A stretch of DNA of 64,000 nucleotides from Jannaschia donghaensis (GTDB taxonomy: Bacteria > Pseudomonadota > Alphaproteobacteria > Rhodobacterales > Rhodobacteraceae), in NCBI RefSeq assembly GCF_001403795.1, contig NZ_CXSU01000012.1:811568-875567 (forward strand), read 5' to 3'. Of this stretch, positions 1-64,000 are shown in pieces (position 1 is the first letter of the stretch; every line of letters starts with the position of its first letter). The position numbers and the translations under genes are program-made. The notes under the pieces were generated by a model. That model worked only from the letters and a program-made list of their open reading frames with translations. It ran no database searches and was not told where the DNA came from.

Positions 1-1
1 T

Positions 2-1330
2 TTGACAGACGCGGCGGCGGTTGTGGAATGGAACGCCATGACCACGGCATTCCTGGCCCACGGTGCGGCCACGCCCGTCCATCTGGGACGCCTGTTGGAG
101 CTGGCCCCCGACTTCGCCGCCGCCCATGCAGTTAAAGGCCTGTTCTATGCCTTGCTGGGGCGGCGTGAACTTCTGGCCGAGGCGGGGGCCGCGCTGTCGC
201 AGGCGGACGCGCTGTTGCAGGGGGCAAACCCGCGCGAACGGGGCCTTGTGGACGCGCTGCGACATGTTCTGGCGGGCAACCTGACCCATGCCGTCGGATC
301 GCTGGAAGCCGTGCTGGCCGCCGCGCCATCCGACACCCTGGCCATGAAGCTGAGCCACGCGTTGCGCTTCGTTCTGGGGGACGGAACGGGAATGCGTCAT
401 TCGATCGAAGCCGTCCTGCCGCATTACGCCGACGACCATGCGGGACGCGGGTATCTTCTGGGATGTCACGCTTTCGCATTGGAGGAGACGGGCGAATATG
501 CCCGCGCCGCATTGACGGGACGCGCCGCGCTGACGCTGGCCCCCGACGATGCCTGGGGTCTTCATGCGGTCGCGCATGTCCATGATATGACGGCCGATGC
601 CAAAGGCGGCCTCGACTGGCTGGACGGGCGGGAACAGGCATGGGCGCATTGCAACAATTTCCGGTTCCACGTCTGGTGGCACAAGGCGTTGATGATGTTG
701 GACCTGGGCCGGACGGATGCTGCGCTTGACCTGTACGACAGCCAGATTCGGGCCGAAAAGACGGACGATTACCGCGATATTTCCAACGCGACGTCGCTGC
801 TGTGCCGGTTGGAGTTGGACGGCGTCGATGTCGGCGACCGGTGGGAGGAACTGGCCGATCTGTCTGAAACGCGGACCGAGGACGGCTGTCTGATCTTCGC
901 CGATCTGCATTACCTACTGGCCCTTAGCCACGAGAACCGGGACGAGGCCGTCGCCCGGATGATGGCGCGATTGTCTGCCGATGCGGAGCGGTCGACCAAC
1001 GACGTGGAAATGCGCATGGCTGTCCCCGGTCTGAACGCCGCGAAGGGGCTGGAAGCGTTTGGTGATGGCGATTACCACCTGGCTTTCGCCGCCCTGTCGC
1101 GGGCGCGCCCGCACATGCAGCACGCCGGCGGAAGCCACGCCCAACGCGATGTGTTCGAGCGTTTGACTATCGACGCCGGGCTTCGGGCCGGGCAGTTCGC
1201 GAATGTTGAGGTCCTGCTGGCCGATCGGACGGCGCGTCGCGGGGGGCACGAAGACGGTTACGCCGCGGCGCGGCGGCAAATGATCGCCCGTGCCGCCGCC
1301 AGCGCTTGCAGGCAAGGCGCGACCGCGTAA
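2..1330 (+). CDS. TPR-repeat protein, TTC38-like, 5' end cut by window edge
   Basis: This is a soluble, Ala/Leu-rich helical protein made of tetratricopeptide-like helix pairs, for example around LGRLLELAPDFAAAHAVKG and GRAALTLAPDDAWGLHAVAHV. The H-AVAHVHDM and WHKALMMLDLG segments recall the bacterial homologues of the eukaryotic TTC38 family, whose biochemical role is not established. The frame is open to the first base. A TTG at position 2 is the only possible start, but family members begin roughly 15 residues further upstream, so I treat the 5' end as missing. The stop lies 35 bp before opgC on the same strand, so the gene may share that transcript. It has no signal peptide or membrane segment. 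Confidence 0.7.
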   Translation: MTDAAAVVEWNAMTTAFLAHGAATPVHLGRLLELAPDFAAAHAVKGLFYALLGRRELLAEAGAALSQADALLQGANPRERGLVDALRHVLAGNLTHAVGSLEAVLAAAPSDTLAMKLSHALRFVLGDGTGMRHSIEAVLPHYADDHAGRGYLLGCHAFALEETGEYARAALTGRAALTLAPDDAWGLHAVAHVHDMTADAKGGLDWLDGREQAWAHCNNFRFHVWWHKALMMLDLGRTDAALDLYDSQIRAEKTDDYRDISNATSLLCRLELDGVDVGDRWEELADLSETRTEDGCLIFADLHYLLALSHENRDEAVARMMARLSADAERSTNDVEMRMAVPGLNAAKGLEAFGDGDYHLAFAALSRARPHMQHAGGSHAQRDVFERLTIDAGLRAGQFANVEVLLADRTARRGGHEDGYAAARRQMIARAAASACRQGATA

Positions 1331-1365
1331 GGAGCGGTGCAAGCCATCAGAGATCCATCAAGCCC

Positions 1366-2664
1366 ATGAACCGCAGCGCCCCCGTCACACCAGCCACCGC
1401 CATCTCCGTCACGACGGCGACGGCGGGCAAGGCGGTCCGCGATCCGCGGCTCGACTTTTTCCGGGGTATGGCGATGTTCGTCATTCTGGTCGCGCACACG
1501 CCCGGAAACGCTTGGACGTCTTGGATTTATCCGGCGCGGTGGGCGTTTTCGGATGCGACGGAGATCTTCGTCTTCTGCTCGGGCATGGCGTCGGCCATTG
1601 CATTCGGGCGGTCTTTCGACCGGGCGGGGTGGGCCTTCGGGACGGCGCGCGTCGGCTATCGCATCTGGCAGATCTACTGGGCGCATATCGCCATGTTCGT
1701 CGCCATCGCCACGATGCTGGCGGCGATCGACGCAAGCGGCTGGCATCCTGACAAGGAATACATCGGCAGCCTGAACCTCTGGAAGGTCTTTGCCGATCCG
1801 GCCCCGCAGTTGATCGGCCTGATGACCTTGACCTACGTGCCCAATTACTTCGACATCCTGCCCATGTATATGGTCGTTCTGGCCTTCATGCCGGTCTTCA
1901 TCTTGGTCGGTCGGCGGTCGGTTCCGGCGCTCGTGGCGCTGTCGGTCGGGATCTGGCTGCTGGCGCAGCGCGTCATCCTGGAGCCGCTGGGCCTTGGCGC
2001 TCTGCATCTCAACTTCCCGGCGGAGCCTTGGTCGGACCGCGAATGGTTCTTCAATCCCTTCGGCTGGCAATTGATATTCTTCACCGGTTTCGCCTTGATG
2101 CGCGGCTGGATTCCGGCCCCGCCGGTCCGGACCTGGCTGATCGTGCTCTGCGCGGTCTTCGCCGTCGCCTGCATTTTGTTGTCCAACGTCGGGTTCCGGT
2201 TGTTCCAGACCGACCTCGTCCGCGATGCCTATGTCGCAGCGACGGGCTGCGTGGAGACGGGGTTCGGGCGCTGCAATCCGGTGTTCGACTTCCGCCAGAC
2301 CTTTGAGGGTTGGTTCAACAAGTCCGATTTCGGCATTCTGCGCTATCTCAACCATCTGGCGATCGCGTATCTGTTCTGGGTCGCGGCCGGAACGCACGGT
2401 CACCGTCTGGTCGCCGCCGGAAAGGGGGCCGCCGCACGCATCTGGGACGAATTCGTCACCGTCGTGATGAAGGTCGGACAGCAGAGCCTTGCCGTCTTCG
2501 TCTTCTCGATGGGGCTGGCGCGGGTGAACGGCTATCTTCTCGACGTGATCGGGCGCAATGGGTTCACTTGGGCGCTGATCAATATCACCGGCTTCGGCCT
2601 CTGCATTGCTTGCGCCTACTGCGCGGGCTGGTTCAAATCCCAACCCTGGAGGGCGACGCGATGA
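1366..2664 (+). CDS. opgC: OpgC family membrane protein (osmoregulated periplasmic glucan succinylation)
   Basis: The 432-residue protein has about ten predicted membrane helices. Its N-terminus RDPRLDFFRGMAMFVILVAH is characteristic of the OpgC family of acyltransferase-like membrane proteins, which add succinyl groups to periplasmic glucans. I chose the ATG at 1366 (MNRSAPVT). An upstream in-frame start at 1306 would overlap the preceding gene and add no family sequence. The stop overlaps the opgG start by ATGA at 2661, so translation is probably coupled. The position directly in front of opgG and opgH, the glucan synthesis genes, strongly supports the call. The ribosome binding site is weak, with a GGAG about 30 bases upstream. 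Confidence 0.88.
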   Translation: MNRSAPVTPATAISVTTATAGKAVRDPRLDFFRGMAMFVILVAHTPGNAWTSWIYPARWAFSDATEIFVFCSGMASAIAFGRSFDRAGWAFGTARVGYRIWQIYWAHIAMFVAIATMLAAIDASGWHPDKEYIGSLNLWKVFADPAPQLIGLMTLTYVPNYFDILPMYMVVLAFMPVFILVGRRSVPALVALSVGIWLLAQRVILEPLGLGALHLNFPAEPWSDREWFFNPFGWQLIFFTGFALMRGWIPAPPVRTWLIVLCAVFAVACILLSNVGFRLFQTDLVRDAYVAATGCVETGFGRCNPVFDFRQTFEGWFNKSDFGILRYLNHLAIAYLFWVAAGTHGHRLVAAGKGAAARIWDEFVTVVMKVGQQSLAVFVFSMGLARVNGYLLDVIGRNGFTWALINITGFGLCIACAYCAGWFKSQPWRATR

Positions 2665-4211
2665 GACGACGCAGCGTTCTGACAGGCGTGTCAGCACTGG
2701 CTTTGATGGGCCCGGTCGCGGCAAGGGCCGCGATGCCGCGCTTCATCGAAACGACGCCTTTCGGCCCGGATACGGTTCGGCAGATGGCAGAGGATCTGTC
2801 GAAATCGGATTATGTGCCCCGCGACGAAGTGCCGGCGGAATGGCGCGACCTGACCTACGATGAATACCGGAAAATCTGGTTCGACACCCGCAACGCCGTC
2901 TGGTCCGAGGTCGACCTGCCGTTCGAAATGGATCTGTTTCACCCCGGTTTGTATTTCCCGCGCGCGGTCGAGATCGATGTGGTCCGTGCGGGTACGTCGA
3001 ACCGCCTCGCCTTCGATTTCGATCTGTTCGACAAGACCGACGATGCCCCCGACCTGCCGGTGAACGAGACCATGGGATACTCCGGTCTGCGTCTGCGTCA
3101 CCAGTTCGAGGGGGACTCGAACCACCGCGAGTTTGCCGTGTTCCAAGGGGCCAGCTACTTCCGCGCGATCGGGGCAGAGCAATCCTATGGCCTGTCCGCG
3201 CGCGGCCTAGCCCTGCGCACGGGCGACCCCGACGGAGAGGAGTTTCCCGACTTCATCCAATTCTGGGTGCAGGAACCCGCCCCCGGCGATCCGGACATCG
3301 TCGTTCATGCCCTGATGGACAGCCCGTCGTCCACCGGCGCGTTCCGCTTCCGCATCACGCCGGGCACCGCCTGCGAAATGCACGTGGACTGCACGCTGTA
3401 TCCACGCGTCGATCTGGATCATGCGGGCATCGCGCCCCTGACGTCGATGTTCCTCTACGATCAGACGAACCGGCCCCGTTTCCCGGATTTTCGCCCCGCG
3501 ATTCACGACAGCGATGGTCTGCTGGTCTGGAACGGTGCCGGAGAGATGCTCTGGCGGCCGCTCGCCAATCCGGTCGCGCTGCAGGTAAGCAGCTTCGTGG
3601 ACGAAAACCCGCGCGGCTTCGGCCTGATGCAGCGCGCGCGCAAGTTGTCCGATTTCGCCGATCTGGAGGCGCATTACCATGAGCGCCCCAGCCTGTGGAT
3701 CGAGCCGGAGGGCGACTGGGGGCAGGGCGTCGTCCGCCTGGTCGAGATTCCGTCGGATCAAGAGATATATGACAACATCGTCGCCTATTGGCGCCCGAAG
3801 GATCCGCTGGCTGCGGGTCAGGAACATCGTTTTGCCTACCGGATGTTATGGTCCGACGAACGCACGCGCGTCGCACCGCCGCGCCGCACGAATGTCGCAA
3901 GGGTCCTGAACACGCATATGGGCCTCAGCTTCAATCGTGATGCCTGGTTGGTGGCGATCGACTTCGACGCGCATCCTGTGCTCGACGCCCTGACTGAATT
4001 GTACGGTGCCATCAACGGGGCGACGGTGTTCATAGGGGCGCGGGTGGATACGACACCGGGCGTCCTGCAGCGCAATCCGGAAACCGGCGGCACGCGTCTC
4101 GCGTTTCAATTCGATCCCGGCGATCAGGATGCGGTCGAGCTGCGTGCGCAGATCTTCGTCGATGGGGCCGCTGTGACGGAGGTCTGGCTGTATCGGTGGA
4201 CGCGGTCATGA
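2661..4211 (+). CDS. opgG: Glucan biosynthesis protein OpgG (MdoG family)
   Basis: This 516-residue periplasmic protein of the OpgG/OpgD family is needed to build or branch the glucan backbone after export. The N-terminus MRRRSVLTGVSALALMGP is a signal sequence with a run of arginines, so Tat export is possible. The mature part starts near residue 24 and shows family signatures such as WFDTRNAVWSEVDLPFEMDL, HPGLYFPRAV and the C-terminal WLYRWTR. The start is fixed by GGAGGG at 2648 and by the ATGA overlap with opgC. The gene ends inside the start of opgH. The alternative name OpgD is possible, because OpgG and OpgD are paralogues and only one is present here. Confidence 0.9.
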   Translation: MRRRSVLTGVSALALMGPVAARAAMPRFIETTPFGPDTVRQMAEDLSKSDYVPRDEVPAEWRDLTYDEYRKIWFDTRNAVWSEVDLPFEMDLFHPGLYFPRAVEIDVVRAGTSNRLAFDFDLFDKTDDAPDLPVNETMGYSGLRLRHQFEGDSNHREFAVFQGASYFRAIGAEQSYGLSARGLALRTGDPDGEEFPDFIQFWVQEPAPGDPDIVVHALMDSPSSTGAFRFRITPGTACEMHVDCTLYPRVDLDHAGIAPLTSMFLYDQTNRPRFPDFRPAIHDSDGLLVWNGAGEMLWRPLANPVALQVSSFVDENPRGFGLMQRARKLSDFADLEAHYHERPSLWIEPEGDWGQGVVRLVEIPSDQEIYDNIVAYWRPKDPLAAGQEHRFAYRMLWSDERTRVAPPRRTNVARVLNTHMGLSFNRDAWLVAIDFDAHPVLDALTELYGAINGATVFIGARVDTTPGVLQRNPETGGTRLAFQFDPGDQDAVELRAQIFVDGAAVTEVWLYRWTRS

Positions 4212-6058
4212 CGCAGGACGTGCCGCATATGACGATGCCACCGGTGGCCCCGATGGCCCACCCGCGGCAGGACCTGTCGCGGCGGTTCCACGACCAGGCG
4301 GCCCCGGCGCTGACCCCCGATACCGATGCGATCATCTGGCGTCTGGGCACGTTCCTGCCCGCGGCGATCGGCACGGCGGCGTTGCTTTGGGCGTTTCTGT
4401 CGTGGTTCGCGAACGACGGGACCAGTTGGGCCGAAGGTCTGCTGGCCGTTCTGATCGGAGCGGGGTTCTTCTGGATCGCGCTGACGTTCGTGACGGTCCT
4501 GGCCGGGTCGGGGGCGCTGTTGCGTCGCACGGGGACCGAGACGGGGGCAATCACGCCCCTGGACGTGGCCCTTCTGGTACCGGTCCACGAGGAGGCACCT
4601 TGGGACGTCTTCGGCAACGCGGCCGCCATGATGGAACGGTTGCAGGCCGATCCGGGCGTGCACCGCTGGTCGCTTTACATCCTGTCGGACACCCGCAACC
4701 CGGACCGCGCCGCGCAGGAGGAGATAGCCTATGCCACGCTCAGCGCGCGGATGCCGGGGGTGTCGCTGTGGTACCGTAGGCGCGCGGACAACGTGGACAA
4801 GAAGGTCGGCAACCTGGCGCAATGGGTGGAGCAATGGGGCGGGGCCCATGATGCGATGCTGGTGATGGACGCGGACAGCCTGATGTCGGCGCAGGCCATC
4901 CACGCACTGGCCGATACGATGGGGCGCGACGCCTCGGCCGGTCTGATCCAGTCGTTCCCAATGCTGATAGGGGCGCGCAGCCTGTTCGCACGCAGTCAGC
5001 AATTCGCCAACGCCGTCTATGGCGTCGCCCTGGCGGAAGGCTTGGCGCGCTGGACCGGGCGGGAGGGCAATTACTGGGGCCACAACGCCATCATCCGGCT
5101 GAAGGCTTTTGCGGCCAGCGCCGGGCTGCCCCATGTTCGCGGTCTGCGTGGGTCCGACAATCTGATCCTGAGCCACGATTTCGTGGAGGCGGGCCTGCTG
5201 CGTCGCGCCGGCTGGTCGGTGCGGTTTCTGCCCCGACTGCGCGGCAGCTATGAGGAGACGCCGCCGACCCTCATCGACCACGTCATCCGCGACCGTCGCT
5301 GGTGTCGCGGGAACTTGCAGCATCTGGGATTGCTGGGCACGCGGGGCCTGCATTCGCTGTCGCGGTTTCATATGTTCCACGGCGCGATGGGATATCTGCT
5401 GTCCCCGCTCTGGTTCCTGCTGCTGACGCTTTGGGCGGTGATCGGCGTGTCCGAGGAACGGTCGATCATCAACTATTTCTCGCCCGAGAATCCCACGATC
5501 CCGAACTGGCCCGAAATGTCGCCCGTCAATCACGTCTGGCTGATGGTCACGATGTACGCCCTGCTGCTGGCCCCCAAGCTGGTCGGGGCATCGGCGCTGA
5601 TCGCGTCGGGCACACCGGTGTCGCGCATGGGCGGGCCGCTTCGGTTTTTGGGGTCCCTGACGCTCGAAATCCTTGTGTCGATTGCCTATGCGCCGATCCT
5701 GATGGTGCAGCAGACGTTGGCCGTTTTTTCCGCGCTGACGGGACGCAAACTGGACTGGTCGGCGCAATCGCGCGACGGCCCGGCCCAGTCCTGGGGCACC
5801 GTGCTGCGCTTCCACGCGTTCGAGACGTTTCTGGGCGCGCTCCTGCTGGCCGGCATGGCGACGGGTTACGTCTCCTATTGGCTGATCCCGATCATGGGCA
5901 GTCTGGTCCTGGCCGCTCCGCTGTCGCGGCTGTCTGGCGTGAACGTTCCAGGATCGATGGCAACCCCGCAGGAGACTCGCGCGCCGCTGGTGGCGAAACG
6001 TGCGGGTCGTTGGCGGGCCGAATTGCGCGCGACGCTAGGCGTCACTCCGGCCGAGTAG
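4208..6058 (+). CDS. opgH: Glucans biosynthesis glucosyltransferase OpgH (MdoH)
   Basis: This inner-membrane family 2 glycosyltransferase polymerises UDP-glucose into the linear glucan and passes it to the periplasm. The 616-residue protein has membrane helices near residues 46-68 and 77-100. A cytosolic GT-A domain follows, with VPVHEEAP (124-131), the DAD metal site (221-223) and the RDRRWCRGNLQH acceptor motif (361-372). Several C-terminal helices follow. I prefer the ATG at 4208 because it makes an ATGA overlap with opgG and has GGTGGA seven bases upstream. An in-frame GTG at 4196 is the alternative. It is the last gene of the opgC-opgG-opgH unit, and the next gene is convergent only 9 bases away. 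Confidence 0.92.
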   Translation: MTQDVPHMTMPPVAPMAHPRQDLSRRFHDQAAPALTPDTDAIIWRLGTFLPAAIGTAALLWAFLSWFANDGTSWAEGLLAVLIGAGFFWIALTFVTVLAGSGALLRRTGTETGAITPLDVALLVPVHEEAPWDVFGNAAAMMERLQADPGVHRWSLYILSDTRNPDRAAQEEIAYATLSARMPGVSLWYRRRADNVDKKVGNLAQWVEQWGGAHDAMLVMDADSLMSAQAIHALADTMGRDASAGLIQSFPMLIGARSLFARSQQFANAVYGVALAEGLARWTGREGNYWGHNAIIRLKAFAASAGLPHVRGLRGSDNLILSHDFVEAGLLRRAGWSVRFLPRLRGSYEETPPTLIDHVIRDRRWCRGNLQHLGLLGTRGLHSLSRFHMFHGAMGYLLSPLWFLLLTLWAVIGVSEERSIINYFSPENPTIPNWPEMSPVNHVWLMVTMYALLLAPKLVGASALIASGTPVSRMGGPLRFLGSLTLEILVSIAYAPILMVQQTLAVFSALTGRKLDWSAQSRDGPAQSWGTVLRFHAFETFLGALLLAGMATGYVSYWLIPIMGSLVLAAPLSRLSGVNVPGSMATPQETRAPLVAKRAGRWRAELRATLGVTPAE

Positions 6059-6067
6059 GGTCGCGCA

Positions 6068-6895
6068 TCAACTTTCGGGAAGGCCCTCGAACCAGTCGAG
6101 CATCATGTCCGCCCATCCCGCCGGTACGCCATGCCCGCCCGGAAACAACGCAAACTCCAATGCCGTGCCATCGTCGCAGGTCCAATAACGGCGCAGGAAA
6201 TCGCCCGTGGTCCGCTTGCCGCTCGCATCGGGGCGTGCACATCCGTTCGCATCGCGGAACAGCGACAGACCTTCCAGGATATCGCCCTGAAGATAGCGGC
6301 CGTTGCCAAGGGGCCGACCCTCCAGCGGAACGGTTCCGTCCGTCCAGCCATGCGTCTGGAACAGCCGGACCGGTCCGTCGCAACTGTCGGGATGCGGACG
6401 CCAGAACCCACCCGAAACCGGCGCGTAGGCCGCAAAGCTTTCGGGCGCGTCGCAGGCAAGGGAGGTGACCATGAACGCCCCGGCCGAAAATCCGGCCAGG
6501 ATGACGTTATCCGGGTCGACGTCGTGCCGCTGCGCCGCATCGGCGACCACCTCGTCGAAGAAGGCAGCTTCGTCGCGCGGCGTCTCGCGGACGACATCCA
6601 TCCGAAACGACCATATGCCGCCGCTGCGATCGCTGCGCCAAGGCAGTCCATCGGGCGCGATGACAGCGTATCCCCGATCGGTGATGGCCTTGACCGTTCC
6701 CGTCATGCCCAGCGTTCCTCGCCCGGTGCCGCCCGCGCCGTGCAGGAAGATCACCGCCGGTATCGGCCCTTCGACGTCCGGCAGGGCGACGCGGTAGTCC
6801 CCCATCGGGACGCCGCACGCCGGTTCATCCCGTGTGCACGCCGCCGCCGGACCCGCCGCCGTCAGCGCCAGCACGATACTTGCCAGCACCTTCAT
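6068..6895 (-). CDS. Secreted alpha/beta-hydrolase, LpqC / feruloyl-esterase or PHB-depolymerase-like
   Basis: The 275-residue protein has a cleavable signal peptide (MKVLASIVLALTAAGPAAA). The alpha/beta-hydrolase core carries an oxyanion-hole motif HGAGG (52-56), a nucleophile elbow GFSAGAF with Ser137, and a C-terminal GGHGVP histidine near residue 256. The layout fits the LpqC/esterase group that includes polyhydroxybutyrate depolymerases and feruloyl esterases. The substrate cannot be told from sequence, but secretion suggests an extracytoplasmic ester. The start overlaps the stop of the rhodanese gene by ATGA (6892-6895), so the two genes form an operon read leftwards. Several cysteines (20, 27 and later) could form disulfides. 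Confidence 0.8.
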   Translation of the reverse strand: MKVLASIVLALTAAGPAAACTRDEPACGVPMGDYRVALPDVEGPIPAVIFLHGAGGTGRGTLGMTGTVKAITDRGYAVIAPDGLPWRSDRSGGIWSFRMDVVRETPRDEAAFFDEVVADAAQRHDVDPDNVILAGFSAGAFMVTSLACDAPESFAAYAPVSGGFWRPHPDSCDGPVRLFQTHGWTDGTVPLEGRPLGNGRYLQGDILEGLSLFRDANGCARPDASGKRTTGDFLRRYWTCDDGTALEFALFPGGHGVPAGWADMMLDWFEGLPES

Positions 6896-7362
6896 CGCCG
6901 GACCACCGGCAGCCCGCGTTCAAGCCATCCCGGCCCTGCGGACGAGCCGAGCATTCCTTCGGGTATATCGATCACATTGGTGAATCCTGCTGCCTGCAGA
7001 CGCGCGCTGACGCGGTCGGAGCGAACGCCGCGGGCGCAGATCAGGGCGATCGGACGGTCCAGGTCACCGTCTGAATAATCACCCAGCGCCGCTAAGAAGT
7101 CGTCACGCCGCATGTCGAGCGGTCGGGCGCCTTCGGCAATGCCGGTCGCCTGCCATTCATCGGGACGGCGGATGTCGATCAGAAGGATATCCCCCGCGCG
7201 CGCCGCCGCCAACGCCTCGGGCGGAGTGAATTCGGAGCCTTCGAACCTGTCGCGCCGGGCGACGGCATATCCGGCGGACGTCACAAGCACCGTCGCACCG
7301 CCCGCGATCAAGAGAAACCGTCTGCGGGACGGACGTCTGAGGCGCGCGGAGATATGGGTCAT
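6892..7362 (-). CDS. Tat/Sec-exported rhodanese-domain protein
   Basis: This 156-residue protein has an N-terminal RRPSRRRFLLIAGGATVLV segment that looks like a twin-arginine export signal or an uncleaved anchor. A single rhodanese domain follows (residues 45-155). The probable active cysteine is Cys109 in ICARGVRS, matching the CxxGxRS loop of sulfurtransferases. LLIDIRRPDEW is the usual CH2A-like segment. It would act in the periplasm or on the membrane, perhaps in sulfur or thiol chemistry. It is translationally coupled to the downstream esterase gene. The upstream region is shared with divergent cheD. Confidence 0.82.
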   Translation of the reverse strand: MTHISARLRRPSRRRFLLIAGGATVLVTSAGYAVARRDRFEGSEFTPPEALAAARAGDILLIDIRRPDEWQATGIAEGARPLDMRRDDFLAALGDYSDGDLDRPIALICARGVRSDRVSARLQAAGFTNVIDIPEGMLGSSAGPGWLERGLPVVRR

Positions 7363-7428
7363 GGTGGCTCCTTCCGGATCTGGATAGCCCTGTCGTGGAT
7401 CGCCGCGAAATCACGATCAGGTGACGTC

Positions 7429-7443
7429 TTAGCGCAAAATTAG
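7429..7443 (+). promoter_or_regulatory. Candidate CtrA-type site upstream of cheD (TTAG-N7-TTAG)
   Basis: Two TTAG half-sites are separated by exactly seven bases (7429-7432 and 7440-7443), 35 bases before the cheD start. The alphaproteobacterial CtrA consensus is TTAA-N7-TTAA, so each half deviates at one base. CtrA controls motility and chemotaxis genes in many Rhodobacterales. The site lies in a short AT-rich patch within GC-rich DNA. Confidence 0.35.
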
Positions 7444-7477
7444 GAAAGAATCCGATACTTCGGCTGAAGCGATCGGG

Positions 7478-8062
7478 ATGAATGGAAGGCCGTCGATGCG
7501 GGAAAGTGCAATTCGCCAGATCCGGGACCCGACCGTGTCCGCGGGATCGGGCGCGTCAGCTGATCGATGGCTGGAGGTGGGGCAGGGCGCGTTCGTCGTC
7601 AGCCGCGACCCATATCTTGTGCTGACCGCGACCCTGGGATCGTGCGTTGCCGTGATCTTTTACGACGCCGGAGCGCGGATCGGGGGCATGACCCATATTT
7701 TCCGCTGCGTCGATCCGGGACCGGCGGGCGGCGGTGCCGTCGTGGCCGAAATCGAGATGCTGGTAAACGCACTGATGCGCGAAGGATCGCCTCGGTCCAT
7801 CCTGCAGGCGCGGGTGGTGGGCGGTGCGCATATCCTGAATCGTGGTCGAAATGTCGGCGGGGCGATGGCCCATGTCGCGCTGGAATATCTTCAGGCCGAA
7901 CGGATCGACTTGGTCGATCACGACGTCGGGGGCATCCGCGCGCGGCGTATTGCGTTCAACCCGGTCGCCGGCGGGCTGATGGTGTCCTATCCGGGCAGCA
8001 TGATCACCGTGGCAGAGCCGTCGGACTTGCCCGCTCGCGACGATTCGACCGAGCTGTTCTGA
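7478..8062 (+). CDS. cheD: Chemoreceptor glutamine deamidase CheD
   Basis: CheD deamidates specific glutamines on methyl-accepting chemotaxis proteins, maturing them for methylation. The 194-residue protein carries the catalytic region TATLGSCVAV with nucleophile Cys56, the histidine in GGMTH (His73), and the GGA and N-GRNVGGAM segments of the family. An alternative ATG at 7496 would shorten it by six residues. The gene stands alone, about 21 kb from the chemotaxis operon at 28.7-33.7 kb, and has its own CtrA-like upstream site. The C-terminal 20 residues are a variable tail. Confidence 0.93.
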   Translation: MNGRPSMRESAIRQIRDPTVSAGSGASADRWLEVGQGAFVVSRDPYLVLTATLGSCVAVIFYDAGARIGGMTHIFRCVDPGPAGGGAVVAEIEMLVNALMREGSPRSILQARVVGGAHILNRGRNVGGAMAHVALEYLQAERIDLVDHDVGGIRARRIAFNPVAGGLMVSYPGSMITVAEPSDLPARDDSTELF

Positions 8063-8170
8063 CGGGTCGAGCCATCGACCGACGGCTGGCCTTGCGCGCG
8101 CCGGCCCGCTACGCCTGATACATGGGGCGCACGCGGATTGCGCGTCGGGTATCAGGGCGAGGAGACGGCG

Positions 8171-9007
8171 ATGAAGAAACTTGTGCTCACGGGGGCTGCC
8201 GGTCGGCTCGGCTCCTATCTGCGGGAGCCGCTGTCCAAGATGTGCGACACGCTCGTCTCCACCGATATCGCCGACGATATCGGCACGCTCTACCCCGGCG
8301 AGACCTATGTGAAGGGTGATCTGGCCAGTCTCGATGACATGATGAAGGTCTGCGAAGGCGCGGATATGATCGTGCATTTCGGTGCTTTCGTCGATGAGGG
8401 TCCGTTCGAGCAACTGCTCGGTCCGAATTTCATCGGGGCCTACAATGTCTGGGAAGCGGCGCACCGTCACGGCGCGCGGCGTGTCGTCTATGCCAGCTCC
8501 ATCCATGCGGTCGGCATGTACCCCAAGAACGAGTTCATCGGCACCGACGTGCCGCACCGCCCCGATACGTTCTACGGCCTTGCCAAGTGCTTCGCCGAAG
8601 ATCTGGGCCGCATGTACTGGGAAAAGCGCGGGTTGGAGAGCGTTCACATGCGCATCCTGTCGTGCGCGCAGGTCAACAACGCCCGCGCCCTTGGGTCGTG
8701 GCTGTCCTACGACGATCTGATCCAATTGGTCACGCGCTGCATCGAAACGCCGGTCACGGGCTTTTCCGTCATTTACGGCGTGTCGAATAACGACCGCGCG
8801 CCGGTCGACAACGCAAGTGCCAGCTTTCTTGGATATCGCCCGCAGGACAACGCGGAGGATTTCGCGGCCGAGGTGCTGGCGCAGACCGATCCGCTCGATC
8901 CGCAGGATTCGGGGCATATGTGCCACGGCGGACCCTTCGCAGCCGTCGATCTGGGGCAGTCGGGGCTTGCGAACATGACGATCGTCGACGACCGCAAGAC
9001 CACCTGA
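8171..9007 (+). CDS. NAD-dependent epimerase/dehydratase family protein, uronate-dehydrogenase-like
   Basis: This is a 278-residue short-chain (extended) dehydrogenase. It shows the dinucleotide motif TGAAGRLG (7-14), a catalytic serine region SSIHAVGMYP (109-118), and Tyr135 and Lys139 in YGLAK. The SSxHxxGxYP loop, the late RILSCAQVNNARALGSWLSYDD segment and the GVSNNDRAPVDN and LGYRPQDNAEDFA stretches closely resemble uronate dehydrogenase (Udh). That enzyme oxidises galacturonate or glucuronate to the aldarolactone. The start at 8171 has GAGGAGA upstream, and the longer open frame from 8138 has no such site. No other uronate genes are nearby, so the substrate is inferred from similarity only. 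Confidence 0.75.
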   Translation: MKKLVLTGAAGRLGSYLREPLSKMCDTLVSTDIADDIGTLYPGETYVKGDLASLDDMMKVCEGADMIVHFGAFVDEGPFEQLLGPNFIGAYNVWEAAHRHGARRVVYASSIHAVGMYPKNEFIGTDVPHRPDTFYGLAKCFAEDLGRMYWEKRGLESVHMRILSCAQVNNARALGSWLSYDDLIQLVTRCIETPVTGFSVIYGVSNNDRAPVDNASASFLGYRPQDNAEDFAAEVLAQTDPLDPQDSGHMCHGGPFAAVDLGQSGLANMTIVDDRKTT

Positions 9008-9154
9008 CCGTGCCGAATTTCCAAGGCTCTCGGATCGAAATCAGGGAAGCTCGATCTGGTGTGGCGTCTGGCGACGACCGGGGGATTTACATTTGAAGTG
9101 CGGGGTCGGCGGTGACAGGGTCGCGGCACGGGACGAACGGCGAAGGGGCCGGGA

Positions 9155-11245
9155 ATGACATCTGCATCAGTGCGCCTTGGCGTCGATATCGGCGGCACCT
9201 TCACGGATGTCGTTCTGGAGGCCGACGGCACGCAGGTTTCGACCAAGGTCCTGACGACCCACGCGGCACCTGAACAGGCGATTATCGCGGGGATGCACGA
9301 AGTCTGCGACCGTGCGGGCATTGCGCCTGGCGATATCGGGCAGATCATCCACGGCACGACGCTGGCCACGAATGCCCTGATCGAGCGGCGCGGCGCGAAG
9401 ACGGCGTTGATCACGACCCAAGGGTTTCGCGACGTGATCGAGATGCGAACCGAAAGCCGGTTCGAGCAATACGATCTGAACCTGACGCTGCCCGAGCCGC
9501 TGCTGCCGCGCCAGATGCGGTTCACCGTGCCCGAACGCGTTAACGCAAAAGGCGAGGTGATGATCCCGCTGAACATGGACGCGGTCGAAGACGTGATCGA
9601 TCGCATCGCCGAGGCCGGGTTCGAAAGTGTCGCCATCGGTCTGATCCATTCCTATCTGAATCCCCGTCACGAACGCGACATACGCGCCGCGCTTGCCGCG
9701 CGCCTGCCGGATGTGGCTGTGTCCATCTCCTCCGAAGTGTCGCCGCAGATGCGCGAATACGAGCGGTTCAATACCGTGGTTGCCAACGCCTATATTAAGC
9801 CGCTGATGTCGTCCTATCTGGGTCGGTTGGAGGATCGGCTGGCGGGCGAGGGGGTGGGGTGCCGCATCTTTCTGATGCATTCTGGCGGGGGCATCATCTC
9901 GATCCGCAATGCCGCTGATTTTCCGGTGAGATTGGTCGAGTCCGGGCCTGCGGGCGGCGCGGTCTTCGCCGCACATATCGCCGCGCGCCATGGTCTGAAC
10001 AACGTGGTCAGCTTCGACATGGGCGGCACAACCGCAAAGATCTGCCTGATCAAGTCGCAGACGCCGCGCACGTCGCGCGTGTTCGAGGTGGCGCGGACCT
10101 ACCGCTTCAAGAAGGGATCGGGGATGCCGATCTCCATCCCCGTGATCGACATGGTGGAAATCGGGGCAGGGGGCGGATCGCTGGCCCGTCTGGACACCAT
10201 GAACCAGATCCGTGTCGGTCCCGAAAGCGCCGGATCGGAGCCGGGCCCCGCCTGTTACGGGCGCGGGGGCGCAGGCCCGGCGGTTACGGATGCAGATCTG
10301 ATCCTGGGGCGGCTGGACCCGGCCGCCTTTGCCGGCGGGACCATTCCGCTGGACCCGGAGGCGGCGCGCGGGGCGCTGCGCCTGCATCTTGGCGACGCGC
10401 TGGACATGGATGCGACGCAGGCGGCCTTCGGTCTGTCCGAAGTCGTCGACGAAAACATGGCCAACGCCGCACGGATGCATTCTGTCGAAAACGGAGAGGA
10501 CCTTTCGGAATTCACCATGATCGCCTTTGGCGGTGCCGCCCCCCTGCATGCGGGGCGTCTGTGCGAAAAGCTGGGCATCGACCGTCTGCTGGTGCCGCCC
10601 GGTGCCGGTGTGGGATCGGCCATCGGGTTCCTGCGCGCGCCCTTCAGTTTTGAAGCAAACAGATCGGTCTTCATGAAACTGTCCGAGTTCGACGAAGGGA
10701 CCGTTCGCAAGCTCCTGGCCGAATTGCGTGCCGAAGCGACGGCTTTCGTGCGGACCTGCGATGCGGACGCCGAGATCCTTGCCGAGTACAAGGTCTACAT
10801 GCGCTACGCCGGACAGGGCTGGGAAATTCCGGTCGTATTGGACGAAGCGCAGGCGATGGCGGCCGATGCCGCAACTTTCAAGGCCCGGTTCACCGAAGAT
10901 TACGTGCGCCTGTTCGGTCGCGAAGTGGCCGGAATGGAGATCGAGATCACCGTCTGGGCCGTCAACGCGACCACCCCGCGCGCGTCCGTCGCGGCCCTCG
11001 CCCCCTTGACCCAAAGGTCGTTCGCGACCGGCGATGCGACCTGCGCGTTCTTCGACCCCGCCGTCGGTGCGCAGGTCACTGGCCCGCGTCACACCCGCGC
11101 CGCGCTGTCCCCCGGCGACACGATCGATGGGCCCGCGATCATCACCGAAGACGAGACGACGATCATCTTGCCCGACAGTCGCGTGGCGGTCTGTCTGGCC
11201 GACGGGTGCATCGAAATCACCACGAAGGAAGGGGCGCGCGCATGA
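9155..11245 (+). CDS. hyuA: Hydantoinase/oxoprolinase family protein, subunit A
   Basis: This 696-residue ATP-dependent subunit belongs to the N-methylhydantoinase / 5-oxoprolinase / acetone-carboxylase superfamily. The N-terminal GVDIGGTFTDVVLEADG and the mid-protein SFDMGGTTAKICLI are the paired phosphate-binding loops of the actin-like ATPase fold. GAGGGSLA, GPxSAGxxPGPACYGRGG and FGGAAPLHAG are family signatures. It should phosphorylate a carbonyl or imide substrate that subunit B then opens. The start at 9155 is preceded by AAGGGG. The stop overlaps hyuB by ATGA. The true substrate (hydantoin, 5-oxoproline or another lactam) is not readable from sequence. Confidence 0.88.
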   Translation: MTSASVRLGVDIGGTFTDVVLEADGTQVSTKVLTTHAAPEQAIIAGMHEVCDRAGIAPGDIGQIIHGTTLATNALIERRGAKTALITTQGFRDVIEMRTESRFEQYDLNLTLPEPLLPRQMRFTVPERVNAKGEVMIPLNMDAVEDVIDRIAEAGFESVAIGLIHSYLNPRHERDIRAALAARLPDVAVSISSEVSPQMREYERFNTVVANAYIKPLMSSYLGRLEDRLAGEGVGCRIFLMHSGGGIISIRNAADFPVRLVESGPAGGAVFAAHIAARHGLNNVVSFDMGGTTAKICLIKSQTPRTSRVFEVARTYRFKKGSGMPISIPVIDMVEIGAGGGSLARLDTMNQIRVGPESAGSEPGPACYGRGGAGPAVTDADLILGRLDPAAFAGGTIPLDPEAARGALRLHLGDALDMDATQAAFGLSEVVDENMANAARMHSVENGEDLSEFTMIAFGGAAPLHAGRLCEKLGIDRLLVPPGAGVGSAIGFLRAPFSFEANRSVFMKLSEFDEGTVRKLLAELRAEATAFVRTCDADAEILAEYKVYMRYAGQGWEIPVVLDEAQAMAADAATFKARFTEDYVRLFGREVAGMEIEITVWAVNATTPRASVAALAPLTQRSFATGDATCAFFDPAVGAQVTGPRHTRAALSPGDTIDGPAIITEDETTIILPDSRVAVCLADGCIEITTKEGARA

Positions 11246-12951
11246 AGGCTTCCGCCAAGGGCGTCGCCAATCAGGTCATGTGGAACCGCCTGATCTCGAT
11301 CGTCGAGGAACAGGCGCAGGCCTTGGTCCGCACCGCCTTTTCCACCAGCGTGCGGGAGGCGGGCGACCTGTCGGCCGGGGTGTACGACACGCAAGGCAGG
11401 ATGCTGGCGCAGGCCGTCACGGGAACGCCCGGCCATGTGAACGCTATGGCCGATGCGGTCGCCCACTTCATCCGGCGGATCGGGCGCGAAAACATCCGTG
11501 ATGGCGACGTGTATATCACCAACGACCCGTGGGAAGGCACGGGCCATCTGCACGATATCACCATGGTCACACCCGCGTTCCACGACGGGGCTCTGGTCGG
11601 CTTCTTCGCCTGCACGGCCCATGTCGTCGATATCGGCGGGCGCGGTTTCGGTGCGGATGCGGCCAGCGTCTATGAGGAGGGGATCCACATCCCCATCATG
11701 AAATTCGCCGACCGGGGCATGGTCGATGACACTCTTGTCCGCCTGTTGCGCAGCAATGTGCGCGAACCCGATCAGCTGATCGGGGACATCTATGCGCTTG
11801 CCGCTTGCAACGACATCGGTCACCGGCGCCTGACCGGGATGCTGCAGGAGTTCGGTCTGGCCGACCTGAACGGGATCGCGGAGTTCATCTTCGACAATTC
11901 CCGTCGCGCCACACTCGACCGTATCGCCGCGCTGCCACGGACCACCGCCACCGGAGAAATGACGGTCGACGGGTTCGACACACCCATCACGCTGCGGGCG
12001 ACCGTGACCGTGCACGCGGACCGTATCGTCACCGATTTCACCGGCACATCGGGCGTCGACGCCAAGGGGATCAATTGCCCTCTGGTCTATGCCAAAGCCT
12101 ATGCCTGCTATGCGCTCAAGGTCGCGATCGCGCCGGAGATTCCCAATAACCACGCCTCGCTCGCCCCGTTCGAGGTGACGGCACCCGAAGGAACCATCGT
12201 GAATGCGCTGCATCCCGCGCCCGTGGCGTTGCGCCATATCGTGGGTCACTTCGTGCCGGACGTCGTGTTCGACGCCTTCGACCGCATCGTGCCCGGCGTC
12301 GTCCCGGCCGAAGGGGCGGGATGTCTGTGCAATTTTCAGATGTCGCTGCGGCCGCGAACGGATGCCCCGCTGCCCATCGCCGCCCGCCGGTCCGAAGTGC
12401 TGACGTTCAATTCGGGCGGATCGGGGGCGCGCCCCGATCTGGACGGATTGAATGCGACGGCCTTTCCATCGGGCGTGATGACCATGCCGGTGGAGGCGAC
12501 CGAGCACGCCGGCCCCGTCATCATTTGGCGCAAGGAATTGCGACCGGACTCGGGTGGGGCGGGGCGGACACGGGGCGGTCTGGGCCAATTCATGGAGGTC
12601 GGCGCGATGGAGGGATACGAATTCGATCTTTCGGCGATGCTGGACCGCGGCGATCATCCGGCACGGGGCAGGCGCGGCGGGGGGGCGGGCGGGGCCACGA
12701 CCATCGCGCAGGATGACGGCACGCCGATGACGGTGAAGGGCCGGCAATTCGTGCCGCACGGACGACGGGTGATGATGGCTTTCCCGGGCGGTGGCGGATA
12801 CGGCGACCCGAATGCACGCGACCCGGCCCTGGTGCGTCGCGATCTGGCGCGCGGCTATATCACCGCCGACACAGCGATGCGCGACTATGGTTTGAGCGCG
12901 GAGGATGTGGCGCGTGTGGAAGCTGCGGTGCGCGCCGGCGACGATATCTGA
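11242..12951 (+). CDS. hyuB: Hydantoinase/oxoprolinase family protein, subunit B
   Basis: The 569-residue partner of the preceding gene belongs to the hydantoinase B family. Recognisable segments are AFSTSVREAGDLSAGVYD, the metal-site-like NDPWEGTGHLHDITMVTP (about residues 93-110), GNVRE-type repeats, and the C-terminal GGGGYGDP that closes most HyuB proteins. The ATG at 11242 overlaps hyuA by ATGA with GGAAGGGG just upstream. The longer frame beginning at 11206 is rejected for that reason. Transporters for the substrate are not adjacent. A few other HyuAB-type pairs act as acetophenone or caprolactam enzymes, so the name is a family name. Confidence 0.88.
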   Translation: MKASAKGVANQVMWNRLISIVEEQAQALVRTAFSTSVREAGDLSAGVYDTQGRMLAQAVTGTPGHVNAMADAVAHFIRRIGRENIRDGDVYITNDPWEGTGHLHDITMVTPAFHDGALVGFFACTAHVVDIGGRGFGADAASVYEEGIHIPIMKFADRGMVDDTLVRLLRSNVREPDQLIGDIYALAACNDIGHRRLTGMLQEFGLADLNGIAEFIFDNSRRATLDRIAALPRTTATGEMTVDGFDTPITLRATVTVHADRIVTDFTGTSGVDAKGINCPLVYAKAYACYALKVAIAPEIPNNHASLAPFEVTAPEGTIVNALHPAPVALRHIVGHFVPDVVFDAFDRIVPGVVPAEGAGCLCNFQMSLRPRTDAPLPIAARRSEVLTFNSGGSGARPDLDGLNATAFPSGVMTMPVEATEHAGPVIIWRKELRPDSGGAGRTRGGLGQFMEVGAMEGYEFDLSAMLDRGDHPARGRRGGGAGGATTIAQDDGTPMTVKGRQFVPHGRRVMMAFPGGGGYGDPNARDPALVRRDLARGYITADTAMRDYGLSAEDVARVEAAVRAGDDI

Positions 12952-13033
12952 CGGCCCGGCACGTCGCGTCGTCGTTGACAGCGGGCCGGAATTTCGCCAC
13001 TCCGCAGCCCCCGACGCCCGGAGACAGGATGCG

Positions 13034-14023
13034 ATGACCCTCGATGAACACGCCCGCCTTTCCGTCGCCCCGATGATGGACTGGACCGACCGGCATTGCC
13101 GGGCGTTCCACCGCGTGCTGTCGCGCAATGTGCTTCTTTATACCGAAATGGTGACGGCGGCCGCGCTGGTGCGGGGCGGGGCGATGCATCTTTTGCGCTT
13201 CGATATGGCGGAACATCCCGTGGCCCTGCAATTGGGCGGAAGCGACCCCGCCGAACTGGCGGAGGCGTGTCGGATGGCCGTCGCCCACGGTTACGCGGAG
13301 GTTAATCTGAATGTCGGTTGCCCGTCGGACCGGGTTCAGTCGGGGTCGTTCGGCGCGATCCTGATGGAAACGCCCGAATTGGTCGCGGATTGCCTGCGCG
13401 CGATGTCGGACGCCGCAGGCGACGTGCCCGTGACGATGAAATGTCGCATCGGTGTCGACGATCAGAAGGCGGGGGACGTGCTGCCGGACCTTCTGGCGCG
13501 TATGTCGGATGCCGGCGTGTCCCGTGTGACCGTCCACGCGCGCATGGCCTGGCTGAAGGGTCTGTCCCCCAAGGAAAACCGCGAGGTTCCGCCGCTCGAC
13601 TACGATTTGGTTCATGCGATGAAGACCCGCTTTCCGGACCTGCATCTGTCGATCAACGGCGGGATCGCGACGATGGATGACGCGGTGACACAGCTGCAAA
13701 TCATGGACGGCGTGATGATCGGGCGCGCGGCCTATCACGATCCGGGCACCGTTTTGATGAATGCCGACAGCCGCATCTTTGGTGCGGCCGATCCCCAACC
13801 CGACCGCGTATCAGCTGCCCTGGCGATGGTTCCGCATATCGAAGCGCATCTGGCCGACGGCGGCAAGCTGGGTCAGGTCACGCGGCATATGCTGGGGCTG
13901 TTCGCCGGCCTGCCGGGGGCGCGGAGCTGGCGTCGCACCCTGTCCGAAGGGGCGGCAAGGCCCGGGGCCGGGGTCGAAGTGTTGCGCACGGCCCTGGATC
14001 ACGTGATCGACGCCGCCGCCTGA
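13034..14023 (+). CDS. dusA: tRNA-dihydrouridine(20/20a) synthase DusA
   Basis: This 329-residue FMN enzyme reduces uridines 20/20a in the tRNA D-loop. It shows the TIM-barrel N-terminus LSVAPMMDWTDRHCR, the active-site NLNVGCPSDRVQ with Cys96, and the phosphate-binding SINGGIATMDDA and VMIGRAAYHDPG segments. MMDWTDxxxR is the signature that separates DusA from DusB and DusC. The start at 13034 has GGAGACAGG upstream, and the long open frame from 12905 is not used. A second Dus gene (dusB) is at 48.2 kb. Its last 25 bases overlap the remains of an antisense pseudogene. Confidence 0.93.
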   Translation: MTLDEHARLSVAPMMDWTDRHCRAFHRVLSRNVLLYTEMVTAAALVRGGAMHLLRFDMAEHPVALQLGGSDPAELAEACRMAVAHGYAEVNLNVGCPSDRVQSGSFGAILMETPELVADCLRAMSDAAGDVPVTMKCRIGVDDQKAGDVLPDLLARMSDAGVSRVTVHARMAWLKGLSPKENREVPPLDYDLVHAMKTRFPDLHLSINGGIATMDDAVTQLQIMDGVMIGRAAYHDPGTVLMNADSRIFGAADPQPDRVSAALAMVPHIEAHLADGGKLGQVTRHMLGLFAGLPGARSWRRTLSEGAARPGAGVEVLRTALDHVIDAAA

Positions 14024-14945
14024 CCGGGCATCGCGCGCGACAGCACCACGGTCATCACCGCGCACAGCGCGATCACCCCGACTTTCGGCGTGACCGAGCT
14101 GTCGAAGAACGGACCCGCGACAGCCACCATCAGCCCGTCCGTCACCATCCGGAGCGTCCCGTCGAGCGAGGAGGCGTGGCCCGCGATGTCCCCTGATCGA
14201 CCAGCGCGATACCCAGCCGGAGACCGGCCGCGGCGGCCAGTTGACTGCCACCAAGGATCTCTGGGCAGTCACGACAAAAGCCAGCCAGAACTGCGTCGGG
14301 GTAAGGCCGAAGGTCCGGGTCTGGACGAACGCGGCCGAGGCGATGAAGAAGCTTGCCATGCCGAAGGGGCTTACGAAGGTCAGGGTCATGACTCCGCGCT
14401 GCCGGACGAGCGTTGCCACATGGGCCAGAAGACGGTGTATAACGACCGGCCGACGCCACGTCGGTTGCAGCGTCTGGGGCGGGGCAAAGACGGTGGTGGC
14501 CATGCTGGCCAGAACGGCGACGGCCATGACGCCGAAGATCGCGCGCCAGTCATCCAGCAGGATCACGAACGATCCGGCCAGAGAGGCCAGCATGGGCGAG
14601 ACCGAGATCATCAGCATGACGATCGCCATCAGCTTCGTCGACTCCGTCCCCGTGGACCAGTCGCGGGTGATCGCGCGGCGGCCCAAACGGAGGTCAGAAC
14701 ACAAACACTCAGCCCGAAATAGAGAGGCAGATTGCGCCCGGCGGCAGCGGATCATGAACCATGGAAAAGCTGCGCCAACCCGAGGCTAAGAAAGAAGGCC
14801 GTCAGAGTCAGCCGCATGCCGTCGATGTTGGTGCGCAGGTCCACCGTGATGGCCGACATTGCGGGCAGATACATGTCGATGGCGAAAGGCCCGACGGCCG
14901 AGAGAAGACCCAGGATCACCGCAATTCTAAACAATTCGGACGTGG
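13999..14945 (-). pseudogene. Broken MFS drug exporter, Bcr/CflA type
   Basis: On the minus strand three pieces of one transporter sit in different frames. The N-terminal piece (14752-14945) reads through ILGLLSAVGPFAIDMYLPAM, the first helix of Bcr/CflA exporters, but lacks an ATG and hits a stop after QLFHGS. The middle piece (about 14240-14740) contains AITRDW, ISVSPMLASLAGSFVILL and DDWRAIFGVMAVAVLASM in another frame. The tail (13999-14220) reads SSVTPKVGVIALCAVMTVVL in a third. Helices two and three are largely missing, so there has been at least one deletion plus two frameshifts. The tail overlaps the 3' end of dusA. Confidence 0.75.
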
Positions 14946-15070
14946 AACATTCCGGCACGGGAACGCGCCTTCGGTACGCCTTGGGGCGGGACGGGGCGAG
15001 GGGCGGATCGGCTCTGGTCCCAGGCGGGGCGGGCTTGTATGGCCGTCGGACATCGCCACCGGAGGTTTCC

Positions 15071-15889
15071 ATGCCCGACATCGCCACGCTGCTGCCCCTG
15101 ATCGCATTCCTTTTGGCGGTCGGGGCGTTTGCCGGCGTCCTGGCCGGGTTGCTGGGTGTGGGCGGCGGCATCGTTTTGGTACCGGCGTTTTACTACGTGT
15201 TTCAGGTGCTGGGCTATGACAGCGGCAGCATCATGCAGGTCTGCGTGGCGACATCGCTTGCGACGATCGTCGTGACCAGTTGGCGGTCGGTCCGGGCCCA
15301 TCACGCGAAGGGGGCGGTCGATGTCTCGATCCTGAAGGGGTGGGGGCCGGGCATCGTCATCGGCGCGCTCGTCGGATCGCTCGTGGCGACGCAGCTGCGG
15401 TCCGAGACGCTGACGGCCATCTTTGCGGTGCTGGCGTTGATCGTGGCGTTCTACATGACCTTCTCCAAGCCCAATTGGCGGATCGCCGACGAGATGCCGA
15501 AGGGTGCAAAGCGCTATGTCTATTCGCCGGGCGTCGGCTTCGCCTCCGTCCTGATGGGTATTGGCGGGGGCAGCTTTGGTGTGCCGCTGATGACGTTGCA
15601 CGGCGTGCCGATCCACCGCGCCGTCGCCACCGCAGCGGGCTTCGGGATGCTGATCGCAGTACCGGCTGTGATCCTGTTCGCGGTCCTGCCGACCGATGGT
15701 GCGTTGCCGCCCCTGACAGTTGGGTTGATCAATGTGCCGGCCTTTCTGGTCATCATCGCCATGACGGTTCTGACGGCACCGATCGGCGCGAAACTTGCCC
15801 ATTCGATGGACCCGGCCCCGTTGAAGCGGGCCTTCGCAGTGTTCCTGTTCCTAGTCGCGCTCAACATGCTGCGCAAGGTGCTGCTCTAG
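15071..15889 (+). CDS. TSUP-family transporter (TauE/SafE, sulfite/organosulfonate exporter type)
   Basis: The 272-residue membrane protein has about eight helices and two related halves. Each half contains the family glycine motif: GVLAGLLGVGGGIVLVPAF near the start and GVGFASVLMGIGGGSFGVPL in the middle. TSUP proteins move anions such as sulfite, sulfoacetate or taurine-derived compounds. Substrate cannot be assigned. The start is preceded by GGAGG eight bases upstream. The gene stands alone between the transporter pseudogene and the convergent ccmI operon. Confidence 0.85.
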   Translation: MPDIATLLPLIAFLLAVGAFAGVLAGLLGVGGGIVLVPAFYYVFQVLGYDSGSIMQVCVATSLATIVVTSWRSVRAHHAKGAVDVSILKGWGPGIVIGALVGSLVATQLRSETLTAIFAVLALIVAFYMTFSKPNWRIADEMPKGAKRYVYSPGVGFASVLMGIGGGSFGVPLMTLHGVPIHRAVATAAGFGMLIAVPAVILFAVLPTDGALPPLTVGLINVPAFLVIIAMTVLTAPIGAKLAHSMDPAPLKRAFAVFLFLVALNMLRKVLL

Positions 15890-15901
15890 GGTCTGAACCC
15901 G

Positions 15902-16153
15902 CTACGGTTCGCGCTTGATGCGACCGGCGCGCCCTCCGCGACGAACGGCGGATTCGGCCGCGCGGGCGGGCAGCTGATCCATGACGCTGCGACGATCCTC
16001 GGGGGACAGGCGCGACCAGACGGCGATCTCGTCGATGGTGCGGTGGCACCCGGCGCAGCGCCGGGTCTGCGGATGGACGACGCAGAGTTTCACGCAAGGC
16101 GACTCGATCTCGGCGCGGGTCCAGATGCGATCCGATGTGGGGTCATTCGTCAT
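15902..16153 (-). CDS. DUF1289 domain protein
   Basis: The 83-residue protein has the DUF1289 signature: SPCVKLCVVHPQTRRCAGCHRTIDEI, with the spaced cysteines CxxxC and CxxC (residues about 20-40), followed by W-LSPEDRR. The cysteines suggest a small metal-binding module, perhaps zinc or iron-sulfur. The role is unknown. The start overlaps the ruvX stop by ATGA, making it the last gene of the ccmI-ruvX-DUF1289 unit. The C-terminus is very rich in arginine, which would allow nucleic-acid contact. Confidence 0.85.
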   Translation of the reverse strand: MTNDPTSDRIWTRAEIESPCVKLCVVHPQTRRCAGCHRTIDEIAVWSRLSPEDRRSVMDQLPARAAESAVRRGGRAGRIKREP

Positions 16154-16626
16154 GTCGTCGCTCCAAGATGGCGCAGGCGGTCCAGCGCCCCCTGAAGAAT
16201 GTAGCCGGCAGCGACGTGATCGATGACCTGCGCGCGACGTTTGCGGGACGTATCCGCCTCCAACAGGGCGCGTCCGGCGGCCACGGTGGACAGACGTTCG
16301 TCCCAGTAGGTGATCGGCGTATCGATGCGCCGGGCCATGTTGCGGGCGAAGGCGCGGGTCGCCTGCGCGCGCGGTCCTTCGGATCCGTCCATGTTGAACG
16401 GCAGGCCCAGCACGATGCCGGTGATCGCGCGATGCGCCAAAATCTTTTCCAGCGCGACAGCATCGGCGGTGAATTTCGTGCGCCGGATCGTCTCCAACGG
16501 GGTCGATACGCTGCGAAAGGTATCGCTGGCCGCAACGCCGATGGTCTTGGTGCCAAGGTCCAGTCCGACGACGGCCCCGATGGGGGGGATCACGGCGGCG
16601 AAATCTTCGACCGTTTCACAGATCAC
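16150..16626 (-). CDS. ruvX: RuvX/YqgF Holliday-junction resolvase-like, pre-16S rRNA nuclease
   Basis: The 158-residue RNase H-fold protein has GLDLGTKTIGVAASD (catalytic Asp23), IVLGLPFNMDGSEG, and the late WDERLST and DHVAAGYILQGALD motifs that supply the other acidic residues. The family processes the 5' end of 16S rRNA and was earlier predicted to resolve Holliday junctions. The GTG start at 16626 overlaps the ccmI stop by GTGA. The gene is slightly extended at the N-terminus (about 15 residues before the first strand) compared with short YqgF proteins. Confidence 0.92.
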   Translation of the reverse strand: MICETVEDFAAVIPPIGAVVGLDLGTKTIGVAASDTFRSVSTPLETIRRTKFTADAVALEKILAHRAITGIVLGLPFNMDGSEGPRAQATRAFARNMARRIDTPITYWDERLSTVAAGRALLEADTSRKRRAQVIDHVAAGYILQGALDRLRHLGATT

Positions 16627-17819
16627 GGGGTCAGACCGGCAAGGTCGGCGGCCCGGGCCAGCGTGTCGAGCGCGTCGGGATCGGCTGCGAAAACGGTCTT
16701 GGCCTCCTGATATACGGCGTCCGCATCGGCGGTCCGGCCCAGCACCCCGTACGATGTGATCAGGCGCGCCCAGTCCGGGGCCGCCCCGCCTTCGGTGGCC
16801 AAACGTTCGGACAGGCCCTGCACCATGTTGCCGATCATCTCGATCCGGTCTTCGGGCGTCAGATCCTCCGACGCGGCGACATCGTCTGCTGTCGGCCCGC
16901 GCGGTTGCGGCAACTGGTCGACGGGCGTGGGGTCACCGGCCAGAACGGACACGCGTTCGATCTGGCCATAGATCGGGTCGAGCCAGGGCGCATCGGGCGT
17001 GCTGTCGGCGATCAGCGCGCGCCAGATCGCAAAGGCGCGGTCGGGTCGTCCGCCTTGGGCGTACATGACCCCGGCATAGTATCGCGCGGTGCCGTTGCGC
17101 GGGTCGCGGCGGACCGCTTCGGCAAGCGCGGTCTCGGCCTGCGGAGAGACGTAGCCATCGGCGGCCAGGATCATGATCTCGGCCAGCAGGGCAAAATCCT
17201 CGGCCGTGGCGTCGTCGCCGCGCAGGGCCAGCACGCGGTTCTGCGACCGCCAGGCGGCTTCCAGATCGTTCATGCCGGTCTGCGTCTGAACCGCCAGTTG
17301 CCACCCCCGCAGGTCGTCGGGCCGGTCGACCAGAACGCGCTTCAGCTCTGCCGCCATTTGGGTGATGTCCGCCCGACTGGTATCGATCCGGTCGGGGATG
17401 GCCGCTTCGGCGGTGGCTTGGTCGGGGCGGTCCGCGCGCCCCGCCTCGATCTGCGCGATCCGCGATTGCAGGGGCAGGTCGGGATAACCGGGCGCGCCGA
17501 TTGCCAGATACGTCCAGATCGACAGGCCGATCACCGGCACCGCGATAAGCGCGAGACCCAGCGGCAGGTTCCCCGGACCTCGCATCGTCTTGCCCCCGGC
17601 CTTGTCGGCGGCCAGCAGGCGACGGGCGACTTCGGTCCGGGCAGCCTCCGACTCTTCGGATGACAGGGTGCCACGATCCCGGTCGCGGTCCAGTTCCTTC
17701 AACTGGTCGCGGTACACTGCGACATCGGGCCGCGCATCGTCGGAACGGGCGCGCAGCGCGGTGGCGACAAAGGTCACGCACAGGGCCAGGATCAGGCCTG
17801 CGACGATCCAGAACAGCAT
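16623..17819 (-). CDS. ccmI: Cytochrome c biogenesis protein CcmI (CycH)
   Basis: This 398-residue membrane protein presents apocytochrome c to the haem lyase complex. The N-terminus MLFWIVAGLILALCVTFV is helix one, DQLKELDRDRDRGTLSSEE is the conserved cytoplasmic loop, and LGLALIAVPVIGLSIWTYL is helix two (about residues 90-110). A periplasmic TPR region follows (RPDDLRGWQLAVQTQTGMND, NGTARYYAGVMYAQGG). The ATG at 17819 has a GGGGGGA tract upstream, and the open frame to 17981 is not used. Other ccm genes are not in this window. Confidence 0.9.
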   Translation of the reverse strand: MLFWIVAGLILALCVTFVATALRARSDDARPDVAVYRDQLKELDRDRDRGTLSSEESEAARTEVARRLLAADKAGGKTMRGPGNLPLGLALIAVPVIGLSIWTYLAIGAPGYPDLPLQSRIAQIEAGRADRPDQATAEAAIPDRIDTSRADITQMAAELKRVLVDRPDDLRGWQLAVQTQTGMNDLEAAWRSQNRVLALRGDDATAEDFALLAEIMILAADGYVSPQAETALAEAVRRDPRNGTARYYAGVMYAQGGRPDRAFAIWRALIADSTPDAPWLDPIYGQIERVSVLAGDPTPVDQLPQPRGPTADDVAASEDLTPEDRIEMIGNMVQGLSERLATEGGAAPDWARLITSYGVLGRTADADAVYQEAKTVFAADPDALDTLARAADLAGLTP

Positions 17820-18022
17820 GTGAGTCCCCCGATGAACATGGCCTTCATGTAGCTTGCCGACCTGCCGGTATGAACCCCCGCTGGCGCGGAATTGAGCATG
17901 TGCCCGGCCCCGTGCGGCAGGGCGATGTCGCAAGTGTTCAAGAAGGCGCCGCAGTCCCGCCATTGACGGCGGCACGGACAATGCACACCAAGGAGACAGA
18001 ACGACCGGGGAGTCCGAGCCAG

Positions 18023-19267
18023 ATGCGACGCTTTTCCGCCTTCGCCATCGCGCGCGAGGCCCTGAGGAACCACGAAGGCTGGGGTCGCACCTGGGCCAAG
18101 CGTCCGCCCAAGGCGCGTTACGACGTGATCATCGTCGGGGCCGGCGGGCACGGGCTGGCCACGGCGTATTATCTGGGCAAGAATTTCGGGATTACGAATG
18201 TCGCCATCCTGGAAAAAGGATGGCTGGGCGGTGGGAACACCGGGCGCAACACGACGATCATCCGATCGAACTATCTGCAGGATCCGTCCGCCGCGATCTA
18301 TGAAAAGGCACGGTCGCTCTATGAGGGGTTGAGCCAGGATCTGAACTATAACGTCATGTTCAGTCCCCGCGGCGTCATCATGCTGGCGCAGACGCACCAC
18401 GAGGTGCGGGGCTATAAACGGACGGCCCATGCCAACTCGCTCCAAGGCGTCACGACCGAGTGGATCGAGCCGAAGCGGGTCAAGGAACTTTGCCCGATCA
18501 TGAACATCGACGGGCCGCGGTATCCGGTCCTCGGCGGGCTCTGGCAGGCGCGGGGCGGCACGGCGCGGCACGACGCGGTCGCCTGGGGCTACGCGCGGGC
18601 CTGCACCGACATGGGGATGGACATTCTTCAGAAATGTGAAGTGACCGGGATTGCGCGCGACGGCGGCAAGGTGACGGGCGTTCAAACGACACAAGGCGAC
18701 ATCGCCTGTGATAAGCTGGGCGTTGTCGTGGCCGGTCATTCGGGCGTCTTGGCGCAGATGGCAGGGTTCCGGCTGCCGCTGGAATCGGTTGCGCTGCAGG
18801 CGTTGGTGTCAGAGCCGGTCAAACCCTGCATGGACGTGGTGGTCATGGCGAATACCGTTCACGGCTACATGAGCCAGTCCGATAAGGGCGAAATGGTGAT
18901 CGGCGGGGGCACGGACGGATACAACAACTACACGCAGCGGGGCAGCTTCCATCACATCGAGGAGACGCTGCGTGCCTTGGTCGAGACGTTCCCGATGATT
19001 TCGCGCCTGAAGATGCTGCGCCAGTGGGGCGGCATCGTGGATGTGACCGGCGACCGATCCCCGATCCTGTCCAAAACGCCGGTCGACGGCATGTACGTGA
19101 ACTGTGGCTGGGGCACCGGGGGCTTCAAGGCGATCCCCGGGTCGGGCTGGGGCATGGCGGAACTGATCGCCAAAGGTCATTCGCCCCTGACCGAAGCCTT
19201 CGGGATGGAACGGTTTCGCGAAGGTCGCTTTATCGACGAAAGCGTGGCAGCGGGGGTGGCGCACTGA
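18023..19267 (+). CDS. soxB: Heterotetrameric sarcosine oxidase, beta subunit
   Basis: The 414-residue flavoprotein subunit carries DVIIVGAGGHGLATAYYLG (34-52), the dinucleotide-binding fold. His183 in GGTARHDAVAW matches the family histidine that bears the covalent FMN. The complex demethylates sarcosine to glycine, producing hydrogen peroxide and 5,10-methylene-tetrahydrofolate. The start MRRFSAFAIAREAL fits the family N-terminus, with GGGGAG about ten bases upstream. It heads the soxB-smallORF-soxD-soxA-soxG operon. The 200-base leader back to ccmI shows no riboswitch I recognise. Confidence 0.93.
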   Translation: MRRFSAFAIAREALRNHEGWGRTWAKRPPKARYDVIIVGAGGHGLATAYYLGKNFGITNVAILEKGWLGGGNTGRNTTIIRSNYLQDPSAAIYEKARSLYEGLSQDLNYNVMFSPRGVIMLAQTHHEVRGYKRTAHANSLQGVTTEWIEPKRVKELCPIMNIDGPRYPVLGGLWQARGGTARHDAVAWGYARACTDMGMDILQKCEVTGIARDGGKVTGVQTTQGDIACDKLGVVVAGHSGVLAQMAGFRLPLESVALQALVSEPVKPCMDVVVMANTVHGYMSQSDKGEMVIGGGTDGYNNYTQRGSFHHIEETLRALVETFPMISRLKMLRQWGGIVDVTGDRSPILSKTPVDGMYVNCGWGTGGFKAIPGSGWGMAELIAKGHSPLTEAFGMERFREGRFIDESVAAGVAH

Positions 19268-19388
19268 TGGGTCGCCAATCGGATCCGCACGGTCGATTTT
19301 CGGCAGGTATGGATTTCCGCACTAGGCGGAACCCAGCCGAAGGCGTAAGTGTTAACGTGTCCAAGGGTGATATCGGAGGCCAACTGCC

Positions 19389-19562
19389 ATGGCTGACAAC
19401 CAATCCCGCCGTCTGCCACGCGGCATCAATTTTCTTCTGGGCGGCACCGTGGTCGCTATCGGGTTCATGCTTTTCGCCGTTCTGGGCGGATCGTTCGACT
19501 TGTCGATCGGCGGCGCGCCAAGCGTTCGCATCGACGATGCGATGGCTGCCGCCACCAAATAG
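19389..19562 (+). CDS. Small single-pass membrane protein inside the sox operon
   Basis: The 57-residue ORF starts with MADNQSRRLPRG, followed by one hydrophobic helix (INFLLGGTVVAIGFMLFAVLGG, about residues 13-34). It ends in a short polar tail SIGGAPSVRIDDAMAAATK. GGAGG lies eight bases upstream of the ATG, an ideal spacing, and codon use is like its neighbours. It fills most of the 334-base gap between soxB and soxD, a place where no sarcosine oxidase subunit is expected. The positive-inside N-terminus predicts a periplasmic C-tail. I do not recognise a family, and the function is unknown. Confidence 0.65.
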   Translation: MADNQSRRLPRGINFLLGGTVVAIGFMLFAVLGGSFDLSIGGAPSVRIDDAMAAATK

Positions 19563-19601
19563 CACGACCGCGCAGATCCCCGCATCGTTCGGGGGCGCGT
19601 C

Positions 19602-19910
19602 ATGCTGATCCTGACCTGTCCGAATTGCGGCCTTGCGGTCGAGGAAACCGAGCTTTCGCCCGGCGGCGAAGCGCATCTTGAACGCTTCGGCCCGACGTCG
19701 TCGGATGATGCATTCGAGGAATATCTGTTTCTGCGCGACAACGTAAAGGGCGTCCACTTCGAGCGGTGGCGTCATGCTTACGGCTGCGGGAAGTGGTTTC
19801 TTGCCGCGCGCGATACCGCGACTTTGCAGGTTTTCGGGACGTATTCGGCGCAGACCAAGGCACCGCCGCCCGACATTCTGGCGGCGATCAAAAAGGGCAA
19901 AAACACATGA
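19602..19910 (+). CDS. soxD: Sarcosine oxidase delta subunit
   Basis: The 102-residue zinc-binding subunit has CPNCG (7-11) and the later GCGKWF, which hold the metal in this family. GGEAHLERF, YLFLRDNVKGVHFERW and RDTATLQVFGTY are diagnostic stretches. SoxD is the small structural subunit of the heterotetramer. Its stop overlaps soxA by ATGA. The usual second cysteine pair is CPYCG in other members, so the Asn here is a mild variant. Confidence 0.93.
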   Translation: MLILTCPNCGLAVEETELSPGGEAHLERFGPTSSDDAFEEYLFLRDNVKGVHFERWRHAYGCGKWFLAARDTATLQVFGTYSAQTKAPPPDILAAIKKGKNT

Positions 19911-22882
19911 GCCGTCGATTGAAGACCGGCGGGCGCCTCATCGACCGCAGCAAGCCGGTGGAGTTCACCTTCGATGGCAAGACGATGCGCGGCTATGAGG
20001 GGGATACGCTCGCCTCGGCCCTGTTGGCGAACGGTCAGTTGGTCATGGGGCGGAGCTTTAAATACCACCGGCCCAGATCGGTCGTTGGGTCCGGCCCGGA
20101 AGAACCGAACGCCCTGATGCAGATCGGCGCAGGCGGGCGGTTCGAGCCGAACCAGCGCGCGACGGTGCAGAGCCTTTGGAATGGTCTGGTCGCGCGGTCG
20201 CAGAATGCCTGGCCGTCGCTTGGCTTCGATATCGGGCGCGTCAACGACCTGGGCGCGCGGTTTCTGCCCGCCGGATTCTACTACAAAACATTCATGGCGC
20301 CGCAGCCGTTTTGGAAACACGTATTCGAGCCGGTGATCCGCAAGGCCGCCGGTCTGGGCGCCGCCACGACCGAGCCGGATGCCGACCGATACGAGTTTGA
20401 GTACGGCTTCTACGATACGCTGGTCGTTGGCGGTGGCATCGCGGGCCTGACGGCCGCCTTGGGCGCAATGCGCGCGGGCGAGCGGGTCATCTTGGTCGAA
20501 AGCCGGGCAGAGTTCGGGGGGCGCGCCTTGGTCGACGGCGCGACGATCGACGGTAATGACGTCGTCGACTGGGTCAAGGACGCCGTGCAAACGCTTGAAG
20601 ACGCAGAAAACGTTCGTCTGATTTCGCGGTGCGAAGGGTCGGGCGTCTACGACCATGGCTATGTGCTGTGCACGCAGGACCTAACTGGGTTCAAGGCTGA
20701 CAAGTCTGGCCCGCGGGAACGGATCCTGAGGCTTCGTGTGGGCCGCGTCATCACGGCCACCGGCGCGATCGAGCGGCCGCTTTCGTTTGCCGGCAACGAC
20801 GTGCCCGGTGTCGTTCTGGCCTCGGCCATGCGTGATTTCGTGGCAAACCACGGCGTCGGCATCGGTGACCGGACGGTGATCGTGACGAACAACGACGATG
20901 CGTACCGCACGGCAAAGGTTCTGTTGGATGCCGGCCTGCGCGTTGCCGCGATCGTCGATGCACGACCCGATGCTGACAGTGCCATCGTGAACGAAATCAG
21001 AGCATTAGGCGTCAACGTTCATCTTGGCCGCGCCATCGCGAAGGTGCATGGCAACGACCGGGTGACAGGCGTTTCCATCTGTCTGCAATCGGGCGACGGG
21101 GCGGTCATGCAGGAGATCCGTTGCGACGCGGTGGCAATGTCGGGCGGCTGGTCGCCGGTCGTTCATCTGTGGTCGCACTGCGGCGGAAAGCTTTGGTGGG
21201 ATACCGACCGCGCGATGTTCCGGCCAGACCCCGATCACCCGCCGCGCGGGACCGACGGCAATGGGTTCGTCGTGACGGCGGGCATGGCGTCGGGGGCCCT
21301 GACCCCGGCGGAGGTTCTGTCGGACGCGGCGAAGGCCGTCGGGTCCGACGTACCGCATTGTGATACGGTCGAGGAAGGGGGGATCCTTCCGGTCTGGATC
21401 ATGCCAGACGGGGCCGGTCCCGATTTGCGGGCGAAGATGTGGCTCGACTATCAGAACGATGTGAAGGTGTCTGACGTGCGCTTGGCCGCACAGGAAGGGT
21501 TCGAAAGCGTTGAGCATGCCAAACGCTATACCACGCTGGGCATGGCGACCGACCAGGGAAAGCTGAGCAACATCAACGGGCTGGCTGTTCTGGCCGACCG
21601 GCTGGACACGACGATACCGCAGGTCGGCACGACCACTTTCCGCCCGCCCTATACACCCATAACGATTGGCGCATTGGCCGGCGAGGCGCGGGGGTCCGTA
21701 TTTCAGCCGCTGCGCAAGACGCCGATCCACGATTGGTCCGAGGAGAACGGTGCCTATTGGGAACCTGTCGGCCACTGGCGGCGGGCGTACTGCTACCCCA
21801 AGTCGGGCGAAAGCCATGAGGCGGCCGTCGCGCGCGAAGTCAAGAACACCCGAGAAGCCCTTGGAATGCTTGATGCATCCACGTTGGGCAAACTGTTGGT
21901 GCGGGGACCCGACGCCGGTAAGTTTCTCGACATGATGTACACCAACATGATGTCGACGCTGAAGCCGGGTCGGTGCCGTTATGGGCTGATGTGCGACGAA
22001 AACGGTTTTCTGATCGACGACGGTGTCGTGGCGCGGATCGACGAGGATAGCTGGCTTTGCCATACGACCACCGGCGGTGCCGACCGCATCCACGCGTGGA
22101 TGGAGGATTGGCTGCAATGTGAATGGTGGGACTGGCAGGTGCATGTCGTGAACCTGACCGAGCAGTTCGCGCAAATTGCCGTGGTCGGGCCCAAGGCGCG
22201 TGCTGTTCTGGAAAAGCTGGGCGGGATGGATGTGTCCGCAGAAACGCTTCCGTTCATGGCTTGGGCTGACGGACGGTTGGGCGCGTTCGATGTGCGCGTC
22301 TTCCGCATCAGTTTTTCGGGCGAGCTGTCCTATGAAATCGCGATTCCTGCGACAAAGGGTGCCGCGCTTTGGCAGGCGCTGATCGATGCGGGGGCGGAAT
22401 TCGGGGTCATGCCCTATGGGACCGAGGCGCTGCACATCATGCGGGCCGAAAAGGGCTTCATCATGATCGGGGACGAAACCGACGGCACCGTCATTCCGCA
22501 GGATCTGGGTCTGACCTGGGCGATCTCCAAAAAGAAGGACGATTATCTGGGCAAGCGCGGACAAATGCGTTCGGAGTTTCAGAAGGCTGACAGGTGGAAG
22601 CTGGTCGGATTGGAGACGACCGACGGATCTGCACTGGAGGATGGCGCCTACGCCATCGCCGACGGCACCAATGCAAACGGGCAGCGCAATGTGCAGGGAC
22701 GGGTGACGTCGACATATCTTTCGCCGACGCTGAACCGCGGAATCGCGATGGGGCTGGTGGAACGCGGGCCCGATCGGATTGGTGAAGTCATCCGTTTTAC
22801 CCGGATCGGCAAGAACCCGGTCGAAGCCAAGATCGTGGATCCGGTGTTCTTCGATCCGGCGGGGGAGAAGGCCAATGTCTGA
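19907..22882 (+). CDS. soxA: Sarcosine oxidase alpha subunit
   Basis: The 991-residue subunit has three parts. The first is an N-terminal 2Fe-2S-ferredoxin-like fold (residues about 18-80, FDGKTMRGYEGDTLASALLA). The second is an NAD-binding domain (DTLVVGGGIAGLTAALGAM, about 170-188). The third is a C-terminal aminomethyltransferase (GcvT-like) folate-binding domain from about residue 600, with WEPVGHWRRAY, RLDTTIPQVGTTTFRPPYTP and GFIMIGDETDG. The folate domain catches the one-carbon unit released by the beta-subunit site. The start is fixed by the ATGA overlap with soxD, and the 3' end overlaps soxG by eight bases. Confidence 0.95.
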   Translation: MSRRLKTGGRLIDRSKPVEFTFDGKTMRGYEGDTLASALLANGQLVMGRSFKYHRPRSVVGSGPEEPNALMQIGAGGRFEPNQRATVQSLWNGLVARSQNAWPSLGFDIGRVNDLGARFLPAGFYYKTFMAPQPFWKHVFEPVIRKAAGLGAATTEPDADRYEFEYGFYDTLVVGGGIAGLTAALGAMRAGERVILVESRAEFGGRALVDGATIDGNDVVDWVKDAVQTLEDAENVRLISRCEGSGVYDHGYVLCTQDLTGFKADKSGPRERILRLRVGRVITATGAIERPLSFAGNDVPGVVLASAMRDFVANHGVGIGDRTVIVTNNDDAYRTAKVLLDAGLRVAAIVDARPDADSAIVNEIRALGVNVHLGRAIAKVHGNDRVTGVSICLQSGDGAVMQEIRCDAVAMSGGWSPVVHLWSHCGGKLWWDTDRAMFRPDPDHPPRGTDGNGFVVTAGMASGALTPAEVLSDAAKAVGSDVPHCDTVEEGGILPVWIMPDGAGPDLRAKMWLDYQNDVKVSDVRLAAQEGFESVEHAKRYTTLGMATDQGKLSNINGLAVLADRLDTTIPQVGTTTFRPPYTPITIGALAGEARGSVFQPLRKTPIHDWSEENGAYWEPVGHWRRAYCYPKSGESHEAAVAREVKNTREALGMLDASTLGKLLVRGPDAGKFLDMMYTNMMSTLKPGRCRYGLMCDENGFLIDDGVVARIDEDSWLCHTTTGGADRIHAWMEDWLQCEWWDWQVHVVNLTEQFAQIAVVGPKARAVLEKLGGMDVSAETLPFMAWADGRLGAFDVRVFRISFSGELSYEIAIPATKGAALWQALIDAGAEFGVMPYGTEALHIMRAEKGFIMIGDETDGTVIPQDLGLTWAISKKKDDYLGKRGQMRSEFQKADRWKLVGLETTDGSALEDGAYAIADGTNANGQRNVQGRVTSTYLSPTLNRGIAMGLVERGPDRIGEVIRFTRIGKNPVEAKIVDPVFFDPAGEKANV

Positions 22883-23372
22883 TCTGTCCATTCATGCCCT
22901 TCCTCCGGTCGGGATGATCACGTTGCGCGGGGCGATGCCCGTTTTGACCAAAGCCGTGACGGCGGTGACCGGCTGCGACGCGCCGGCGATGCGCATGTCG
23001 ACTCGGGCCGGTGACGTAACCGCGATGTGGATGGAGCCCGACGAAATGATGGTGGTCTGCACCTATGACGGCGCGAACGAAATGGCCGGCCGGCTGCGGG
23101 TCGAAATGGCCGACGATTTCGCCACCGTTGCCGTCGTCAGCGACGCGCGGCAGATTTTCGAAATCAACGGCACCGGCGGTGAGACGCTGCTGGCCAAGCT
23201 CATGCCGGTCGATTTCGCCAAGCTGGGCGCGACCGAAGTGCGACGGACGCGCATGGCGCAGATCCCGGCGGCAGTCTGGCGAAATTCGGACGGGTTCCAG
23301 GTGATGTGCTTCCGCTCGGTCGCCGACTACGCGACGGATTTGCTGCACACGGTGGCGCCCGTCGGGGGTTGA
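22875..23372 (+). CDS. soxG: Sarcosine oxidase gamma subunit
   Basis: The 165-residue SoxG family protein shows GMITLRGAMPVLTKAVTAVTG, MWMEPDEMMVV and the C-terminal FQVMCFRSVADYATDLL, the last strands of the gamma subunit. It overlaps the end of soxA by eight bases. I chose the ATG at 22875 (MSDLSIHALPPVG) because the longer frame lies wholly inside soxA. It is the terminal gene of the operon. No folate genes (purU, folD, glyA) follow, unlike in some sox clusters. Confidence 0.88.
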   Translation: MSDLSIHALPPVGMITLRGAMPVLTKAVTAVTGCDAPAMRMSTRAGDVTAMWMEPDEMMVVCTYDGANEMAGRLRVEMADDFATVAVVSDARQIFEINGTGGETLLAKLMPVDFAKLGATEVRRTRMAQIPAAVWRNSDGFQVMCFRSVADYATDLLHTVAPVGG

Positions 23373-23429
23373 CCCGGCCCCGATTGGCCCGACATGTCCG
23401 TGCAGGACGCAATCAACAGGAGATACCCC

Positions 23430-24029
23430 ATGGCTTTCGACCTTCCCGATCTGCCCTATGCCCATGACGCACTTGCCGACAAAGGCATGTCCAAGGAGAC
23501 GTTGGAGTATCACCACGACCTGCATCACAAGGCCTATGTCGACAACGGCAACAAGCTGATTTCCGGAACGGAATGGGCCGACAAGACCTTGGAAGAGATC
23601 ATCGTCGGGACGTATGATGCCACCAGCGTCGCGCAGTCTGGCATTTTCAACAACATCAGCCAGCTTTGGAACCACAACCAGTTCTGGGAAATGATGGGTC
23701 CCGGCGACAACAAAATGCCCAGTGAGGTGGAGAACGCGCTGAACGAGACGTTCGGATCGGTCGAAAACTTCCACTCCGAATTCGCGGCCGCCGGTGCCGG
23801 ACAATTCGGGTCGGGCTGGGCCTGGCTGGTCAAGGATGCGGATGGCGCGCTCAAGGTCACAAAGACCGAAAACGGCGTTAACCCGGTCTGCTTCGGTCAG
23901 ACCGCGCTGCTGGGGTGCGACGTATGGGAGCATTCCTACTACATCGACTATCGCAACAAGCGGCCCGCATATCTGGACAACTTCCTCAAAAACCTCGTCA
24001 ATTGGGAGAATGTCGCGTCGCGCATGTGA
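23430..24029 (+). CDS. sodB: Iron (or cambialistic) superoxide dismutase
   Basis: The 199-residue Fe/Mn superoxide dismutase has metal ligands His28 (EYHHDLHH), His82 (WNHNQFW), Asp164 and His168 (DVWEHSYYIDY). The AGAGQFGSGWAWL motif with Gln favours iron-type chemistry over manganese, although cambialistic enzymes share it. AGGAGA precedes the ATG at 23430. The gene follows the peroxide-forming sarcosine oxidase operon but is separated by 57 bases, and it has its own terminator downstream. Confidence 0.95.
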   Translation: MAFDLPDLPYAHDALADKGMSKETLEYHHDLHHKAYVDNGNKLISGTEWADKTLEEIIVGTYDATSVAQSGIFNNISQLWNHNQFWEMMGPGDNKMPSEVENALNETFGSVENFHSEFAAAGAGQFGSGWAWLVKDADGALKVTKTENGVNPVCFGQTALLGCDVWEHSYYIDYRNKRPAYLDNFLKNLVNWENVASRM

Positions 24030-24054
24030 CGTCGATATCGATCCGCGATGGGAG

Positions 24055-24080
24055 AGGGGGCCGCATGGCCCCTTTTTCTT
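24055..24080 (+). terminator. Rho-independent terminator after sodB
   Basis: An 8-bp stem AGGGGGCC / GGCCCCTT (one wobble pair) with a GCAT loop is followed directly by TTTTTCTT. It lies 25 bases downstream of the sodB stop and ends that transcript before the next gene at 24141. Confidence 0.85.
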
Positions 24081-24140
24081 TGGTCGGAACCGCCCGGCCA
24101 TGCAGGCGTTTGTCAGCATACCATAATCACGGAGAACACC

Positions 24141-24380
24141 ATGGCCGAGCGGAAACGTTCCAACGACGGAACCAGAGAGACGGACCAGTTCATCGAAGAC
24201 ATGCCCGAGACGCCTGATCAGCAGGGTCGGTCCGGCGGTCAGATCGCCCGCGATGTCGGCACCGCCGACAGCCTGGCCCGCGCCACCGAGCAGGGCGTGA
24301 AGGGTGTCACCCGCGTCACCAAATCCAAGCAGCGCGAAGACAACGTGTCCGACAGTGTCACGAAAGGAAGAGATGCATGA
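24141..24380 (+). CDS. Small hydrophilic protein of unknown function
   Basis: This 79-residue protein is very rich in charged and polar residues (ERKRSNDGTRETDQF, TRVTKSKQREDN) and has no hydrophobic core, so it is probably disordered. I recognise no family. GGAGA lies seven bases before the ATG. The stop overlaps the next gene by ATGA, so the two are almost certainly co-translated. The company of superoxide dismutase and a host-attachment-family gene suggests a stress role, by context only. Confidence 0.65.
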   Translation: MAERKRSNDGTRETDQFIEDMPETPDQQGRSGGQIARDVGTADSLARATEQGVKGVTRVTKSKQREDNVSDSVTKGRDA

Positions 24381-24835
24381 CCAAGTTGCGCAACGGAACG
24401 ATGGTCGTGATCGCGGACAGCGAAAAGGCCCTATTCGCTGTCAATCTGACGGATGGCGAAAACCCGAACTTGGATATCGTGCGCGTGGACGAAGAGGATA
24501 ATCCCCCCGACCGCGAGCAGAAGGCAAATCGCGCGGGCCAGACCCACGAAAGTTCGGGTCCCGGACAGCGAAGCTACGACGACACCGATTTCCACGAACT
24601 GCAGAAAGAGCGGTTCGCAGCGGATCTGGCAGACAAGCTGTACAAGATGGCGCACAAGGGCAAGTTCGAGACGCTGGTGATCGTGGCATCGCCGCAGGTC
24701 CTGGGTGTGCTGCGCGACGAGATGCATCAGGAAGTTTCCAGCAAGGTCATTGCGGAAATCCCGAAGACGCTGACGAACCATCCGCTTCACGAGATCGAGC
24801 AACTGGTGAAGAAGGAATTGGCCGAGATGGTCTGA
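24377..24835 (+). CDS. Host attachment family protein
   Basis: The 152-residue protein matches the bacterial host-attachment protein family. It has the N-terminal GTMVVIADSEKALFAVN, a polar linker (residues 38-70), and the conserved FAADLADKLYKMAHKGKFETLVIVASPQVLGVLR block that resembles the Rossmann-like eRF1/Pelota fold. HPLHEIEQLVKKEL closes the domain. The family was named from an Agrobacterium attachment phenotype. Its molecular activity is unknown. It is coupled to the preceding small protein by ATGA and converges on the LOG gene with a 3-base gap. Confidence 0.78.
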   Translation: MTKLRNGTMVVIADSEKALFAVNLTDGENPNLDIVRVDEEDNPPDREQKANRAGQTHESSGPGQRSYDDTDFHELQKERFAADLADKLYKMAHKGKFETLVIVASPQVLGVLRDEMHQEVSSKVIAEIPKTLTNHPLHEIEQLVKKELAEMV

Positions 24836-24838
24836 CGG

Positions 24839-25375
24839 TCAGTCCAAGACGCTCAGGGCGGTCCCCGCATCGGGGGCCGTCTGCACGAAAGACAGCACCG
24901 ATGCGTCGGCAAAGCCACGATCCACCACCTGATCCATCAGAGTCAGAAGCGGGTCCCAGTATCCGGCGATGTTCAGCAGAACGATAGGCTTGTCGTGTAG
25001 GCCCAACTGCCGCCAGGTAAGAACTTCGAAGAATTCGTCCAACGTGCCCGCGCCCCCCGGAAGGACGACGACGGCGTCGGCATTCATGAACATGACTTTC
25101 TTTCGTTCGTGCATCGTTTCCGTCACGACGAAGGACGTCAGATCGCGCTTTCCCACCTCCATCGACATCAGATGGGTCGGGATGACGCCGAACGTCTCGC
25201 CCCCGGCGCTCTGCACACTGCGCGCCACGCGACCCATAAGACCGACATCACCCGCCCCATAGACCAGCCGCCAGCCCCGCGCGGCGATACCTTGGCCCAG
25301 GGCCTGCGCGGCGTCGGCGAATGTCGGGTTGTCGCCATCGCGACTGCCGCAATAGACACAGATGGATTTCGTCAT
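24839..25375 (-). CDS. LOG family protein (cytokinin-riboside-monophosphate phosphoribohydrolase type)
   Basis: The 178-residue lysine-decarboxylase-like protein shows ICVYCGSRDG at the N-terminus, LVYGAGDVGLMGRVA, MHERKKVMF and the catalytic PGGAGTLDEFFE motif. These proteins cleave nucleoside 5'-monophosphates to free base and ribose 5-phosphate, as in the plant LOG enzymes. In bacteria the physiological substrate is often AMP-like or unknown. I chose the ATG at 25375. The open frame to 25522 overlaps the promoter of the divergent LysM gene. Confidence 0.88.
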   Translation of the reverse strand: MTKSICVYCGSRDGDNPTFADAAQALGQGIAARGWRLVYGAGDVGLMGRVARSVQSAGGETFGVIPTHLMSMEVGKRDLTSFVVTETMHERKKVMFMNADAVVVLPGGAGTLDEFFEVLTWRQLGLHDKPIVLLNIAGYWDPLLTLMDQVVDRGFADASVLSFVQTAPDAGTALSVLD

Positions 25376-25463
25376 TGCGCAGCCATTCCCTTGATTTTGA
25401 CCGCACCCTAAGGCGTTGCTAGGCTCGCAGGAACCCCGGGCAGGGGCGTGTGGGGGAATCGAT

Positions 25464-26810
25464 ATGGGAAATGACAGAGGAGTGGGGCGCGCGATCGGTG
25501 TGGCGGGTGCGATCGTCGTCATCGGCCTGACCGGATATTATCTGCTGCTTCCGATCCCCATCAAGGATCGCGGCGTCACCGACCAGGCCGTTGCGCCGGC
25601 TTCCGTGACGGCGGGCCACGAAGATCCGTCGCCGTCGTCCGACATGGACCCGGCCTTGTCTCCCACAGTTACCGACGCCGCAGATCCGACCGATCCCGCA
25701 CCAAGCGAAAACATCGACACCGTCGCCTCAGCGAATGCATCGCTCCCCGCACCTATGCTCGACGCGCCCCGAACGGATGCGTCGAGCGCCCCCCGCCTCG
25801 ACGTCGTGCGGATCGATCAGGAGGGATCGGCGGTCATCGCGGGCAGCGCGCCGTCGGGGGCGGACATCATCCTGCGGCTGGACGGTCAGGAAATTGGAAC
25901 GGCAACGACCGACGCCAGCGGTAACTTCGTTTCCCTTTTGGAAGTCGGGGCCGCAAACGCGCCGCGGATTCTGTCGGTGGAAACCCGCGATGCCGGGGGC
26001 GTCATCAGAAAGTCCCGCGAAACGATCATCGTCGCGCCCACGTTTCCCGAAGCACCGGACGTGGCCGTCTTGCCCGATGTCGATGGCCCCGCGGTCGTCT
26101 CCGAACCAGCGGATGCAAACGGCGGCGAAACCGCTGTCGCCTCCGTTTCGCAGGACGCGATCACGCCGGGGTTGCCCGCTGCAAATGCCCCCGATGTGGC
26201 GCTGCCGTCAGTCCCGTCGCGTCCCTCGGGCAGCGCAGATATGCCCGCGTCCGGCGATGGCACCCTCGGGGCAGCCCGCGCGCCCCGCCTGTTCCGCGCC
26301 GGGCCCGACGGCGTAACGGTCATGACCGGATCTACGTCTGAACCGGGCGTGACCGAAACCCTTGGGATCGATGCAATCAGTTATGACGCCGCCGGGACCG
26401 TGTCGTTGGCGGGGACTGGTCGGCGCAACAGCGAATTGCGCATCTATCTGAACGACGAACCGATTCAGCTGGCTCGCGTGGGGCAGGGCGGAACATGGTC
26501 TTCGCCCCTGCCGAACGTGGACAGCGGCGTCTATAGGCTTCGGGTGGACAGTCTCGACGCCGATGGATCGGTGGAGGCACGGGTCGAAACGCCATTTCAA
26601 CGGACCGCGCCCGAAGTGGCGGCCGCATCGCGCCGCGATGGTGTCAGTGCGATCACAGTGCAGCCCGGATTCACCCTTTGGGCAATTTCGGAAGGATACT
26701 TCGGCGACGGAGTCCAATACGTCCAGATCTTCGAGAAGAACCGAGATCAGATCCGCGATCCGGATTTGATTTTCCCCGGTCAGGTTTTCGATCTGCCGAG
26801 CGCGCGTTAG
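25464..26810 (+). CDS. Membrane-anchored LysM protein with two Ig-like modules
   Basis: The 448-residue protein begins with a single membrane helix (AIGVAGAIVVIGLTGYYLLL, about residues 11-30), followed by a Pro/Ala/Asp-rich linker to about residue 110. Two similar beta modules follow: VVRIDQEGSAVIAGSAPSG near 113 and AISYDAAGTVSLAGTGRR near 307. The C-terminal LysM (TVQPGFTLWAISEGYFGDG, YVQIFEKNRDQIRDP, IFPGQVFDLP) binds peptidoglycan. Similar proteins are widespread in alphaproteobacteria with no assigned activity. GGGGGA precedes the ATG at 25464. Confidence 0.85.
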   Translation: MGNDRGVGRAIGVAGAIVVIGLTGYYLLLPIPIKDRGVTDQAVAPASVTAGHEDPSPSSDMDPALSPTVTDAADPTDPAPSENIDTVASANASLPAPMLDAPRTDASSAPRLDVVRIDQEGSAVIAGSAPSGADIILRLDGQEIGTATTDASGNFVSLLEVGAANAPRILSVETRDAGGVIRKSRETIIVAPTFPEAPDVAVLPDVDGPAVVSEPADANGGETAVASVSQDAITPGLPAANAPDVALPSVPSRPSGSADMPASGDGTLGAARAPRLFRAGPDGVTVMTGSTSEPGVTETLGIDAISYDAAGTVSLAGTGRRNSELRIYLNDEPIQLARVGQGGTWSSPLPNVDSGVYRLRVDSLDADGSVEARVETPFQRTAPEVAAASRRDGVSAITVQPGFTLWAISEGYFGDGVQYVQIFEKNRDQIRDPDLIFPGQVFDLPSAR

Positions 26811-26870
26811 GCCCGGTTTCCATTCCAAGACGCGCGCCATAGAGTTTGCCGGACCCTGAACGGAACACCT

Positions 26871-28688
26871 ATGCGCCGCACCACCCTGACCACGACCGAA
26901 GCCCCCGCCGGCGCTTTGGGCATCATCAAGCGTGTCATTCCCTACCTTTGGCCCGAAAACGACCGCCCCGTTCGGATCCGCGTCGTCGCCGCGCTGGTCA
27001 TGTTGGTGGTGGCCAAGCTGATCGCGGTTACGACGCCCTTTTTCTACAAAGGTGCGGTCGACGCCCTGGCCCCCGAGGTCATCACGCCGGCCTGGGCGCT
27101 CGGCCTTGGTGCGATGGGGCTGACGGTCGTCTATGGCGGTGCCCGCGCGCTCAACATCGGGTTCCAGCAGCTGCGCGACGTCATTTTCGCCAGCGTTGGG
27201 CAACGTGCCCTGCGTCGCCTGGCCGCCGAGACCTTCACCCATATGCACCGTCTTTCGATGCGCTATCACATCACACGCAAGACCGGCGGCCTGTCCCGGA
27301 TCATCGAGAGGGGGGTGAAAGGCGTCGACTTCCTGCTTCGTTTCCTCTTGTTTTCGATCGGGCCGCTCGTGCTGGAGCTGCTGCTGATCTCCGCCATCCT
27401 CTTCTTCGTTTTCGATGTCTGGTATCTCGTGATCGTCATGGTCACCATCGCGGCCTACGTCGCCTTCACCTTCAAGGTCACGGAATGGCGCGTGCGCATT
27501 CGCAAGGTGATGAACGACGAAGATACTGACGCGAACCAGAAGGCGATCGACAGCCTGTTGAATTTCGAAACGGTCAAGTATTTCGGGGCCGAAGCACGAG
27601 AAGCGGACCGCTACGACGGTGCGATGAAAAACTACGAGGCCGCTGCGCTCAAGACGGCCTATTCGCTCGCCTTCCTGAACTTCGGTCAGGCGCTTCTGAT
27701 TACCGCCGGATTGGTCGGCGTCATGGTTCTCGCCGCGCTTGGCGTCCAACGCGGCGATCTGACCGTCGGCGACTTCGTGATGGTGAACGCCTATATGGTG
27801 CAGATCACGATGCCGCTAAATTTCCTCGGGACCGTTTATCGGGAGATCCGCCAGGCGCTGGTCGATATGGGCGAAATGTTCGGCCTTCTGGAGCAGCCGA
27901 CCGAGGTGAAGGACGCGGTCGACGCCAAGGATCTTATGGTGCCCCGGGGTCAGGTGGCCTTTCGCGATGTTCATTTTGGATACGACGATGCGCGCCCGAT
28001 CCTGCAAGGCGTGACTTTTACAGTGGAGCCCGGACAAACGGTCGCGGTGGTCGGCCCCTCCGGGGCGGGAAAATCGACGATCGGACGATTGCTTTTCCGC
28101 TTTTATGACGTCGGGTCCGGCGCGATCGAGATCGACGGCCAGGATCTTCGCGCCGTCACCCAGGACTCGCTGCACGCGCGCATCGGGGTCGTGCCGCAGG
28201 ACACCGTTCTGTTCAATGACACGATCCGCTACAACATCGCTTACGGTCGGCCCAATGCGACATTCTCCGAAATTCAGGCCGCCGCGCGGGCGGCGCGGAT
28301 CGAGACATTCATCGATGCCCTGCCCGACGGATACGAGACGACCGTGGGGGAGCGGGGCCTGAAGCTGTCGGGCGGTGAAAAGCAGCGGGTCGGCATCGCG
28401 CGGACCCTGCTCAAGGATCCGCCCATCCTCCTTCTGGACGAGGCGACATCGGCGCTGGACACGGAAACCGAGCGCTCAATTCAAGCGGAATTGCGTGCGA
28501 TGTCTGCGGGCCGATCCGTCATCACGATCGCCCATCGCCTGTCGACTGTGGTAGATGCGGATCAGATCCTCGTTCTGGAAAACGGCGAAATTACCGAACA
28601 TGGGACGCATGAGACGCTTTTGGCGGAGCAGGGTAGATATGCCGCCATGTGGAGCAGGCAATTGTCCGAGGATGAAGCCGCCGCCTGA
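26871..28688 (+). CDS. Atm1/HMT1-type ABC half-transporter
   Basis: The 605-residue half-transporter has six membrane helices (residues about 35-330) and a C-terminal ATPase. The ATPase has Walker A GPSGAGKST (about 395), signature LSGGEKQRVGIART (about 499), Walker B ILLLDEATSALD and the switch histidine in ITIAHRLSTV. RLSMRYHITRKTGGLSRIIERG and NFETVKYFGAEAREADRYD are the Atm1/HMT1 signatures. The family exports glutathione-linked sulfur species, metal-glutathione complexes or iron-sulfur precursors, and protects against heavy metals. The 60-base gap after the LysM gene could allow co-transcription. Confidence 0.92.
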   Translation: MRRTTLTTTEAPAGALGIIKRVIPYLWPENDRPVRIRVVAALVMLVVAKLIAVTTPFFYKGAVDALAPEVITPAWALGLGAMGLTVVYGGARALNIGFQQLRDVIFASVGQRALRRLAAETFTHMHRLSMRYHITRKTGGLSRIIERGVKGVDFLLRFLLFSIGPLVLELLLISAILFFVFDVWYLVIVMVTIAAYVAFTFKVTEWRVRIRKVMNDEDTDANQKAIDSLLNFETVKYFGAEAREADRYDGAMKNYEAAALKTAYSLAFLNFGQALLITAGLVGVMVLAALGVQRGDLTVGDFVMVNAYMVQITMPLNFLGTVYREIRQALVDMGEMFGLLEQPTEVKDAVDAKDLMVPRGQVAFRDVHFGYDDARPILQGVTFTVEPGQTVAVVGPSGAGKSTIGRLLFRFYDVGSGAIEIDGQDLRAVTQDSLHARIGVVPQDTVLFNDTIRYNIAYGRPNATFSEIQAAARAARIETFIDALPDGYETTVGERGLKLSGGEKQRVGIARTLLKDPPILLLDEATSALDTETERSIQAELRAMSAGRSVITIAHRLSTVVDADQILVLENGEITEHGTHETLLAEQGRYAAMWSRQLSEDEAAA

Positions 28689-28718
28689 TCGTCGAAGCAT
28701 ATCAGGAAATCTACCGTC

Positions 28719-29051
28719 TCAGAAAAGTTCCACCGACGGATCGGACGTGGTTCGGCCCCGCCCGCTCAACCGGTCACGCAGCGAAGTCTGTTGAATGCTC
28801 TCCAGAAGATCGTCGGAGATGAGGGGCTGGTCGGCGCTGGTCCGGATCGCCATCGACCCGAAAAGGGAGGCCAGATCCGCGAGTGTCTGTTGAACGGTGT
28901 CCAAAGCCTGCATGTCCTGGGCGAGCGCCACTTGGTCGGCCATCTCGATCCGGTGGCCCAATCGATCCTGCAGATCGGTCAGGGCATCGGACGCCATGCG
29001 GCATTCGTGCGCGATCCGCGTTGCAAATACTTCGGAAGACGTTCCCTTCAT
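28719..29051 (-). CDS. CheT-like small chemotaxis protein with a DXXXQ motif
   Basis: The 110-residue, almost wholly helical protein is the last gene of the chemotaxis operon, coupled to cheY by ATGA. Residues about 18-68 form two amphipathic helices, like a helical hairpin. Helix two holds D51-T-V-Q-Q55, a DXXXQ motif of the kind used by CheZ and by the rhizobial CheT to dephosphorylate CheY-P. Size and operon position match CheT of Sinorhizobium, which pairs with CheR. The 40-residue polar tail (from SADQPLISDDLLESI) is predicted to be flexible. The phosphatase role is inference from motif and context. Confidence 0.6.
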   Translation of the reverse strand: MKGTSSEVFATRIAHECRMASDALTDLQDRLGHRIEMADQVALAQDMQALDTVQQTLADLASLFGSMAIRTSADQPLISDDLLESIQQTSLRDRLSGRGRTTSDPSVELF

Positions 29052-29434
29052 AAGCGCCCGACCACCGCTTCGATGGAATCCTTGAGTTGTGGGAGTGCGA
29101 AAGGCTTGTTCAGGAAGTTATTCATTCCCAAAGACTTTCCGGTTTTGATGATCGTATCGTCGCTGCGTCCAGTAATGAGAATGAAACCGATCTTCTGCGT
29201 TTTTTCGTCTGCGCGTAGCTGTTGAAGCAGTTCAAGACCATTCATTTCAGGCATGTAAAGATCCGACAGAACTAGATGCGGACGCGTCTGACGCGCTTGC
29301 AACATGCCCGTCTTTCCGTTCTCGGCGTAGGCGACACTCGTGATGCCAAGCGCATCTAGTCCTTGCAGCAAGATCCCCCGGCTCGTCGACATGTCGTCGA
29401 CCACCAGCACTCGAAGCATGTCTCTCAAGGCCAT
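29048..29434 (-). CDS. cheY: CheY-type single-domain response regulator
   Basis: The 128-residue receiver domain has VLVVDDMSTSR (acidic pair), the phosphoacceptor Asp in LVLSDLYMPEMNG, the threonine in FILITGRS and the lysine in FLNKPF. No output domain is present, so it should act by binding the flagellar motor or as a phosphate sink. I take the ATG at 29434 (MALRDML), which overlaps cheR by ten bases. An in-frame ATG at 29419 would give a more typical CheY N-terminus. It is one of two CheYs in this operon. Confidence 0.9.
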   Translation of the reverse strand: MALRDMLRVLVVDDMSTSRGILLQGLDALGITSVAYAENGKTGMLQARQTRPHLVLSDLYMPEMNGLELLQQLRADEKTQKIGFILITGRSDDTIIKTGKSLGMNNFLNKPFALPQLKDSIEAVVGRL

Positions 29435-30294
29435 GACGGAGCAGCCCCCGTCTTGCCACGAGGACATGTTGCATCATCGGTCCGAACAAAAGCGGTCCGC
29501 CCGGCAGGACTCATCGGCGGTAGCGCCCCCAATAGTCTTTCGGAATGCCCGACCGCCAACAGGCCACCGGGGACGAGCCTGGCACGAAGCATCGCGTGAA
29601 CCGCCTCCTGTGCCGGACGGCTGAAATAGATGGTCACGTTGCGACAGAAGATTGCATCGAAGTTATCGTATCCAATCAGGGGATCGAGAAGATTGTGTTG
29701 GCGGTACTCGATCCCGATATGAAGCTCCGCAAACAGTTTCTCGGCTGTACCAGCGCGCCGGCGACCCGTAGTGGGAATACCGTCCGGCAGATCCGATAAG
29801 GCTTCGCCGAGCACCGCGACATCGATTGGAGTGCGTGCGCGTGCGATGACCGTTTCATCGACATCCGTCGCGAGGATTTTGACTTTTCGATGCCAGTCCG
29901 ATCCCAGGACGGCACGGCAGGTCGCGGCGATCGAGAGAGGTTCTTCCCCGGTGGCGCATCCTGCCGACCAAATACGGTATTTCGAATTGGAGGCATCCGT
30001 TTCGTGCGCGCCGAGGTGTGCCGCAAGAATGGCAAAGTGATGCGGTTCGCGAAACACACTGGTGACGTTCGTCGTGAGGGCTGCGATGAATTGTAAACGT
30101 TCGGCGCGACCTTCCGGGGTCTGCTCGCGGACAAGGTGGAGGTATAGACCGAAATCCTGCAAGCCGGTCATGCGTAACCGCCGTTGTAAGCGCGATGCAA
30201 CGAACGCCTGTTTGGCGGCGGGCATGTATAGCCCGGCTTCGGCCTCGGCGATCTGAGCAAATGCGCTGTAATGTCGAACATCCATCGGAATCAC
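29425..30294 (-). CDS. cheR: Chemotaxis protein methyltransferase CheR
   Basis: The 289-residue enzyme methylates glutamates of chemoreceptors using S-adenosylmethionine. The N-terminal helical domain holds LTTNVTSVFREPHHF. The Rossmann domain has YRIWSAGCATGEEPLSIA (about 106-123), ILATDVDETVIARAR, and YDNFDAIFCRNVTIYFSRPAQ, all CheR signatures. The GTG at 30294 overlaps cheW by GTGA, and an ATG at 30285 is a possible alternative. No C-terminal pentapeptide-binding extension is obvious. No CheB is present in the window. Confidence 0.94.
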   Translation of the reverse strand: MIPMDVRHYSAFAQIAEAEAGLYMPAAKQAFVASRLQRRLRMTGLQDFGLYLHLVREQTPEGRAERLQFIAALTTNVTSVFREPHHFAILAAHLGAHETDASNSKYRIWSAGCATGEEPLSIAATCRAVLGSDWHRKVKILATDVDETVIARARTPIDVAVLGEALSDLPDGIPTTGRRRAGTAEKLFAELHIGIEYRQHNLLDPLIGYDNFDAIFCRNVTIYFSRPAQEAVHAMLRARLVPGGLLAVGHSERLLGALPPMSPAGRTAFVRTDDATCPRGKTGAAPSWP

Positions 30295-30803
30295 GCGATA
30301 TGATCCTCGATGCGCGTGTCGACACGCGGCAGGATCTGGGCCGTGGCAAGGACCTGTATCATCGTATCATCGACGACGAACAGGCGTTCGGCCATGGCCT
30401 GCCCGTCGTCATTCGCCACGTGCGGCACGTCCTGTAGTTGATCGAGACGGGGATGAACGATGTCGGAGACGGCATCGACGAGCAGGCCGTGAACCCGGGT
30501 GCCGTCCTGTACGACCACGATGACGTTGCGAGGATGATCTTCGGTCCTCGACTGACCCATCCGCTGTGCAAGATCCATGACCGGCAGAACGGATCCCCTC
30601 AGATTGACCATGCCGCGCATATAGGGAGGGGCGTGGGGCAACGGGGTCGGCTCGCTCCAGCCGCGAATTTCGCGAACGCACATGATGTCGACGGCATAGG
30701 CCTGGCCACCGCACCGGAACGTCAGCAACTCCGTCGAGGGGGCTGGGGCCTCGTTTTCAGGAGGTGGAACGGAGTCGATCTGCTGGGCGTGAAGTTCGTT
30801 CAT
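30291..30803 (-). CDS. cheW: Chemotaxis coupling protein CheW
   Basis: The 170-residue CheW links receptors to CheA through its SH3-like fold. Signature stretches are LLTFRCGGQAYAVDIMCVREI, MRGMVNLRGSVLPVMDLAQR, NVIVVVQD and VHGLLVDAVSDIV. About 25 polar residues precede the domain. I chose the ATG at 30803 (MNELHAQQ) because GGAGG lies ten bases upstream and it makes an ATGA overlap with cheA. A second ATG 36 bases further upstream lies inside cheA. Confidence 0.94.
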   Translation of the reverse strand: MNELHAQQIDSVPPPENEAPAPSTELLTFRCGGQAYAVDIMCVREIRGWSEPTPLPHAPPYMRGMVNLRGSVLPVMDLAQRMGQSRTEDHPRNVIVVVQDGTRVHGLLVDAVSDIVHPRLDQLQDVPHVANDDGQAMAERLFVVDDTMIQVLATAQILPRVDTRIEDHIA

Positions 30804-32989
30804 ATCACTCTGGCCTCCGGTTGGACGGTCGGACGACATTCGTGGAACCCCGAGGAGGCCGCGATCCCGATCGGGTCGACGATGAGTGCGATCTGCCCAT
30901 CACCAAGGATCGTGGCGGCCGATACACACGGGACGTTCCCGAAATTCTCACCAAGGCCCTTGATCACGACCTGCCGCTGCGCCTCGATCGCGTCGACGCG
31001 GATCGCGAAGGGACCGCCTTCATCGGGCTCTACGAAGAGGAGGGCGGCGTCTTCTCCGGCCGTAAGGTTCTCGAGAGTTGGAAATCCCATACCGACACTC
31101 AGATCGATCATGGGAACGTAGCGATCGTGGAGTCGTGCGACCGGATGCCGTCCAGCGATATGTTCCGTACGGGCCGTGCTGAGCGTCTGGGTTTCCACAA
31201 TGACGGACAGCGGAATGACCATCCGCTGATCGTTACTTCGCACGATCATCCCGTCGAGAATGGCGAGCGTCAGCGGAAGACTGATCGAGATCTTGCATCC
31301 CTGTCCTTCGCTCGAAGCGATCGAGATTGTGCCGTTGAGGTCACGGATCGCGCGCTGCACCACATCCATGCCGACCCCCCGGCCAGACAGTGCAGACACT
31401 TCGGTCGATGTCGAAAATCCGGGCATGAACAGAAGCCTGTCGATTTCTGCAGCCTCCAATGTCTTGCCCTCGGGTATCAGGCCGCATTCCAAGGCGCGTT
31501 TGAGCACTCGGGTTCGATCGATCCCACGCCCATCGTCCGAGATCTCGATCACCACCCGGTCCGACTGTTGGCGCGCGCTCAGCCGGAGGATGCCAGCCGG
31601 TGCTTTTCCCGCGTCCATTCTTTCCTTTGGAGTCTCAAGGCCATGATCGATGGCATTGCGGATCATGTGCGTCAACGGATCTGCCAATCGTTCGACGACC
31701 GTCTTGTCGATCTCCGTCGCTTCCCCTTCCGTCTCGAGCGTCACCTGTTTTTCCGTAGCCTGCGCCGTTTCCCGAACGATCCGAGTCATCCGCTGGAACA
31801 AGGATTTCACCGGCTGCGCCCGGATCGCCATTACGCTGTCCTGCATGTCGCGGGTCAGTTGCTGCAAATCATCGAGGTTGGAAACGGCTTCGGAATGCTG
31901 ATCCAGACCCGCGCGGGTCATGCCTTGTGCGAGCATGGACTGGCTTATGACCAACTCTCCGACGAGGTTCACGAGACGATCGACACGTGCAAGATCGACC
32001 CGGATTGTTGTCGAGAATTGTCGAGGGGCCGTGGAGGGGAGGCGACCCGATGGTGCCGACGGTTCATTTCCGAGCTGAGCCACCCGGGGCGTGTCGTCGG
32101 GCAAAGGCGCTGGAAGCGACGATCCTGCGACAGGGTCCGCCGGATCGGTGATGGCGGAGACGTCACCGCTTGGCGCGCTTTCTTCGACGCAGACGATATC
32201 GAGCACACACAAATTGACGGCGAACTCAAAGACGCTTTCGATTTCGGTTTCGGTCAAGTCCGGCGCGGAGGGTGCGATGACGATCTTCCATCGCAGTCGT
32301 GGCTCCTTCGGATCCATCTCCGAAAGGGGGGGCAAGTCGGCGTCGAAAGCCTCGACTTTGAGTGGTCCCATGACTTCGAGCGCCCGGAACAGGAACAGCG
32401 GTTCGTTCCCGCTTATCAAAAGGTCCGGGAGCGGCTCGAACTGCAGGATCCATTTGCGGCAGCAATCACATGATTCTGTCGCATAACGAGGGGTTTCCGA
32501 CGCTGCGGCAGTTTCCGATCGCAAGTCGTCTGACTGATCCGACGCGGGGAACTCCAAGTCCAGCGCTAAGGGCGCGAAGGATATCTCTTCATCCACCGTC
32601 CCAGATCCATCTGCCAGATCTGACACGAGCGCCCTGAGATCCGAAGTGTCCGGCAGCACCGACTCCTCGGCGGAACGCGAAGCGGAAACGAGGTCGCCCA
32701 GCTGGTCGCTGGCGCGCAGTAGCACGGCGATGACCGCCGGGTCCGGCATCAGACGACCTGACCGCAGCGCATCAAGCGATGTCTCGAACTCATGGGCAAA
32801 TGCCACCAGAACGGCGAGGTCGAAGGCACCGGCCCCCCCCTTGATCGAATGGACGGCGCGGAAGACGGCATCGATGGTATCGACGTCCTGGTCGCCGGAC
32901 TGCAGGGCAAGGAGGCCCGACTCCAGGCTCTCCATCAGGTCTCCGCATTCCTCGAAGAACGTCGCCATGATCGCGTCGAACGGATTCAT
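30800..32989 (-). CDS. cheA: Chemotaxis histidine kinase CheA
   Basis: The 729-residue kinase has its domains in order. P1 carries the phosphoryl His47 in AVHSIKGGAGAF. A P2-like domain (about residues 175-290, WILQFEPLPDLL and EPLFLFRALEVMG) follows. Dimerisation P3 shows VDLARVDRLVNLVGELVISQS. The P4 ATPase has DPLTHMIRNAIDHGLE, DDGRGID and SGRGVGMDVV. The CheW-like P5 domain ends the protein. A cluster CDCC (174-177) at the start of P2 is unusual. The gene overlaps the preceding cheY by one base (TGATG) and cheW by ATGA. Confidence 0.95.
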   Translation of the reverse strand: MNPFDAIMATFFEECGDLMESLESGLLALQSGDQDVDTIDAVFRAVHSIKGGAGAFDLAVLVAFAHEFETSLDALRSGRLMPDPAVIAVLLRASDQLGDLVSASRSAEESVLPDTSDLRALVSDLADGSGTVDEEISFAPLALDLEFPASDQSDDLRSETAAASETPRYATESCDCCRKWILQFEPLPDLLISGNEPLFLFRALEVMGPLKVEAFDADLPPLSEMDPKEPRLRWKIVIAPSAPDLTETEIESVFEFAVNLCVLDIVCVEESAPSGDVSAITDPADPVAGSSLPAPLPDDTPRVAQLGNEPSAPSGRLPSTAPRQFSTTIRVDLARVDRLVNLVGELVISQSMLAQGMTRAGLDQHSEAVSNLDDLQQLTRDMQDSVMAIRAQPVKSLFQRMTRIVRETAQATEKQVTLETEGEATEIDKTVVERLADPLTHMIRNAIDHGLETPKERMDAGKAPAGILRLSARQQSDRVVIEISDDGRGIDRTRVLKRALECGLIPEGKTLEAAEIDRLLFMPGFSTSTEVSALSGRGVGMDVVQRAIRDLNGTISIASSEGQGCKISISLPLTLAILDGMIVRSNDQRMVIPLSVIVETQTLSTARTEHIAGRHPVARLHDRYVPMIDLSVGMGFPTLENLTAGEDAALLFVEPDEGGPFAIRVDAIEAQRQVVIKGLGENFGNVPCVSAATILGDGQIALIVDPIGIAASSGFHECRPTVQPEARVI

Positions 32990-33360
32990 CAGGTTAGACC
33001 TGTCACCGTGCGCAGGGCACCGACAAGGCGAGCGGGGTCGAAAGGTTTGACGATCCAGCCGGTCGCTCCGGCCGCCCGCGCCTTCAGTTTCAGTTCACGC
33101 GCGCCTTCAGTCGTGAGCACGAGGATTGGAATGCCGGCAAATTTGTCCTGTTTGCGGACACGGTCGATAAAGCCGAACCCGTCGAGGCGCGGCATATTCA
33201 CATCCGTCAGAATGGCGTCCGGATAAGGTTCCAGACCCTCCAGCACCTCCAGGCCATGAATACCGTCTTCGGCCAGGGTCGTCTCGATCCCCTCCCGCTC
33301 CAGCGTGAGGCGGACCATGTCACGGATGGTACGGCTGTCGTCGATCGCAAGCACCCTCAC
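32989..33360 (-). CDS. cheY: CheY-type response regulator, second copy
   Basis: The 123-residue receiver has VLAIDDSRTIRDMVRLTL, the phosphoacceptor Asp in AILTDVNMPRLDGFGF, the threonine in ILVLTTEG and the lysine in WIVKPFDP. It closely resembles the canonical CheY that sits with CheA in alphaproteobacterial clusters. The real start is the GTG at 33360, which overlaps the STAS gene stop by GTGA. The longer open frame to 33660 is an artefact of that gene. It precedes cheA and is coupled to it. Confidence 0.93.
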   Translation of the reverse strand: MRVLAIDDSRTIRDMVRLTLEREGIETTLAEDGIHGLEVLEGLEPYPDAILTDVNMPRLDGFGFIDRVRKQDKFAGIPILVLTTEGARELKLKARAAGATGWIVKPFDPARLVGALRTVTGLT

Positions 33361-33653
33361 GATGTCTTCTCTGCCGTGTGGAGACGCTCGAAGGGCACGC
33401 CCAGTGTTTTCAAGGAGGCCATGAAACCACGTGAGGCATTCGCGATGGCGAGCGTTTTGTCGTTGGACCGCTGATGGTCGCACGCCGCCATCAGAACCTG
33501 CAACGCGGATGTCATGACGACATTGACGCCGCTTGCATCCAAAATCAGGTCGCGGGTCTTTGACAGAACCATGTCGCGCAGGGCCACGGCCACGCCGATG
33601 TCCATCCGCTCCGGCAAGACAATCGTACCATCGGTTTCCGACAGATCGGTCAT
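33357..33653 (-). CDS. STAS-domain protein, first gene of the chemotaxis operon
   Basis: The 98-residue STAS domain protein is of the anti-sigma-factor-antagonist type. GTIVLPERMDIGVAVALRDM is strand one with helix one, and LILDASGVNVVMTSALQVL holds the loop where such proteins are phosphorylated (Thr48/Ser49 are candidates). STAS proteins of this kind head several Rhodobacterales and rhizobial che operons, with an unclear role that may be sensing or phosphotransfer. It starts the seven-gene unit, and a CtrA-like site lies about 70 bases upstream. Confidence 0.85.
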   Translation of the reverse strand: MTDLSETDGTIVLPERMDIGVAVALRDMVLSKTRDLILDASGVNVVMTSALQVLMAACDHQRSNDKTLAIANASRGFMASLKTLGVPFERLHTAEKTS

Positions 33654-33720
33654 TTATCACACCGCAGCATCGCGCACCGCCTCTCTCGATTTCAGTGAGG
33701 CAGGCCTAGGCTACAGGTCG

Positions 33721-33735
33721 CTAAGAAAGGGTTAC
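33721..33735 (-). promoter_or_regulatory. Candidate CtrA-type site upstream of the che operon (GTAA-N7-TTAG)
   Basis: Read on the minus strand, GTAA and TTAG are spaced by exactly seven bases, the geometry of a CtrA box, with two deviations from TTAA-N7-TTAA. It sits 68 bases before the first che gene and overlaps the stop codon of glk. A similar element lies in front of cheD. Confidence 0.3.
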
Positions 33736-34721
33736 CCTGTTGCCGCTCCGGACGAATAATTTCCACCCCGCGCCACGATTTCCGCAAGATGTGCGGCCCC
33801 CCCGGCAAGGGCGGCGAAGTCGTCATCCACAAGATACACGGGGAAATTTCCCATGAAGCCGGCGAACCGCCCCTTGTCCCGGAAGGCCCCTTGAAAATCC
33901 ATGGCCTGAAGGTGCGGTCCCATCGCGCGGGCGACGCCTCCGACCAGATAGACGCCGCCGAGTGGCAGGTGGATCAGCGCAAGATTGCCCGCGACCGTTC
34001 CAAGGATCCGAATGAATTGCTGCACGGCGGCCTGCGCGCGCGGGTTCGATGCGATCTGACCCATGATTTCAGCCGCGCGCAGGTCTGCGGGGTCGCCCGC
34101 CTCGCTGCTGAGCCACCTGTAGACCTGTTCAAGACCCCGACCGGACAGGACATCCTCGACCGCCGGGAAGCCGTGGGCGGTCGACACGAAATTGCACAGG
34201 CTCAGCTCGGCCTCCGTCCGGATCGGCAGGTTCGCATGGCCGGATTCCGACGGCGGGACATAGCGTCCATTCGGTGTCTGATGGACCGGGGCCGCATTGA
34301 AGCCGGTGCCCACCCCGATCACCAGACGCGCGGCATCGGCGTGCTGGGGCGCATCCACGACGGTCTGGCATTTGTCGTCGGCGATATGACCCAAAGCATG
34401 TCCTTGCGCCTGCAGGTCATTGAGGATCGCCGTATGACGTGCGCCCGTCGCCTGGATCAGCCGGCTTGCGTCGATCGACCAATCGAGGTTCGTCAATTCC
34501 GCCCGCCCGTCCGACACCGGGCCGGCGACCGCGACACAGGCCCCAAGCGGGTCGGGACCGGGTTCATCCAGGCGGTACTGCCGCAAGACGGGGGCGAGGT
34601 TGGCAAAATCCTTGTTCGCATAGCGACGGATCGTATCCGTTCGAACGGCCCCGCCATCGGCCATCGCGACGCGGGTATTGGTGCCACCGACATCGGCCAC
34701 GAGGAAAAGCTGTTCGGTCAT
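33732..34721 (-). CDS. glk: Glucokinase
   Basis: The 329-residue ROK-independent glucokinase phosphorylates intracellular glucose with ATP. ADVGGTNTRVA (9-19) is the phosphate-1 loop, LTNLDWSID and ILNDLQAQGHAL the substrate-binding region (the conserved N-D pair), and IGVGTGFNAA phosphate-2. ESGHANLPIRT and LVGGVARAMGPHL complete the family pattern. Its place 12 bases after the beta-glucosidase and beside aglR makes the role clear: glucose freed by the two glucosidases is phosphorylated here. Confidence 0.94.
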   Translation of the reverse strand: MTEQLFLVADVGGTNTRVAMADGGAVRTDTIRRYANKDFANLAPVLRQYRLDEPGPDPLGACVAVAGPVSDGRAELTNLDWSIDASRLIQATGARHTAILNDLQAQGHALGHIADDKCQTVVDAPQHADAARLVIGVGTGFNAAPVHQTPNGRYVPPSESGHANLPIRTEAELSLCNFVSTAHGFPAVEDVLSGRGLEQVYRWLSSEAGDPADLRAAEIMGQIASNPRAQAAVQQFIRILGTVAGNLALIHLPLGGVYLVGGVARAMGPHLQAMDFQGAFRDKGRFAGFMGNFPVYLVDDDFAALAGGAAHLAEIVARGGNYSSGAATG

Positions 34722-34733
34722 GAAGCGTCCGTA

Positions 34734-36053
34734 TCAATGGCCCAACGCACGGGCAAGCGCGCGATAGCTGGCCTTGGGCGTTCGGGCCTGGGTTTCGAAA
34801 TCGACATGGACCAGACCGAACCGCTTGCCATAGCCAAGAGCCCATTCGTAATTGTCCAGCAGCGACCAGACCGTATAGCCCCGCAGCGGAATACCGTCGG
34901 AAACCAGATCCCTTGCGACGGACAGATGTGCATCAAGATAGGCGATACGCGCGTCATCGGGCTGATCGGGGCGTCCCGCATGAGCGATGCCGTTTTCCGT
35001 CACGAACAGGGGCGTGTCGCCGGTATATTCGGCGACCGTGCGGCGCAGAAGCCAGTCGAAGCCTTCGGGACAAATTTCCCATCCCATATCGGTCTTGGGC
35101 GGCGGGCCGGATACCATCCCGATCGCAGGCCATTCGTTCCCATGCCTGCGCAGGCGCTGACAGGTGTAGTAGTTAATACCAAACCAATCAATTGGTTGCG
35201 AGATGACCTTCATGTCATTTTGCCAGTTGTCGGGCATAAGCTCCGACAGACCGTCCAGCACGTCTTCGGGGTATTCGCCGTGCGTGAAGGCGCCGGCGAA
35301 CCAGCGGTTGTAGATCCCGTCATACAGCGTCGCTGCGGCCTCGTCCTCGGCCCGGTCGCTGGCCGGAATGGCGTATTCCATGTTGCAGACCGCGCCCAGG
35401 TTGGTGGCCGATGTCGCGCGCAGCGCCTCGATCGCCATTCCATGGGCCAGGGCGACGTGGTGCATGGCCTTGGCCGCGGCCCCCAGATCCGTCAGGCCGG
35501 GCGCGTGGTGGCCCATGTAATGGCTGAGCCAGGCCACGCACCACGGTTCGTTCACGGGCGCGGTGGAAAACAAGCGGTCGCCCAGACGGTTGCCGATCAG
35601 ATGGGCGAAATCCGCGAACCGCTCGGGAATCTCGCGGACGGTCCAGCCGCCGCGTGCGGCCAGCGTCTCGGGCAGTTCCCAGTGGTAAAGCGTCGCCATG
35701 GGTTTCAGCCCGCGCTCCAACATGCCGTCGACAAGGCGGTCATAGAAATCAATGCCTTCGCGATTGACCTTCACACCATCGGGCATCACCCGCGCCCAGG
35801 ACGTAGAGAAGCGATAGGCGTCAAAGCCCGCATCGCGCAAAAGGTCGAGATCTTCGGGCCAGCGATGATAATGATCGCAGGCGATGCGTCCGTCTTCGCC
35901 GTTGACCACCTTGCCCGGCGTCCGGGCGAAGATGTCCCAATGCGTCGGGCCTGCACCGCCGAAACCGTGCCCCTCTATCTGATAGGCCGACGTGGCGGCC
36001 GCGAATAGGAAGTCGTCGGGGAAGTCGCTGCGACGGATCGAGAATTCGGTCAT
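34734..36053 (-). CDS. bglA: GH1 family beta-glucosidase
   Basis: The 439-residue cytosolic family 1 glycosidase has FLFAAATSAYQIEG at the start, acid/base Glu169 in TAPVNEP and nucleophile Glu353 in FVTENG. WSLLDNYEWALGYGKRFGLVHVDF is the family closing motif. It hydrolyses beta-glucosides to glucose. No signal peptide is present, so substrate must be imported. The ATG at 36053 overlaps aglR by ATGA, so the regulator and enzyme are co-translated. Having a beta-glucosidase beside an alpha-glucoside uptake operon is common in this group. Confidence 0.94.
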   Translation of the reverse strand: MTEFSIRRSDFPDDFLFAAATSAYQIEGHGFGGAGPTHWDIFARTPGKVVNGEDGRIACDHYHRWPEDLDLLRDAGFDAYRFSTSWARVMPDGVKVNREGIDFYDRLVDGMLERGLKPMATLYHWELPETLAARGGWTVREIPERFADFAHLIGNRLGDRLFSTAPVNEPWCVAWLSHYMGHHAPGLTDLGAAAKAMHHVALAHGMAIEALRATSATNLGAVCNMEYAIPASDRAEDEAAATLYDGIYNRWFAGAFTHGEYPEDVLDGLSELMPDNWQNDMKVISQPIDWFGINYYTCQRLRRHGNEWPAIGMVSGPPPKTDMGWEICPEGFDWLLRRTVAEYTGDTPLFVTENGIAHAGRPDQPDDARIAYLDAHLSVARDLVSDGIPLRGYTVWSLLDNYEWALGYGKRFGLVHVDFETQARTPKASYRALARALGH

Positions 36054-37090
36054 GATCGTCTTTCCGAAAGAGGGGCGGGGCCGGTAGAGCCGCCGAGCAC
36101 CAGATCGCATTCCCAGACGTCTTGCACGGGCGGGGCCCGTTCTGCGCCGATCTGGGCCAGCAGAACCTCGGCGCAGCGGCGGCCGGCGGCGCGCACGGAC
36201 GACCGTGTGCCCGTGAAGATCGGGACGTCTTCGCCGTTCATCAGGTAGCTGAGCATATCGTCGTGAATCACGACGGACACGTCGCGCCCCATGCGCAGAC
36301 CCCGATCCTCGATCGCGCGCCGCACACCGATCGCCATGATCAGGGACGAGACGAGGAAGGCGGTCGGCGCGTCGGCGCGCGCAAGCATCCGTGCGGCGTT
36401 GGCGTGACCCTGATGCTCGGTCATCTCGGTGGAAGACATCAGGTCGGGCAGGGGGACAAGGGACCGACCGGTCAACGCCCTCTCGAACCCGGTGCGGCGG
36501 CGACGGGCGAAATCCATCCCTTCGAGGCCATTGAGAAACGCGATCCTTCGATGCCCCAGATCGAGCAGCAGGTCAGTCGCCCGCTGAAACGCGCGGGCGT
36601 TGTCGATGTCGATGAAACTATAGTCCGTTTGCTCGACGGCGGCGCGGCCGTGGACGACGAAGGGCAGGCCCGTTTCGCGCAACAGGGCGATCCGGGGGTC
36701 GTCGTCGCGGGGTCCATGCACGATCAGGCCGTCGACGGACCCCGCATCGGCCATCTGGCGATAGGCGCGTTCCTCGTCGCCATCCGGGACGACGGATAGC
36801 AGCATGTCGTATCCGGCGCGGGCATAGACTTCTCCGGCACCCGCGATGAAATCGGCGAAGATCGGGTTCACCATTTCATGATTCAGGGCGGTGGGAATCA
36901 CGTGACCGATCGCCATCGCGCGGCCCGTGGCCAGCGACGCGGCCCGCCGATTGGGGCTGTATCCGTGCTGACGCGCGGCATCGCGCACCCGCCGTCGGGT
37001 CTCTTCCTTAACCTCCGGATAGCCGCCGAGCGCACGGCTGACCGTGGTCGGGGACAGTCCCAGCAGTTTTGAAAACTGTTTCAGGTTCAA
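36050..37090 (-). CDS. aglR: LacI-family transcriptional regulator, AglR-like
   Basis: The 346-residue repressor has an N-terminal LacI helix-turn-helix (MNLKQFSKLLGLSPTTVSRALGG, with the hinge EETRRRVRDAARQHGYSPNRRAASL). A periplasmic-binding-protein-like sugar domain follows, with GLIVHGPRDDDPR and FINDA-type GHRRIAFLNGLEG segments. It is transcribed away from aglE and faces the bgl/glk genes, so it probably represses both units. A TTG start at 37090 with AGGGC upstream is the best choice. A 21-bp imperfect palindrome 13 bases upstream is a plausible autoregulatory operator. Confidence 0.9.
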   Translation of the reverse strand: MNLKQFSKLLGLSPTTVSRALGGYPEVKEETRRRVRDAARQHGYSPNRRAASLATGRAMAIGHVIPTALNHEMVNPIFADFIAGAGEVYARAGYDMLLSVVPDGDEERAYRQMADAGSVDGLIVHGPRDDDPRIALLRETGLPFVVHGRAAVEQTDYSFIDIDNARAFQRATDLLLDLGHRRIAFLNGLEGMDFARRRRTGFERALTGRSLVPLPDLMSSTEMTEHQGHANAARMLARADAPTAFLVSSLIMAIGVRRAIEDRGLRMGRDVSVVIHDDMLSYLMNGEDVPIFTGTRSSVRAAGRRCAEVLLAQIGAERAPPVQDVWECDLVLGGSTGPAPLSERRS

Positions 37091-37102
37091 GGCAAAGCCC
37101 TA

Positions 37103-37123
37103 TTCAAACCGATTTCGATTGAA
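37103..37123. promoter_or_regulatory. Candidate AglR operator, imperfect palindrome
   Basis: The 21-bp element has TTCAA (37103-37107) and TTGAA (37119-37123) arms around a CGATTTCG centre at 37110-37117, and 7 of 10 base pairs match. It lies between divergent aglR and aglE, just before the aglR start. LacI-family proteins bind such odd-centred palindromes. A TTGACA hexamer at 37136 could serve as a -35 element for aglE, but no good -10 follows at the right distance. Confidence 0.35.
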
Positions 37124-37293
37124 GTCGCATATTTTTTGACACCCGTCAATCCGCAGCCCAATCTGCCCAAGATGCGGTCTTCGGGGGATATGCGAAACAG
37201 GGGTTTGGCGACGATTTCGTTGACACTGCCTGAAAACTGAACGACGGTGAAATGATCAAAGCGGTTTGGAAAAATGCCGCGATGCAGCAAGAT

Positions 37294-37309
37294 ATGCGGG
37301 TATCCGCAT
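37294..37309 (+). promoter_or_regulatory. Hairpin directly before the aglE ribosome binding site
   Basis: A perfect 6-bp inverted repeat, ATGCGG and CCGCAT with a GTAT spacer, ends two bases before the GGGAGGAAAT binding site of aglE. It could be a regulatory leader hairpin, a stability element, or a second binding site for AglR. Confidence 0.35.
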
Positions 37310-37320
37310 CGGGAGGAAAT

Positions 37321-38670
37321 ATGAAGAATTTGTTGAACGGCACGGCGATTGTCCTGCTGACGGCGGGCGTCGCCTCGGCCGACGCGCATGCCCCCTTCGC
37401 CGTGGGCGAGGGCGACTTCACCTGGGATAGCCTGACTGCCTACGGCGAGGCGAACGACCTGTCGGGGCAGACGATCACGATGTTCGGTCCTTGGCGTGGC
37501 GATGACCAAGCCCTCGTCGAGAGCGTGCTGGGCTATTTCGAGGAAGCGACCGGCGCGACCGTCGATTACTCTTCCTCCGAAAACTACGAACAGCAAATCG
37601 TGATCGACGCCGAAGCCGGCTCCCCGCCCGATGTCGCTGTCCTGCCGCAGCCCGGCCTGATCGCGAATCTGGCCAGCCGCGGCTTCATTCAGCCCCTGGG
37701 CGACGAGACCGAAAGCTGGCTGCAGGAGAATTACGCCGCGGGCGACAGCTGGGTGTCCCTGGGCACCTATGCCGGCCCCGACGGCGAGGATCGCCTCTAT
37801 GCGTTCCCTTATAAGATCGACGTAAAATCGCTGGTCTGGTACTCGCCTGAAAACTTCGAGGATGCGGGCTACGAAATCCCCGAATCCATGGAAGAGCTCA
37901 AGGCCCTGACCGAAGAAATGGCCGCCAACGGCGAGACGCCGTGGTGCATCGGTCTGGGGTCCGGCGGTGCGACCGGTTGGCCCGCGACCGACTGGGTCGA
38001 AGACATGATGCTGCGTACGCAGCCCCCCGAAACCTACGACGCCTGGGTCAACCACGAGATCCCGTTCGACGATCCGGCCGTCATCGAGGCGATCGAGGAA
38101 TTCGGCTTCTTTGCGCGCACGGACGCTCATGTGGCCGGTGGTGCCGGTGCCGTCGCCTCGACCGACTTCCGCGACAGCCCCAAGGGCCTCTTCGCCTCGC
38201 CGCCGCAATGCTACATGCATCACCAGGCATCGTTCATCCCGACCTTCTTCCCCGAAGGCATCGAGTTGGGTGTCGACGCGGATTTCTTTTACATGCCGTC
38301 CTACGACAGCAAGGATCTGGGCAACCCGGTCCTGGGCGCGGGCACGCTTACCTTCGTCATGACGGAAAATCCGGCCGCCGCGGCCTTTGTGGAGTTCCTC
38401 AAGACCCCGATCGCGCATGAGCTGTGGATGGCGCAGTCCGGTTTCCTGACCCCGTTCAAGAGCGTGAACACCGACACCTATGCCAACGAGACGCTGAAAA
38501 AGCAGGGTGACATCCTTCTGGATGCGACGACCTTCCGCTTCGACGCCTCCGATCTGATGCCGGGTGCCGTCGGTGCGGGCAGTTTCTGGACCGGCATGGT
38601 CGACTACGCCGGGGGCAAATCCGCCGAGGAAGTGGCCGCCGAAATCGAAGCCTCCTGGCCCGACGAGTAA
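37321..38670 (+). CDS. aglE: Alpha-glucoside ABC transporter, substrate-binding protein
   Basis: The 449-residue periplasmic binding protein has signal peptide MKNLLNGTAIVLLTAGVASADA. The mature part shows the extracellular-sugar binding pattern (TITMFGPWRGDDQALVES, SSENYEQQIVIDAEAGSPPDVAVLP, WYSPENFEDAGYEIPESM), typical of the AglE/ThuE group for alpha-glucosides such as sucrose, trehalose and maltose. GGGAGGAAAT precedes the ATG ideally. It is the first gene of the divergently regulated agl operon. A stable hairpin follows, which may keep its transcript more abundant than the permease genes. Confidence 0.93.
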   Translation: MKNLLNGTAIVLLTAGVASADAHAPFAVGEGDFTWDSLTAYGEANDLSGQTITMFGPWRGDDQALVESVLGYFEEATGATVDYSSSENYEQQIVIDAEAGSPPDVAVLPQPGLIANLASRGFIQPLGDETESWLQENYAAGDSWVSLGTYAGPDGEDRLYAFPYKIDVKSLVWYSPENFEDAGYEIPESMEELKALTEEMAANGETPWCIGLGSGGATGWPATDWVEDMMLRTQPPETYDAWVNHEIPFDDPAVIEAIEEFGFFARTDAHVAGGAGAVASTDFRDSPKGLFASPPQCYMHHQASFIPTFFPEGIELGVDADFFYMPSYDSKDLGNPVLGAGTLTFVMTENPAAAAFVEFLKTPIAHELWMAQSGFLTPFKSVNTDTYANETLKKQGDILLDATTFRFDASDLMPGAVGAGSFWTGMVDYAGGKSAEEVAAEIEASWPDE

Positions 38671-38686
38671 GATAACGCGCAAGACA

Positions 38687-38710
38687 GGGTCGTCCGTTCG
38701 CGGGCGACCC
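38687..38710 (+). promoter_or_regulatory. Intercistronic hairpin between aglE and aglF
   Basis: A 10-bp stem (38687-38696 pairs with 38701-38710, including one wobble pair) closes on a TTCG tetraloop. No U-tract follows, so it is not a classical terminator. Such hairpins after binding-protein genes protect the upstream mRNA from 3' decay. The element lies 17 bases after the aglE stop. Confidence 0.65.
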
Positions 38711-38771
38711 GATGCCGGACGACTGGGTCTGAACGATCCCATCCGGCGGTGACCCGACCAGAGGTGACGCG

Positions 38772-39773
38772 ATGAATCCCGCCGTACTCGGACTTATAAC
38801 GATCATCCTCGGGGTGGGGGGATGCATCGGATATTTCTGGTCCTCGAACTTCGTGCTCGACCGCTTCATTTTTCCCCCAAGGGGGCCGAACGCGGGTCGC
38901 AACATCAACCGCGCCAACGCCATCCGGCCCTGGTTGTTTCTGGGCCCCGCGGTCATCGCCCTTGGCCTCTACCTCGCCTATCCTGTGGTCGCGACGTTCT
39001 GGTATTCCATCCACGAGCGGGTGCCCGGTGGCCTCGAATTCGTCGGCCTCAAGAACTACAGCGAGATGTTTGCCGAGGCGAAATTCCGCGAGGCGATCCT
39101 CAACAACATGCTGTGGCTGATCGTCGTGCCCGGGGCCTCCACTGCCTTCGGGTTGCTGGCCGCGCAGCTGACCGACCGGATCTCCTGGGGCAATTTCGCC
39201 AAATCGCTGATCTTCATGCCGATGGCGATTTCTTTCGTCGGTGCCTCGGTGATCTGGAAGTTGATCTATGACGCGCGCCCCGAAGGCACGGGGCAGATCG
39301 GCGTTTTGAATGCGGTGGTCACCTGGTTCGGGGGCGAGCCGCAGCAATGGCTGACCATCCAGCCGTGGAACTCCTTCATGTTGATGGCGGTCCTGATCTG
39401 GATCCAGACCGGTTTCGCCATGGTCATTCTGGGGGCCGCGCTGCGCGGCATCCCGGAGGAGACGGTCGAGGCGGCCATCCTGGACGGGGCCTCGCCCTGG
39501 CAGGTTTTCTTCAAGATCAAGGTGCCGCAGATCATGCCGACGATCGTGGTCGTCTGGACGACGATCACACTGGTCGTGCTGAAGGTCTTCGACATCGTGC
39601 TGGCCATGACGAACGGCCAATGGGAAACGCAGGTTCTGGCCAATTACATGTACGACAAGCTCTTCCGGTCGTTCGACTGGGGCGTGGGGTCGGCTGCGGC
39701 GATGATCATCATGTTGCTGGTCAGCCCGATCCTGGTCTGGAACGTGTATTCGGCCCGCAAGGAGATGCGCTGA
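38772..39773 (+). CDS. aglF: Alpha-glucoside ABC transporter permease AglF
   Basis: The 333-residue inner-membrane permease has an N-terminal helix at residues 5-22, then a stretch NRANAIRPWLFLGPAVIALGLYLAYP that starts the MalF-type fold of six helices. The EAA loop EETVEAAILDGASPWQVFFKIKVP is the ATPase contact. Together with AglG it forms the channel for alpha-glucosides. The extra N-terminal helix before the conserved core is typical of AglF. The stop is one base before the start of aglG. Confidence 0.93.
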   Translation: MNPAVLGLITIILGVGGCIGYFWSSNFVLDRFIFPPRGPNAGRNINRANAIRPWLFLGPAVIALGLYLAYPVVATFWYSIHERVPGGLEFVGLKNYSEMFAEAKFREAILNNMLWLIVVPGASTAFGLLAAQLTDRISWGNFAKSLIFMPMAISFVGASVIWKLIYDARPEGTGQIGVLNAVVTWFGGEPQQWLTIQPWNSFMLMAVLIWIQTGFAMVILGAALRGIPEETVEAAILDGASPWQVFFKIKVPQIMPTIVVVWTTITLVVLKVFDIVLAMTNGQWETQVLANYMYDKLFRSFDWGVGSAAAMIIMLLVSPILVWNVYSARKEMR

Positions 39774-39774
39774 C

Positions 39775-40911
39775 ATGGACAACATCGCGGGCACCAAATC
39801 CTCCCTGACATGGGCGGTCCATATCTCGGTCGTGATCCTGGTTGCGCTCTGGCTTTTCCCGACGGTCGGCCTTTTCGTGTCGTCGTTCCGCACGGGCGAC
39901 CAGATCTCAAGCTCCGGCTGGTGGCAGGCGCTGTCCACGCAACAGGCGCAGCTGCCGGCGATCCGGGTCGAAGGCGACGAAACCCCGACCGGCGGGGCAT
40001 TCGTCATCGAAGGCGAGTTGATCGCCGGCGACAATACCGTCAGCGCCTGGGGCACATCCTCGCGCGCTCCGCAGGCCTATGAACCTGGCGACACCGCCGA
40101 TCTGGGCGACGGCCAAACCCTTCTGATCAACGAAGATGCGACCTTCGTGCTGACGTCGTCGGAAACGACGGAAGGCACGCGATTGCCACGGGTCTTCCTG
40201 ACCGCATCCAGCCCACCCGAATTTACCCTCGACAACTACCGGGAGGTGCTGACCTCCTCGACGGCGGGCGCGGGCATCCTGCAATCGTTCATCAACACGC
40301 TGACGGTCAGCATCCCCGCGACGGTCATCCCGATCCTGATTGCGGCCTTCGCGGCCTATGCGCTGGCGTGGATGGAGTTTCCGGGGCGCGCCCTGCTGAT
40401 CGCGGCCGTCGTCGGCCTGCTGGTGGTGCCGCTGCAACTCGCGCTCATCCCGCTTTTGCAGTTCCACAACACGATCGGGATCGGAAAGGGGTATCTGGGC
40501 GTCTGGATGGCGCATACCGGCTTCGGTCTGCCCCTCGCGATTTACCTTTTGCGAAACTACATGGTCGGCCTGCCGCGCGACATCATCGAGAACGCCAAGG
40601 TCGACGGGGCCAGCGATTTTCAGATCTTCGTGAAAATCATCCTGCCGCTGTCTTTTCCGGCACTCGCCAGTTTTGCGATCTTCCAGTTCCTGTGGACGTG
40701 GAACGATCTGCTGGTGGCCCTTGTGTTTCTGGGCGCGGATGACGAAAGCCTCGTTTTGACCGGACGGCTCGTGAACCTTCTCGGCTCCCGCGGGGGGGAG
40801 TGGGAAATCCTCGCCACCTCGGCCTTCATCTCGATCGCGGTGCCCCTCGTGGTGTTCTTCGCGATGCAACGCTATCTGGTGCGCGGTCTGCTGGCCGGCT
40901 CCGTGAAATAG
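39775..40911 (+). CDS. aglG: Alpha-glucoside ABC transporter permease AglG
   Basis: The 378-residue permease is longer than MalG (about 300). After helix one (about residues 13-34) comes a periplasmic insertion of about 120 residues (roughly 40-155) with a predicted beta-rich domain (GAFVIEGELIAGDNTVSAWG, GQTLLINEDATFVLTSSE). The MalG-like helices follow, with the EAA loop IENAKVDGASDFQIFVKIILP. Such an insertion is usual in AglG. It is co-translated with aglF (one-base gap, AAGGAG upstream). Confidence 0.93.
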   Translation: MDNIAGTKSSLTWAVHISVVILVALWLFPTVGLFVSSFRTGDQISSSGWWQALSTQQAQLPAIRVEGDETPTGGAFVIEGELIAGDNTVSAWGTSSRAPQAYEPGDTADLGDGQTLLINEDATFVLTSSETTEGTRLPRVFLTASSPPEFTLDNYREVLTSSTAGAGILQSFINTLTVSIPATVIPILIAAFAAYALAWMEFPGRALLIAAVVGLLVVPLQLALIPLLQFHNTIGIGKGYLGVWMAHTGFGLPLAIYLLRNYMVGLPRDIIENAKVDGASDFQIFVKIILPLSFPALASFAIFQFLWTWNDLLVALVFLGADDESLVLTGRLVNLLGSRGGEWEILATSAFISIAVPLVVFFAMQRYLVRGLLAGSVK

Positions 40912-40919
40912 GAAAAGCC

Positions 40920-42566
40920 ATGACCGCGACCAACGCCGCCCATGCGGCCCAACCCGCGACCGAAATCGATTGGTGGCGGGGCGGTGTCATCTACCAGATC
41001 TATCCGCGTTCGTTCCAGGACAGCACCGGGGACGGCATCGGCGATCTGGCCGGCATCACCGCGCGCCTGCCGCATGTCGCATCCCTTGGCGTCGATGCCA
41101 TCTGGATCAGCCCGTTCTTCACCTCGCCGATGAAGGACTTCGGCTATGACGTCAGCGATTACCGCGACGTGGACGAGATGTTCGGCACGCTGGAGGATTT
41201 CGACCGTCTGGTGACCGAGGCCCATCGCCTGGGCCTGCGGGTGATGATCGACCTGGTCCTGTCGCATTCCAGCGACGAACATCCGTGGTTCAAACAAAGC
41301 CGGATCAGCCGCGACAACGCGCGCGCCGATTGGTACGTCTGGGCCGACCCGAAACCCGACGGCACGCCGCCCAACAACTGGCTGTCGATCTTCGGCGGAT
41401 CGGCGTGGAGTTGGAACGGCAAGCGGCACCAGTATTACCTGCACAACTTCCTGTCGTCGCAGCCCGATCTGAACCTGCACACGCCGGCGGTGCAGGACGA
41501 ACTGCTCGACGTCACCCGCTTCTGGTTGGAGCGGGGGGTCGACGGTTTTCGCCTCGACACGATCAACTTCTATTTCGCCGACAAGGAGTTGCGCGACAAT
41601 CCCGCGCTGCCGCCCGAACGGCGCAACGCGACCATCGCGCCCAGCGTGAACCCCTATAATCACCAAGAGCACATCTATTCCAAGAACCAGCCCGAGAACC
41701 TCGACTTCCTCAAACGCTTCCGCGCGCTTCTGGATGAATTTCCCGGTGCCGCGGCCGTTGGCGAAGTGGGCGACGCGCAATTGGGGATGGAGCTTCTGGG
41801 TCAGTACACGCGCGACGGGCAGGGGGTGCAGATGTGCTATGCCTTCGACTTCCTCGCCCCCGAACGCCTGACGGCTGACCGGGTCGTGGACGTCTTCGGG
41901 CATCTGGAAACCGCAGCGCCGGATGGATGGGCCTGCTGGGCATTCTCCAACCACGACGTGTCACGCCACGTGACGCGCTGGCACCTGACCGAAGCGGGCA
42001 ACCGCATGTACGCCACGCTGATCTCGTGTCTGCGCGGGTCGGTCTGTTTCTATCAGGGCGAAGAACTGGGCCTGACCGAAGCCGACGTGGCCTTCGAGGA
42101 TCTGCAGGATCCCTACGGCATCCAGTTCTGGCCCGAATTCAAGGGCCGCGACGGCTGCCGCACGCCGATGGTCTGGGAAGCGTCCAACAGCAATGCGGGG
42201 TTTTCCGACGTCGAACCCTGGCTGCCGGTCGCACCCGAGCACCTGAACCGCGCCGTCGCCGGACAGGAAGACCGCGCGGATTCGATGCTGAACCATTACC
42301 GCCGGATCATCGCGCTGCGCACCGACAACACGGTGCTGCGCAAGGGCGATCAAACCGATCTGACCGCAACCGGCGATCTGCTGACGTTCATTCGCACCGA
42401 CGGCACTGACCGGATTTTCTGCGCGTTCAACATGGGGGAGGAGCCTGTGCAGGTCGCGCTGCCGCTTGGCAACTGGACGGGCGTGGACGGCATCGGCGCG
42501 ACCGAACCGGGGCAGGCCGGTCTGGATCTCAACGGCTGGGGCTATGCCGTCCTGCGGGCAAGCTGA
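40920..42566 (+). CDS. aglA: GH13 alpha-glucosidase
   Basis: The 548-residue family 13 enzyme splits imported alpha-glucosides inside the cell. The TIM barrel opens with WWRGGVIYQIYPRSFQDS and shows the DLVLSHSSDEHPWF region. Catalytic residues are Asp213 (GFRLDTINF), Glu282 (VGEVGD) and Asp346 (FSNHD). The pattern fits the alpha-1,4-glucosidase/oligo-1,6-glucosidase subgroup of AglA. Its start lies nine bases after aglG with GGAAAAG upstream. The products should feed glucokinase. Confidence 0.93.
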   Translation: MTATNAAHAAQPATEIDWWRGGVIYQIYPRSFQDSTGDGIGDLAGITARLPHVASLGVDAIWISPFFTSPMKDFGYDVSDYRDVDEMFGTLEDFDRLVTEAHRLGLRVMIDLVLSHSSDEHPWFKQSRISRDNARADWYVWADPKPDGTPPNNWLSIFGGSAWSWNGKRHQYYLHNFLSSQPDLNLHTPAVQDELLDVTRFWLERGVDGFRLDTINFYFADKELRDNPALPPERRNATIAPSVNPYNHQEHIYSKNQPENLDFLKRFRALLDEFPGAAAVGEVGDAQLGMELLGQYTRDGQGVQMCYAFDFLAPERLTADRVVDVFGHLETAAPDGWACWAFSNHDVSRHVTRWHLTEAGNRMYATLISCLRGSVCFYQGEELGLTEADVAFEDLQDPYGIQFWPEFKGRDGCRTPMVWEASNSNAGFSDVEPWLPVAPEHLNRAVAGQEDRADSMLNHYRRIIALRTDNTVLRKGDQTDLTATGDLLTFIRTDGTDRIFCAFNMGEEPVQVALPLGNWTGVDGIGATEPGQAGLDLNGWGYAVLRAS

Positions 42567-42597
42567 AACACCGACGAAACTGACGGGGAGGGACGAC

Positions 42598-43695
<1,098 letters not shown>

Positions 43696-43761
43696 GACGC
43701 CCGATTTAGGCCAGAAAGTCGGGGCAGGTTAGAGAAGCTTTTCTTCCTTCCGGAGGCCCTG

Positions 43762-44811
43762 ATGGCTGTCCTGCGTTTCGTCTATGCCCTCTATCTCCGC
43801 CTTGCGGGGCTTTTCCTGCTGATCCTTGGCGCCGGATATCTGGAGGCGGGCGTTCTGGTCGAACAGGCCGGCATCACCATACAGCAGGTCGAAATCTGGG
43901 TGCCGTTCGCGGCCATCGGCCTGGGCATCTTCATGCTGGTCCCCTGGTGGTTGCCAAAAGGTCTGCGTCGTCCGACACGGTCCCGCGATCTGATCTGGCT
44001 GGCTCTGCCGGCGCTCGGCGCGCTCCTGGGGCCACTGCTCCGCATCCCGCTCTACGACGTCCTGCCGCAGGTCTCCACTCTGGAGCCCGAGGCGGCGGCG
44101 TTCATGCAGCAGCCGGTCAGCCCTGTTGTCTCCGTCGGCCTCCCGTTCGTCCTGATGCTCCTGCTGGTGCTGCCGTCAATGCGCAGCGGCGTTCCCGCCG
44201 ATCGTCCCGATCCCGTCGGTGCCAAGCCGGTCAAGGAAAAACGGCCCGCCAAGATCCCCGAAAAGAAGCTGCCCGCCCTCGGGGCCGCGATGAAACTCTA
44301 CATCGTGGCCGACTGGGCCATGCTGCGCGCCATGGGTCTGGGGCTGATGGCGACGGCCTACATGCTTTGGACGCTGATCCAGGACGGCCGGCTGTCTCAG
44401 GCCGCCGCGCTGTCGCACGGCAAGGACCCGATGCTTGCGGTCTATATCTATGGTGGCGTCGGCGCGATGCTTGCCATTCCGTTCCTGCTGCCAGGCCGCA
44501 TCGCGCGACCGCAGCACGTGGTCTTCGGTCTGATCAAAGCCATCCTGCTGGTCGTCGCCGCCTACGTCCTGATCGAGCCGTTGAAGGTTGCGATCGTGAC
44601 GTTTACGCCCGACATCTATCACGCCACCCTGATCGAGACGGTGCCCCGTCTGTTCAAGGCGATCTGCGGTGTTGCCGTCACCTCGGCCTTGCTGATCTCC
44701 TTCTTCCGGCAACTCAACGGCCTGCCGGCGGTGGACTACAAGGGCGACGCCAAGGTGCATTTGTCCCAGGATCAGCTGCACGATCTGCGCAAGGCGCGGA
44801 TGCCGGGCTAG
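43762..44811 (+). CDS. Hypothetical multi-pass membrane protein
   Basis: The 349-residue protein has about eight predicted helices. They lie at about 4-24, 45-62, 77-96, 120-140, 183-208, 225-245, 255-276 and 300-316. A polar, lysine-rich cytosolic loop spans residues 145-175 ([18 protein letters not shown]). The N-terminal part has pairs of helices related in hydrophobicity to the later ones, but I recognise no family. GGAGG lies nine bases before the ATG. It is not clearly part of the agl operon (67-base gap). It converges on hpt with a four-base overlap. Confidence 0.8.
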
Positions 44812-45350
44812 GGGCCTTCGATGAACCGGACCGTGCCGATATAGGGCAGGTTCCGGTTCCGCTGCGCGTAATCGATGCCGTAGCCCACGACGAAAGCGTC
44901 GGGAATCTCGAATCCCGTCCAGGTCGCTTTCACATCCACCTCCCTCCGCGCCGGCTTGTCCAGCAGGGCGATGGTCTCCAACCGCGCGGGTTCCCGCGAT
45001 TGCAGCAAACGGATGACGTGGTGCAAGGTGTGGCCGGTATCGACGATATCCTCGACCACCAGAACATCGCGCCCGTGAATTTCGCCGCGCAAGTCCTTGA
45101 GGATGCGCACTTCGCGGCTCGACTCCATGCTGTTGCCATAGGACGAGGCTTCCAGGAAATCGACCTCCACCGGCAAATCCAGTTCCCGCACCAGATCGGC
45201 GATGAACACGAACGATCCGCGCAAAAGCCCGACCACCACCAGCTTGTCCGTGCCCGCGAACCGCGTTTCGATCTCGCGGGCCAATGCTTCGATCCGCGCG
45301 GCGATGGCCTTGGCGCTGATCATCTGGTCGATGACATAGGTGTCGGTCAT
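44808..45350 (-). CDS. hpt: Hypoxanthine phosphoribosyltransferase
   Basis: The 180-residue purine-salvage enzyme makes IMP (and GMP) from free base and PRPP. The PRPP-binding motif [17 protein letters not shown] is intact, with the [20 protein letters not shown] loop ahead of it and [30 protein letters not shown] after it, the usual hypoxanthine/guanine enzyme layout. I chose the ATG at 45350 with GGGGGA upstream. An open frame to 45401 is not supported. Confidence 0.93.
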
Positions 45351-45420
45351 ATTGTCCCCCCCGGACCTATCGGCCACAACGGGCGTTAACATAGCCAACA
45401 CGTTGATACCAAGAGGCCCG

Positions 45421-45861
45421 ATGCCCCGCCATTCCGAGACCCGAAACCTGCCCTACACCCCCGACCAGATGTATGATCTGGTCGCCGATGTCGCGCGCTA
45501 TCCCGAATTCCTGCCGTGGACGGCCGCCGCGCGCATCCGCTCGCGCGAAGGGACCAACCCCGAAATCATGCTTGCCGACCTCATCATCAGCTTCAAGGTC
45601 TTCCGGGAGTCCTTCGGCTCCAAGGTCACGCTCTGGCCCGAAGAGCATCGGATCGAGACGGAATACCTTGATGGGCCGTTCAAGTTCCTGAAATCCGAAT
45701 GGACGTTCGAGCCGACGCAGCAAGGCTGCACCGTGCATTTCTGGATCGATTACGAATTCCGCAACCCGATCATTGGACGGGTCGTCGGCACGGTCTTCAA
45801 CACCGCCATGCAGCGCGTCGTCGCCGCCTTCGAGACCCGCGCGCGCAAGCTCTACGGCTGA
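45421..45861 (+). CDS. COQ10-like / RatA-like START-domain protein (ubiquinone-binding)
   Basis: The 146-residue START-like fold protein shows [17 protein letters not shown] near the start, [16 protein letters not shown] in the middle and [21 protein letters not shown] near the end, the COQ10/RatA signature. In mitochondria COQ10 binds ubiquinone and supports respiration. In E. coli the relative RatA was described as a ribosome-binding toxin, a claim not supported here by any antitoxin. The quinone-binding reading is better for an alphaproteobacterium. It overlaps cinA by ten bases, convergently. Confidence 0.85.
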
Positions 45862-46334
45862 GCGGCGACGGCCAGCAGGGCCAGCGCCCGGTCCCGCGCG
45901 GCCCGGCGCACCCTGTCGCGGCCCAAGGCACCGAATTCGACTGTCTCCGTGGTGATATCCGTCGCGGTCGCCAGTCCGAAACACACGCGCCCCTCGGGCT
46001 TGTGATCCGATCCGCCGGGGCCCGCGATCCCGGTGATGGAAACGGCCACGTCCGCACCCGACCGTGCCCGCGCGCCCGCCGCCATTTCGCGCGCGACATC
46101 TTCGGACACGGCCCCCTGCGCCACCAGTGTCACCTGCGACACGCCCAACATCGACCGCTTCGCCGCGTTGGAGTAGGTCACCGCACCCCACAGGAAAACG
46201 TCCGACGACCCCGCCAGATCGGTCAGCGCGGACGACAGCATCCCGCCGGTGCAGCTTTCGGCCGTGGCAATCGTCAAACCTCTGGCGCGGTAGGTCTCCG
46301 ATAATTCACGCACATTTCTCGTCGCATCGCTCAC
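45852..46334 (-). CDS. pncC: CinA C-terminal-type nicotinamide-nucleotide amidase (PncC)
   Basis: The 160-residue stand-alone amidase domain converts nicotinamide mononucleotide to nicotinate mononucleotide. It has TIATAESCTGGMLSSALTDL, with the catalytic serine motif ESCTGG, then FLWGAVTYSNAAKRSMLGV, REMAAGARARSGADVAVSITGIAGPGG and RVCFGLA. The GTG start at 46334 overlaps pgpA by GTGA. The long N-terminal MoaB-like half of full CinA is absent. Confidence 0.92.
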   Translation of the reverse strand: MSDATRNVRELSETYRARGLTIATAESCTGGMLSSALTDLAGSSDVFLWGAVTYSNAAKRSMLGVSQVTLVAQGAVSEDVAREMAAGARARSGADVAVSITGIAGPGGSDHKPEGRVCFGLATATDITTETVEFGALGRDRVRRAARDRALALLAVAAQP

Positions 46335-46819
46335 ATCATCGCCCCATGCGCCAATGCGGCCAGGCCGATCACGCCGATCGCCGCGAAGACCCCCGCCACC
46401 GCATCGTCCAGCATGACGCCCGCCGCATCGTGACGACGGTCCATCCAGCCGACGGGCCCGGGCTTCCAGATGTCGAACAGCCGGAACAACAGCAGTGCCG
46501 CGATCCATCCGGGCCACAGCGCCTCGACCGGCACACCGGCGCGCGCCGCCCCCCAGGCCAGAGGGAGGAGGGCGATCCATTGGCCCAGCACTTCGTCGAT
46601 CACGATCTCGCCTGGGTCGTGATCCGCCGCACCCCGTGTCGCCACCATCGTCGCCCACCACCCCAGCGGCAGGATCAGGATGGTCAAGACGGTGAACGCA
46701 ACCGGCCCCGCCTGCATTGCGGCCCAGGCCAGGGGCAGGGCGGCCACCGACCCCCAGGTGCCGGGGGCCGGGCGCATCAGCCCGACATACCCGACGGTCG
46801 CGACGGCCCGCGCGATCAC
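46331..46819 (-). CDS. pgpA: Phosphatidylglycerophosphatase A
   Basis: The 162-residue membrane phosphatase completes phosphatidylglycerol synthesis. The family pattern is clear: [20 protein letters not shown] at the start, [17 protein letters not shown], and [24 protein letters not shown] near the end, with the acidic residues that bind metal. Four hydrophobic helices are visible. The GTG start at 46819 overlaps ispDF by GTGA. The open frame to 47230 is an artefact of ispDF. Confidence 0.92.
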
Positions 46820-47955
46820 GCCTTCACCAGCGTCACGGTCGCCAGACAGGCGATGCCTTCGCCGCGCCCCGCAAAGCCAAGACGTTCGGTCGTCGTCGCC
46901 TTCACGGAAATCCGGTCGATTGCCAGATCCATGATCTCGCCCACGCGGGTCCGCATGGCGGTCGCGTGCGGCCCGATCTTCGGCTCCTCGCAGATCAGCG
47001 TCGCATCGACATTGCCAATGGTGAACCCCCGACCCCGGGCCAGCGTGACGGCATGCGCCAGAAATACGGCGCTGTCGGTTCCCTTCCATTGCGGATCGCT
47101 GGGCGGGAAATGACGCCCGATATCGCCCTCGGCCAGCGCGCCATAGATCGCGTCGGTAATCGTGTGCAGGCCCACATCGGCGTCCGAATGACCTTGCAAT
47201 CCACGCCCGTGCGGCACCGTCACGCCGCACAGGACAACGTGATCGCCTGGCCCGAACCGATGGACGTCGAAGCCGTTGCCCAATCGTATATCCATGTCTC
47301 GCGTCTCCAGGATGCGGGCGGCCCGGGCGAAATCCTCCGGGCCGGTGATCTTGATGTTGTCCTCGTGCCCCGGCACGATTTCAACGTCCAGCCCCGCGGC
47401 CAGCGCCACCTCCACGTCGTCGGCCGCGTCCCCCGCAAACGCGTCGTGGGCTGCGCGCAGGGCGGCCGTGCGAAATCCCTGCGGCGTCTGCGCGCGCCAG
47501 AGGCCGGCGCGGTCCTGTACCGACGCGACCCGGTCCGCGCCACGCCACAGCGCATCGGTGACCGGCAGGGCGGGGGCGGCGGCGGGACAGCGGGTCAAGG
47601 CGTCCAGCACTGCATCGATAACCGGCCCCTGCACGCAAGGCCGCGCGGCATCGTGGATCAGCACGGTCTCGGTCTCGACATGGGCCAGCCCGGCCCGGAC
47701 CGATGCGCCCCGTGTGGCCCCGCCGTCGATCAGCGTCGCGCCCGGCGCCATCATGGCCGCCTGCGCCCGGTCGTCGGGATGCACCACGACAATCACCCGC
47801 GCAACGCGCCCCGCGAAGGCCCGTACCGCCCGCGCCAAGATGGGCGTCCCATTCAGATCGCGAAACTGCTTGGGCATGCCACCGCCGGCGCGTTGGCCGC
47901 GCCCTGCCGCCACGATCAGGACGGTCGCATCTGGTCGATCTGACGGCTCGCGCAT
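46816..47955 (-). CDS. ispDF: Bifunctional IspD/IspF (MEP pathway)
   Basis: The 379-residue fusion covers two steps of isoprenoid precursor synthesis. Residues about 10-218 are IspD ([20 protein letters not shown], the CTP site, and [13 protein letters not shown]). Residues 220-379 are IspF ([14 protein letters not shown], metal Asp230/His232, [15 protein letters not shown], and [20 protein letters not shown]). The fusion is typical of alphaproteobacteria. I chose the ATG at 47955 because GGAGG lies seven bases upstream. The open frame to 48135 is not used. Confidence 0.95.
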
Positions 47956-48155
47956 GGTATCCTCCAACGGCATGCCCTGTCCTATCCGTCGCCGGGGGCG
48001 GGCGGCAAGTTCGTGGCGTATCTCCGTGCAAAGCGATGGAGACCCGCCTGTTTTTTGTGCATTAGGGGGGAGGGCATCGATAGCCTGTCGCCAGCCCCTG
48101 CCGTATCCCCTCTGATCGGCATAGCAAACCTGCAACCCGCCCAGAGATTAGTCAC

Positions 48156-49160
48156 GTGCCTGAAAAAACCGCATCCCGCCTCGACCCGCGATTGGCCGCC
48201 CTAAGGCTGACCTCGCCCGTGGTGCTGGCCCCGATGGCCGGCATCACCGATCTGCCGACACGGCAGATCGTGCAGGGATTCGGGGCCGGGCTGGTCGTAT
48301 CCGAAATGGTGGCCAGCCGTGAAATGGTAGAGGCCAAGCCGTCCGTCCGCGACCGCGCAGAGCTGGGCACGCGCGTCGAGGGGACGTCGGTCCAGATCGC
48401 CGGGCGCGACGGCCTGTGGATGGGGCAGGCGGCGCGTCTGCTGACCGATCAGGGCGCGCGCATGATCGATATCAACATGGGATGTCCCGCCAAGAAGGTG
48501 ACGGGCGGCTATTCCGGGTCGGCCCTGTTGCGCGACCACGACCGCGCCTTGCGCCTGATCGAAGCCGTGGTCGCCGCGACCGACGTGCCCGTGACGCTCA
48601 AGACCCGACTGGGCTGGGACGACGACAGCCGCGACACTGCCGCACTGGCGCGACGCGCCGCCGATGCCGGTATTCGGATGCTGACGATCCACGGGCGCAC
48701 CCGCTGCCAGTTCTACAAGGGCGACGCCGATTGGGATGCGATCCGTCCGATCGTCGAGGCTATGGACATCCCGGTCCTTGCGAACGGCGACATCACCGAC
48801 ACCGCGACCGCGCGGCAGGCGCTGGCCCGGTCGGGGGCGGCGGGCGTCATGGTCGGGCGCGGGATGCAGGGCCAGCCCTGGATCCTGGCGCAGATCGCGC
48901 GGGACCTTGGCTTTGGCGGGCCGGTGACGGTCCCGAATGCGACCGGCTTCGTCGATCTTGCGCGGACACATCATGCGGCCATCGTCGACTTCTATGGGCC
49001 CGCTTTGGGTGGACGCGTCGCGCGCAAGCATCTGGGCTGGTACATGGACCGCGCCGGCACGCCCGCCGATCTGCGGCGCGCGGTGCTGACGGCACCCGTC
49101 TCGGCGGTTGACGGGCTGCTTTGCGGTGCGCTGGACGGTCCCGGAAAGCAGGCCGCATGA
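48156..49160 (+). CDS. dusB: tRNA-dihydrouridine synthase DusB
   Basis: The 334-residue FMN enzyme has LAPMAGITDLPTRQI, the active-site DINMGCPAKKV with Cys110, ANGDITDTATARQAL and GVMVGRGMQGQPWIL. The C-terminal helical domain is about 80 residues. The GTG start at 48156 is used. It is the first gene of the nitrogen-regulation run, as in many Rhodobacterales and rhizobia (nifR3 is the old name). The stop overlaps ntrB by ATGA, so the enzyme and the sensor kinase are translated together. Confidence 0.95.
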   Translation: MPEKTASRLDPRLAALRLTSPVVLAPMAGITDLPTRQIVQGFGAGLVVSEMVASREMVEAKPSVRDRAELGTRVEGTSVQIAGRDGLWMGQAARLLTDQGARMIDINMGCPAKKVTGGYSGSALLRDHDRALRLIEAVVAATDVPVTLKTRLGWDDDSRDTAALARRAADAGIRMLTIHGRTRCQFYKGDADWDAIRPIVEAMDIPVLANGDITDTATARQALARSGAAGVMVGRGMQGQPWILAQIARDLGFGGPVTVPNATGFVDLARTHHAAIVDFYGPALGGRVARKHLGWYMDRAGTPADLRRAVLTAPVSAVDGLLCGALDGPGKQAA

Positions 49161-50233
49161 ATTTCGACAATCTCTGGCAGGCGCTGCCCATTCCGGCCCT
49201 TGCCCTTGATGCGGGCGACGGGATCGCGGCGCTGAACGGGCCGGCGGAAGGCTTCCTCAACCGCTCCATCAAATCCGTCACCGGCCGGGACCTTTGCACG
49301 CTGATCCAGTTGGAGGGGGACCTTGCCGCCGCCACGGGTCGGGTCCGCCGAACGCACGCCCCGCTGACGCTACACGACACCGGCCTGCGCGTCGGCCCGG
49401 CACCCGCCTTGCGGTGCGATGTTCATCTGGCACCGTTTGAAAGCGGTGTCCTCGTCCTCATCGCCCCGCAGGATATCGCCTCACGGCTGGACCGGGCCCG
49501 CAATTCACGCGCCGCGGCCCGTTCAGCCATCGGGATGGCCGAAATGCTGGCGCATGAGATCAAGAATCCCCTGGCCGGCATCACCGGGGCCGCCCAACTG
49601 CTCAGCATGAACCTGTCGGGCGAAGACGTCGAAATGACCGACCTCATCGTCGAGGAAAGCCGCCGGATCGTGAAACTCCTCGAACAGGTGGAGCAATTCG
49701 GCAACCTGCGCCCGCCCCAACGCCGCGCCGTCAACCTGCACGATGTGCTGGACCGCGCGCGGCGCTCGGCGCTGGTCGGCTTTGCGTCGCATGTTTCCAT
49801 CCGTGAAGTCTACGATCCGTCCCTGCCGGCGACGTGGGCCGACCCGGATCAACTTCTCCAGGTGTTTCTGAACCTGCTCAAGAACGCGGCGCAGGTTGCG
49901 CAGACCGACGGCACCATCACGATCCGCACCTTTTACGAGCTGTCCCTGCGCGTCCGCCACAGCGACGGCACGGGCGGTTCCGTTCCTCTCCAGATCGAGA
50001 TCATCGACGACGGCCCGGGCATTCCCGCCGAACTCGCCTCGAACCTGTTCGAGCCCTTCGTTTCGGGCCGCGAAAACGGAACCGGGCTGGGGCTGGCGCT
50101 CGTCTCCAAGATCGTGGGCGATCACGACGGCTGGATTTCCGTCGACAGCGCGCCCGGTCGGACCGTGTTCCGCCTGTCGCTGCCGATGGTCCCCAAAGAC
50201 GCCAAGACAGACACCCAAATGAACGAGGATTAA
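49157..50233 (+). CDS. ntrB: Nitrogen-regulation sensor kinase NtrB
   Basis: The 358-residue soluble histidine kinase reads GlnB/GlnK and controls NtrC phosphorylation. It has a PAS-like N-terminus (residues about 10-110, [17 protein letters not shown]), the DHp helix with His133 in [12 protein letters not shown], and the ATPase with [36 protein letters not shown]. The ATG at 49157 makes an ATGA overlap with dusB. The order dusB-ntrB-ntrC is the usual one. Confidence 0.94.
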
Positions 50234-50234
50234 T

Positions 50235-51590
50235 ATGGATGGCACGATACTCGTCGCCGACGACGACCGCACGATCCGCACCGTTCTGACGCAGGCCCTG
50301 ACCCGCGCGGGGTGCAAGGTTCATGCGACGTCCTCGCTGACCACGCTGCTGCGGTGGGTCGAGGAAGGGAAGGGCGACCTCGTCATCACCGACGTCATCA
50401 TGCCCGACGGCAACGGTCTGGAAATGCTGCCGAAAATCTCGCAGGAACGGCCAGGCCTGCCAGTGATCGTCATTTCGGCCCAGAACACCATCATGACCGC
50501 CATTCAGGCCGCCGAGGCGGAGGCCTATGATTACCTGCCCAAGCCCTTCGATCTGCCCGACCTGATGAAGCGGGCGTCACGCGCACTGGAACAGAAGCGC
50601 AGCACGCCCACCGCCGCCCAGGATACCGTCGAGCAGACCGACGACCTGCCGCTGGTCGGTCGCACGCCGCAGATGCAATCGCTGTACCGGCTGGTCGCGC
50701 GGGTGATGAACACCGATCTGCCCGTCCTGATTTCGGGTGAATCCGGCACCGGCAAATCCCTGATCGCGCGCGCGATCCACGATTTCAGCGACCGGCGGAC
50801 CCTGCCGTTCGTGACCGCGACCGGGGCCGATCTGATGTCCTTCGACGGGCCGTCCGACCTGCTGGCCAAAGCGCGGGGTGGCACGATCCTGTTCGACGAA
50901 ATCGGCGATCTGGACGCCGACACCCAGACCCGCGTCGTGCGAATGCTCGACGGGCTGGGCGGGTCGGGCCCTCGCATCCTTGCCACGGCGCAGCACGATC
51001 TGGCCCCTCATCTGGACGAAGGGTTCCGGTCCGATCTCTACTACCGGCTCGCAGGCGCACAGCTGGAGGTGCCGGCCCTGCGTGAACGGGTCGACGACAT
51101 TCCCCTGCTGGCTGCGCATTTCCTGGCCCGCGCGGAGCGGGAGGGCGGCCCGGTTCGTCGCTTCTCGGATGACGCCATGTCCATGATCCGCGCGCATCCC
51201 TGGCCCGGAAATGTCAGACAGTTGGAGAATATCACGCGCAGATTGGTGCTGACGTCGCCGGCGGCCGAAATTTCCAAGCCCGAGGTCGAAGGCGTCCTGG
51301 GCACGATCGCGTCGGGCCCGCGCGTGATCGCGACCTCCGAAAAGCTGAGCGAAAGCGTGGAAAAGCACCTCAAACGCTATTTCGACCTGCAAGGCGGGCA
51401 GCTTCCGGCCCCCGGTCTGTATCAGCGCATCCTGCGCGAAGTCGAAGCGCCCCTGATCGAGATCGCGCTGGATGCCACCGGCGGAAATCAGGCGAAATGC
51501 GCAGACCTGCTGGGCATCAATCGAAATACGCTGCGCAAGAAGATCACCGACCTCGATATCCTCGTGACACGCCGCCGCAAATTGATGTAA
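50235..51590 (+). CDS. ntrC: Nitrogen-regulation response regulator NtrC (lacking GAFTGA)
   Basis: The 451-residue regulator has receiver phosphosite Asp53 and Walker A GESGTGKS (168-175). DE221-222 is Walker B, and the C-terminus forms a Fis-type HTH ([20 protein letters not shown]). The stretch where sigma-54 activators carry ELFGHEKGAFTGA is replaced by a short [13 protein letters not shown] segment, about 20 residues shorter. The following L2 region (about residues 238-250) is also trimmed. This is as in Rhodobacter capsulatus NtrC, which works with sigma-70. RBS GAGGA precedes the start. Confidence 0.94.
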
Positions 51591-51664
51591 ACCGGACACA
51601 GGCGTTGCAGATTGGGAACAACCCGACGGAACAACGCGCGGTAAGACATTGAGATGAGGCGATC

Positions 51665-53893
51665 TTGCGGGCTTCTGCCAGTCAACAGGGTGCCCTGAGC
51701 CGTCCGTTTTTATGGAGCGGTCGGCGGCAGGTCCAGACAATCCTCACCCTCACCCTCGTGGTGCTGGGTCCCGTTCTCGTCATATTGACCTTCCTGCCCC
51801 TCGGTCTGCGGGGACCGCAGGGGGACCTGACGTGGCTGCGCGTCATTCTTCTGGCCGATCTGGTCTATATCCTCGCGGTCGCCGCACTTGTCGTCCGGCG
51901 CGTCACCCGGATGATTGCCGCCCGGCGTGCGGGGTCTGCGGGGTCGCAGTTGCACCTGCGGCTGACCGGTGTCTTCACCGGCATCGCGCTGATCCCGACG
52001 GTTTTGACGGCCGTTTTCGCCACGGTCACGATCAACATCGGCCTGGAGGGGTGGTTTTCCGACCGCGTGCGCAATGCACTCGGCAATTCGGTCGAGGCGG
52101 CGCAGGCCTACACCCAGGAACATCGCGACGGTCTGACCGAAGATGCACGCGCCCTGGCCGGATATCTGAATGTCGCCAAGCGGTCATTGTTCCTGATGTC
52201 CGACGGCGACCTGCGTCAGCTTCTGGCCCAAGGGCAGGAGTTGGTGCAGCGCGGGTTGGAGGAAGCCTTCGTGATCGACGGCGGCGGCGAAATCCGGGCG
52301 CGGGGCGACAGCTCTTATCTGTTCGACTTCGTGCCGGTCGAGTCGAGCCTCATGCAGCGGGCCGCCGAAGGGTCGGTGATCCTGATAGAAGACGAAGATA
52401 TCAATGAGTTCCGCGCCCTTCTTAAACTGACTGCCTACAATGATCGCTATCTTTACGTCACGCGCGCGGTCGATGGTGAGATCCTGGAATTGCTGGATCA
52501 GACGCAGGAAACCTCTCAACTCTATCGTCAATTGGAGCAGGACCGGGGTCGGCTGCTGTTCGAGTTTGGCCTGCTCTACCTCGGCTTCGCGCTGATCCTG
52601 ATCTTGGCGGCGACATGGGCTGGTCTGTGGTTCGCCGAACGCCTGTCCCGGCCCGTCGGTCGTCTGGCCGGTGCGGCGCAGCGGGTCGGGCAAGGCGATC
52701 TGGACGTGCGCGTGACCGAGGAGGCGGGCACCGACGAAATTGCGATGCTGGGCCGGATGTTCAATCAAATGACCCGCCAACTCAAGGGACAGCGCGATGC
52801 CCTGGTCGAGACGAACACCCAGACGGAGCGGCGCCGTCGCCTGTTCGACAGCGTCCTGAGCTCCGTCACCGCCGGGGTCATCGGGTTGGACGCGTTCGGC
52901 AAGATCGACTTCATGAACCGGTCGGCGCATCGCCTTCTGGGGATCGAGGGCGAACGTTACGGCGAGGATCTGGACCGCATCGTACCGGAATACGGCGACC
53001 TGTTCGCGCGTCTGCGCAGCGCGCCTACCGAAACGGTGCAGGAGGAGATCCGGATCGCCCGGGGCGGGCGGCTCGAAAACCTTCTGGTGCGGATCGCCAC
53101 GCGACCCGGCAGCGATGGCATGGCCGAAGGCTACGTCGTTGCCTTCGATGACGTGACCGAACTCGTCTCGGCGCAGCGGATGGCGGCTTGGGGCGACGTG
53201 GCCCGGCGCATTGCCCATGAAATCAAGAACCCGCTGACGCCGATCCAACTGTCGGCGGAGCGCCTGAAACGCCGCTTCTCCAAAGAATTGAGCGAAGACA
53301 GCGCCGCCAAGCTCGGGGAATTGACGGATGTAATCGTACGCCAGACCAATGACTTGCGCCGCATCGTTGATGAATTCAGCAAATTCGCCCGCATGCCCGA
53401 ACCCGAACGTCGGCGCGGTGACATCGCCGCTTTGCTGCGCGAAACGGTCATCTTGCAGCGCGCCGCGCTGGACCCGGTGCCGATCGAACAAGACATTCCG
53501 GCAACCCCGGTCATGGCGGAGTTCGACGCGACGATGATGGGTCAGGCCTTCACCAACCTTGTGAAGAACGCCGGAGAAGCCATTGAAACAAGGGTGGAAA
53601 GATCCGGTGACGATTTTCAGAAATCCGTTACCGTTCATTTGGACGATACCGACCCCACTCATCTCGAAATCAGGATTTCGGACACCGGCGTCGGGCTGCC
53701 GGAAGACCGCGCGCGGCTGTTCGAACCCTACGTAACGACGCGCGACAAGGGGACGGGGCTGGGCCTGCCCATCGTCAAGAAGATCATCGAAGAACACGGC
53801 GGCACGCTCGATCTGGTCGATGCCGTCGCGGATGCAACAGGACACACAGGGGCACAGGCCATCATAAGGCTTCCCCGGATCGAGGAGACGTGA
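51665..53893 (+). CDS. ntrY: Sensor histidine kinase NtrY
   Basis: The 742-residue membrane kinase has two helices early (about 26-46 and 57-80), then further helices at about 100-120 and 300-320. Periplasmic and HAMP parts follow (LSRPVGRLAGAAQRVGQGDL), then a PAS domain (about 395-480, LDAFGKIDFMNRSA), the DHp helix with His518 ([14 protein letters not shown]), and the ATPase with NLVKNAGEAI, DTGVGLP and GTGLGLPIV. It senses an envelope or redox signal and partners NtrX. The start is a TTG at 51665 (GAGG upstream), and no in-frame ATG fits. Confidence 0.92.
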   Translation: MRASASQQGALSRPFLWSGRRQVQTILTLTLVVLGPVLVILTFLPLGLRGPQGDLTWLRVILLADLVYILAVAALVVRRVTRMIAARRAGSAGSQLHLRLTGVFTGIALIPTVLTAVFATVTINIGLEGWFSDRVRNALGNSVEAAQAYTQEHRDGLTEDARALAGYLNVAKRSLFLMSDGDLRQLLAQGQELVQRGLEEAFVIDGGGEIRARGDSSYLFDFVPVESSLMQRAAEGSVILIEDEDINEFRALLKLTAYNDRYLYVTRAVDGEILELLDQTQETSQLYRQLEQDRGRLLFEFGLLYLGFALILILAATWAGLWFAERLSRPVGRLAGAAQRVGQGDLDVRVTEEAGTDEIAMLGRMFNQMTRQLKGQRDALVETNTQTERRRRLFDSVLSSVTAGVIGLDAFGKIDFMNRSAHRLLGIEGERYGEDLDRIVPEYGDLFARLRSAPTETVQEEIRIARGGRLENLLVRIATRPGSDGMAEGYVVAFDDVTELVSAQRMAAWGDVARRIAHEIKNPLTPIQLSAERLKRRFSKELSEDSAAKLGELTDVIVRQTNDLRRIVDEFSKFARMPEPERRRGDIAALLRETVILQRAALDPVPIEQDIPATPVMAEFDATMMGQAFTNLVKNAGEAIETRVERSGDDFQKSVTVHLDDTDPTHLEIRISDTGVGLPEDRARLFEPYVTTRDKGTGLGLPIVKKIIEEHGGTLDLVDAVADATGHTGAQAIIRLPRIEET

Positions 53894-53895
53894 AA

Positions 53896-55290
53896 ATGGG
53901 CGATATTCTGATCACCGACGACGAGGATGACATCCGCAGCCTCATCTCGGATATCCTTGAAGACGAAGGATATTCCTGTCGCAAGGCCGGCACGTCGGAC
54001 GAATGTATGGCCGCCATCGAGGAAGATCCGCCCAGCCTGATGATCCTCGATATCTGGTTGAAAGACAGCGACATGGACGGGATCGATATCCTGAAATCCG
54101 TTCGCCGCACGCATCCCGACATTCCGATCATCATCATATCGGGCCACGGCAACATCGAAATCGCCGTCGCGGCGATCAAGCAGGGGGCCTACGACTACAT
54201 CGAAAAACCGTTCAATATCGATCAGCTGATGGTCGTGGTCGGCCGCGCGATGGAGACGGCGCGGCTGCGGGCGGAGAATTCCGAATTGCGCCGCAAGGAT
54301 GCATCGTCGGCCGAGATGATCGGTCAGTCGGTGTCCTACAAGACCTTGGTTTCGCAGCTCAAGAAGGTCATGAATTCCAATGGCCGCGTCATGCTGACCG
54401 GACCCGCAGGGTCGGGCAAGGAGGTGGCGGCCCGCTATATTCACGCCAAATCGAACCGCGCGTCCGCGCCTTTCATCACCGTCTCGTCGGCGTCGATCGA
54501 GCCGGACCGCATGGAGATCGTCCTGTTCGGACGCGAAAGCGCGGACAAGGGGGTGGAGCCGGGGCTGCTGGAACAGGCGCACGAAGGCGTCATCTATTTC
54601 GACGAAATCGCCGACATGCCACTGGGCACGCAATCCAAGATCCTGCGTGTTCTTGTCGACCAGGCCTTCCAACGCGTCGGCGGGTCCGACAAGGTTCGCG
54701 TCGATCTGCGCGTCATCTCCTCGACCAATCGCGACCTGCAGCAGGAAATCCGCGCCGGTCGGTTCCGGGAGGAGCTGTTTCACCGCTTGAACGTCGTACC
54801 GATCCCCGTGCCCAGCCTGGAAGAACGGCGCGACGACATTCCGGTACTGGCCAACTACTTCATCGCATCGCTCAACAAGGCGCAGGGCCTGCCGCTGCGC
54901 GAATTGTCGGATGAAACCAAGGCCCTGCTTCAAACGATGCGCTGGCCGGGGAACGTCAGGCAGTTGCGCAACGTGATCGAGCGTGTGCTGATCCTGGGCG
55001 ATGGCACCGGCCCGATCGATCCGCAGGAACTGCCCAGCCCGACCGACGGCGGCGGCGATTCAGGAGAGATGACCCTGTCGGGCAGCCTGGCCAGCCTGCC
55101 GTTGCGCGAGGCGCGCGAACTTTTTGAACGCCAGTACCTGATGACGCAGATCAACCGCTTCGGCGGCAACATCAGCCGCACCGCCAGCTTCGTCGGGATG
55201 GAACGCAGCGCCCTGCATCGCAAGCTCAAGTCGCTGGGCGTGGTCACGGCCGCACGCGGCGGCGCGCGGGTCGCGCGGGTCGACGACTAG
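53896..55290 (+). CDS. ntrX: Response regulator NtrX (without GAFTGA)
   Basis: The 464-residue regulator has phosphosite Asp52 (MILDIWLKDSDMDG), a receiver-AAA linker, Walker A GPAGSGKE, the AAA Walker B FDEIADM, and a Fis-type C-terminus (NISRTASFVGMERSALHRKL). After VLFGRES it runs into ADKGVEPGLLEQAHEG rather than GAFTGA, so it should not engage sigma-54. GGAG lies eight bases before the ATG at 53896. A GTG at 53890 that overlaps ntrY by GTGA is possible. It is paired with NtrY. Confidence 0.93.
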   Translation: MGDILITDDEDDIRSLISDILEDEGYSCRKAGTSDECMAAIEEDPPSLMILDIWLKDSDMDGIDILKSVRRTHPDIPIIIISGHGNIEIAVAAIKQGAYDYIEKPFNIDQLMVVVGRAMETARLRAENSELRRKDASSAEMIGQSVSYKTLVSQLKKVMNSNGRVMLTGPAGSGKEVAARYIHAKSNRASAPFITVSSASIEPDRMEIVLFGRESADKGVEPGLLEQAHEGVIYFDEIADMPLGTQSKILRVLVDQAFQRVGGSDKVRVDLRVISSTNRDLQQEIRAGRFREELFHRLNVVPIPVPSLEERRDDIPVLANYFIASLNKAQGLPLRELSDETKALLQTMRWPGNVRQLRNVIERVLILGDGTGPIDPQELPSPTDGGGDSGEMTLSGSLASLPLREARELFERQYLMTQINRFGGNISRTASFVGMERSALHRKLKSLGVVTAARGGARVARVDD

Positions 55291-55715
55291 GGGGCCGCGA
55301 TACGCCCGTTGGCCACGCACAAGCCGCGGGTGTCGAACGGCTGACTGGCCAAGACGGTCGCGCTGCCGGCGGGGCAGGCGGGCAGGCTGGCCTGTCGATA
55401 TCCCTTGGCCTGCATGCAGGCATCGACGGCGCGGGTGCGCAGCGGCTCGTTCCGGTCGCTGTCGAACACTTCGGATCCGGTGCCGACCCCGATGCAGGCC
55501 CCGCTGCGGCACAGGCCCGTCCCCAACGTGATGCGCGGCGATGTGGTGATGCGGGACCGTTCGGGGAAATCCTGACGGGCCCGGGCGCTGCAGGCCAGGA
55601 AATCCTGTTCGGCCTGCAAGGCGGGCGCACCGGGGTTGACCCACACCGGGTCCAGCGTCGGGGCGCAGCCGATCAGGACGAAGGGCAGGGCGATGCAGGT
55701 CAAAAATCTGTTCAT
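55287..55715 (-). CDS. Small secreted lipoprotein of unknown function
   Basis: The 142-residue protein starts with a lipoprotein signal (MNRFLTCIALPFVLIGCAP, lipobox LIGC with the acylated Cys near residue 17). The mature part has several cysteines (residues about 42, 68, 73, 99, 111 and 132), with SGACIG and ACMQAKGY segments, so disulfides are likely. I recognise no family. It converges on ntrX with a four-base overlap and is divergent from trkA. I chose the ATG at 55715. Upstream frame extension lacks a signal sequence. Confidence 0.72.
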   Translation of the reverse strand: MNRFLTCIALPFVLIGCAPTLDPVWVNPGAPALQAEQDFLACSARARQDFPERSRITTSPRITLGTGLCRSGACIGVGTGSEVFDSDRNEPLRTRAVDACMQAKGYRQASLPACPAGSATVLASQPFDTRGLCVANGRIAAP

Positions 55716-55888
55716 GCTCTGACGGTAGGTCGACGCGGCGGTCGGGCAACACCCCCACGCGCGCACATCGAACGTCGGTCCTTCGACCGAAACGCCCGAC
55801 AATCGACCTGCCCCGCGCCCGCCCCGTTGACCCGTGCCCCGCGGCGGGCGTATCCAGCACGCCTGCAAGGGGCGCGAAGGATTACTCG

Positions 55889-57271
55889 ATGAAGGTCATC
55901 ATCTGCGGCGCCGGACAGGTCGGTTGGCAGATCGCGCGCCATTTGGCGGGCGAGCGTAACGACGTCACGGTCGTCGACAACAACCCCGATCTGGTGAACC
56001 GCGCGACCGACACGCTCGACGTGCAGGGCATCACCGGCTTTGCCAGCTATCCGGACGTTCTGGAACGGGCGGGCGCGGAAGATGCGGATATGATCATCGC
56101 CGCCACCCACTCGGACGAGGTGAACATGGTCACCTGCCAGGTGGCCCATTCGATCTTTACCGTGCCGCGCAAGATCGCGCGCCTGCGGGCGCAATCCTAT
56201 CTGGCCGCCGTCCGGTCTGACCTCTACCGCCGCGATCACCTTCCCATCGACGTCGTCATCTCCCCCGAGCGGGAAGTGGCGGAGGCCGCGCTGCGCCGCC
56301 TGCGCGCGCCCGAGGCCTTCGACGTGGAGGAATTCATAGAGGGCACGGCCCAATTCCTGGGTCTGCGCCTGGATGCGGAATGCCCGGTCCTCGACACGCC
56401 GCTGCGCCAATTATCCGAATTGTTCAGCACCCTGCGGGCGGTCGTCGTGGGGGTGCGTCGTCGGGGCGGTCGGCTGTTTGCGCCCGACCCCGGCGATCAG
56501 CTGAAGGCCGGGGATGAGATCTATGTCCTGACCCATTCCGCGGATCTTTCCCGCACGCAGGAAATTTTCGGCAAGAAGGTCAAAAAACAGGAGCGTGTCA
56601 TCATCATCGGCGGCGGCAACGTCGGTCTGGCCGTGGCCCAGGCGCTGGAAGCCGCGCCCGAGCGGATCCGCGCCAAGATGATCGAACGCAACCGCACCTG
56701 CGCCGAACGCGCCGCCGAAGCGTTGGAACGGACGATCGTGCTGTCGGGCGACGGCCTCGACATCGAACTGCTGCGCGAGGCCAGCATCGACCGCGCCGAT
56801 GCCGTCCTGACCGTGACCGACGACGACAAGACCAACATGCTGGCCGCCGTGCGCGCCAAGGCAATGGGGTGCAACAAGACCATCGCGCTGATCAACGACC
56901 CGACGCTGGTGCCGCTGCTGGGCCCGTTGGGCATCGACGCTTACGTCAATCCGCGCCAGACCACCGTGTCGTCCATCCTGCGCCATGTCCGCCACGGACG
57001 GGTGCGCAACGTCTATTCCGTCGGCGACGCCGAGGCCGAGGTGATCGAGGCACAGGTCATGTCCACCTCCCCGCTGACCGGCAGCGTGATCCGCGATCTG
57101 GACTTCCCCGAAGGCGCCCTGATCGGCGCGATCCGCAAGTCGGACGGAAAATACGTGCGCCCCGAAGGCAAGACCCGGATCGAGGAAGGCGACGTCGTCG
57201 TCATCTTTGCCCTTACGGCCGACGTGCCGGAGGTGGAGCGGCTTCTGCAAGTGCAGGTGGACTTCTTCTGA
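55889..57271 (+). CDS. trkA: Trk potassium uptake regulatory protein TrkA
   Basis: The 460-residue cytosolic subunit gates the TrkH channel. It is a duplication: two NAD-binding folds (MKVIICGAGQVGWQIARHLA at residue 1 and VIIIGGGNVGLAVAQALE at about 237), each followed by a C-terminal RCK subdomain. EKVNMVTC-type DEVNMV and DKTNMLAAVRAKAMG are the family acidic sites. The partner trkH overlaps it by one base (TGATG), so the two are co-translated. The ntr genes lie just upstream, a common alphaproteobacterial arrangement. Confidence 0.94.
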   Translation: MKVIICGAGQVGWQIARHLAGERNDVTVVDNNPDLVNRATDTLDVQGITGFASYPDVLERAGAEDADMIIAATHSDEVNMVTCQVAHSIFTVPRKIARLRAQSYLAAVRSDLYRRDHLPIDVVISPEREVAEAALRRLRAPEAFDVEEFIEGTAQFLGLRLDAECPVLDTPLRQLSELFSTLRAVVVGVRRRGGRLFAPDPGDQLKAGDEIYVLTHSADLSRTQEIFGKKVKKQERVIIIGGGNVGLAVAQALEAAPERIRAKMIERNRTCAERAAEALERTIVLSGDGLDIELLREASIDRADAVLTVTDDDKTNMLAAVRAKAMGCNKTIALINDPTLVPLLGPLGIDAYVNPRQTTVSSILRHVRHGRVRNVYSVGDAEAEVIEAQVMSTSPLTGSVIRDLDFPEGALIGAIRKSDGKYVRPEGKTRIEEGDVVVIFALTADVPEVERLLQVQVDFF

Positions 57272-58782
57272 TGCCCCTGTCGGTGCGCCGCGTGCCGCTT
57301 CTCGTCCTTCTGGCGCTGACATTCGCGGCCAGCATGTATCTCCCGGCGCTCCATGCGCTGGTCCTGGACGCGCACCGCGAGGCGCAGGCGTTCTTCTATT
57401 CGGGTACGCTGCTTCTGGTGCTGCTGTCGGCGATCGCGATCGCCACGTCGCGCGACCGATCGCGCAATCTGACGCGCAGCCATCTGATTGCGATGTTCGG
57501 GGCCTTCACCCTTCTGCCCGCAATGGCCGTCGTGCCGCTGCTGGAGATTGTGCCGAACACCCGCACCCTCAACCTCTACGTCGAGATGGTCGCGGCGATC
57601 ACCACCACCGGGGGCAGTCTGTTCGCGCCGGACCGTCTGTCCGACAGCACGCATCTGTGGCGCGCCCTGGTGGCGTGGCAGGGCGGGTTCGTCGTCTGGG
57701 TCGCCGCAATTTCGATCCTGGCACCGCTGAACCTCGGCGGATTCGAGGTTGCCGAAAGCCGCACCACCCGGACCGAGGAAATGCGCGGCGGCCCCACGTC
57801 CGCGGCCCCCGACACCCGCGTGCGACGGGCGCTGACGACGCTGGGCCCGATCTATCTGGCGCTGACCACGATCCTTTGGTCCGTCCTCGTCATCGCGGGG
57901 GAAGATGGCACCACGGCCATCATCCACGCCATGTCCACCATGGCGACGTCGGGCATCAGCGACGGCACCACCATCGCCGGCAGCAGCGCGGGCCTGGTTG
58001 GCGAAGTCGCCGTGGCCGCTTTCCTGATCTTCGCGATCACCCGGCAGTCCTTCACCACGGACATGAACCGCGACCACATCCGCCACTTGGCCGACGACCG
58101 CGAATTGCGCATCGCGCTGATGATGGTCGCCGCCGTCACCGTTCTTCTGTTCGTTCGCCACTGGATCGGCGCGCTGGAGGTGGGGGCGATTTCCAACAGC
58201 GACGCCGCGTTCGGCGCGATCTGGGGGTCGGCCTTCACGGCGCTGTCGTTCCTGACCACCACCGGATTCGAATCCGTTCACTGGCAGCGGGCGCAGGATT
58301 GGTCGGGCCTCGGCGCACCATCGGTCCTGCTGCTGGGTCTGGCGATCTTCGGGGGCGGCGTGGCGACGACGGCGGGCGGCGTCAAACTGCTTCGGATTTA
58401 CACGCTTTACGCCCATGGCCGGCGTGAAATGAACCTGCTGGTCCACCCCAGTTCCGTCGCCACCTCCCGCGGCGCGCTGCGCCGAATCCCCCCCGGCGGG
58501 ATCGAGGCGGCGTGGATCTTCTTCATGCTGTTCGCGACCTCCATCGCGGGCGTGACGCTGGCCCTGACCTTGACCGGCCTGGGGTTCGAGGGGGCGCTGA
58601 CCGTCGCCATCGCCTGCCTGACGACGACTGGCCCCCTGGCCGAGGTGGTGCTGGGCAGCAAGGGCGCGCTCAACGCCCTGCCAGACGCGGCCAAGATCAT
58701 CGCCGCGCTGACCATGGTTCTGGGCCGGTTGGAGGCGCTGGCCCTGATCGCGCTGCTCAATCCCGACTTCTGGCGCGACTGA
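57271..58782 (+). CDS. trkH: Trk potassium channel subunit TrkH
   Basis: The 503-residue membrane protein has about ten helices and the four selectivity-type loops of the Trk/Ktr/HKT fold. The glycine loops are [24 protein letters not shown] and TTTGPLAEV. It takes up potassium together with TrkA, which controls it through ATP/NAD binding. The start ATG at 57271 overlaps the trkA stop. Confidence 0.93.
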
Positions 58783-58925
58783 TTTTCTGGCATCTCGGCA
58801 CGCCGGCAACCCATTGGCGCCAAACCGCCAGCGGGGGGTGGACCCCTGCGATCTATGTCCGCATAACGTCACCAAAGGAAACAGACGCCCACTGCAAGGG
58901 CGCGGATAGCAAGGACCAGGACGAC

Positions 58926-59177
58926 ATGGCCGACAAACAGAATCTTCAGGACGCTTTCCTCAATCATGTGCGCAAGGCAAAGGTGCCGGTCACGATCTTT
59001 CTGATCAACGGCGTGAAGCTTCAGGGCGTCATCACCTGGTTCGACAATTTCTGCGTTCTGCTGCGCCGCGATGGTCAATCGCAACTGGTCTACAAGCACG
59101 CCATTTCCACGGTGATGCCCGCCCAGCCCATAAGCCTCTACAATGGTGAGGAAGAAGCCGCTGGCTCAGACACCTGA
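58926..59177 (+). CDS. hfq: RNA chaperone Hfq
   Basis: The 83-residue Sm-like protein has [34 protein letters not shown] (Sm1) and [17 protein letters not shown] (Sm2) with the YKH motif of the uridine-binding site. The C-tail is short and acidic ([11 protein letters not shown]). Hfq binds small RNAs and mRNAs. The 143-base gap from trkH probably holds its promoter, and hflX overlaps its end by 35 bases. Confidence 0.96.
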
Positions 59178-60537
59178 CGCGACCCACTCGACCGAGGCGC
59201 GGCCGACCCGCGCCCTGGTTCTGCACCCCGATACCCGCGCCGGCGACCGGTCGGGCCGCGACCCCGAACGCGCCCTCGAAGAATGCATATCGCTCGCCCA
59301 TGCGCTGCCCGGTCTGGACGTGCTGGGCGGCGACACCGTGCGCCTGCCCAACCCGCATCCCGGCATGCTCTTCGGCAAGGGCAAGGTGGAGGAGTTGCGC
59401 CTCCGCATCGAGGCCGAGGAGATCGAGCTGATCCTGATCGACGGCATCGTCACCCCCGTCCAGCAGCGCAATCTGGAAAAGGTCTGGAAGACCAAGCTTC
59501 TGGACCGCACCGGCCTGATCCTCGAAATCTTCGCCGACCGCGCCGCCACCCGCGAAGGCGTGCTGCAGGTCGAACTGGCCGCGCTCACCTATCAACGCAC
59601 CCGCCTGGTCCGCGCCTGGACCCACCTGGAGCGTCAACGCGGCGGCCTCGGCTTCGTCGGCGGCCCCGGCGAGACGCAGATCGAGGCGGACCGCCGCGCC
59701 ATCGACGAACAGATGGTCAAACTGCGCCGTCAGCTCGACAAGGTGGTCAAAACGCGCGAGCTGCATCGCGCCGCCCGCGCCAAGGTGCCCTATCCGGTCG
59801 TCGCGCTGGTCGGGTACACCAACGCGGGTAAATCCACGCTTTTCAACCGTTTGACCGGGGCGGACGTTCTGGCCAAGGATATGCTGTTCGCCACGCTCGA
59901 CCCGACGATGCGGGCCGTTGATCTGCCGCACGACGTGCATGTCATCCTGTCGGACACGGTGGGCTTCATCTCCGACCTGCCCACACAACTGGTCGCCGCC
60001 TTCCGCGCCACGTTGGAGGAGGTGCTGGACGCTGACCTCATCGTCCACGTCCGCGACATCAGCCACCCCGATACGGAGCTTCAGGCCCGCGACGTGGAGG
60101 CCATTCTGGAAGCGCTCGGCACCTCCGAAGACATTCCCCGGCTGGAGATGTGGAACAAGGCCGACGCCCTCGATATGGATGCGATGCAGGCCGCCGCGAA
60201 CCTCGCCGCACGGCGTGACGACGTCTACCTCGGCTCCGCATTGACGGGGCAGGGGCTGCAACGCCTGTTGGAACGTGTCGCGACCGAAGTGACCGAAACG
60301 CTCCAGGAAACCGTGCTTCTGCTGCCCTTCGCCGCCGGCAAGGCCCGCGCCTGGCTGCACGACGAAGGTGCCGTGCAGGGGGAGACCGCGACGGAACAAG
60401 GCACCGAATTCACCCTGCGCTGGACCACTCGGCAAGCCCAACGCTTCGCCGGTGCCTTCCCCGAACTGGTTCCGGCCGGGCGTGACACACCGGACGAGCC
60501 GGAGGAAGAAACGTCTGGCACTGGATGGAGCCCGTAA
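59143..60537 (+). CDS. hflX: Ribosome-associated GTPase HflX
   Basis: The 464-residue GTPase has an N-terminal domain (to about residue 200, [15 protein letters not shown] and [23 protein letters not shown]). The G domain has the P-loop GYTNAGKST near 223, the switch [19 protein letters not shown], and NKAD as the G4 motif. The C-terminal part (about 390-464) is an HflX extension. It splits or rescues stalled ribosomes. The start ATG at 59143 lies 35 bases inside hfq, the usual coupling for this pair. A GTG at 59146 is the nearest alternative. Confidence 0.93.
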
Positions 60538-60659
60538 AGGGCAGGGGCACAGACGCGTGATGGTGAACGTCGGATGTGCGAACTCATGCGGTCATTCGCT
60601 GAGGTTGCGTCAATGGCGGCTTTGGGAGGATGGGGCGGCACACAAACGGTCATTTTCGC

Positions 60660-61990
60660 CGGGGCAATAAACTAGGGAACAACGGTTTTGAATGCAGGGA
60701 CATGACGTTTTTATTTCAGCATATCTGAAGTCTAATCCGTTTTATGCGAAGTTCTTTCCCTCGATTGCGATCTTGAACTCAAAGTCGAGCCTGTCTGATG
60801 CATCTCCTCTACCATCATCATCAATCTCAATAATTTTTGTGGCCGCGTAGATACCATTCGCATTCCGCCATACTACGACTTGCCCCAAACGAGGCGTCCG
60901 CGTCCGCGACGAGTAATCATAGGAAGACGCGTCGACGATCTGAGAAATGTCGTCAACGTCTTTCGCGAGCGCAAGCCCATCGATGCTACTCGGGTCTTTG
61001 TAAGCATGGATTGACATCTTACCGGCCTTTGACCATTGCGTTTCGAACAAGAAGTGGCCCTCTCCTAGAGCATATCTTCCATTGTTGTTAGAATAATCAA
61101 ACGAGATCGCCCCAGACAACGTAAAGCAATGATACTCGCTTAGCGCATCTGATAGCAGCGTGCGGGGGACGCTTCGCGCTTCGATTGAGTCGACATACGA
61201 GAGACACGCTCCAGGACGCATAACAACTATGCCAAACTTCGCGAGCTCATCTGCGCGACGATTTAGGTGACCATCATCAGTAACAAAAATGTCCCGCTTG
61301 TCGCGGGCGTGTGCGACTAAGTGGTCAACGTCGCGAATTTTGTTACCAAAACGTTTTTCTTCTCGCTTTAGGCTGGGAAACAAAATTTTCTGAATCTCGT
61401 CAGCCAGTGCGCCAGGTTCACCATCCGCCCATACGTCGCCGCCATCCCATTTTGATTCATCCCACCTCAACACAGAGCCAATGACATCAAACATTGCCAA
61501 GTTTCGCTTAATGCGATCGCGTCTAATTCTATCCTTGTCTTGATCTAGGTCAGCTTCCGCTCTAGTGGAGATTACGACCGACACCTTGCCACTGGTTGCA
61601 TAACGCAAAAGTTGTGCAATTTCTTCGGAGGAAGTCGCGGTTTTACTTTGCGTGTCGAAATGATTTATAAGGCAGTTGGTATCGAAAGTGATTCTCATGC
61701 GCCTAGCATAGCAATTCTCGAAGGCCATAGACAATCTCCTTGGATCTTGAAGAGAAAGGTGAATGCGCCAAAAGCGGTCGTTTTAGTCACACGCACCGCT
61801 CTAAGCGGAATTATTGAAAAGTCTTGTATCATAAGCTTCGGCGAATCTCGGTTTGGTTTCGTCACGTTTTTGTCCGCAGACTCTAGACCAGACATTCGCC
61901 ATCCTGCAGAAACTTGGAAGTTTTGGGCTCGAAGCCGACACTTGTCATGATCACCACTGTGACCCCAACCCAACACCCTGCCCATTAGGG
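60660..61990. other. AT-richer island carrying one PIN-domain gene
   Basis: Base composition drops sharply here (many A/T runs such as TTTTTATTT and TTGTTAGAATAATC) while both flanks are strongly GC-rich. Codon use follows the drop. The island sits between hflX and the SYLF gene, an otherwise conserved core neighbourhood. No integrase, tRNA, insertion sequence or clear flanking direct repeat was found. The 204 bases from 60538 to 60741 hold nothing I recognise. This looks like a horizontally acquired single gene. Confidence 0.6.
60742..61728 (-). CDS. PIN-domain nuclease-like protein with an unrecognised C-terminal module
   Basis: This 328-residue protein starts MAFENCYARRMRITFDTNCL. Residues 11-180 are a PIN domain, with Asp16 (FDTNCLI), Glu58 (TRAEAD), Asp133/135 (RDVDHL) and Asp151/152 (VTDDGHL) as the acidic metal set. 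Residues about 195-328 form a separate beta-rich, aromatic module (ALGEGHFLFET, SIHAYKDPSS, SRTRTPRLGQVVVW). I do not recognise it with certainty. I chose the ATG at 61728 because AAGGAG lies seven bases upstream; the ATG at 61698 (MRITFD) is the alternative. Fused modules of this kind can be sensors. No antitoxin-like neighbour is clear. Confidence 0.75.
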   Translation of the reverse strand: MAFENCYARRMRITFDTNCLINHFDTQSKTATSSEEIAQLLRYATSGKVSVVISTRAEADLDQDKDRIRRDRIKRNLAMFDVIGSVLRWDESKWDGGDVWADGEPGALADEIQKILFPSLKREEKRFGNKIRDVDHLVAHARDKRDIFVTDDGHLNRRADELAKFGIVVMRPGACLSYVDSIEARSVPRTLLSDALSEYHCFTLSGAISFDYSNNNGRYALGEGHFLFETQWSKAGKMSIHAYKDPSSIDGLALAKDVDDISQIVDASSYDYSSRTRTPRLGQVVVWRNANGIYAATKIIEIDDDGRGDASDRLDFEFKIAIEGKNFA

Positions 61991-62019
61991 GTGACAGGTG
62001 CGCGCGCGCTTGCTATGAT
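61991..62019 (+). promoter_or_regulatory. Strong sigma-70-type promoter for the SYLF gene
   Basis: GTGACA (61991-61996) and TATGAT (62014-62019) are separated by the ideal 17 bases, and TGC sits just upstream as an extended -10. Transcription would start near 62026, 54 bases before the gene. Between the PIN start (61728) and 61990 the 260 bases hold only low-GC sequence with no recognisable gene. Confidence 0.6.
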
Positions 62020-62028
62020 CGAGGAAGA

Positions 62029-62046
62029 CCGGGGCGAAGACCCCGG
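62029..62046 (+). promoter_or_regulatory. 5' leader hairpin of the SYLF gene
   Basis: The inverted repeat CCGGGG and CCCCGG (62029-62034 and 62041-62046) with a six-base loop forms a small stable hairpin in the expected 5' untranslated leader, 33 bases before the start codon. It may protect the mRNA 5' end. Confidence 0.4.
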
Positions 62047-62079
62047 CATGGCAGAGCAGACTTTGGACAGGACAATCTC

Positions 62080-62637
62080 ATGACCGCATTTTCGCGTCGT
62101 CGTTTTCTTGCGGCGGTTTCCGCACCGCTGGCCCTTGCGGCGTGCGGCAACGGTGTCGGTGGCAACGGGGCCGACCGGATCGACGGTCGCGTCGATGCAG
62201 CCTTCAACTTCATGTACAACACGCTTCCGGAAACCCGGACCCTGGCCGACAAGGCCGCGGGCATCCTGATGATGCCCGTCGTGACCGAGGCTGGTTTGGG
62301 CATCGGCGGGGCCTACGGGCGCGGCGCACTGCGGGTGAACAACGCGACGGTGGACTACTATTCCACGACCGAAGCGTCCGTCGGGTTCCAGATCGGCGGG
62401 CAACAGTACAGCCACGCGTTGTTCTTCATGACCGAACCCGCGCTTGGCAATTTCCGCACGTCGCCCGGCTGGACCGCCGGCGCCGACCTCGAATATGCGG
62501 TGCAGGCCAATGCGCGCACCCTGACGACCGACACGACCGCCCTGCTGACGCCCGTGGTCGCGGTGGTCTTCGGGCAGGCCGGGCTGCTGGCCGGCGCATC
62601 GCTCGAAGGGGCGAAATACAGCCGCATCATTCCGTAA
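62080..62637 (+). CDS. SYLF-domain (Ysc84-like) lipoprotein
   Basis: The 185-residue protein has a lipoprotein or Tat-type signal: MTAFSRRRFLAAVSAPLALAACGN (twin arginine, with lipobox LAAC at Cys22). The mature SYLF domain shows ADKAAGILMMPVVTEAGLGIGGAYGRGAL, ASVGFQIGGQQYSHALFFM and VQANARTLTTDTTALL, which match Ysc84-related lipid-binding proteins. It is probably anchored in the outer envelope. A good promoter lies upstream and a terminator downstream, so the gene is monocistronic. Confidence 0.88.
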   Translation: MTAFSRRRFLAAVSAPLALAACGNGVGGNGADRIDGRVDAAFNFMYNTLPETRTLADKAAGILMMPVVTEAGLGIGGAYGRGALRVNNATVDYYSTTEASVGFQIGGQQYSHALFFMTEPALGNFRTSPGWTAGADLEYAVQANARTLTTDTTALLTPVVAVVFGQAGLLAGASLEGAKYSRIIP

Positions 62638-62670
62638 CACGACCGGCGACCTCCAACGCCCGTCGAATGC

Positions 62671-62700
62671 GCGGCATCCCGGTTCGGGGTGCCGCGTTTT
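62671..62700 (+). terminator. Rho-independent terminator after the SYLF gene
   Basis: A 10-bp stem (GCGGCATCCC with GGGGTGCCGC, one U-G wobble pair) and a GGTTC loop, followed by GTTTTCTGCATTTT. It lies 34 bases after the stop of the SYLF gene. Confidence 0.8.
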
Positions 62701-62750
62701 CTGCATTTTCCCGATTTTGCCAAGCATTTGATTCCAGACCATATCCGCTC

Positions 62751-62794
62751 TGGATCACCCGTGGATCACCCGTCGGTCACCCGTGGATCACCCA
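62751..62794 (+). repeat. Four tandem 11-bp repeats upstream of rpsB
   Basis: TGGATCACCCG occurs at 62751 and 62762, then TCGGTCACCCG at 62773 and TGGATCACCCA at 62784, giving four head-to-tail units of 11 bp with 2 and 1 mismatches. The array lies 157 bases before the rpsB start and after the preceding terminator, in the leader or promoter region. The unit equals about one helical turn, so it could stack protein binding sites on one face of the DNA. The rest of the 315-base gap shows nothing else recognisable. Confidence 0.8.
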
Positions 62795-62951
62795 TCGAAT
62801 TCCGGCCTTGCGGACCGGGCAAGCATCGCCTATCAGCCACTCACTTCACAGGCGGGGGCGGGCCCTCGGGGGAGACATCCCCGAACGGTCCACCGGTTGA
62901 GCATACGCTCTGATCCCCCGCTCAGGTTCAAACCGGAAAGGTATATGAAAC

Positions 62952-63776
62952 ATGGCTTTGCCTGATTTCTCCCTGCGTCAGCTCCTTGAAGCGGGCGTTC
63001 ACTTTGGCCACCAGACCCAGCGCTGGAATCCCCGCATGGGCCCGTACATCTATGGCGCCAAGAACGGGATCCACATTATGGATCTCACGCAGACGGTTCC
63101 CTTGCTGGACAACGCCTTGCAAGCCGTCCGCGACACTGTCGCCCGCGGCGGTCGCATCCTGTTCGTTGGCACCAAGCGTCAGGCGCAGAAGCCCGTCGCC
63201 GACGCCGCCGAGCGTTGCGCGCAGTATTACATGAATCACCGTTGGCTGGGCGGCACGCTCACCAACTGGAAGACCGTCTCCAACTCGATCAACCGTCTGA
63301 AATCCATCGACGAAGCGATGGAAACCGGGTTCGCCGGCCTGACCAAGAAAGAGCGTCTGGGCATGGAGCGTGACCAGCAGAAGCTGCAGGCATCGCTGGG
63401 CGGCATCCGCGAAATGGGCGGCCTGCCCGACCTGATCTTCATCATCGACGTCAACAAGGAAGACCTGGCCATCGCCGAAGCCAAGAAGCTTGGAATTCCG
63501 GTCGTGGCCGTCGTCGACACCAATTGTTCGCCCGATGGCGTGGATCACATCATTCCTGGCAACGACGACGCGGCCCGTGCGATCGCGCTTTACTGCGATC
63601 TGGTGGCCCGCGCCGCCCTGGATGGTATGTCGGCCCAACTGGGCGCCGCCGGTGTCGACATCGGCGAGATGGACGACGCGGCCGAGGCTGTCGATCCGGG
63701 TGAAGCCGTCGATCCCGGCGAGGCCGTCGAGCCCGTCGCCGAAGAGACCCCGTCCGAGGCCCCTGCCGAGGCGTAA
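62952..63776 (+). CDS. rpsB: 30S ribosomal protein S2
   Basis: The 274-residue ribosomal protein starts [25 protein letters not shown] and includes [29 protein letters not shown] and [20 protein letters not shown]. The C-terminus has an acidic, repetitive extension (about residues 235-274) with three [15 protein letters not shown] units, common in this group. GAAAGG lies nine bases before the ATG. tsf follows 77 bases later. Confidence 0.96.
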
Positions 63777-63799
63777 GCCTCTGACATGGAACGGATACA

Positions 63800-63836
63800 G
63801 GGCGCGGCCACACATGGCTGCGCCCGACCCCTTTTT
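63800..63836 (+). promoter_or_regulatory. Hairpin between rpsB and tsf
   Basis: A 10-bp stem (63800-63809 with 63816-63825, one G-U pair) with an ACACAT loop is followed six bases later by a short T-run (CTTTTT). It may attenuate transcription between rpsB and tsf, or it may simply separate them. The U-run is interrupted by CCC, so full termination is unlikely. Confidence 0.45.
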
Positions 63837-63853
63837 GAACAGGAGACATGATC

Positions 63854-64000
63854 ATGGCGATTACCGCGAGCATGGTTAAGGAACTGCGCGACACCACCGG
63901 CGCAGGCATGATGGACGCCAAAAAGGCGCTGACTGAAAACGACGGCAACATGGAGGCGGCGGTCGATTGGCTGCGCACCAAGGGTCTGGCCAAGGCGGCC
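63854..64000 (+). CDS. tsf: Elongation factor Ts, 3' end beyond window
   Basis: The open frame starts [20 protein letters not shown] and continues with [21 protein letters not shown], the N-terminal UBA-like helix and [12 protein letters not shown] motif of EF-Ts, which recharges EF-Tu with GTP. The ATG at 63854 has AGGAG nine bases upstream. An ATG at 63848 in the same frame lies too near that site. Only 49 residues are in the window. Confidence 0.93.

Follow-up and report, generated by a model that had tools for sequence, protein, structure and literature searches.

In CheZ the catalytic positions are D143 and Q147, and receiver phosphatases of the Spo0E type are small helical proteins with a Q and a D three residues apart. 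For CheT of S. meliloti, the primary study, by Agbekudzi et al. in 2024 (doi 10.1111/mmi.15303), reportedly names CheY1~P, the phosphate sink, as the substrate. The che cluster of this species is described as having extra Y, S, D and T genes (PMC8429497). In the account of CheT in PMC12654446, the protein enhanced dephosphorylation of only one CheY~P and formed a complex with CheR, and its AlphaFold model was said to resemble CheZ. A gene called cheU is placed between cheD and cheYIII in Caulobacter and Phenylobacterium (PMC2529317), and cheD, cheU and cheE have been called hardly described (PMC10579534). On the receptor side, the C-terminal pentapeptide is given as xZxxZ, where Z is F, W or Y; in pentapeptides that bind CheR, position 2 is mostly W and position 5 mostly F, with acidic residues in the remaining places (PMC7390727). 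The System III receptors of V. cholerae are reported to carry E-W/V-E-X-F, a possible CheR3 site (PMC11940527).

The DNA analysed here, called the window, is a stretch of 64,000 nucleotides from Jannaschia donghaensis. On its minus strand lie, in order, genes for a STAS protein, CheY1, CheA, CheW, CheR, CheY2 and a CheT-like ORF (Table 1). Pfam supports the other six, and all six junctions overlap (GTGA, TGATG, ATGA, GTGA, a 10-nt overlap and ATGA) with the starts of CheW and CheY2 taken at 30803 and 29434. The first-pass annotation had put this ORF at the end of a seven-gene che operon; the ORF is real, and the Pfam matches and the overlapping junctions agree with that layout. Its start overlaps the stop of cheY2 as ATGA, so that the coupling to cheY also held, but the gene had been described as standing next to cheR, and this had to be corrected: the neighbour is cheY2, and cheR is one gene farther off. 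A scan for promoters and terminators gave results at chance level.

Table 1. Positions, in the window, of the genes of the che operon of J. donghaensis and of features within the CheT-like protein.
Feature	Position	Strand	Basis or remark
CheT-like protein, 110 aa, last gene of the operon	28719..29051	(-)	ATG start
Codons of D51-T-V-Q-Q55 (DXXXQ)	28887..28901	(-)	D51 and Q55 invariant in the family
Predicted helix 2, residues 40-71, with Q48, D51, Q55 and D59	28839..28934	(-)	AlphaFold2 model and helical wheel; the four residues placed roughly opposite the hydrophobic face
C-terminal tail SVELF, residues 106-110, receptor-pentapeptide-like	28722..28736	(-)	Low pLDDT
CheY2, 128 aa, ATGA-coupled to the CheT-like gene	29048..29434	(-)	Pfam; 43% identity to S. 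meliloti CheY2
CheR methyltransferase	29425..30294	(-)	Pfam; 34% identity to S. meliloti CheR
CheW, 170 aa counted from the ATGA start	30291..30803	(-)	Pfam
CheA, with Hpt, H-kinase_dim, HATPase_c and CheW domains	30800..32989	(-)	Pfam
CheY1, 123 aa, putative favoured target of the CheT-like protein	32989..33360	(-)	Pfam; 61% identity to S. meliloti CheY1
STAS protein, CheS-like, first gene	33357..33653	(-)	Pfam; 30% identity over 77 residues to the S. meliloti STAS protein

The S. meliloti gene was reached by tblastn from a match of the class-wide search (66.9-67.8% identity), in a record labelled pSymB. The order there is globin sensor-STAS-response regulator-CheA-CheW-CheR-CheB-response regulator-CheD-cheT, then fliF, and the CheT gene is annotated 'hypothetical protein'. 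The J. donghaensis operon is thus the S. meliloti che operon minus cheB and cheD; CheW and CheA of the two operons share 44% and 42% identity. Elsewhere in the J. donghaensis genome, the sole match to the CheB methylesterase domain covers positions 1-112 of 174 and lies in a 201-aa ORF (L160:1462-2067, contig C5) in which no receiver domain was seen by eye; a canonical CheB was not found in this genome, although CheR is present.

The CheT-like protein holds a single DXXXQ, D51-T-V-Q-Q55. When its residues were shuffled, 12,834 of 20,000 sequences (64%) held at least one DXXXQ, which means that the motif in a single sequence is not evidence. Conservation was examined in a 54-row alignment (A3), J. 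donghaensis included, which was built solely from the J. donghaensis family and one other alphaproteobacterial order and uses 54 of the 62 available sequences. Those left out (L007, L009, L012, L013, L060, L067, L070 and L080; L012 duplicates L063, and the match at L070 contained a stop) also carry DXXXQ at the same site. It can be seen from A3 that D51 and Q55 are the sole invariant columns (54/54 rows) at a mean column identity of 23%. Q48 is kept in 53 of 54 rows, and E16 and L95 are likewise nearly invariant; in a 13-row alignment the invariant residues were E16, Q48, D51, Q55 and D59. The D and Q aligned with D51 and Q55 are also invariant in the rhizobial alignment A6 (25/25 rows; L125, with an over-long N-terminus and the motif present, was omitted and S. 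meliloti added), and both are present in four of four named additional members. The DXXXQ that the first-pass annotation had picked out in this 110-residue protein was therefore confirmed, and at the level of sequence it is its conservation, not its presence, that makes it meaningful. On a helical wheel D51, Q55 and Q48 point about 130-180 degrees away from the hydrophobic face; their side of the helix is not cleanly polar, since a hydrophobic residue at position 44 lies on it. A phospho-accepting histidine, by which an HPt domain would be known, was not found: the 54 rows have no invariant or near-invariant His.

Direct comparison of the J. donghaensis protein with described families gave little. 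Scans against Pfam and NCBIfam matched nothing relevant, pairwise BLAST against S. meliloti CheT was not significant (E 0.58), and NF047973, the NCBIfam CheT equivalog model with a cut-off of 200 bits, was not matched at E <= 1 or 0.1. Against the same model the S. meliloti reference scored 225.5 bits and, being over the cut-off, was identified as CheT. Profile comparison linked the two. By hhalign, A3 aligned with rhizobial CheT (S. meliloti included) over its full length (118 columns) with a probability of 99.5% and E 2.3e-23; the same-family profile A1 and profile A2 matched the rhizobial alignment A6 with 96.5% (E 7.9e-10) and 98.4% (E 6.6e-15), respectively. In the profile alignment D51 and Q55 pair with D57 and Q61 of S. 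meliloti CheT. An HMM of A3 picked S. meliloti CheT among 17 proteins at E 2.8e-14, and among 707 ORFs of the window and S. meliloti it found CheT at E 1.2e-12; besides the window ORF itself, the rest did not fall below 0.9. Of the 54 members of A3, 25 matched the independent NCBI CheT model at E <= 0.1 (best 6.3e-9), and other models matched at most one member each.

The two proteins thus share profile homology, an aligned QxxDxxxQ, the position of last che gene, an acidic-aromatic C-terminus and a similar length (124 aa in S. meliloti, 110 aa in J. donghaensis), whereas they have 11% identity over the profile alignment and part company at the curated CheT model, which misses the J. donghaensis protein. 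Because it falls outside the equivalog model, the J. donghaensis protein is to be called a divergent homologue rather than a certified CheT. Taken together, these comparisons support a fast-evolving, divergent homologue of rhizobial CheT.

The relation to CheZ is of another kind. The description of the protein as CheT-like is supported by full-length profile homology, the aligned DXXXQ and operon position; for the putative CheZ-like hairpin, sequence profiles gave no homology to CheZ and the structure model gave only matches to generic helical bundles. Neither the Pfam CheZ model (PF04344) nor those of CheC and CheX (PF04509, PF13690) matched the J. donghaensis protein, hhalign against a 13-row CheZ alignment gave probabilities of 0.4% and 0.7%, and the Pfam families listed for the 54 members at E <= 1 (25 of 52) did not include CheZ. 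Ten long CheZ rows measure 203-231 aa, against 110 aa here. What is common to both is DXXXQ, on a predicted helix in the J. donghaensis protein, and possibly the same chemistry. An AlphaFold2 model from five sequences (mean pLDDT 69.4) has helices at 6-34, 40-71 and 80-98 and a low-confidence tail, with D51 and Q55 in helix 2, where the pLDDT of blocks 41-50 and 51-60 is 81 and 80. A Foldseek search of the PDB with this model, which is of moderate confidence, gave no match at E <= 0.001, all of the 50 best rows of 254 having E >= 0.35, and VIA-align returned generic three-helix bundles (best Z 10.8, below the level usual for helical models). CheZ was absent from the best 50 rows of each, a result that is not informative on likeness to CheZ and neither bears out nor contradicts the resemblance described for the CheT model (PMC12654446). 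When the PDB was searched by sequence with A1, the 17 matches obtained were weak (best E 0.019), most of them to release factor RF2 and to helical proteins. The CheT-like protein may work like CheZ, and there is no evidence of descent from it. The spacing of Q48 and D51 resembles that of the Q and D in Spo0E-type phosphatases; the Spo0E Pfam family matched neither the J. donghaensis protein nor, among the 25 families listed, the 54 members.

A genome-wide search at E <= 0.001 found no CheZ, CheC or CheX in J. donghaensis, while the same searches were positive in control genomes. For these three families, the observation that the operon lacks CheZ or another visible phosphatase extends to the genome as a whole; beside the phosphatases searched for, the kinase itself is another possible route of CheY~P loss. 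In a class-wide sample CheZ was detected in 150 of 387 genomes, against none of the 10 carriers in which che genes lie beside the CheT-like gene (hypergeometric P 0.007, a value that ignores shared descent, five of the ten carriers being of one family).

Matches to the CheT-like protein were sought in relatives at several depths. With the single sequence, 14 of 60 genomes matched (its own included), among them 11 of 19 other genomes of the genus. A single-sequence scan of genome contigs gave no match; in a second contig scan the four named relatives were Jannaschia, and their CheT-like genes are identical in DNA to those of four of the genomes of the genus. With profiles at E <= 0.01, matches were obtained in 93 of 246 genomes of the family and, for another alphaproteobacterial order, in 67 of 200, counts in which the weakest rows may be chance. 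In the class-wide sample 20 of 387 genomes matched, ten with che genes beside the match; the other ten matches were weak and without a che operon, one having a weak receiver-like ORF nearby, and six of these genomes have CheZ. An earlier class-wide search with a 13-row profile had matched seven of 387 genomes, several without che neighbours. The absences are not firm, since scoring in each genome was confined to a limited set of first-look candidates. Tblastn of the J. donghaensis protein against plasmids gave no match, though remote members are present there. The A3 profile also matched proteins of Phaeobacter inhibens, Leisingera aquaemixtae, Tritonibacter mobilis and Komagataeibacter saccharivorans (E 1.5e-14 to 8.4e-20); in the three of these four that are annotated, two of them Rhodobacterales records, the gene is labelled 'hypothetical protein' and closes a che operon of the same type. 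No report of CheT with CheY in Rhodobacteraceae was found in the collection of papers searched. Coverage is patchy, so the gene is fast-evolving, dispensable, or both. Over 17 loci the CheT-like protein was the fastest-evolving of six operon proteins compared, with a mean identity of 26%; the corresponding values run from 42% (CheR) to 71% (CheY1).

All seven genes occur in order at 11 of 13 loci of the family, one locus lacking only a detected STAS gene and one being differently arranged. Among the best-scoring 49 loci (20 of the other order and 29 of the family, five repeating genomes already used in profile A2), the nearest detected upstream gene is CheY or CheD in 48, and the same holds for 25 of 25 rhizobial loci. 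CheY directly precedes the CheT-like gene at 28 of the 29 best family loci and six of the 20 best other-order loci, CheD at one and 13, respectively. Loci L089 and L096 of the J. donghaensis family are intermediate between these two main layouts, with cheB and cheD placed downstream of the CheT-like gene. In the other order, two or three matches occur in some genomes, and the L050 stretch holds no other detected che gene. At seven other-order loci (L045, L048, L051, L055, L056, L058 and L060) the homologue is flanked by CheD and by another CheY-like ORF. This is the place that cheU takes in Caulobacter crescentus (CC0439) and Phenylobacterium zucineum, a comparison of gene order only.

The C-termini of the family are acidic-aromatic, and 69 of 79 sequences end in F, W or Y. 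A phi-[DE]-x-[FWY] tail was found in 29 of 54 sequences of A3 and 24 of 25 of A6, the strict receptor pattern xZxxZ in five and 15, respectively; SVELF of J. donghaensis fails the strict pattern, with V at position 2. A similar acidic-aromatic tail ends 47 of 53 CheD proteins of the same loci, against one of 77 CheY2, none of 52 CheB, none of 37 CheR and none of 19 CheW. These counts come from related rows and are not independent, and they were taken from stop-to-stop ORFs, so that the ends of some CheB and CheR proteins may be in the wrong frame. The tail shared by CheD and the CheT-like protein was noted at L113 9399-9950 and L162-L174 as well. CheT-like proteins of Phaeobacter and Leisingera are without the tail, and there an adjacent receptor gene ends in a strict pentapeptide (WQDF). 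CheD tails of the type phi-[D/E]-x-F also occur in records without a CheT-like protein in the stretch examined. Restriction of the tail to CheT and alphaproteobacterial CheD was considered and rejected, because VELF-like CheD tails were found in a Vibrio and a Comamonadaceae record; among 13 CheDs examined, the tail was absent in Bacillus, Acetoanaerobium, Komagataeibacter and one R. leguminosarum plasmid. A Vibrio MCP-signal protein (L168:4593-5762), encoded in one stretch with a VELF-tailed CheD, likewise ends in GEVELF and contains LQFTDIIVQQ, with a DXXXQ, towards its C-terminus. At somewhat less than even odds, we tentatively propose that CheT-type phosphatases and CheD mimic the receptor pentapeptide, as phi-[D/E]-x-F, to dock CheR, and that Rhodobacterales would keep this link without cheB and cheD. 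No statement of a tail common to CheD and CheT was found in the literature searched, outside which the primary CheT paper falls, and novelty is not claimed.

The reading that we prefer, with a probability of roughly 0.7, is that the CheT-like protein dephosphorylates one CheY~P through D51 and Q55. The helical bundle would bind a single one of the phosphorylated CheYs; from one face of a helix, D51 and Q55 would enter the active site of the receiver as the corresponding residues of CheZ do, thus speeding the loss of phosphate and ending the signal. The favoured substrate would be CheY1~P, the CheY encoded beside cheA, and the disordered C-terminal tail would probably tie the protein to CheR. 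Catalysis, the preference for CheY1 and CheR docking are what we infer. By analogy CheY1, not the adjacent CheY2, is favoured as the better guess, because of orthology with S. meliloti CheT and the substrate reported for it. Mirror-tree distance correlations over the 17 loci do not discriminate (CheY1 0.72, CheY2 0.59, CheR 0.72, CheW 0.72, CheA 0.70).

It may be argued that the protein serves chiefly to bind CheR or as an adaptor of the array, with D51 and Q55 in a binding interface and phosphatase activity, if any, of minor effect. The complex of S. meliloti CheT with CheR (PMC12654446), the wide retention of the pentapeptide-like tail and the near-invariance of E16, Q48 and L95 are in line with this. 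However, the sole fully invariant pair is spaced as in the DLTGQ of CheZ (D-x-x-x-Q) and lies roughly opposite the hydrophobic face, and CheZ is absent from all ten che-linked carriers of the class sample; we therefore regard an adaptor as unlikely. Less probable still is a descendant of CheZ shortened past recognition: the DXXXQ on a predicted helix and the CheZ-like model described for CheT (PMC12654446) point that way, whereas the hhalign probabilities below 1% and the missing Pfam CheZ match, for the protein itself and among the families listed for its relatives, do not. That the motif arose by chance in a dispensable ORF at the end of the operon, one with no CheY-related role, would fit the frequency of DXXXQ in shuffled sequences and the rapid evolution of the protein, but such an origin is scarcely credible and is already contradicted by the conservation of D and Q in every row of A3 and A6; the operon position, too, is kept across several alphaproteobacterial families.

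If the tail of the CheT-like protein docks CheR, the reported complex of CheT with CheR would have a simple explanation; if the protein is also a phosphatase of the kind preferred here, a short linear motif shared with CheD would tie the removal of CheY~P to receptor methylation. The family brings together the Rhodobacterales ORF, rhizobial CheT and probably Caulobacter cheU. To an operon with two CheYs, in a genome where CheZ, CheC and CheX were not found, it supplies a candidate phosphatase with two invariant residues.
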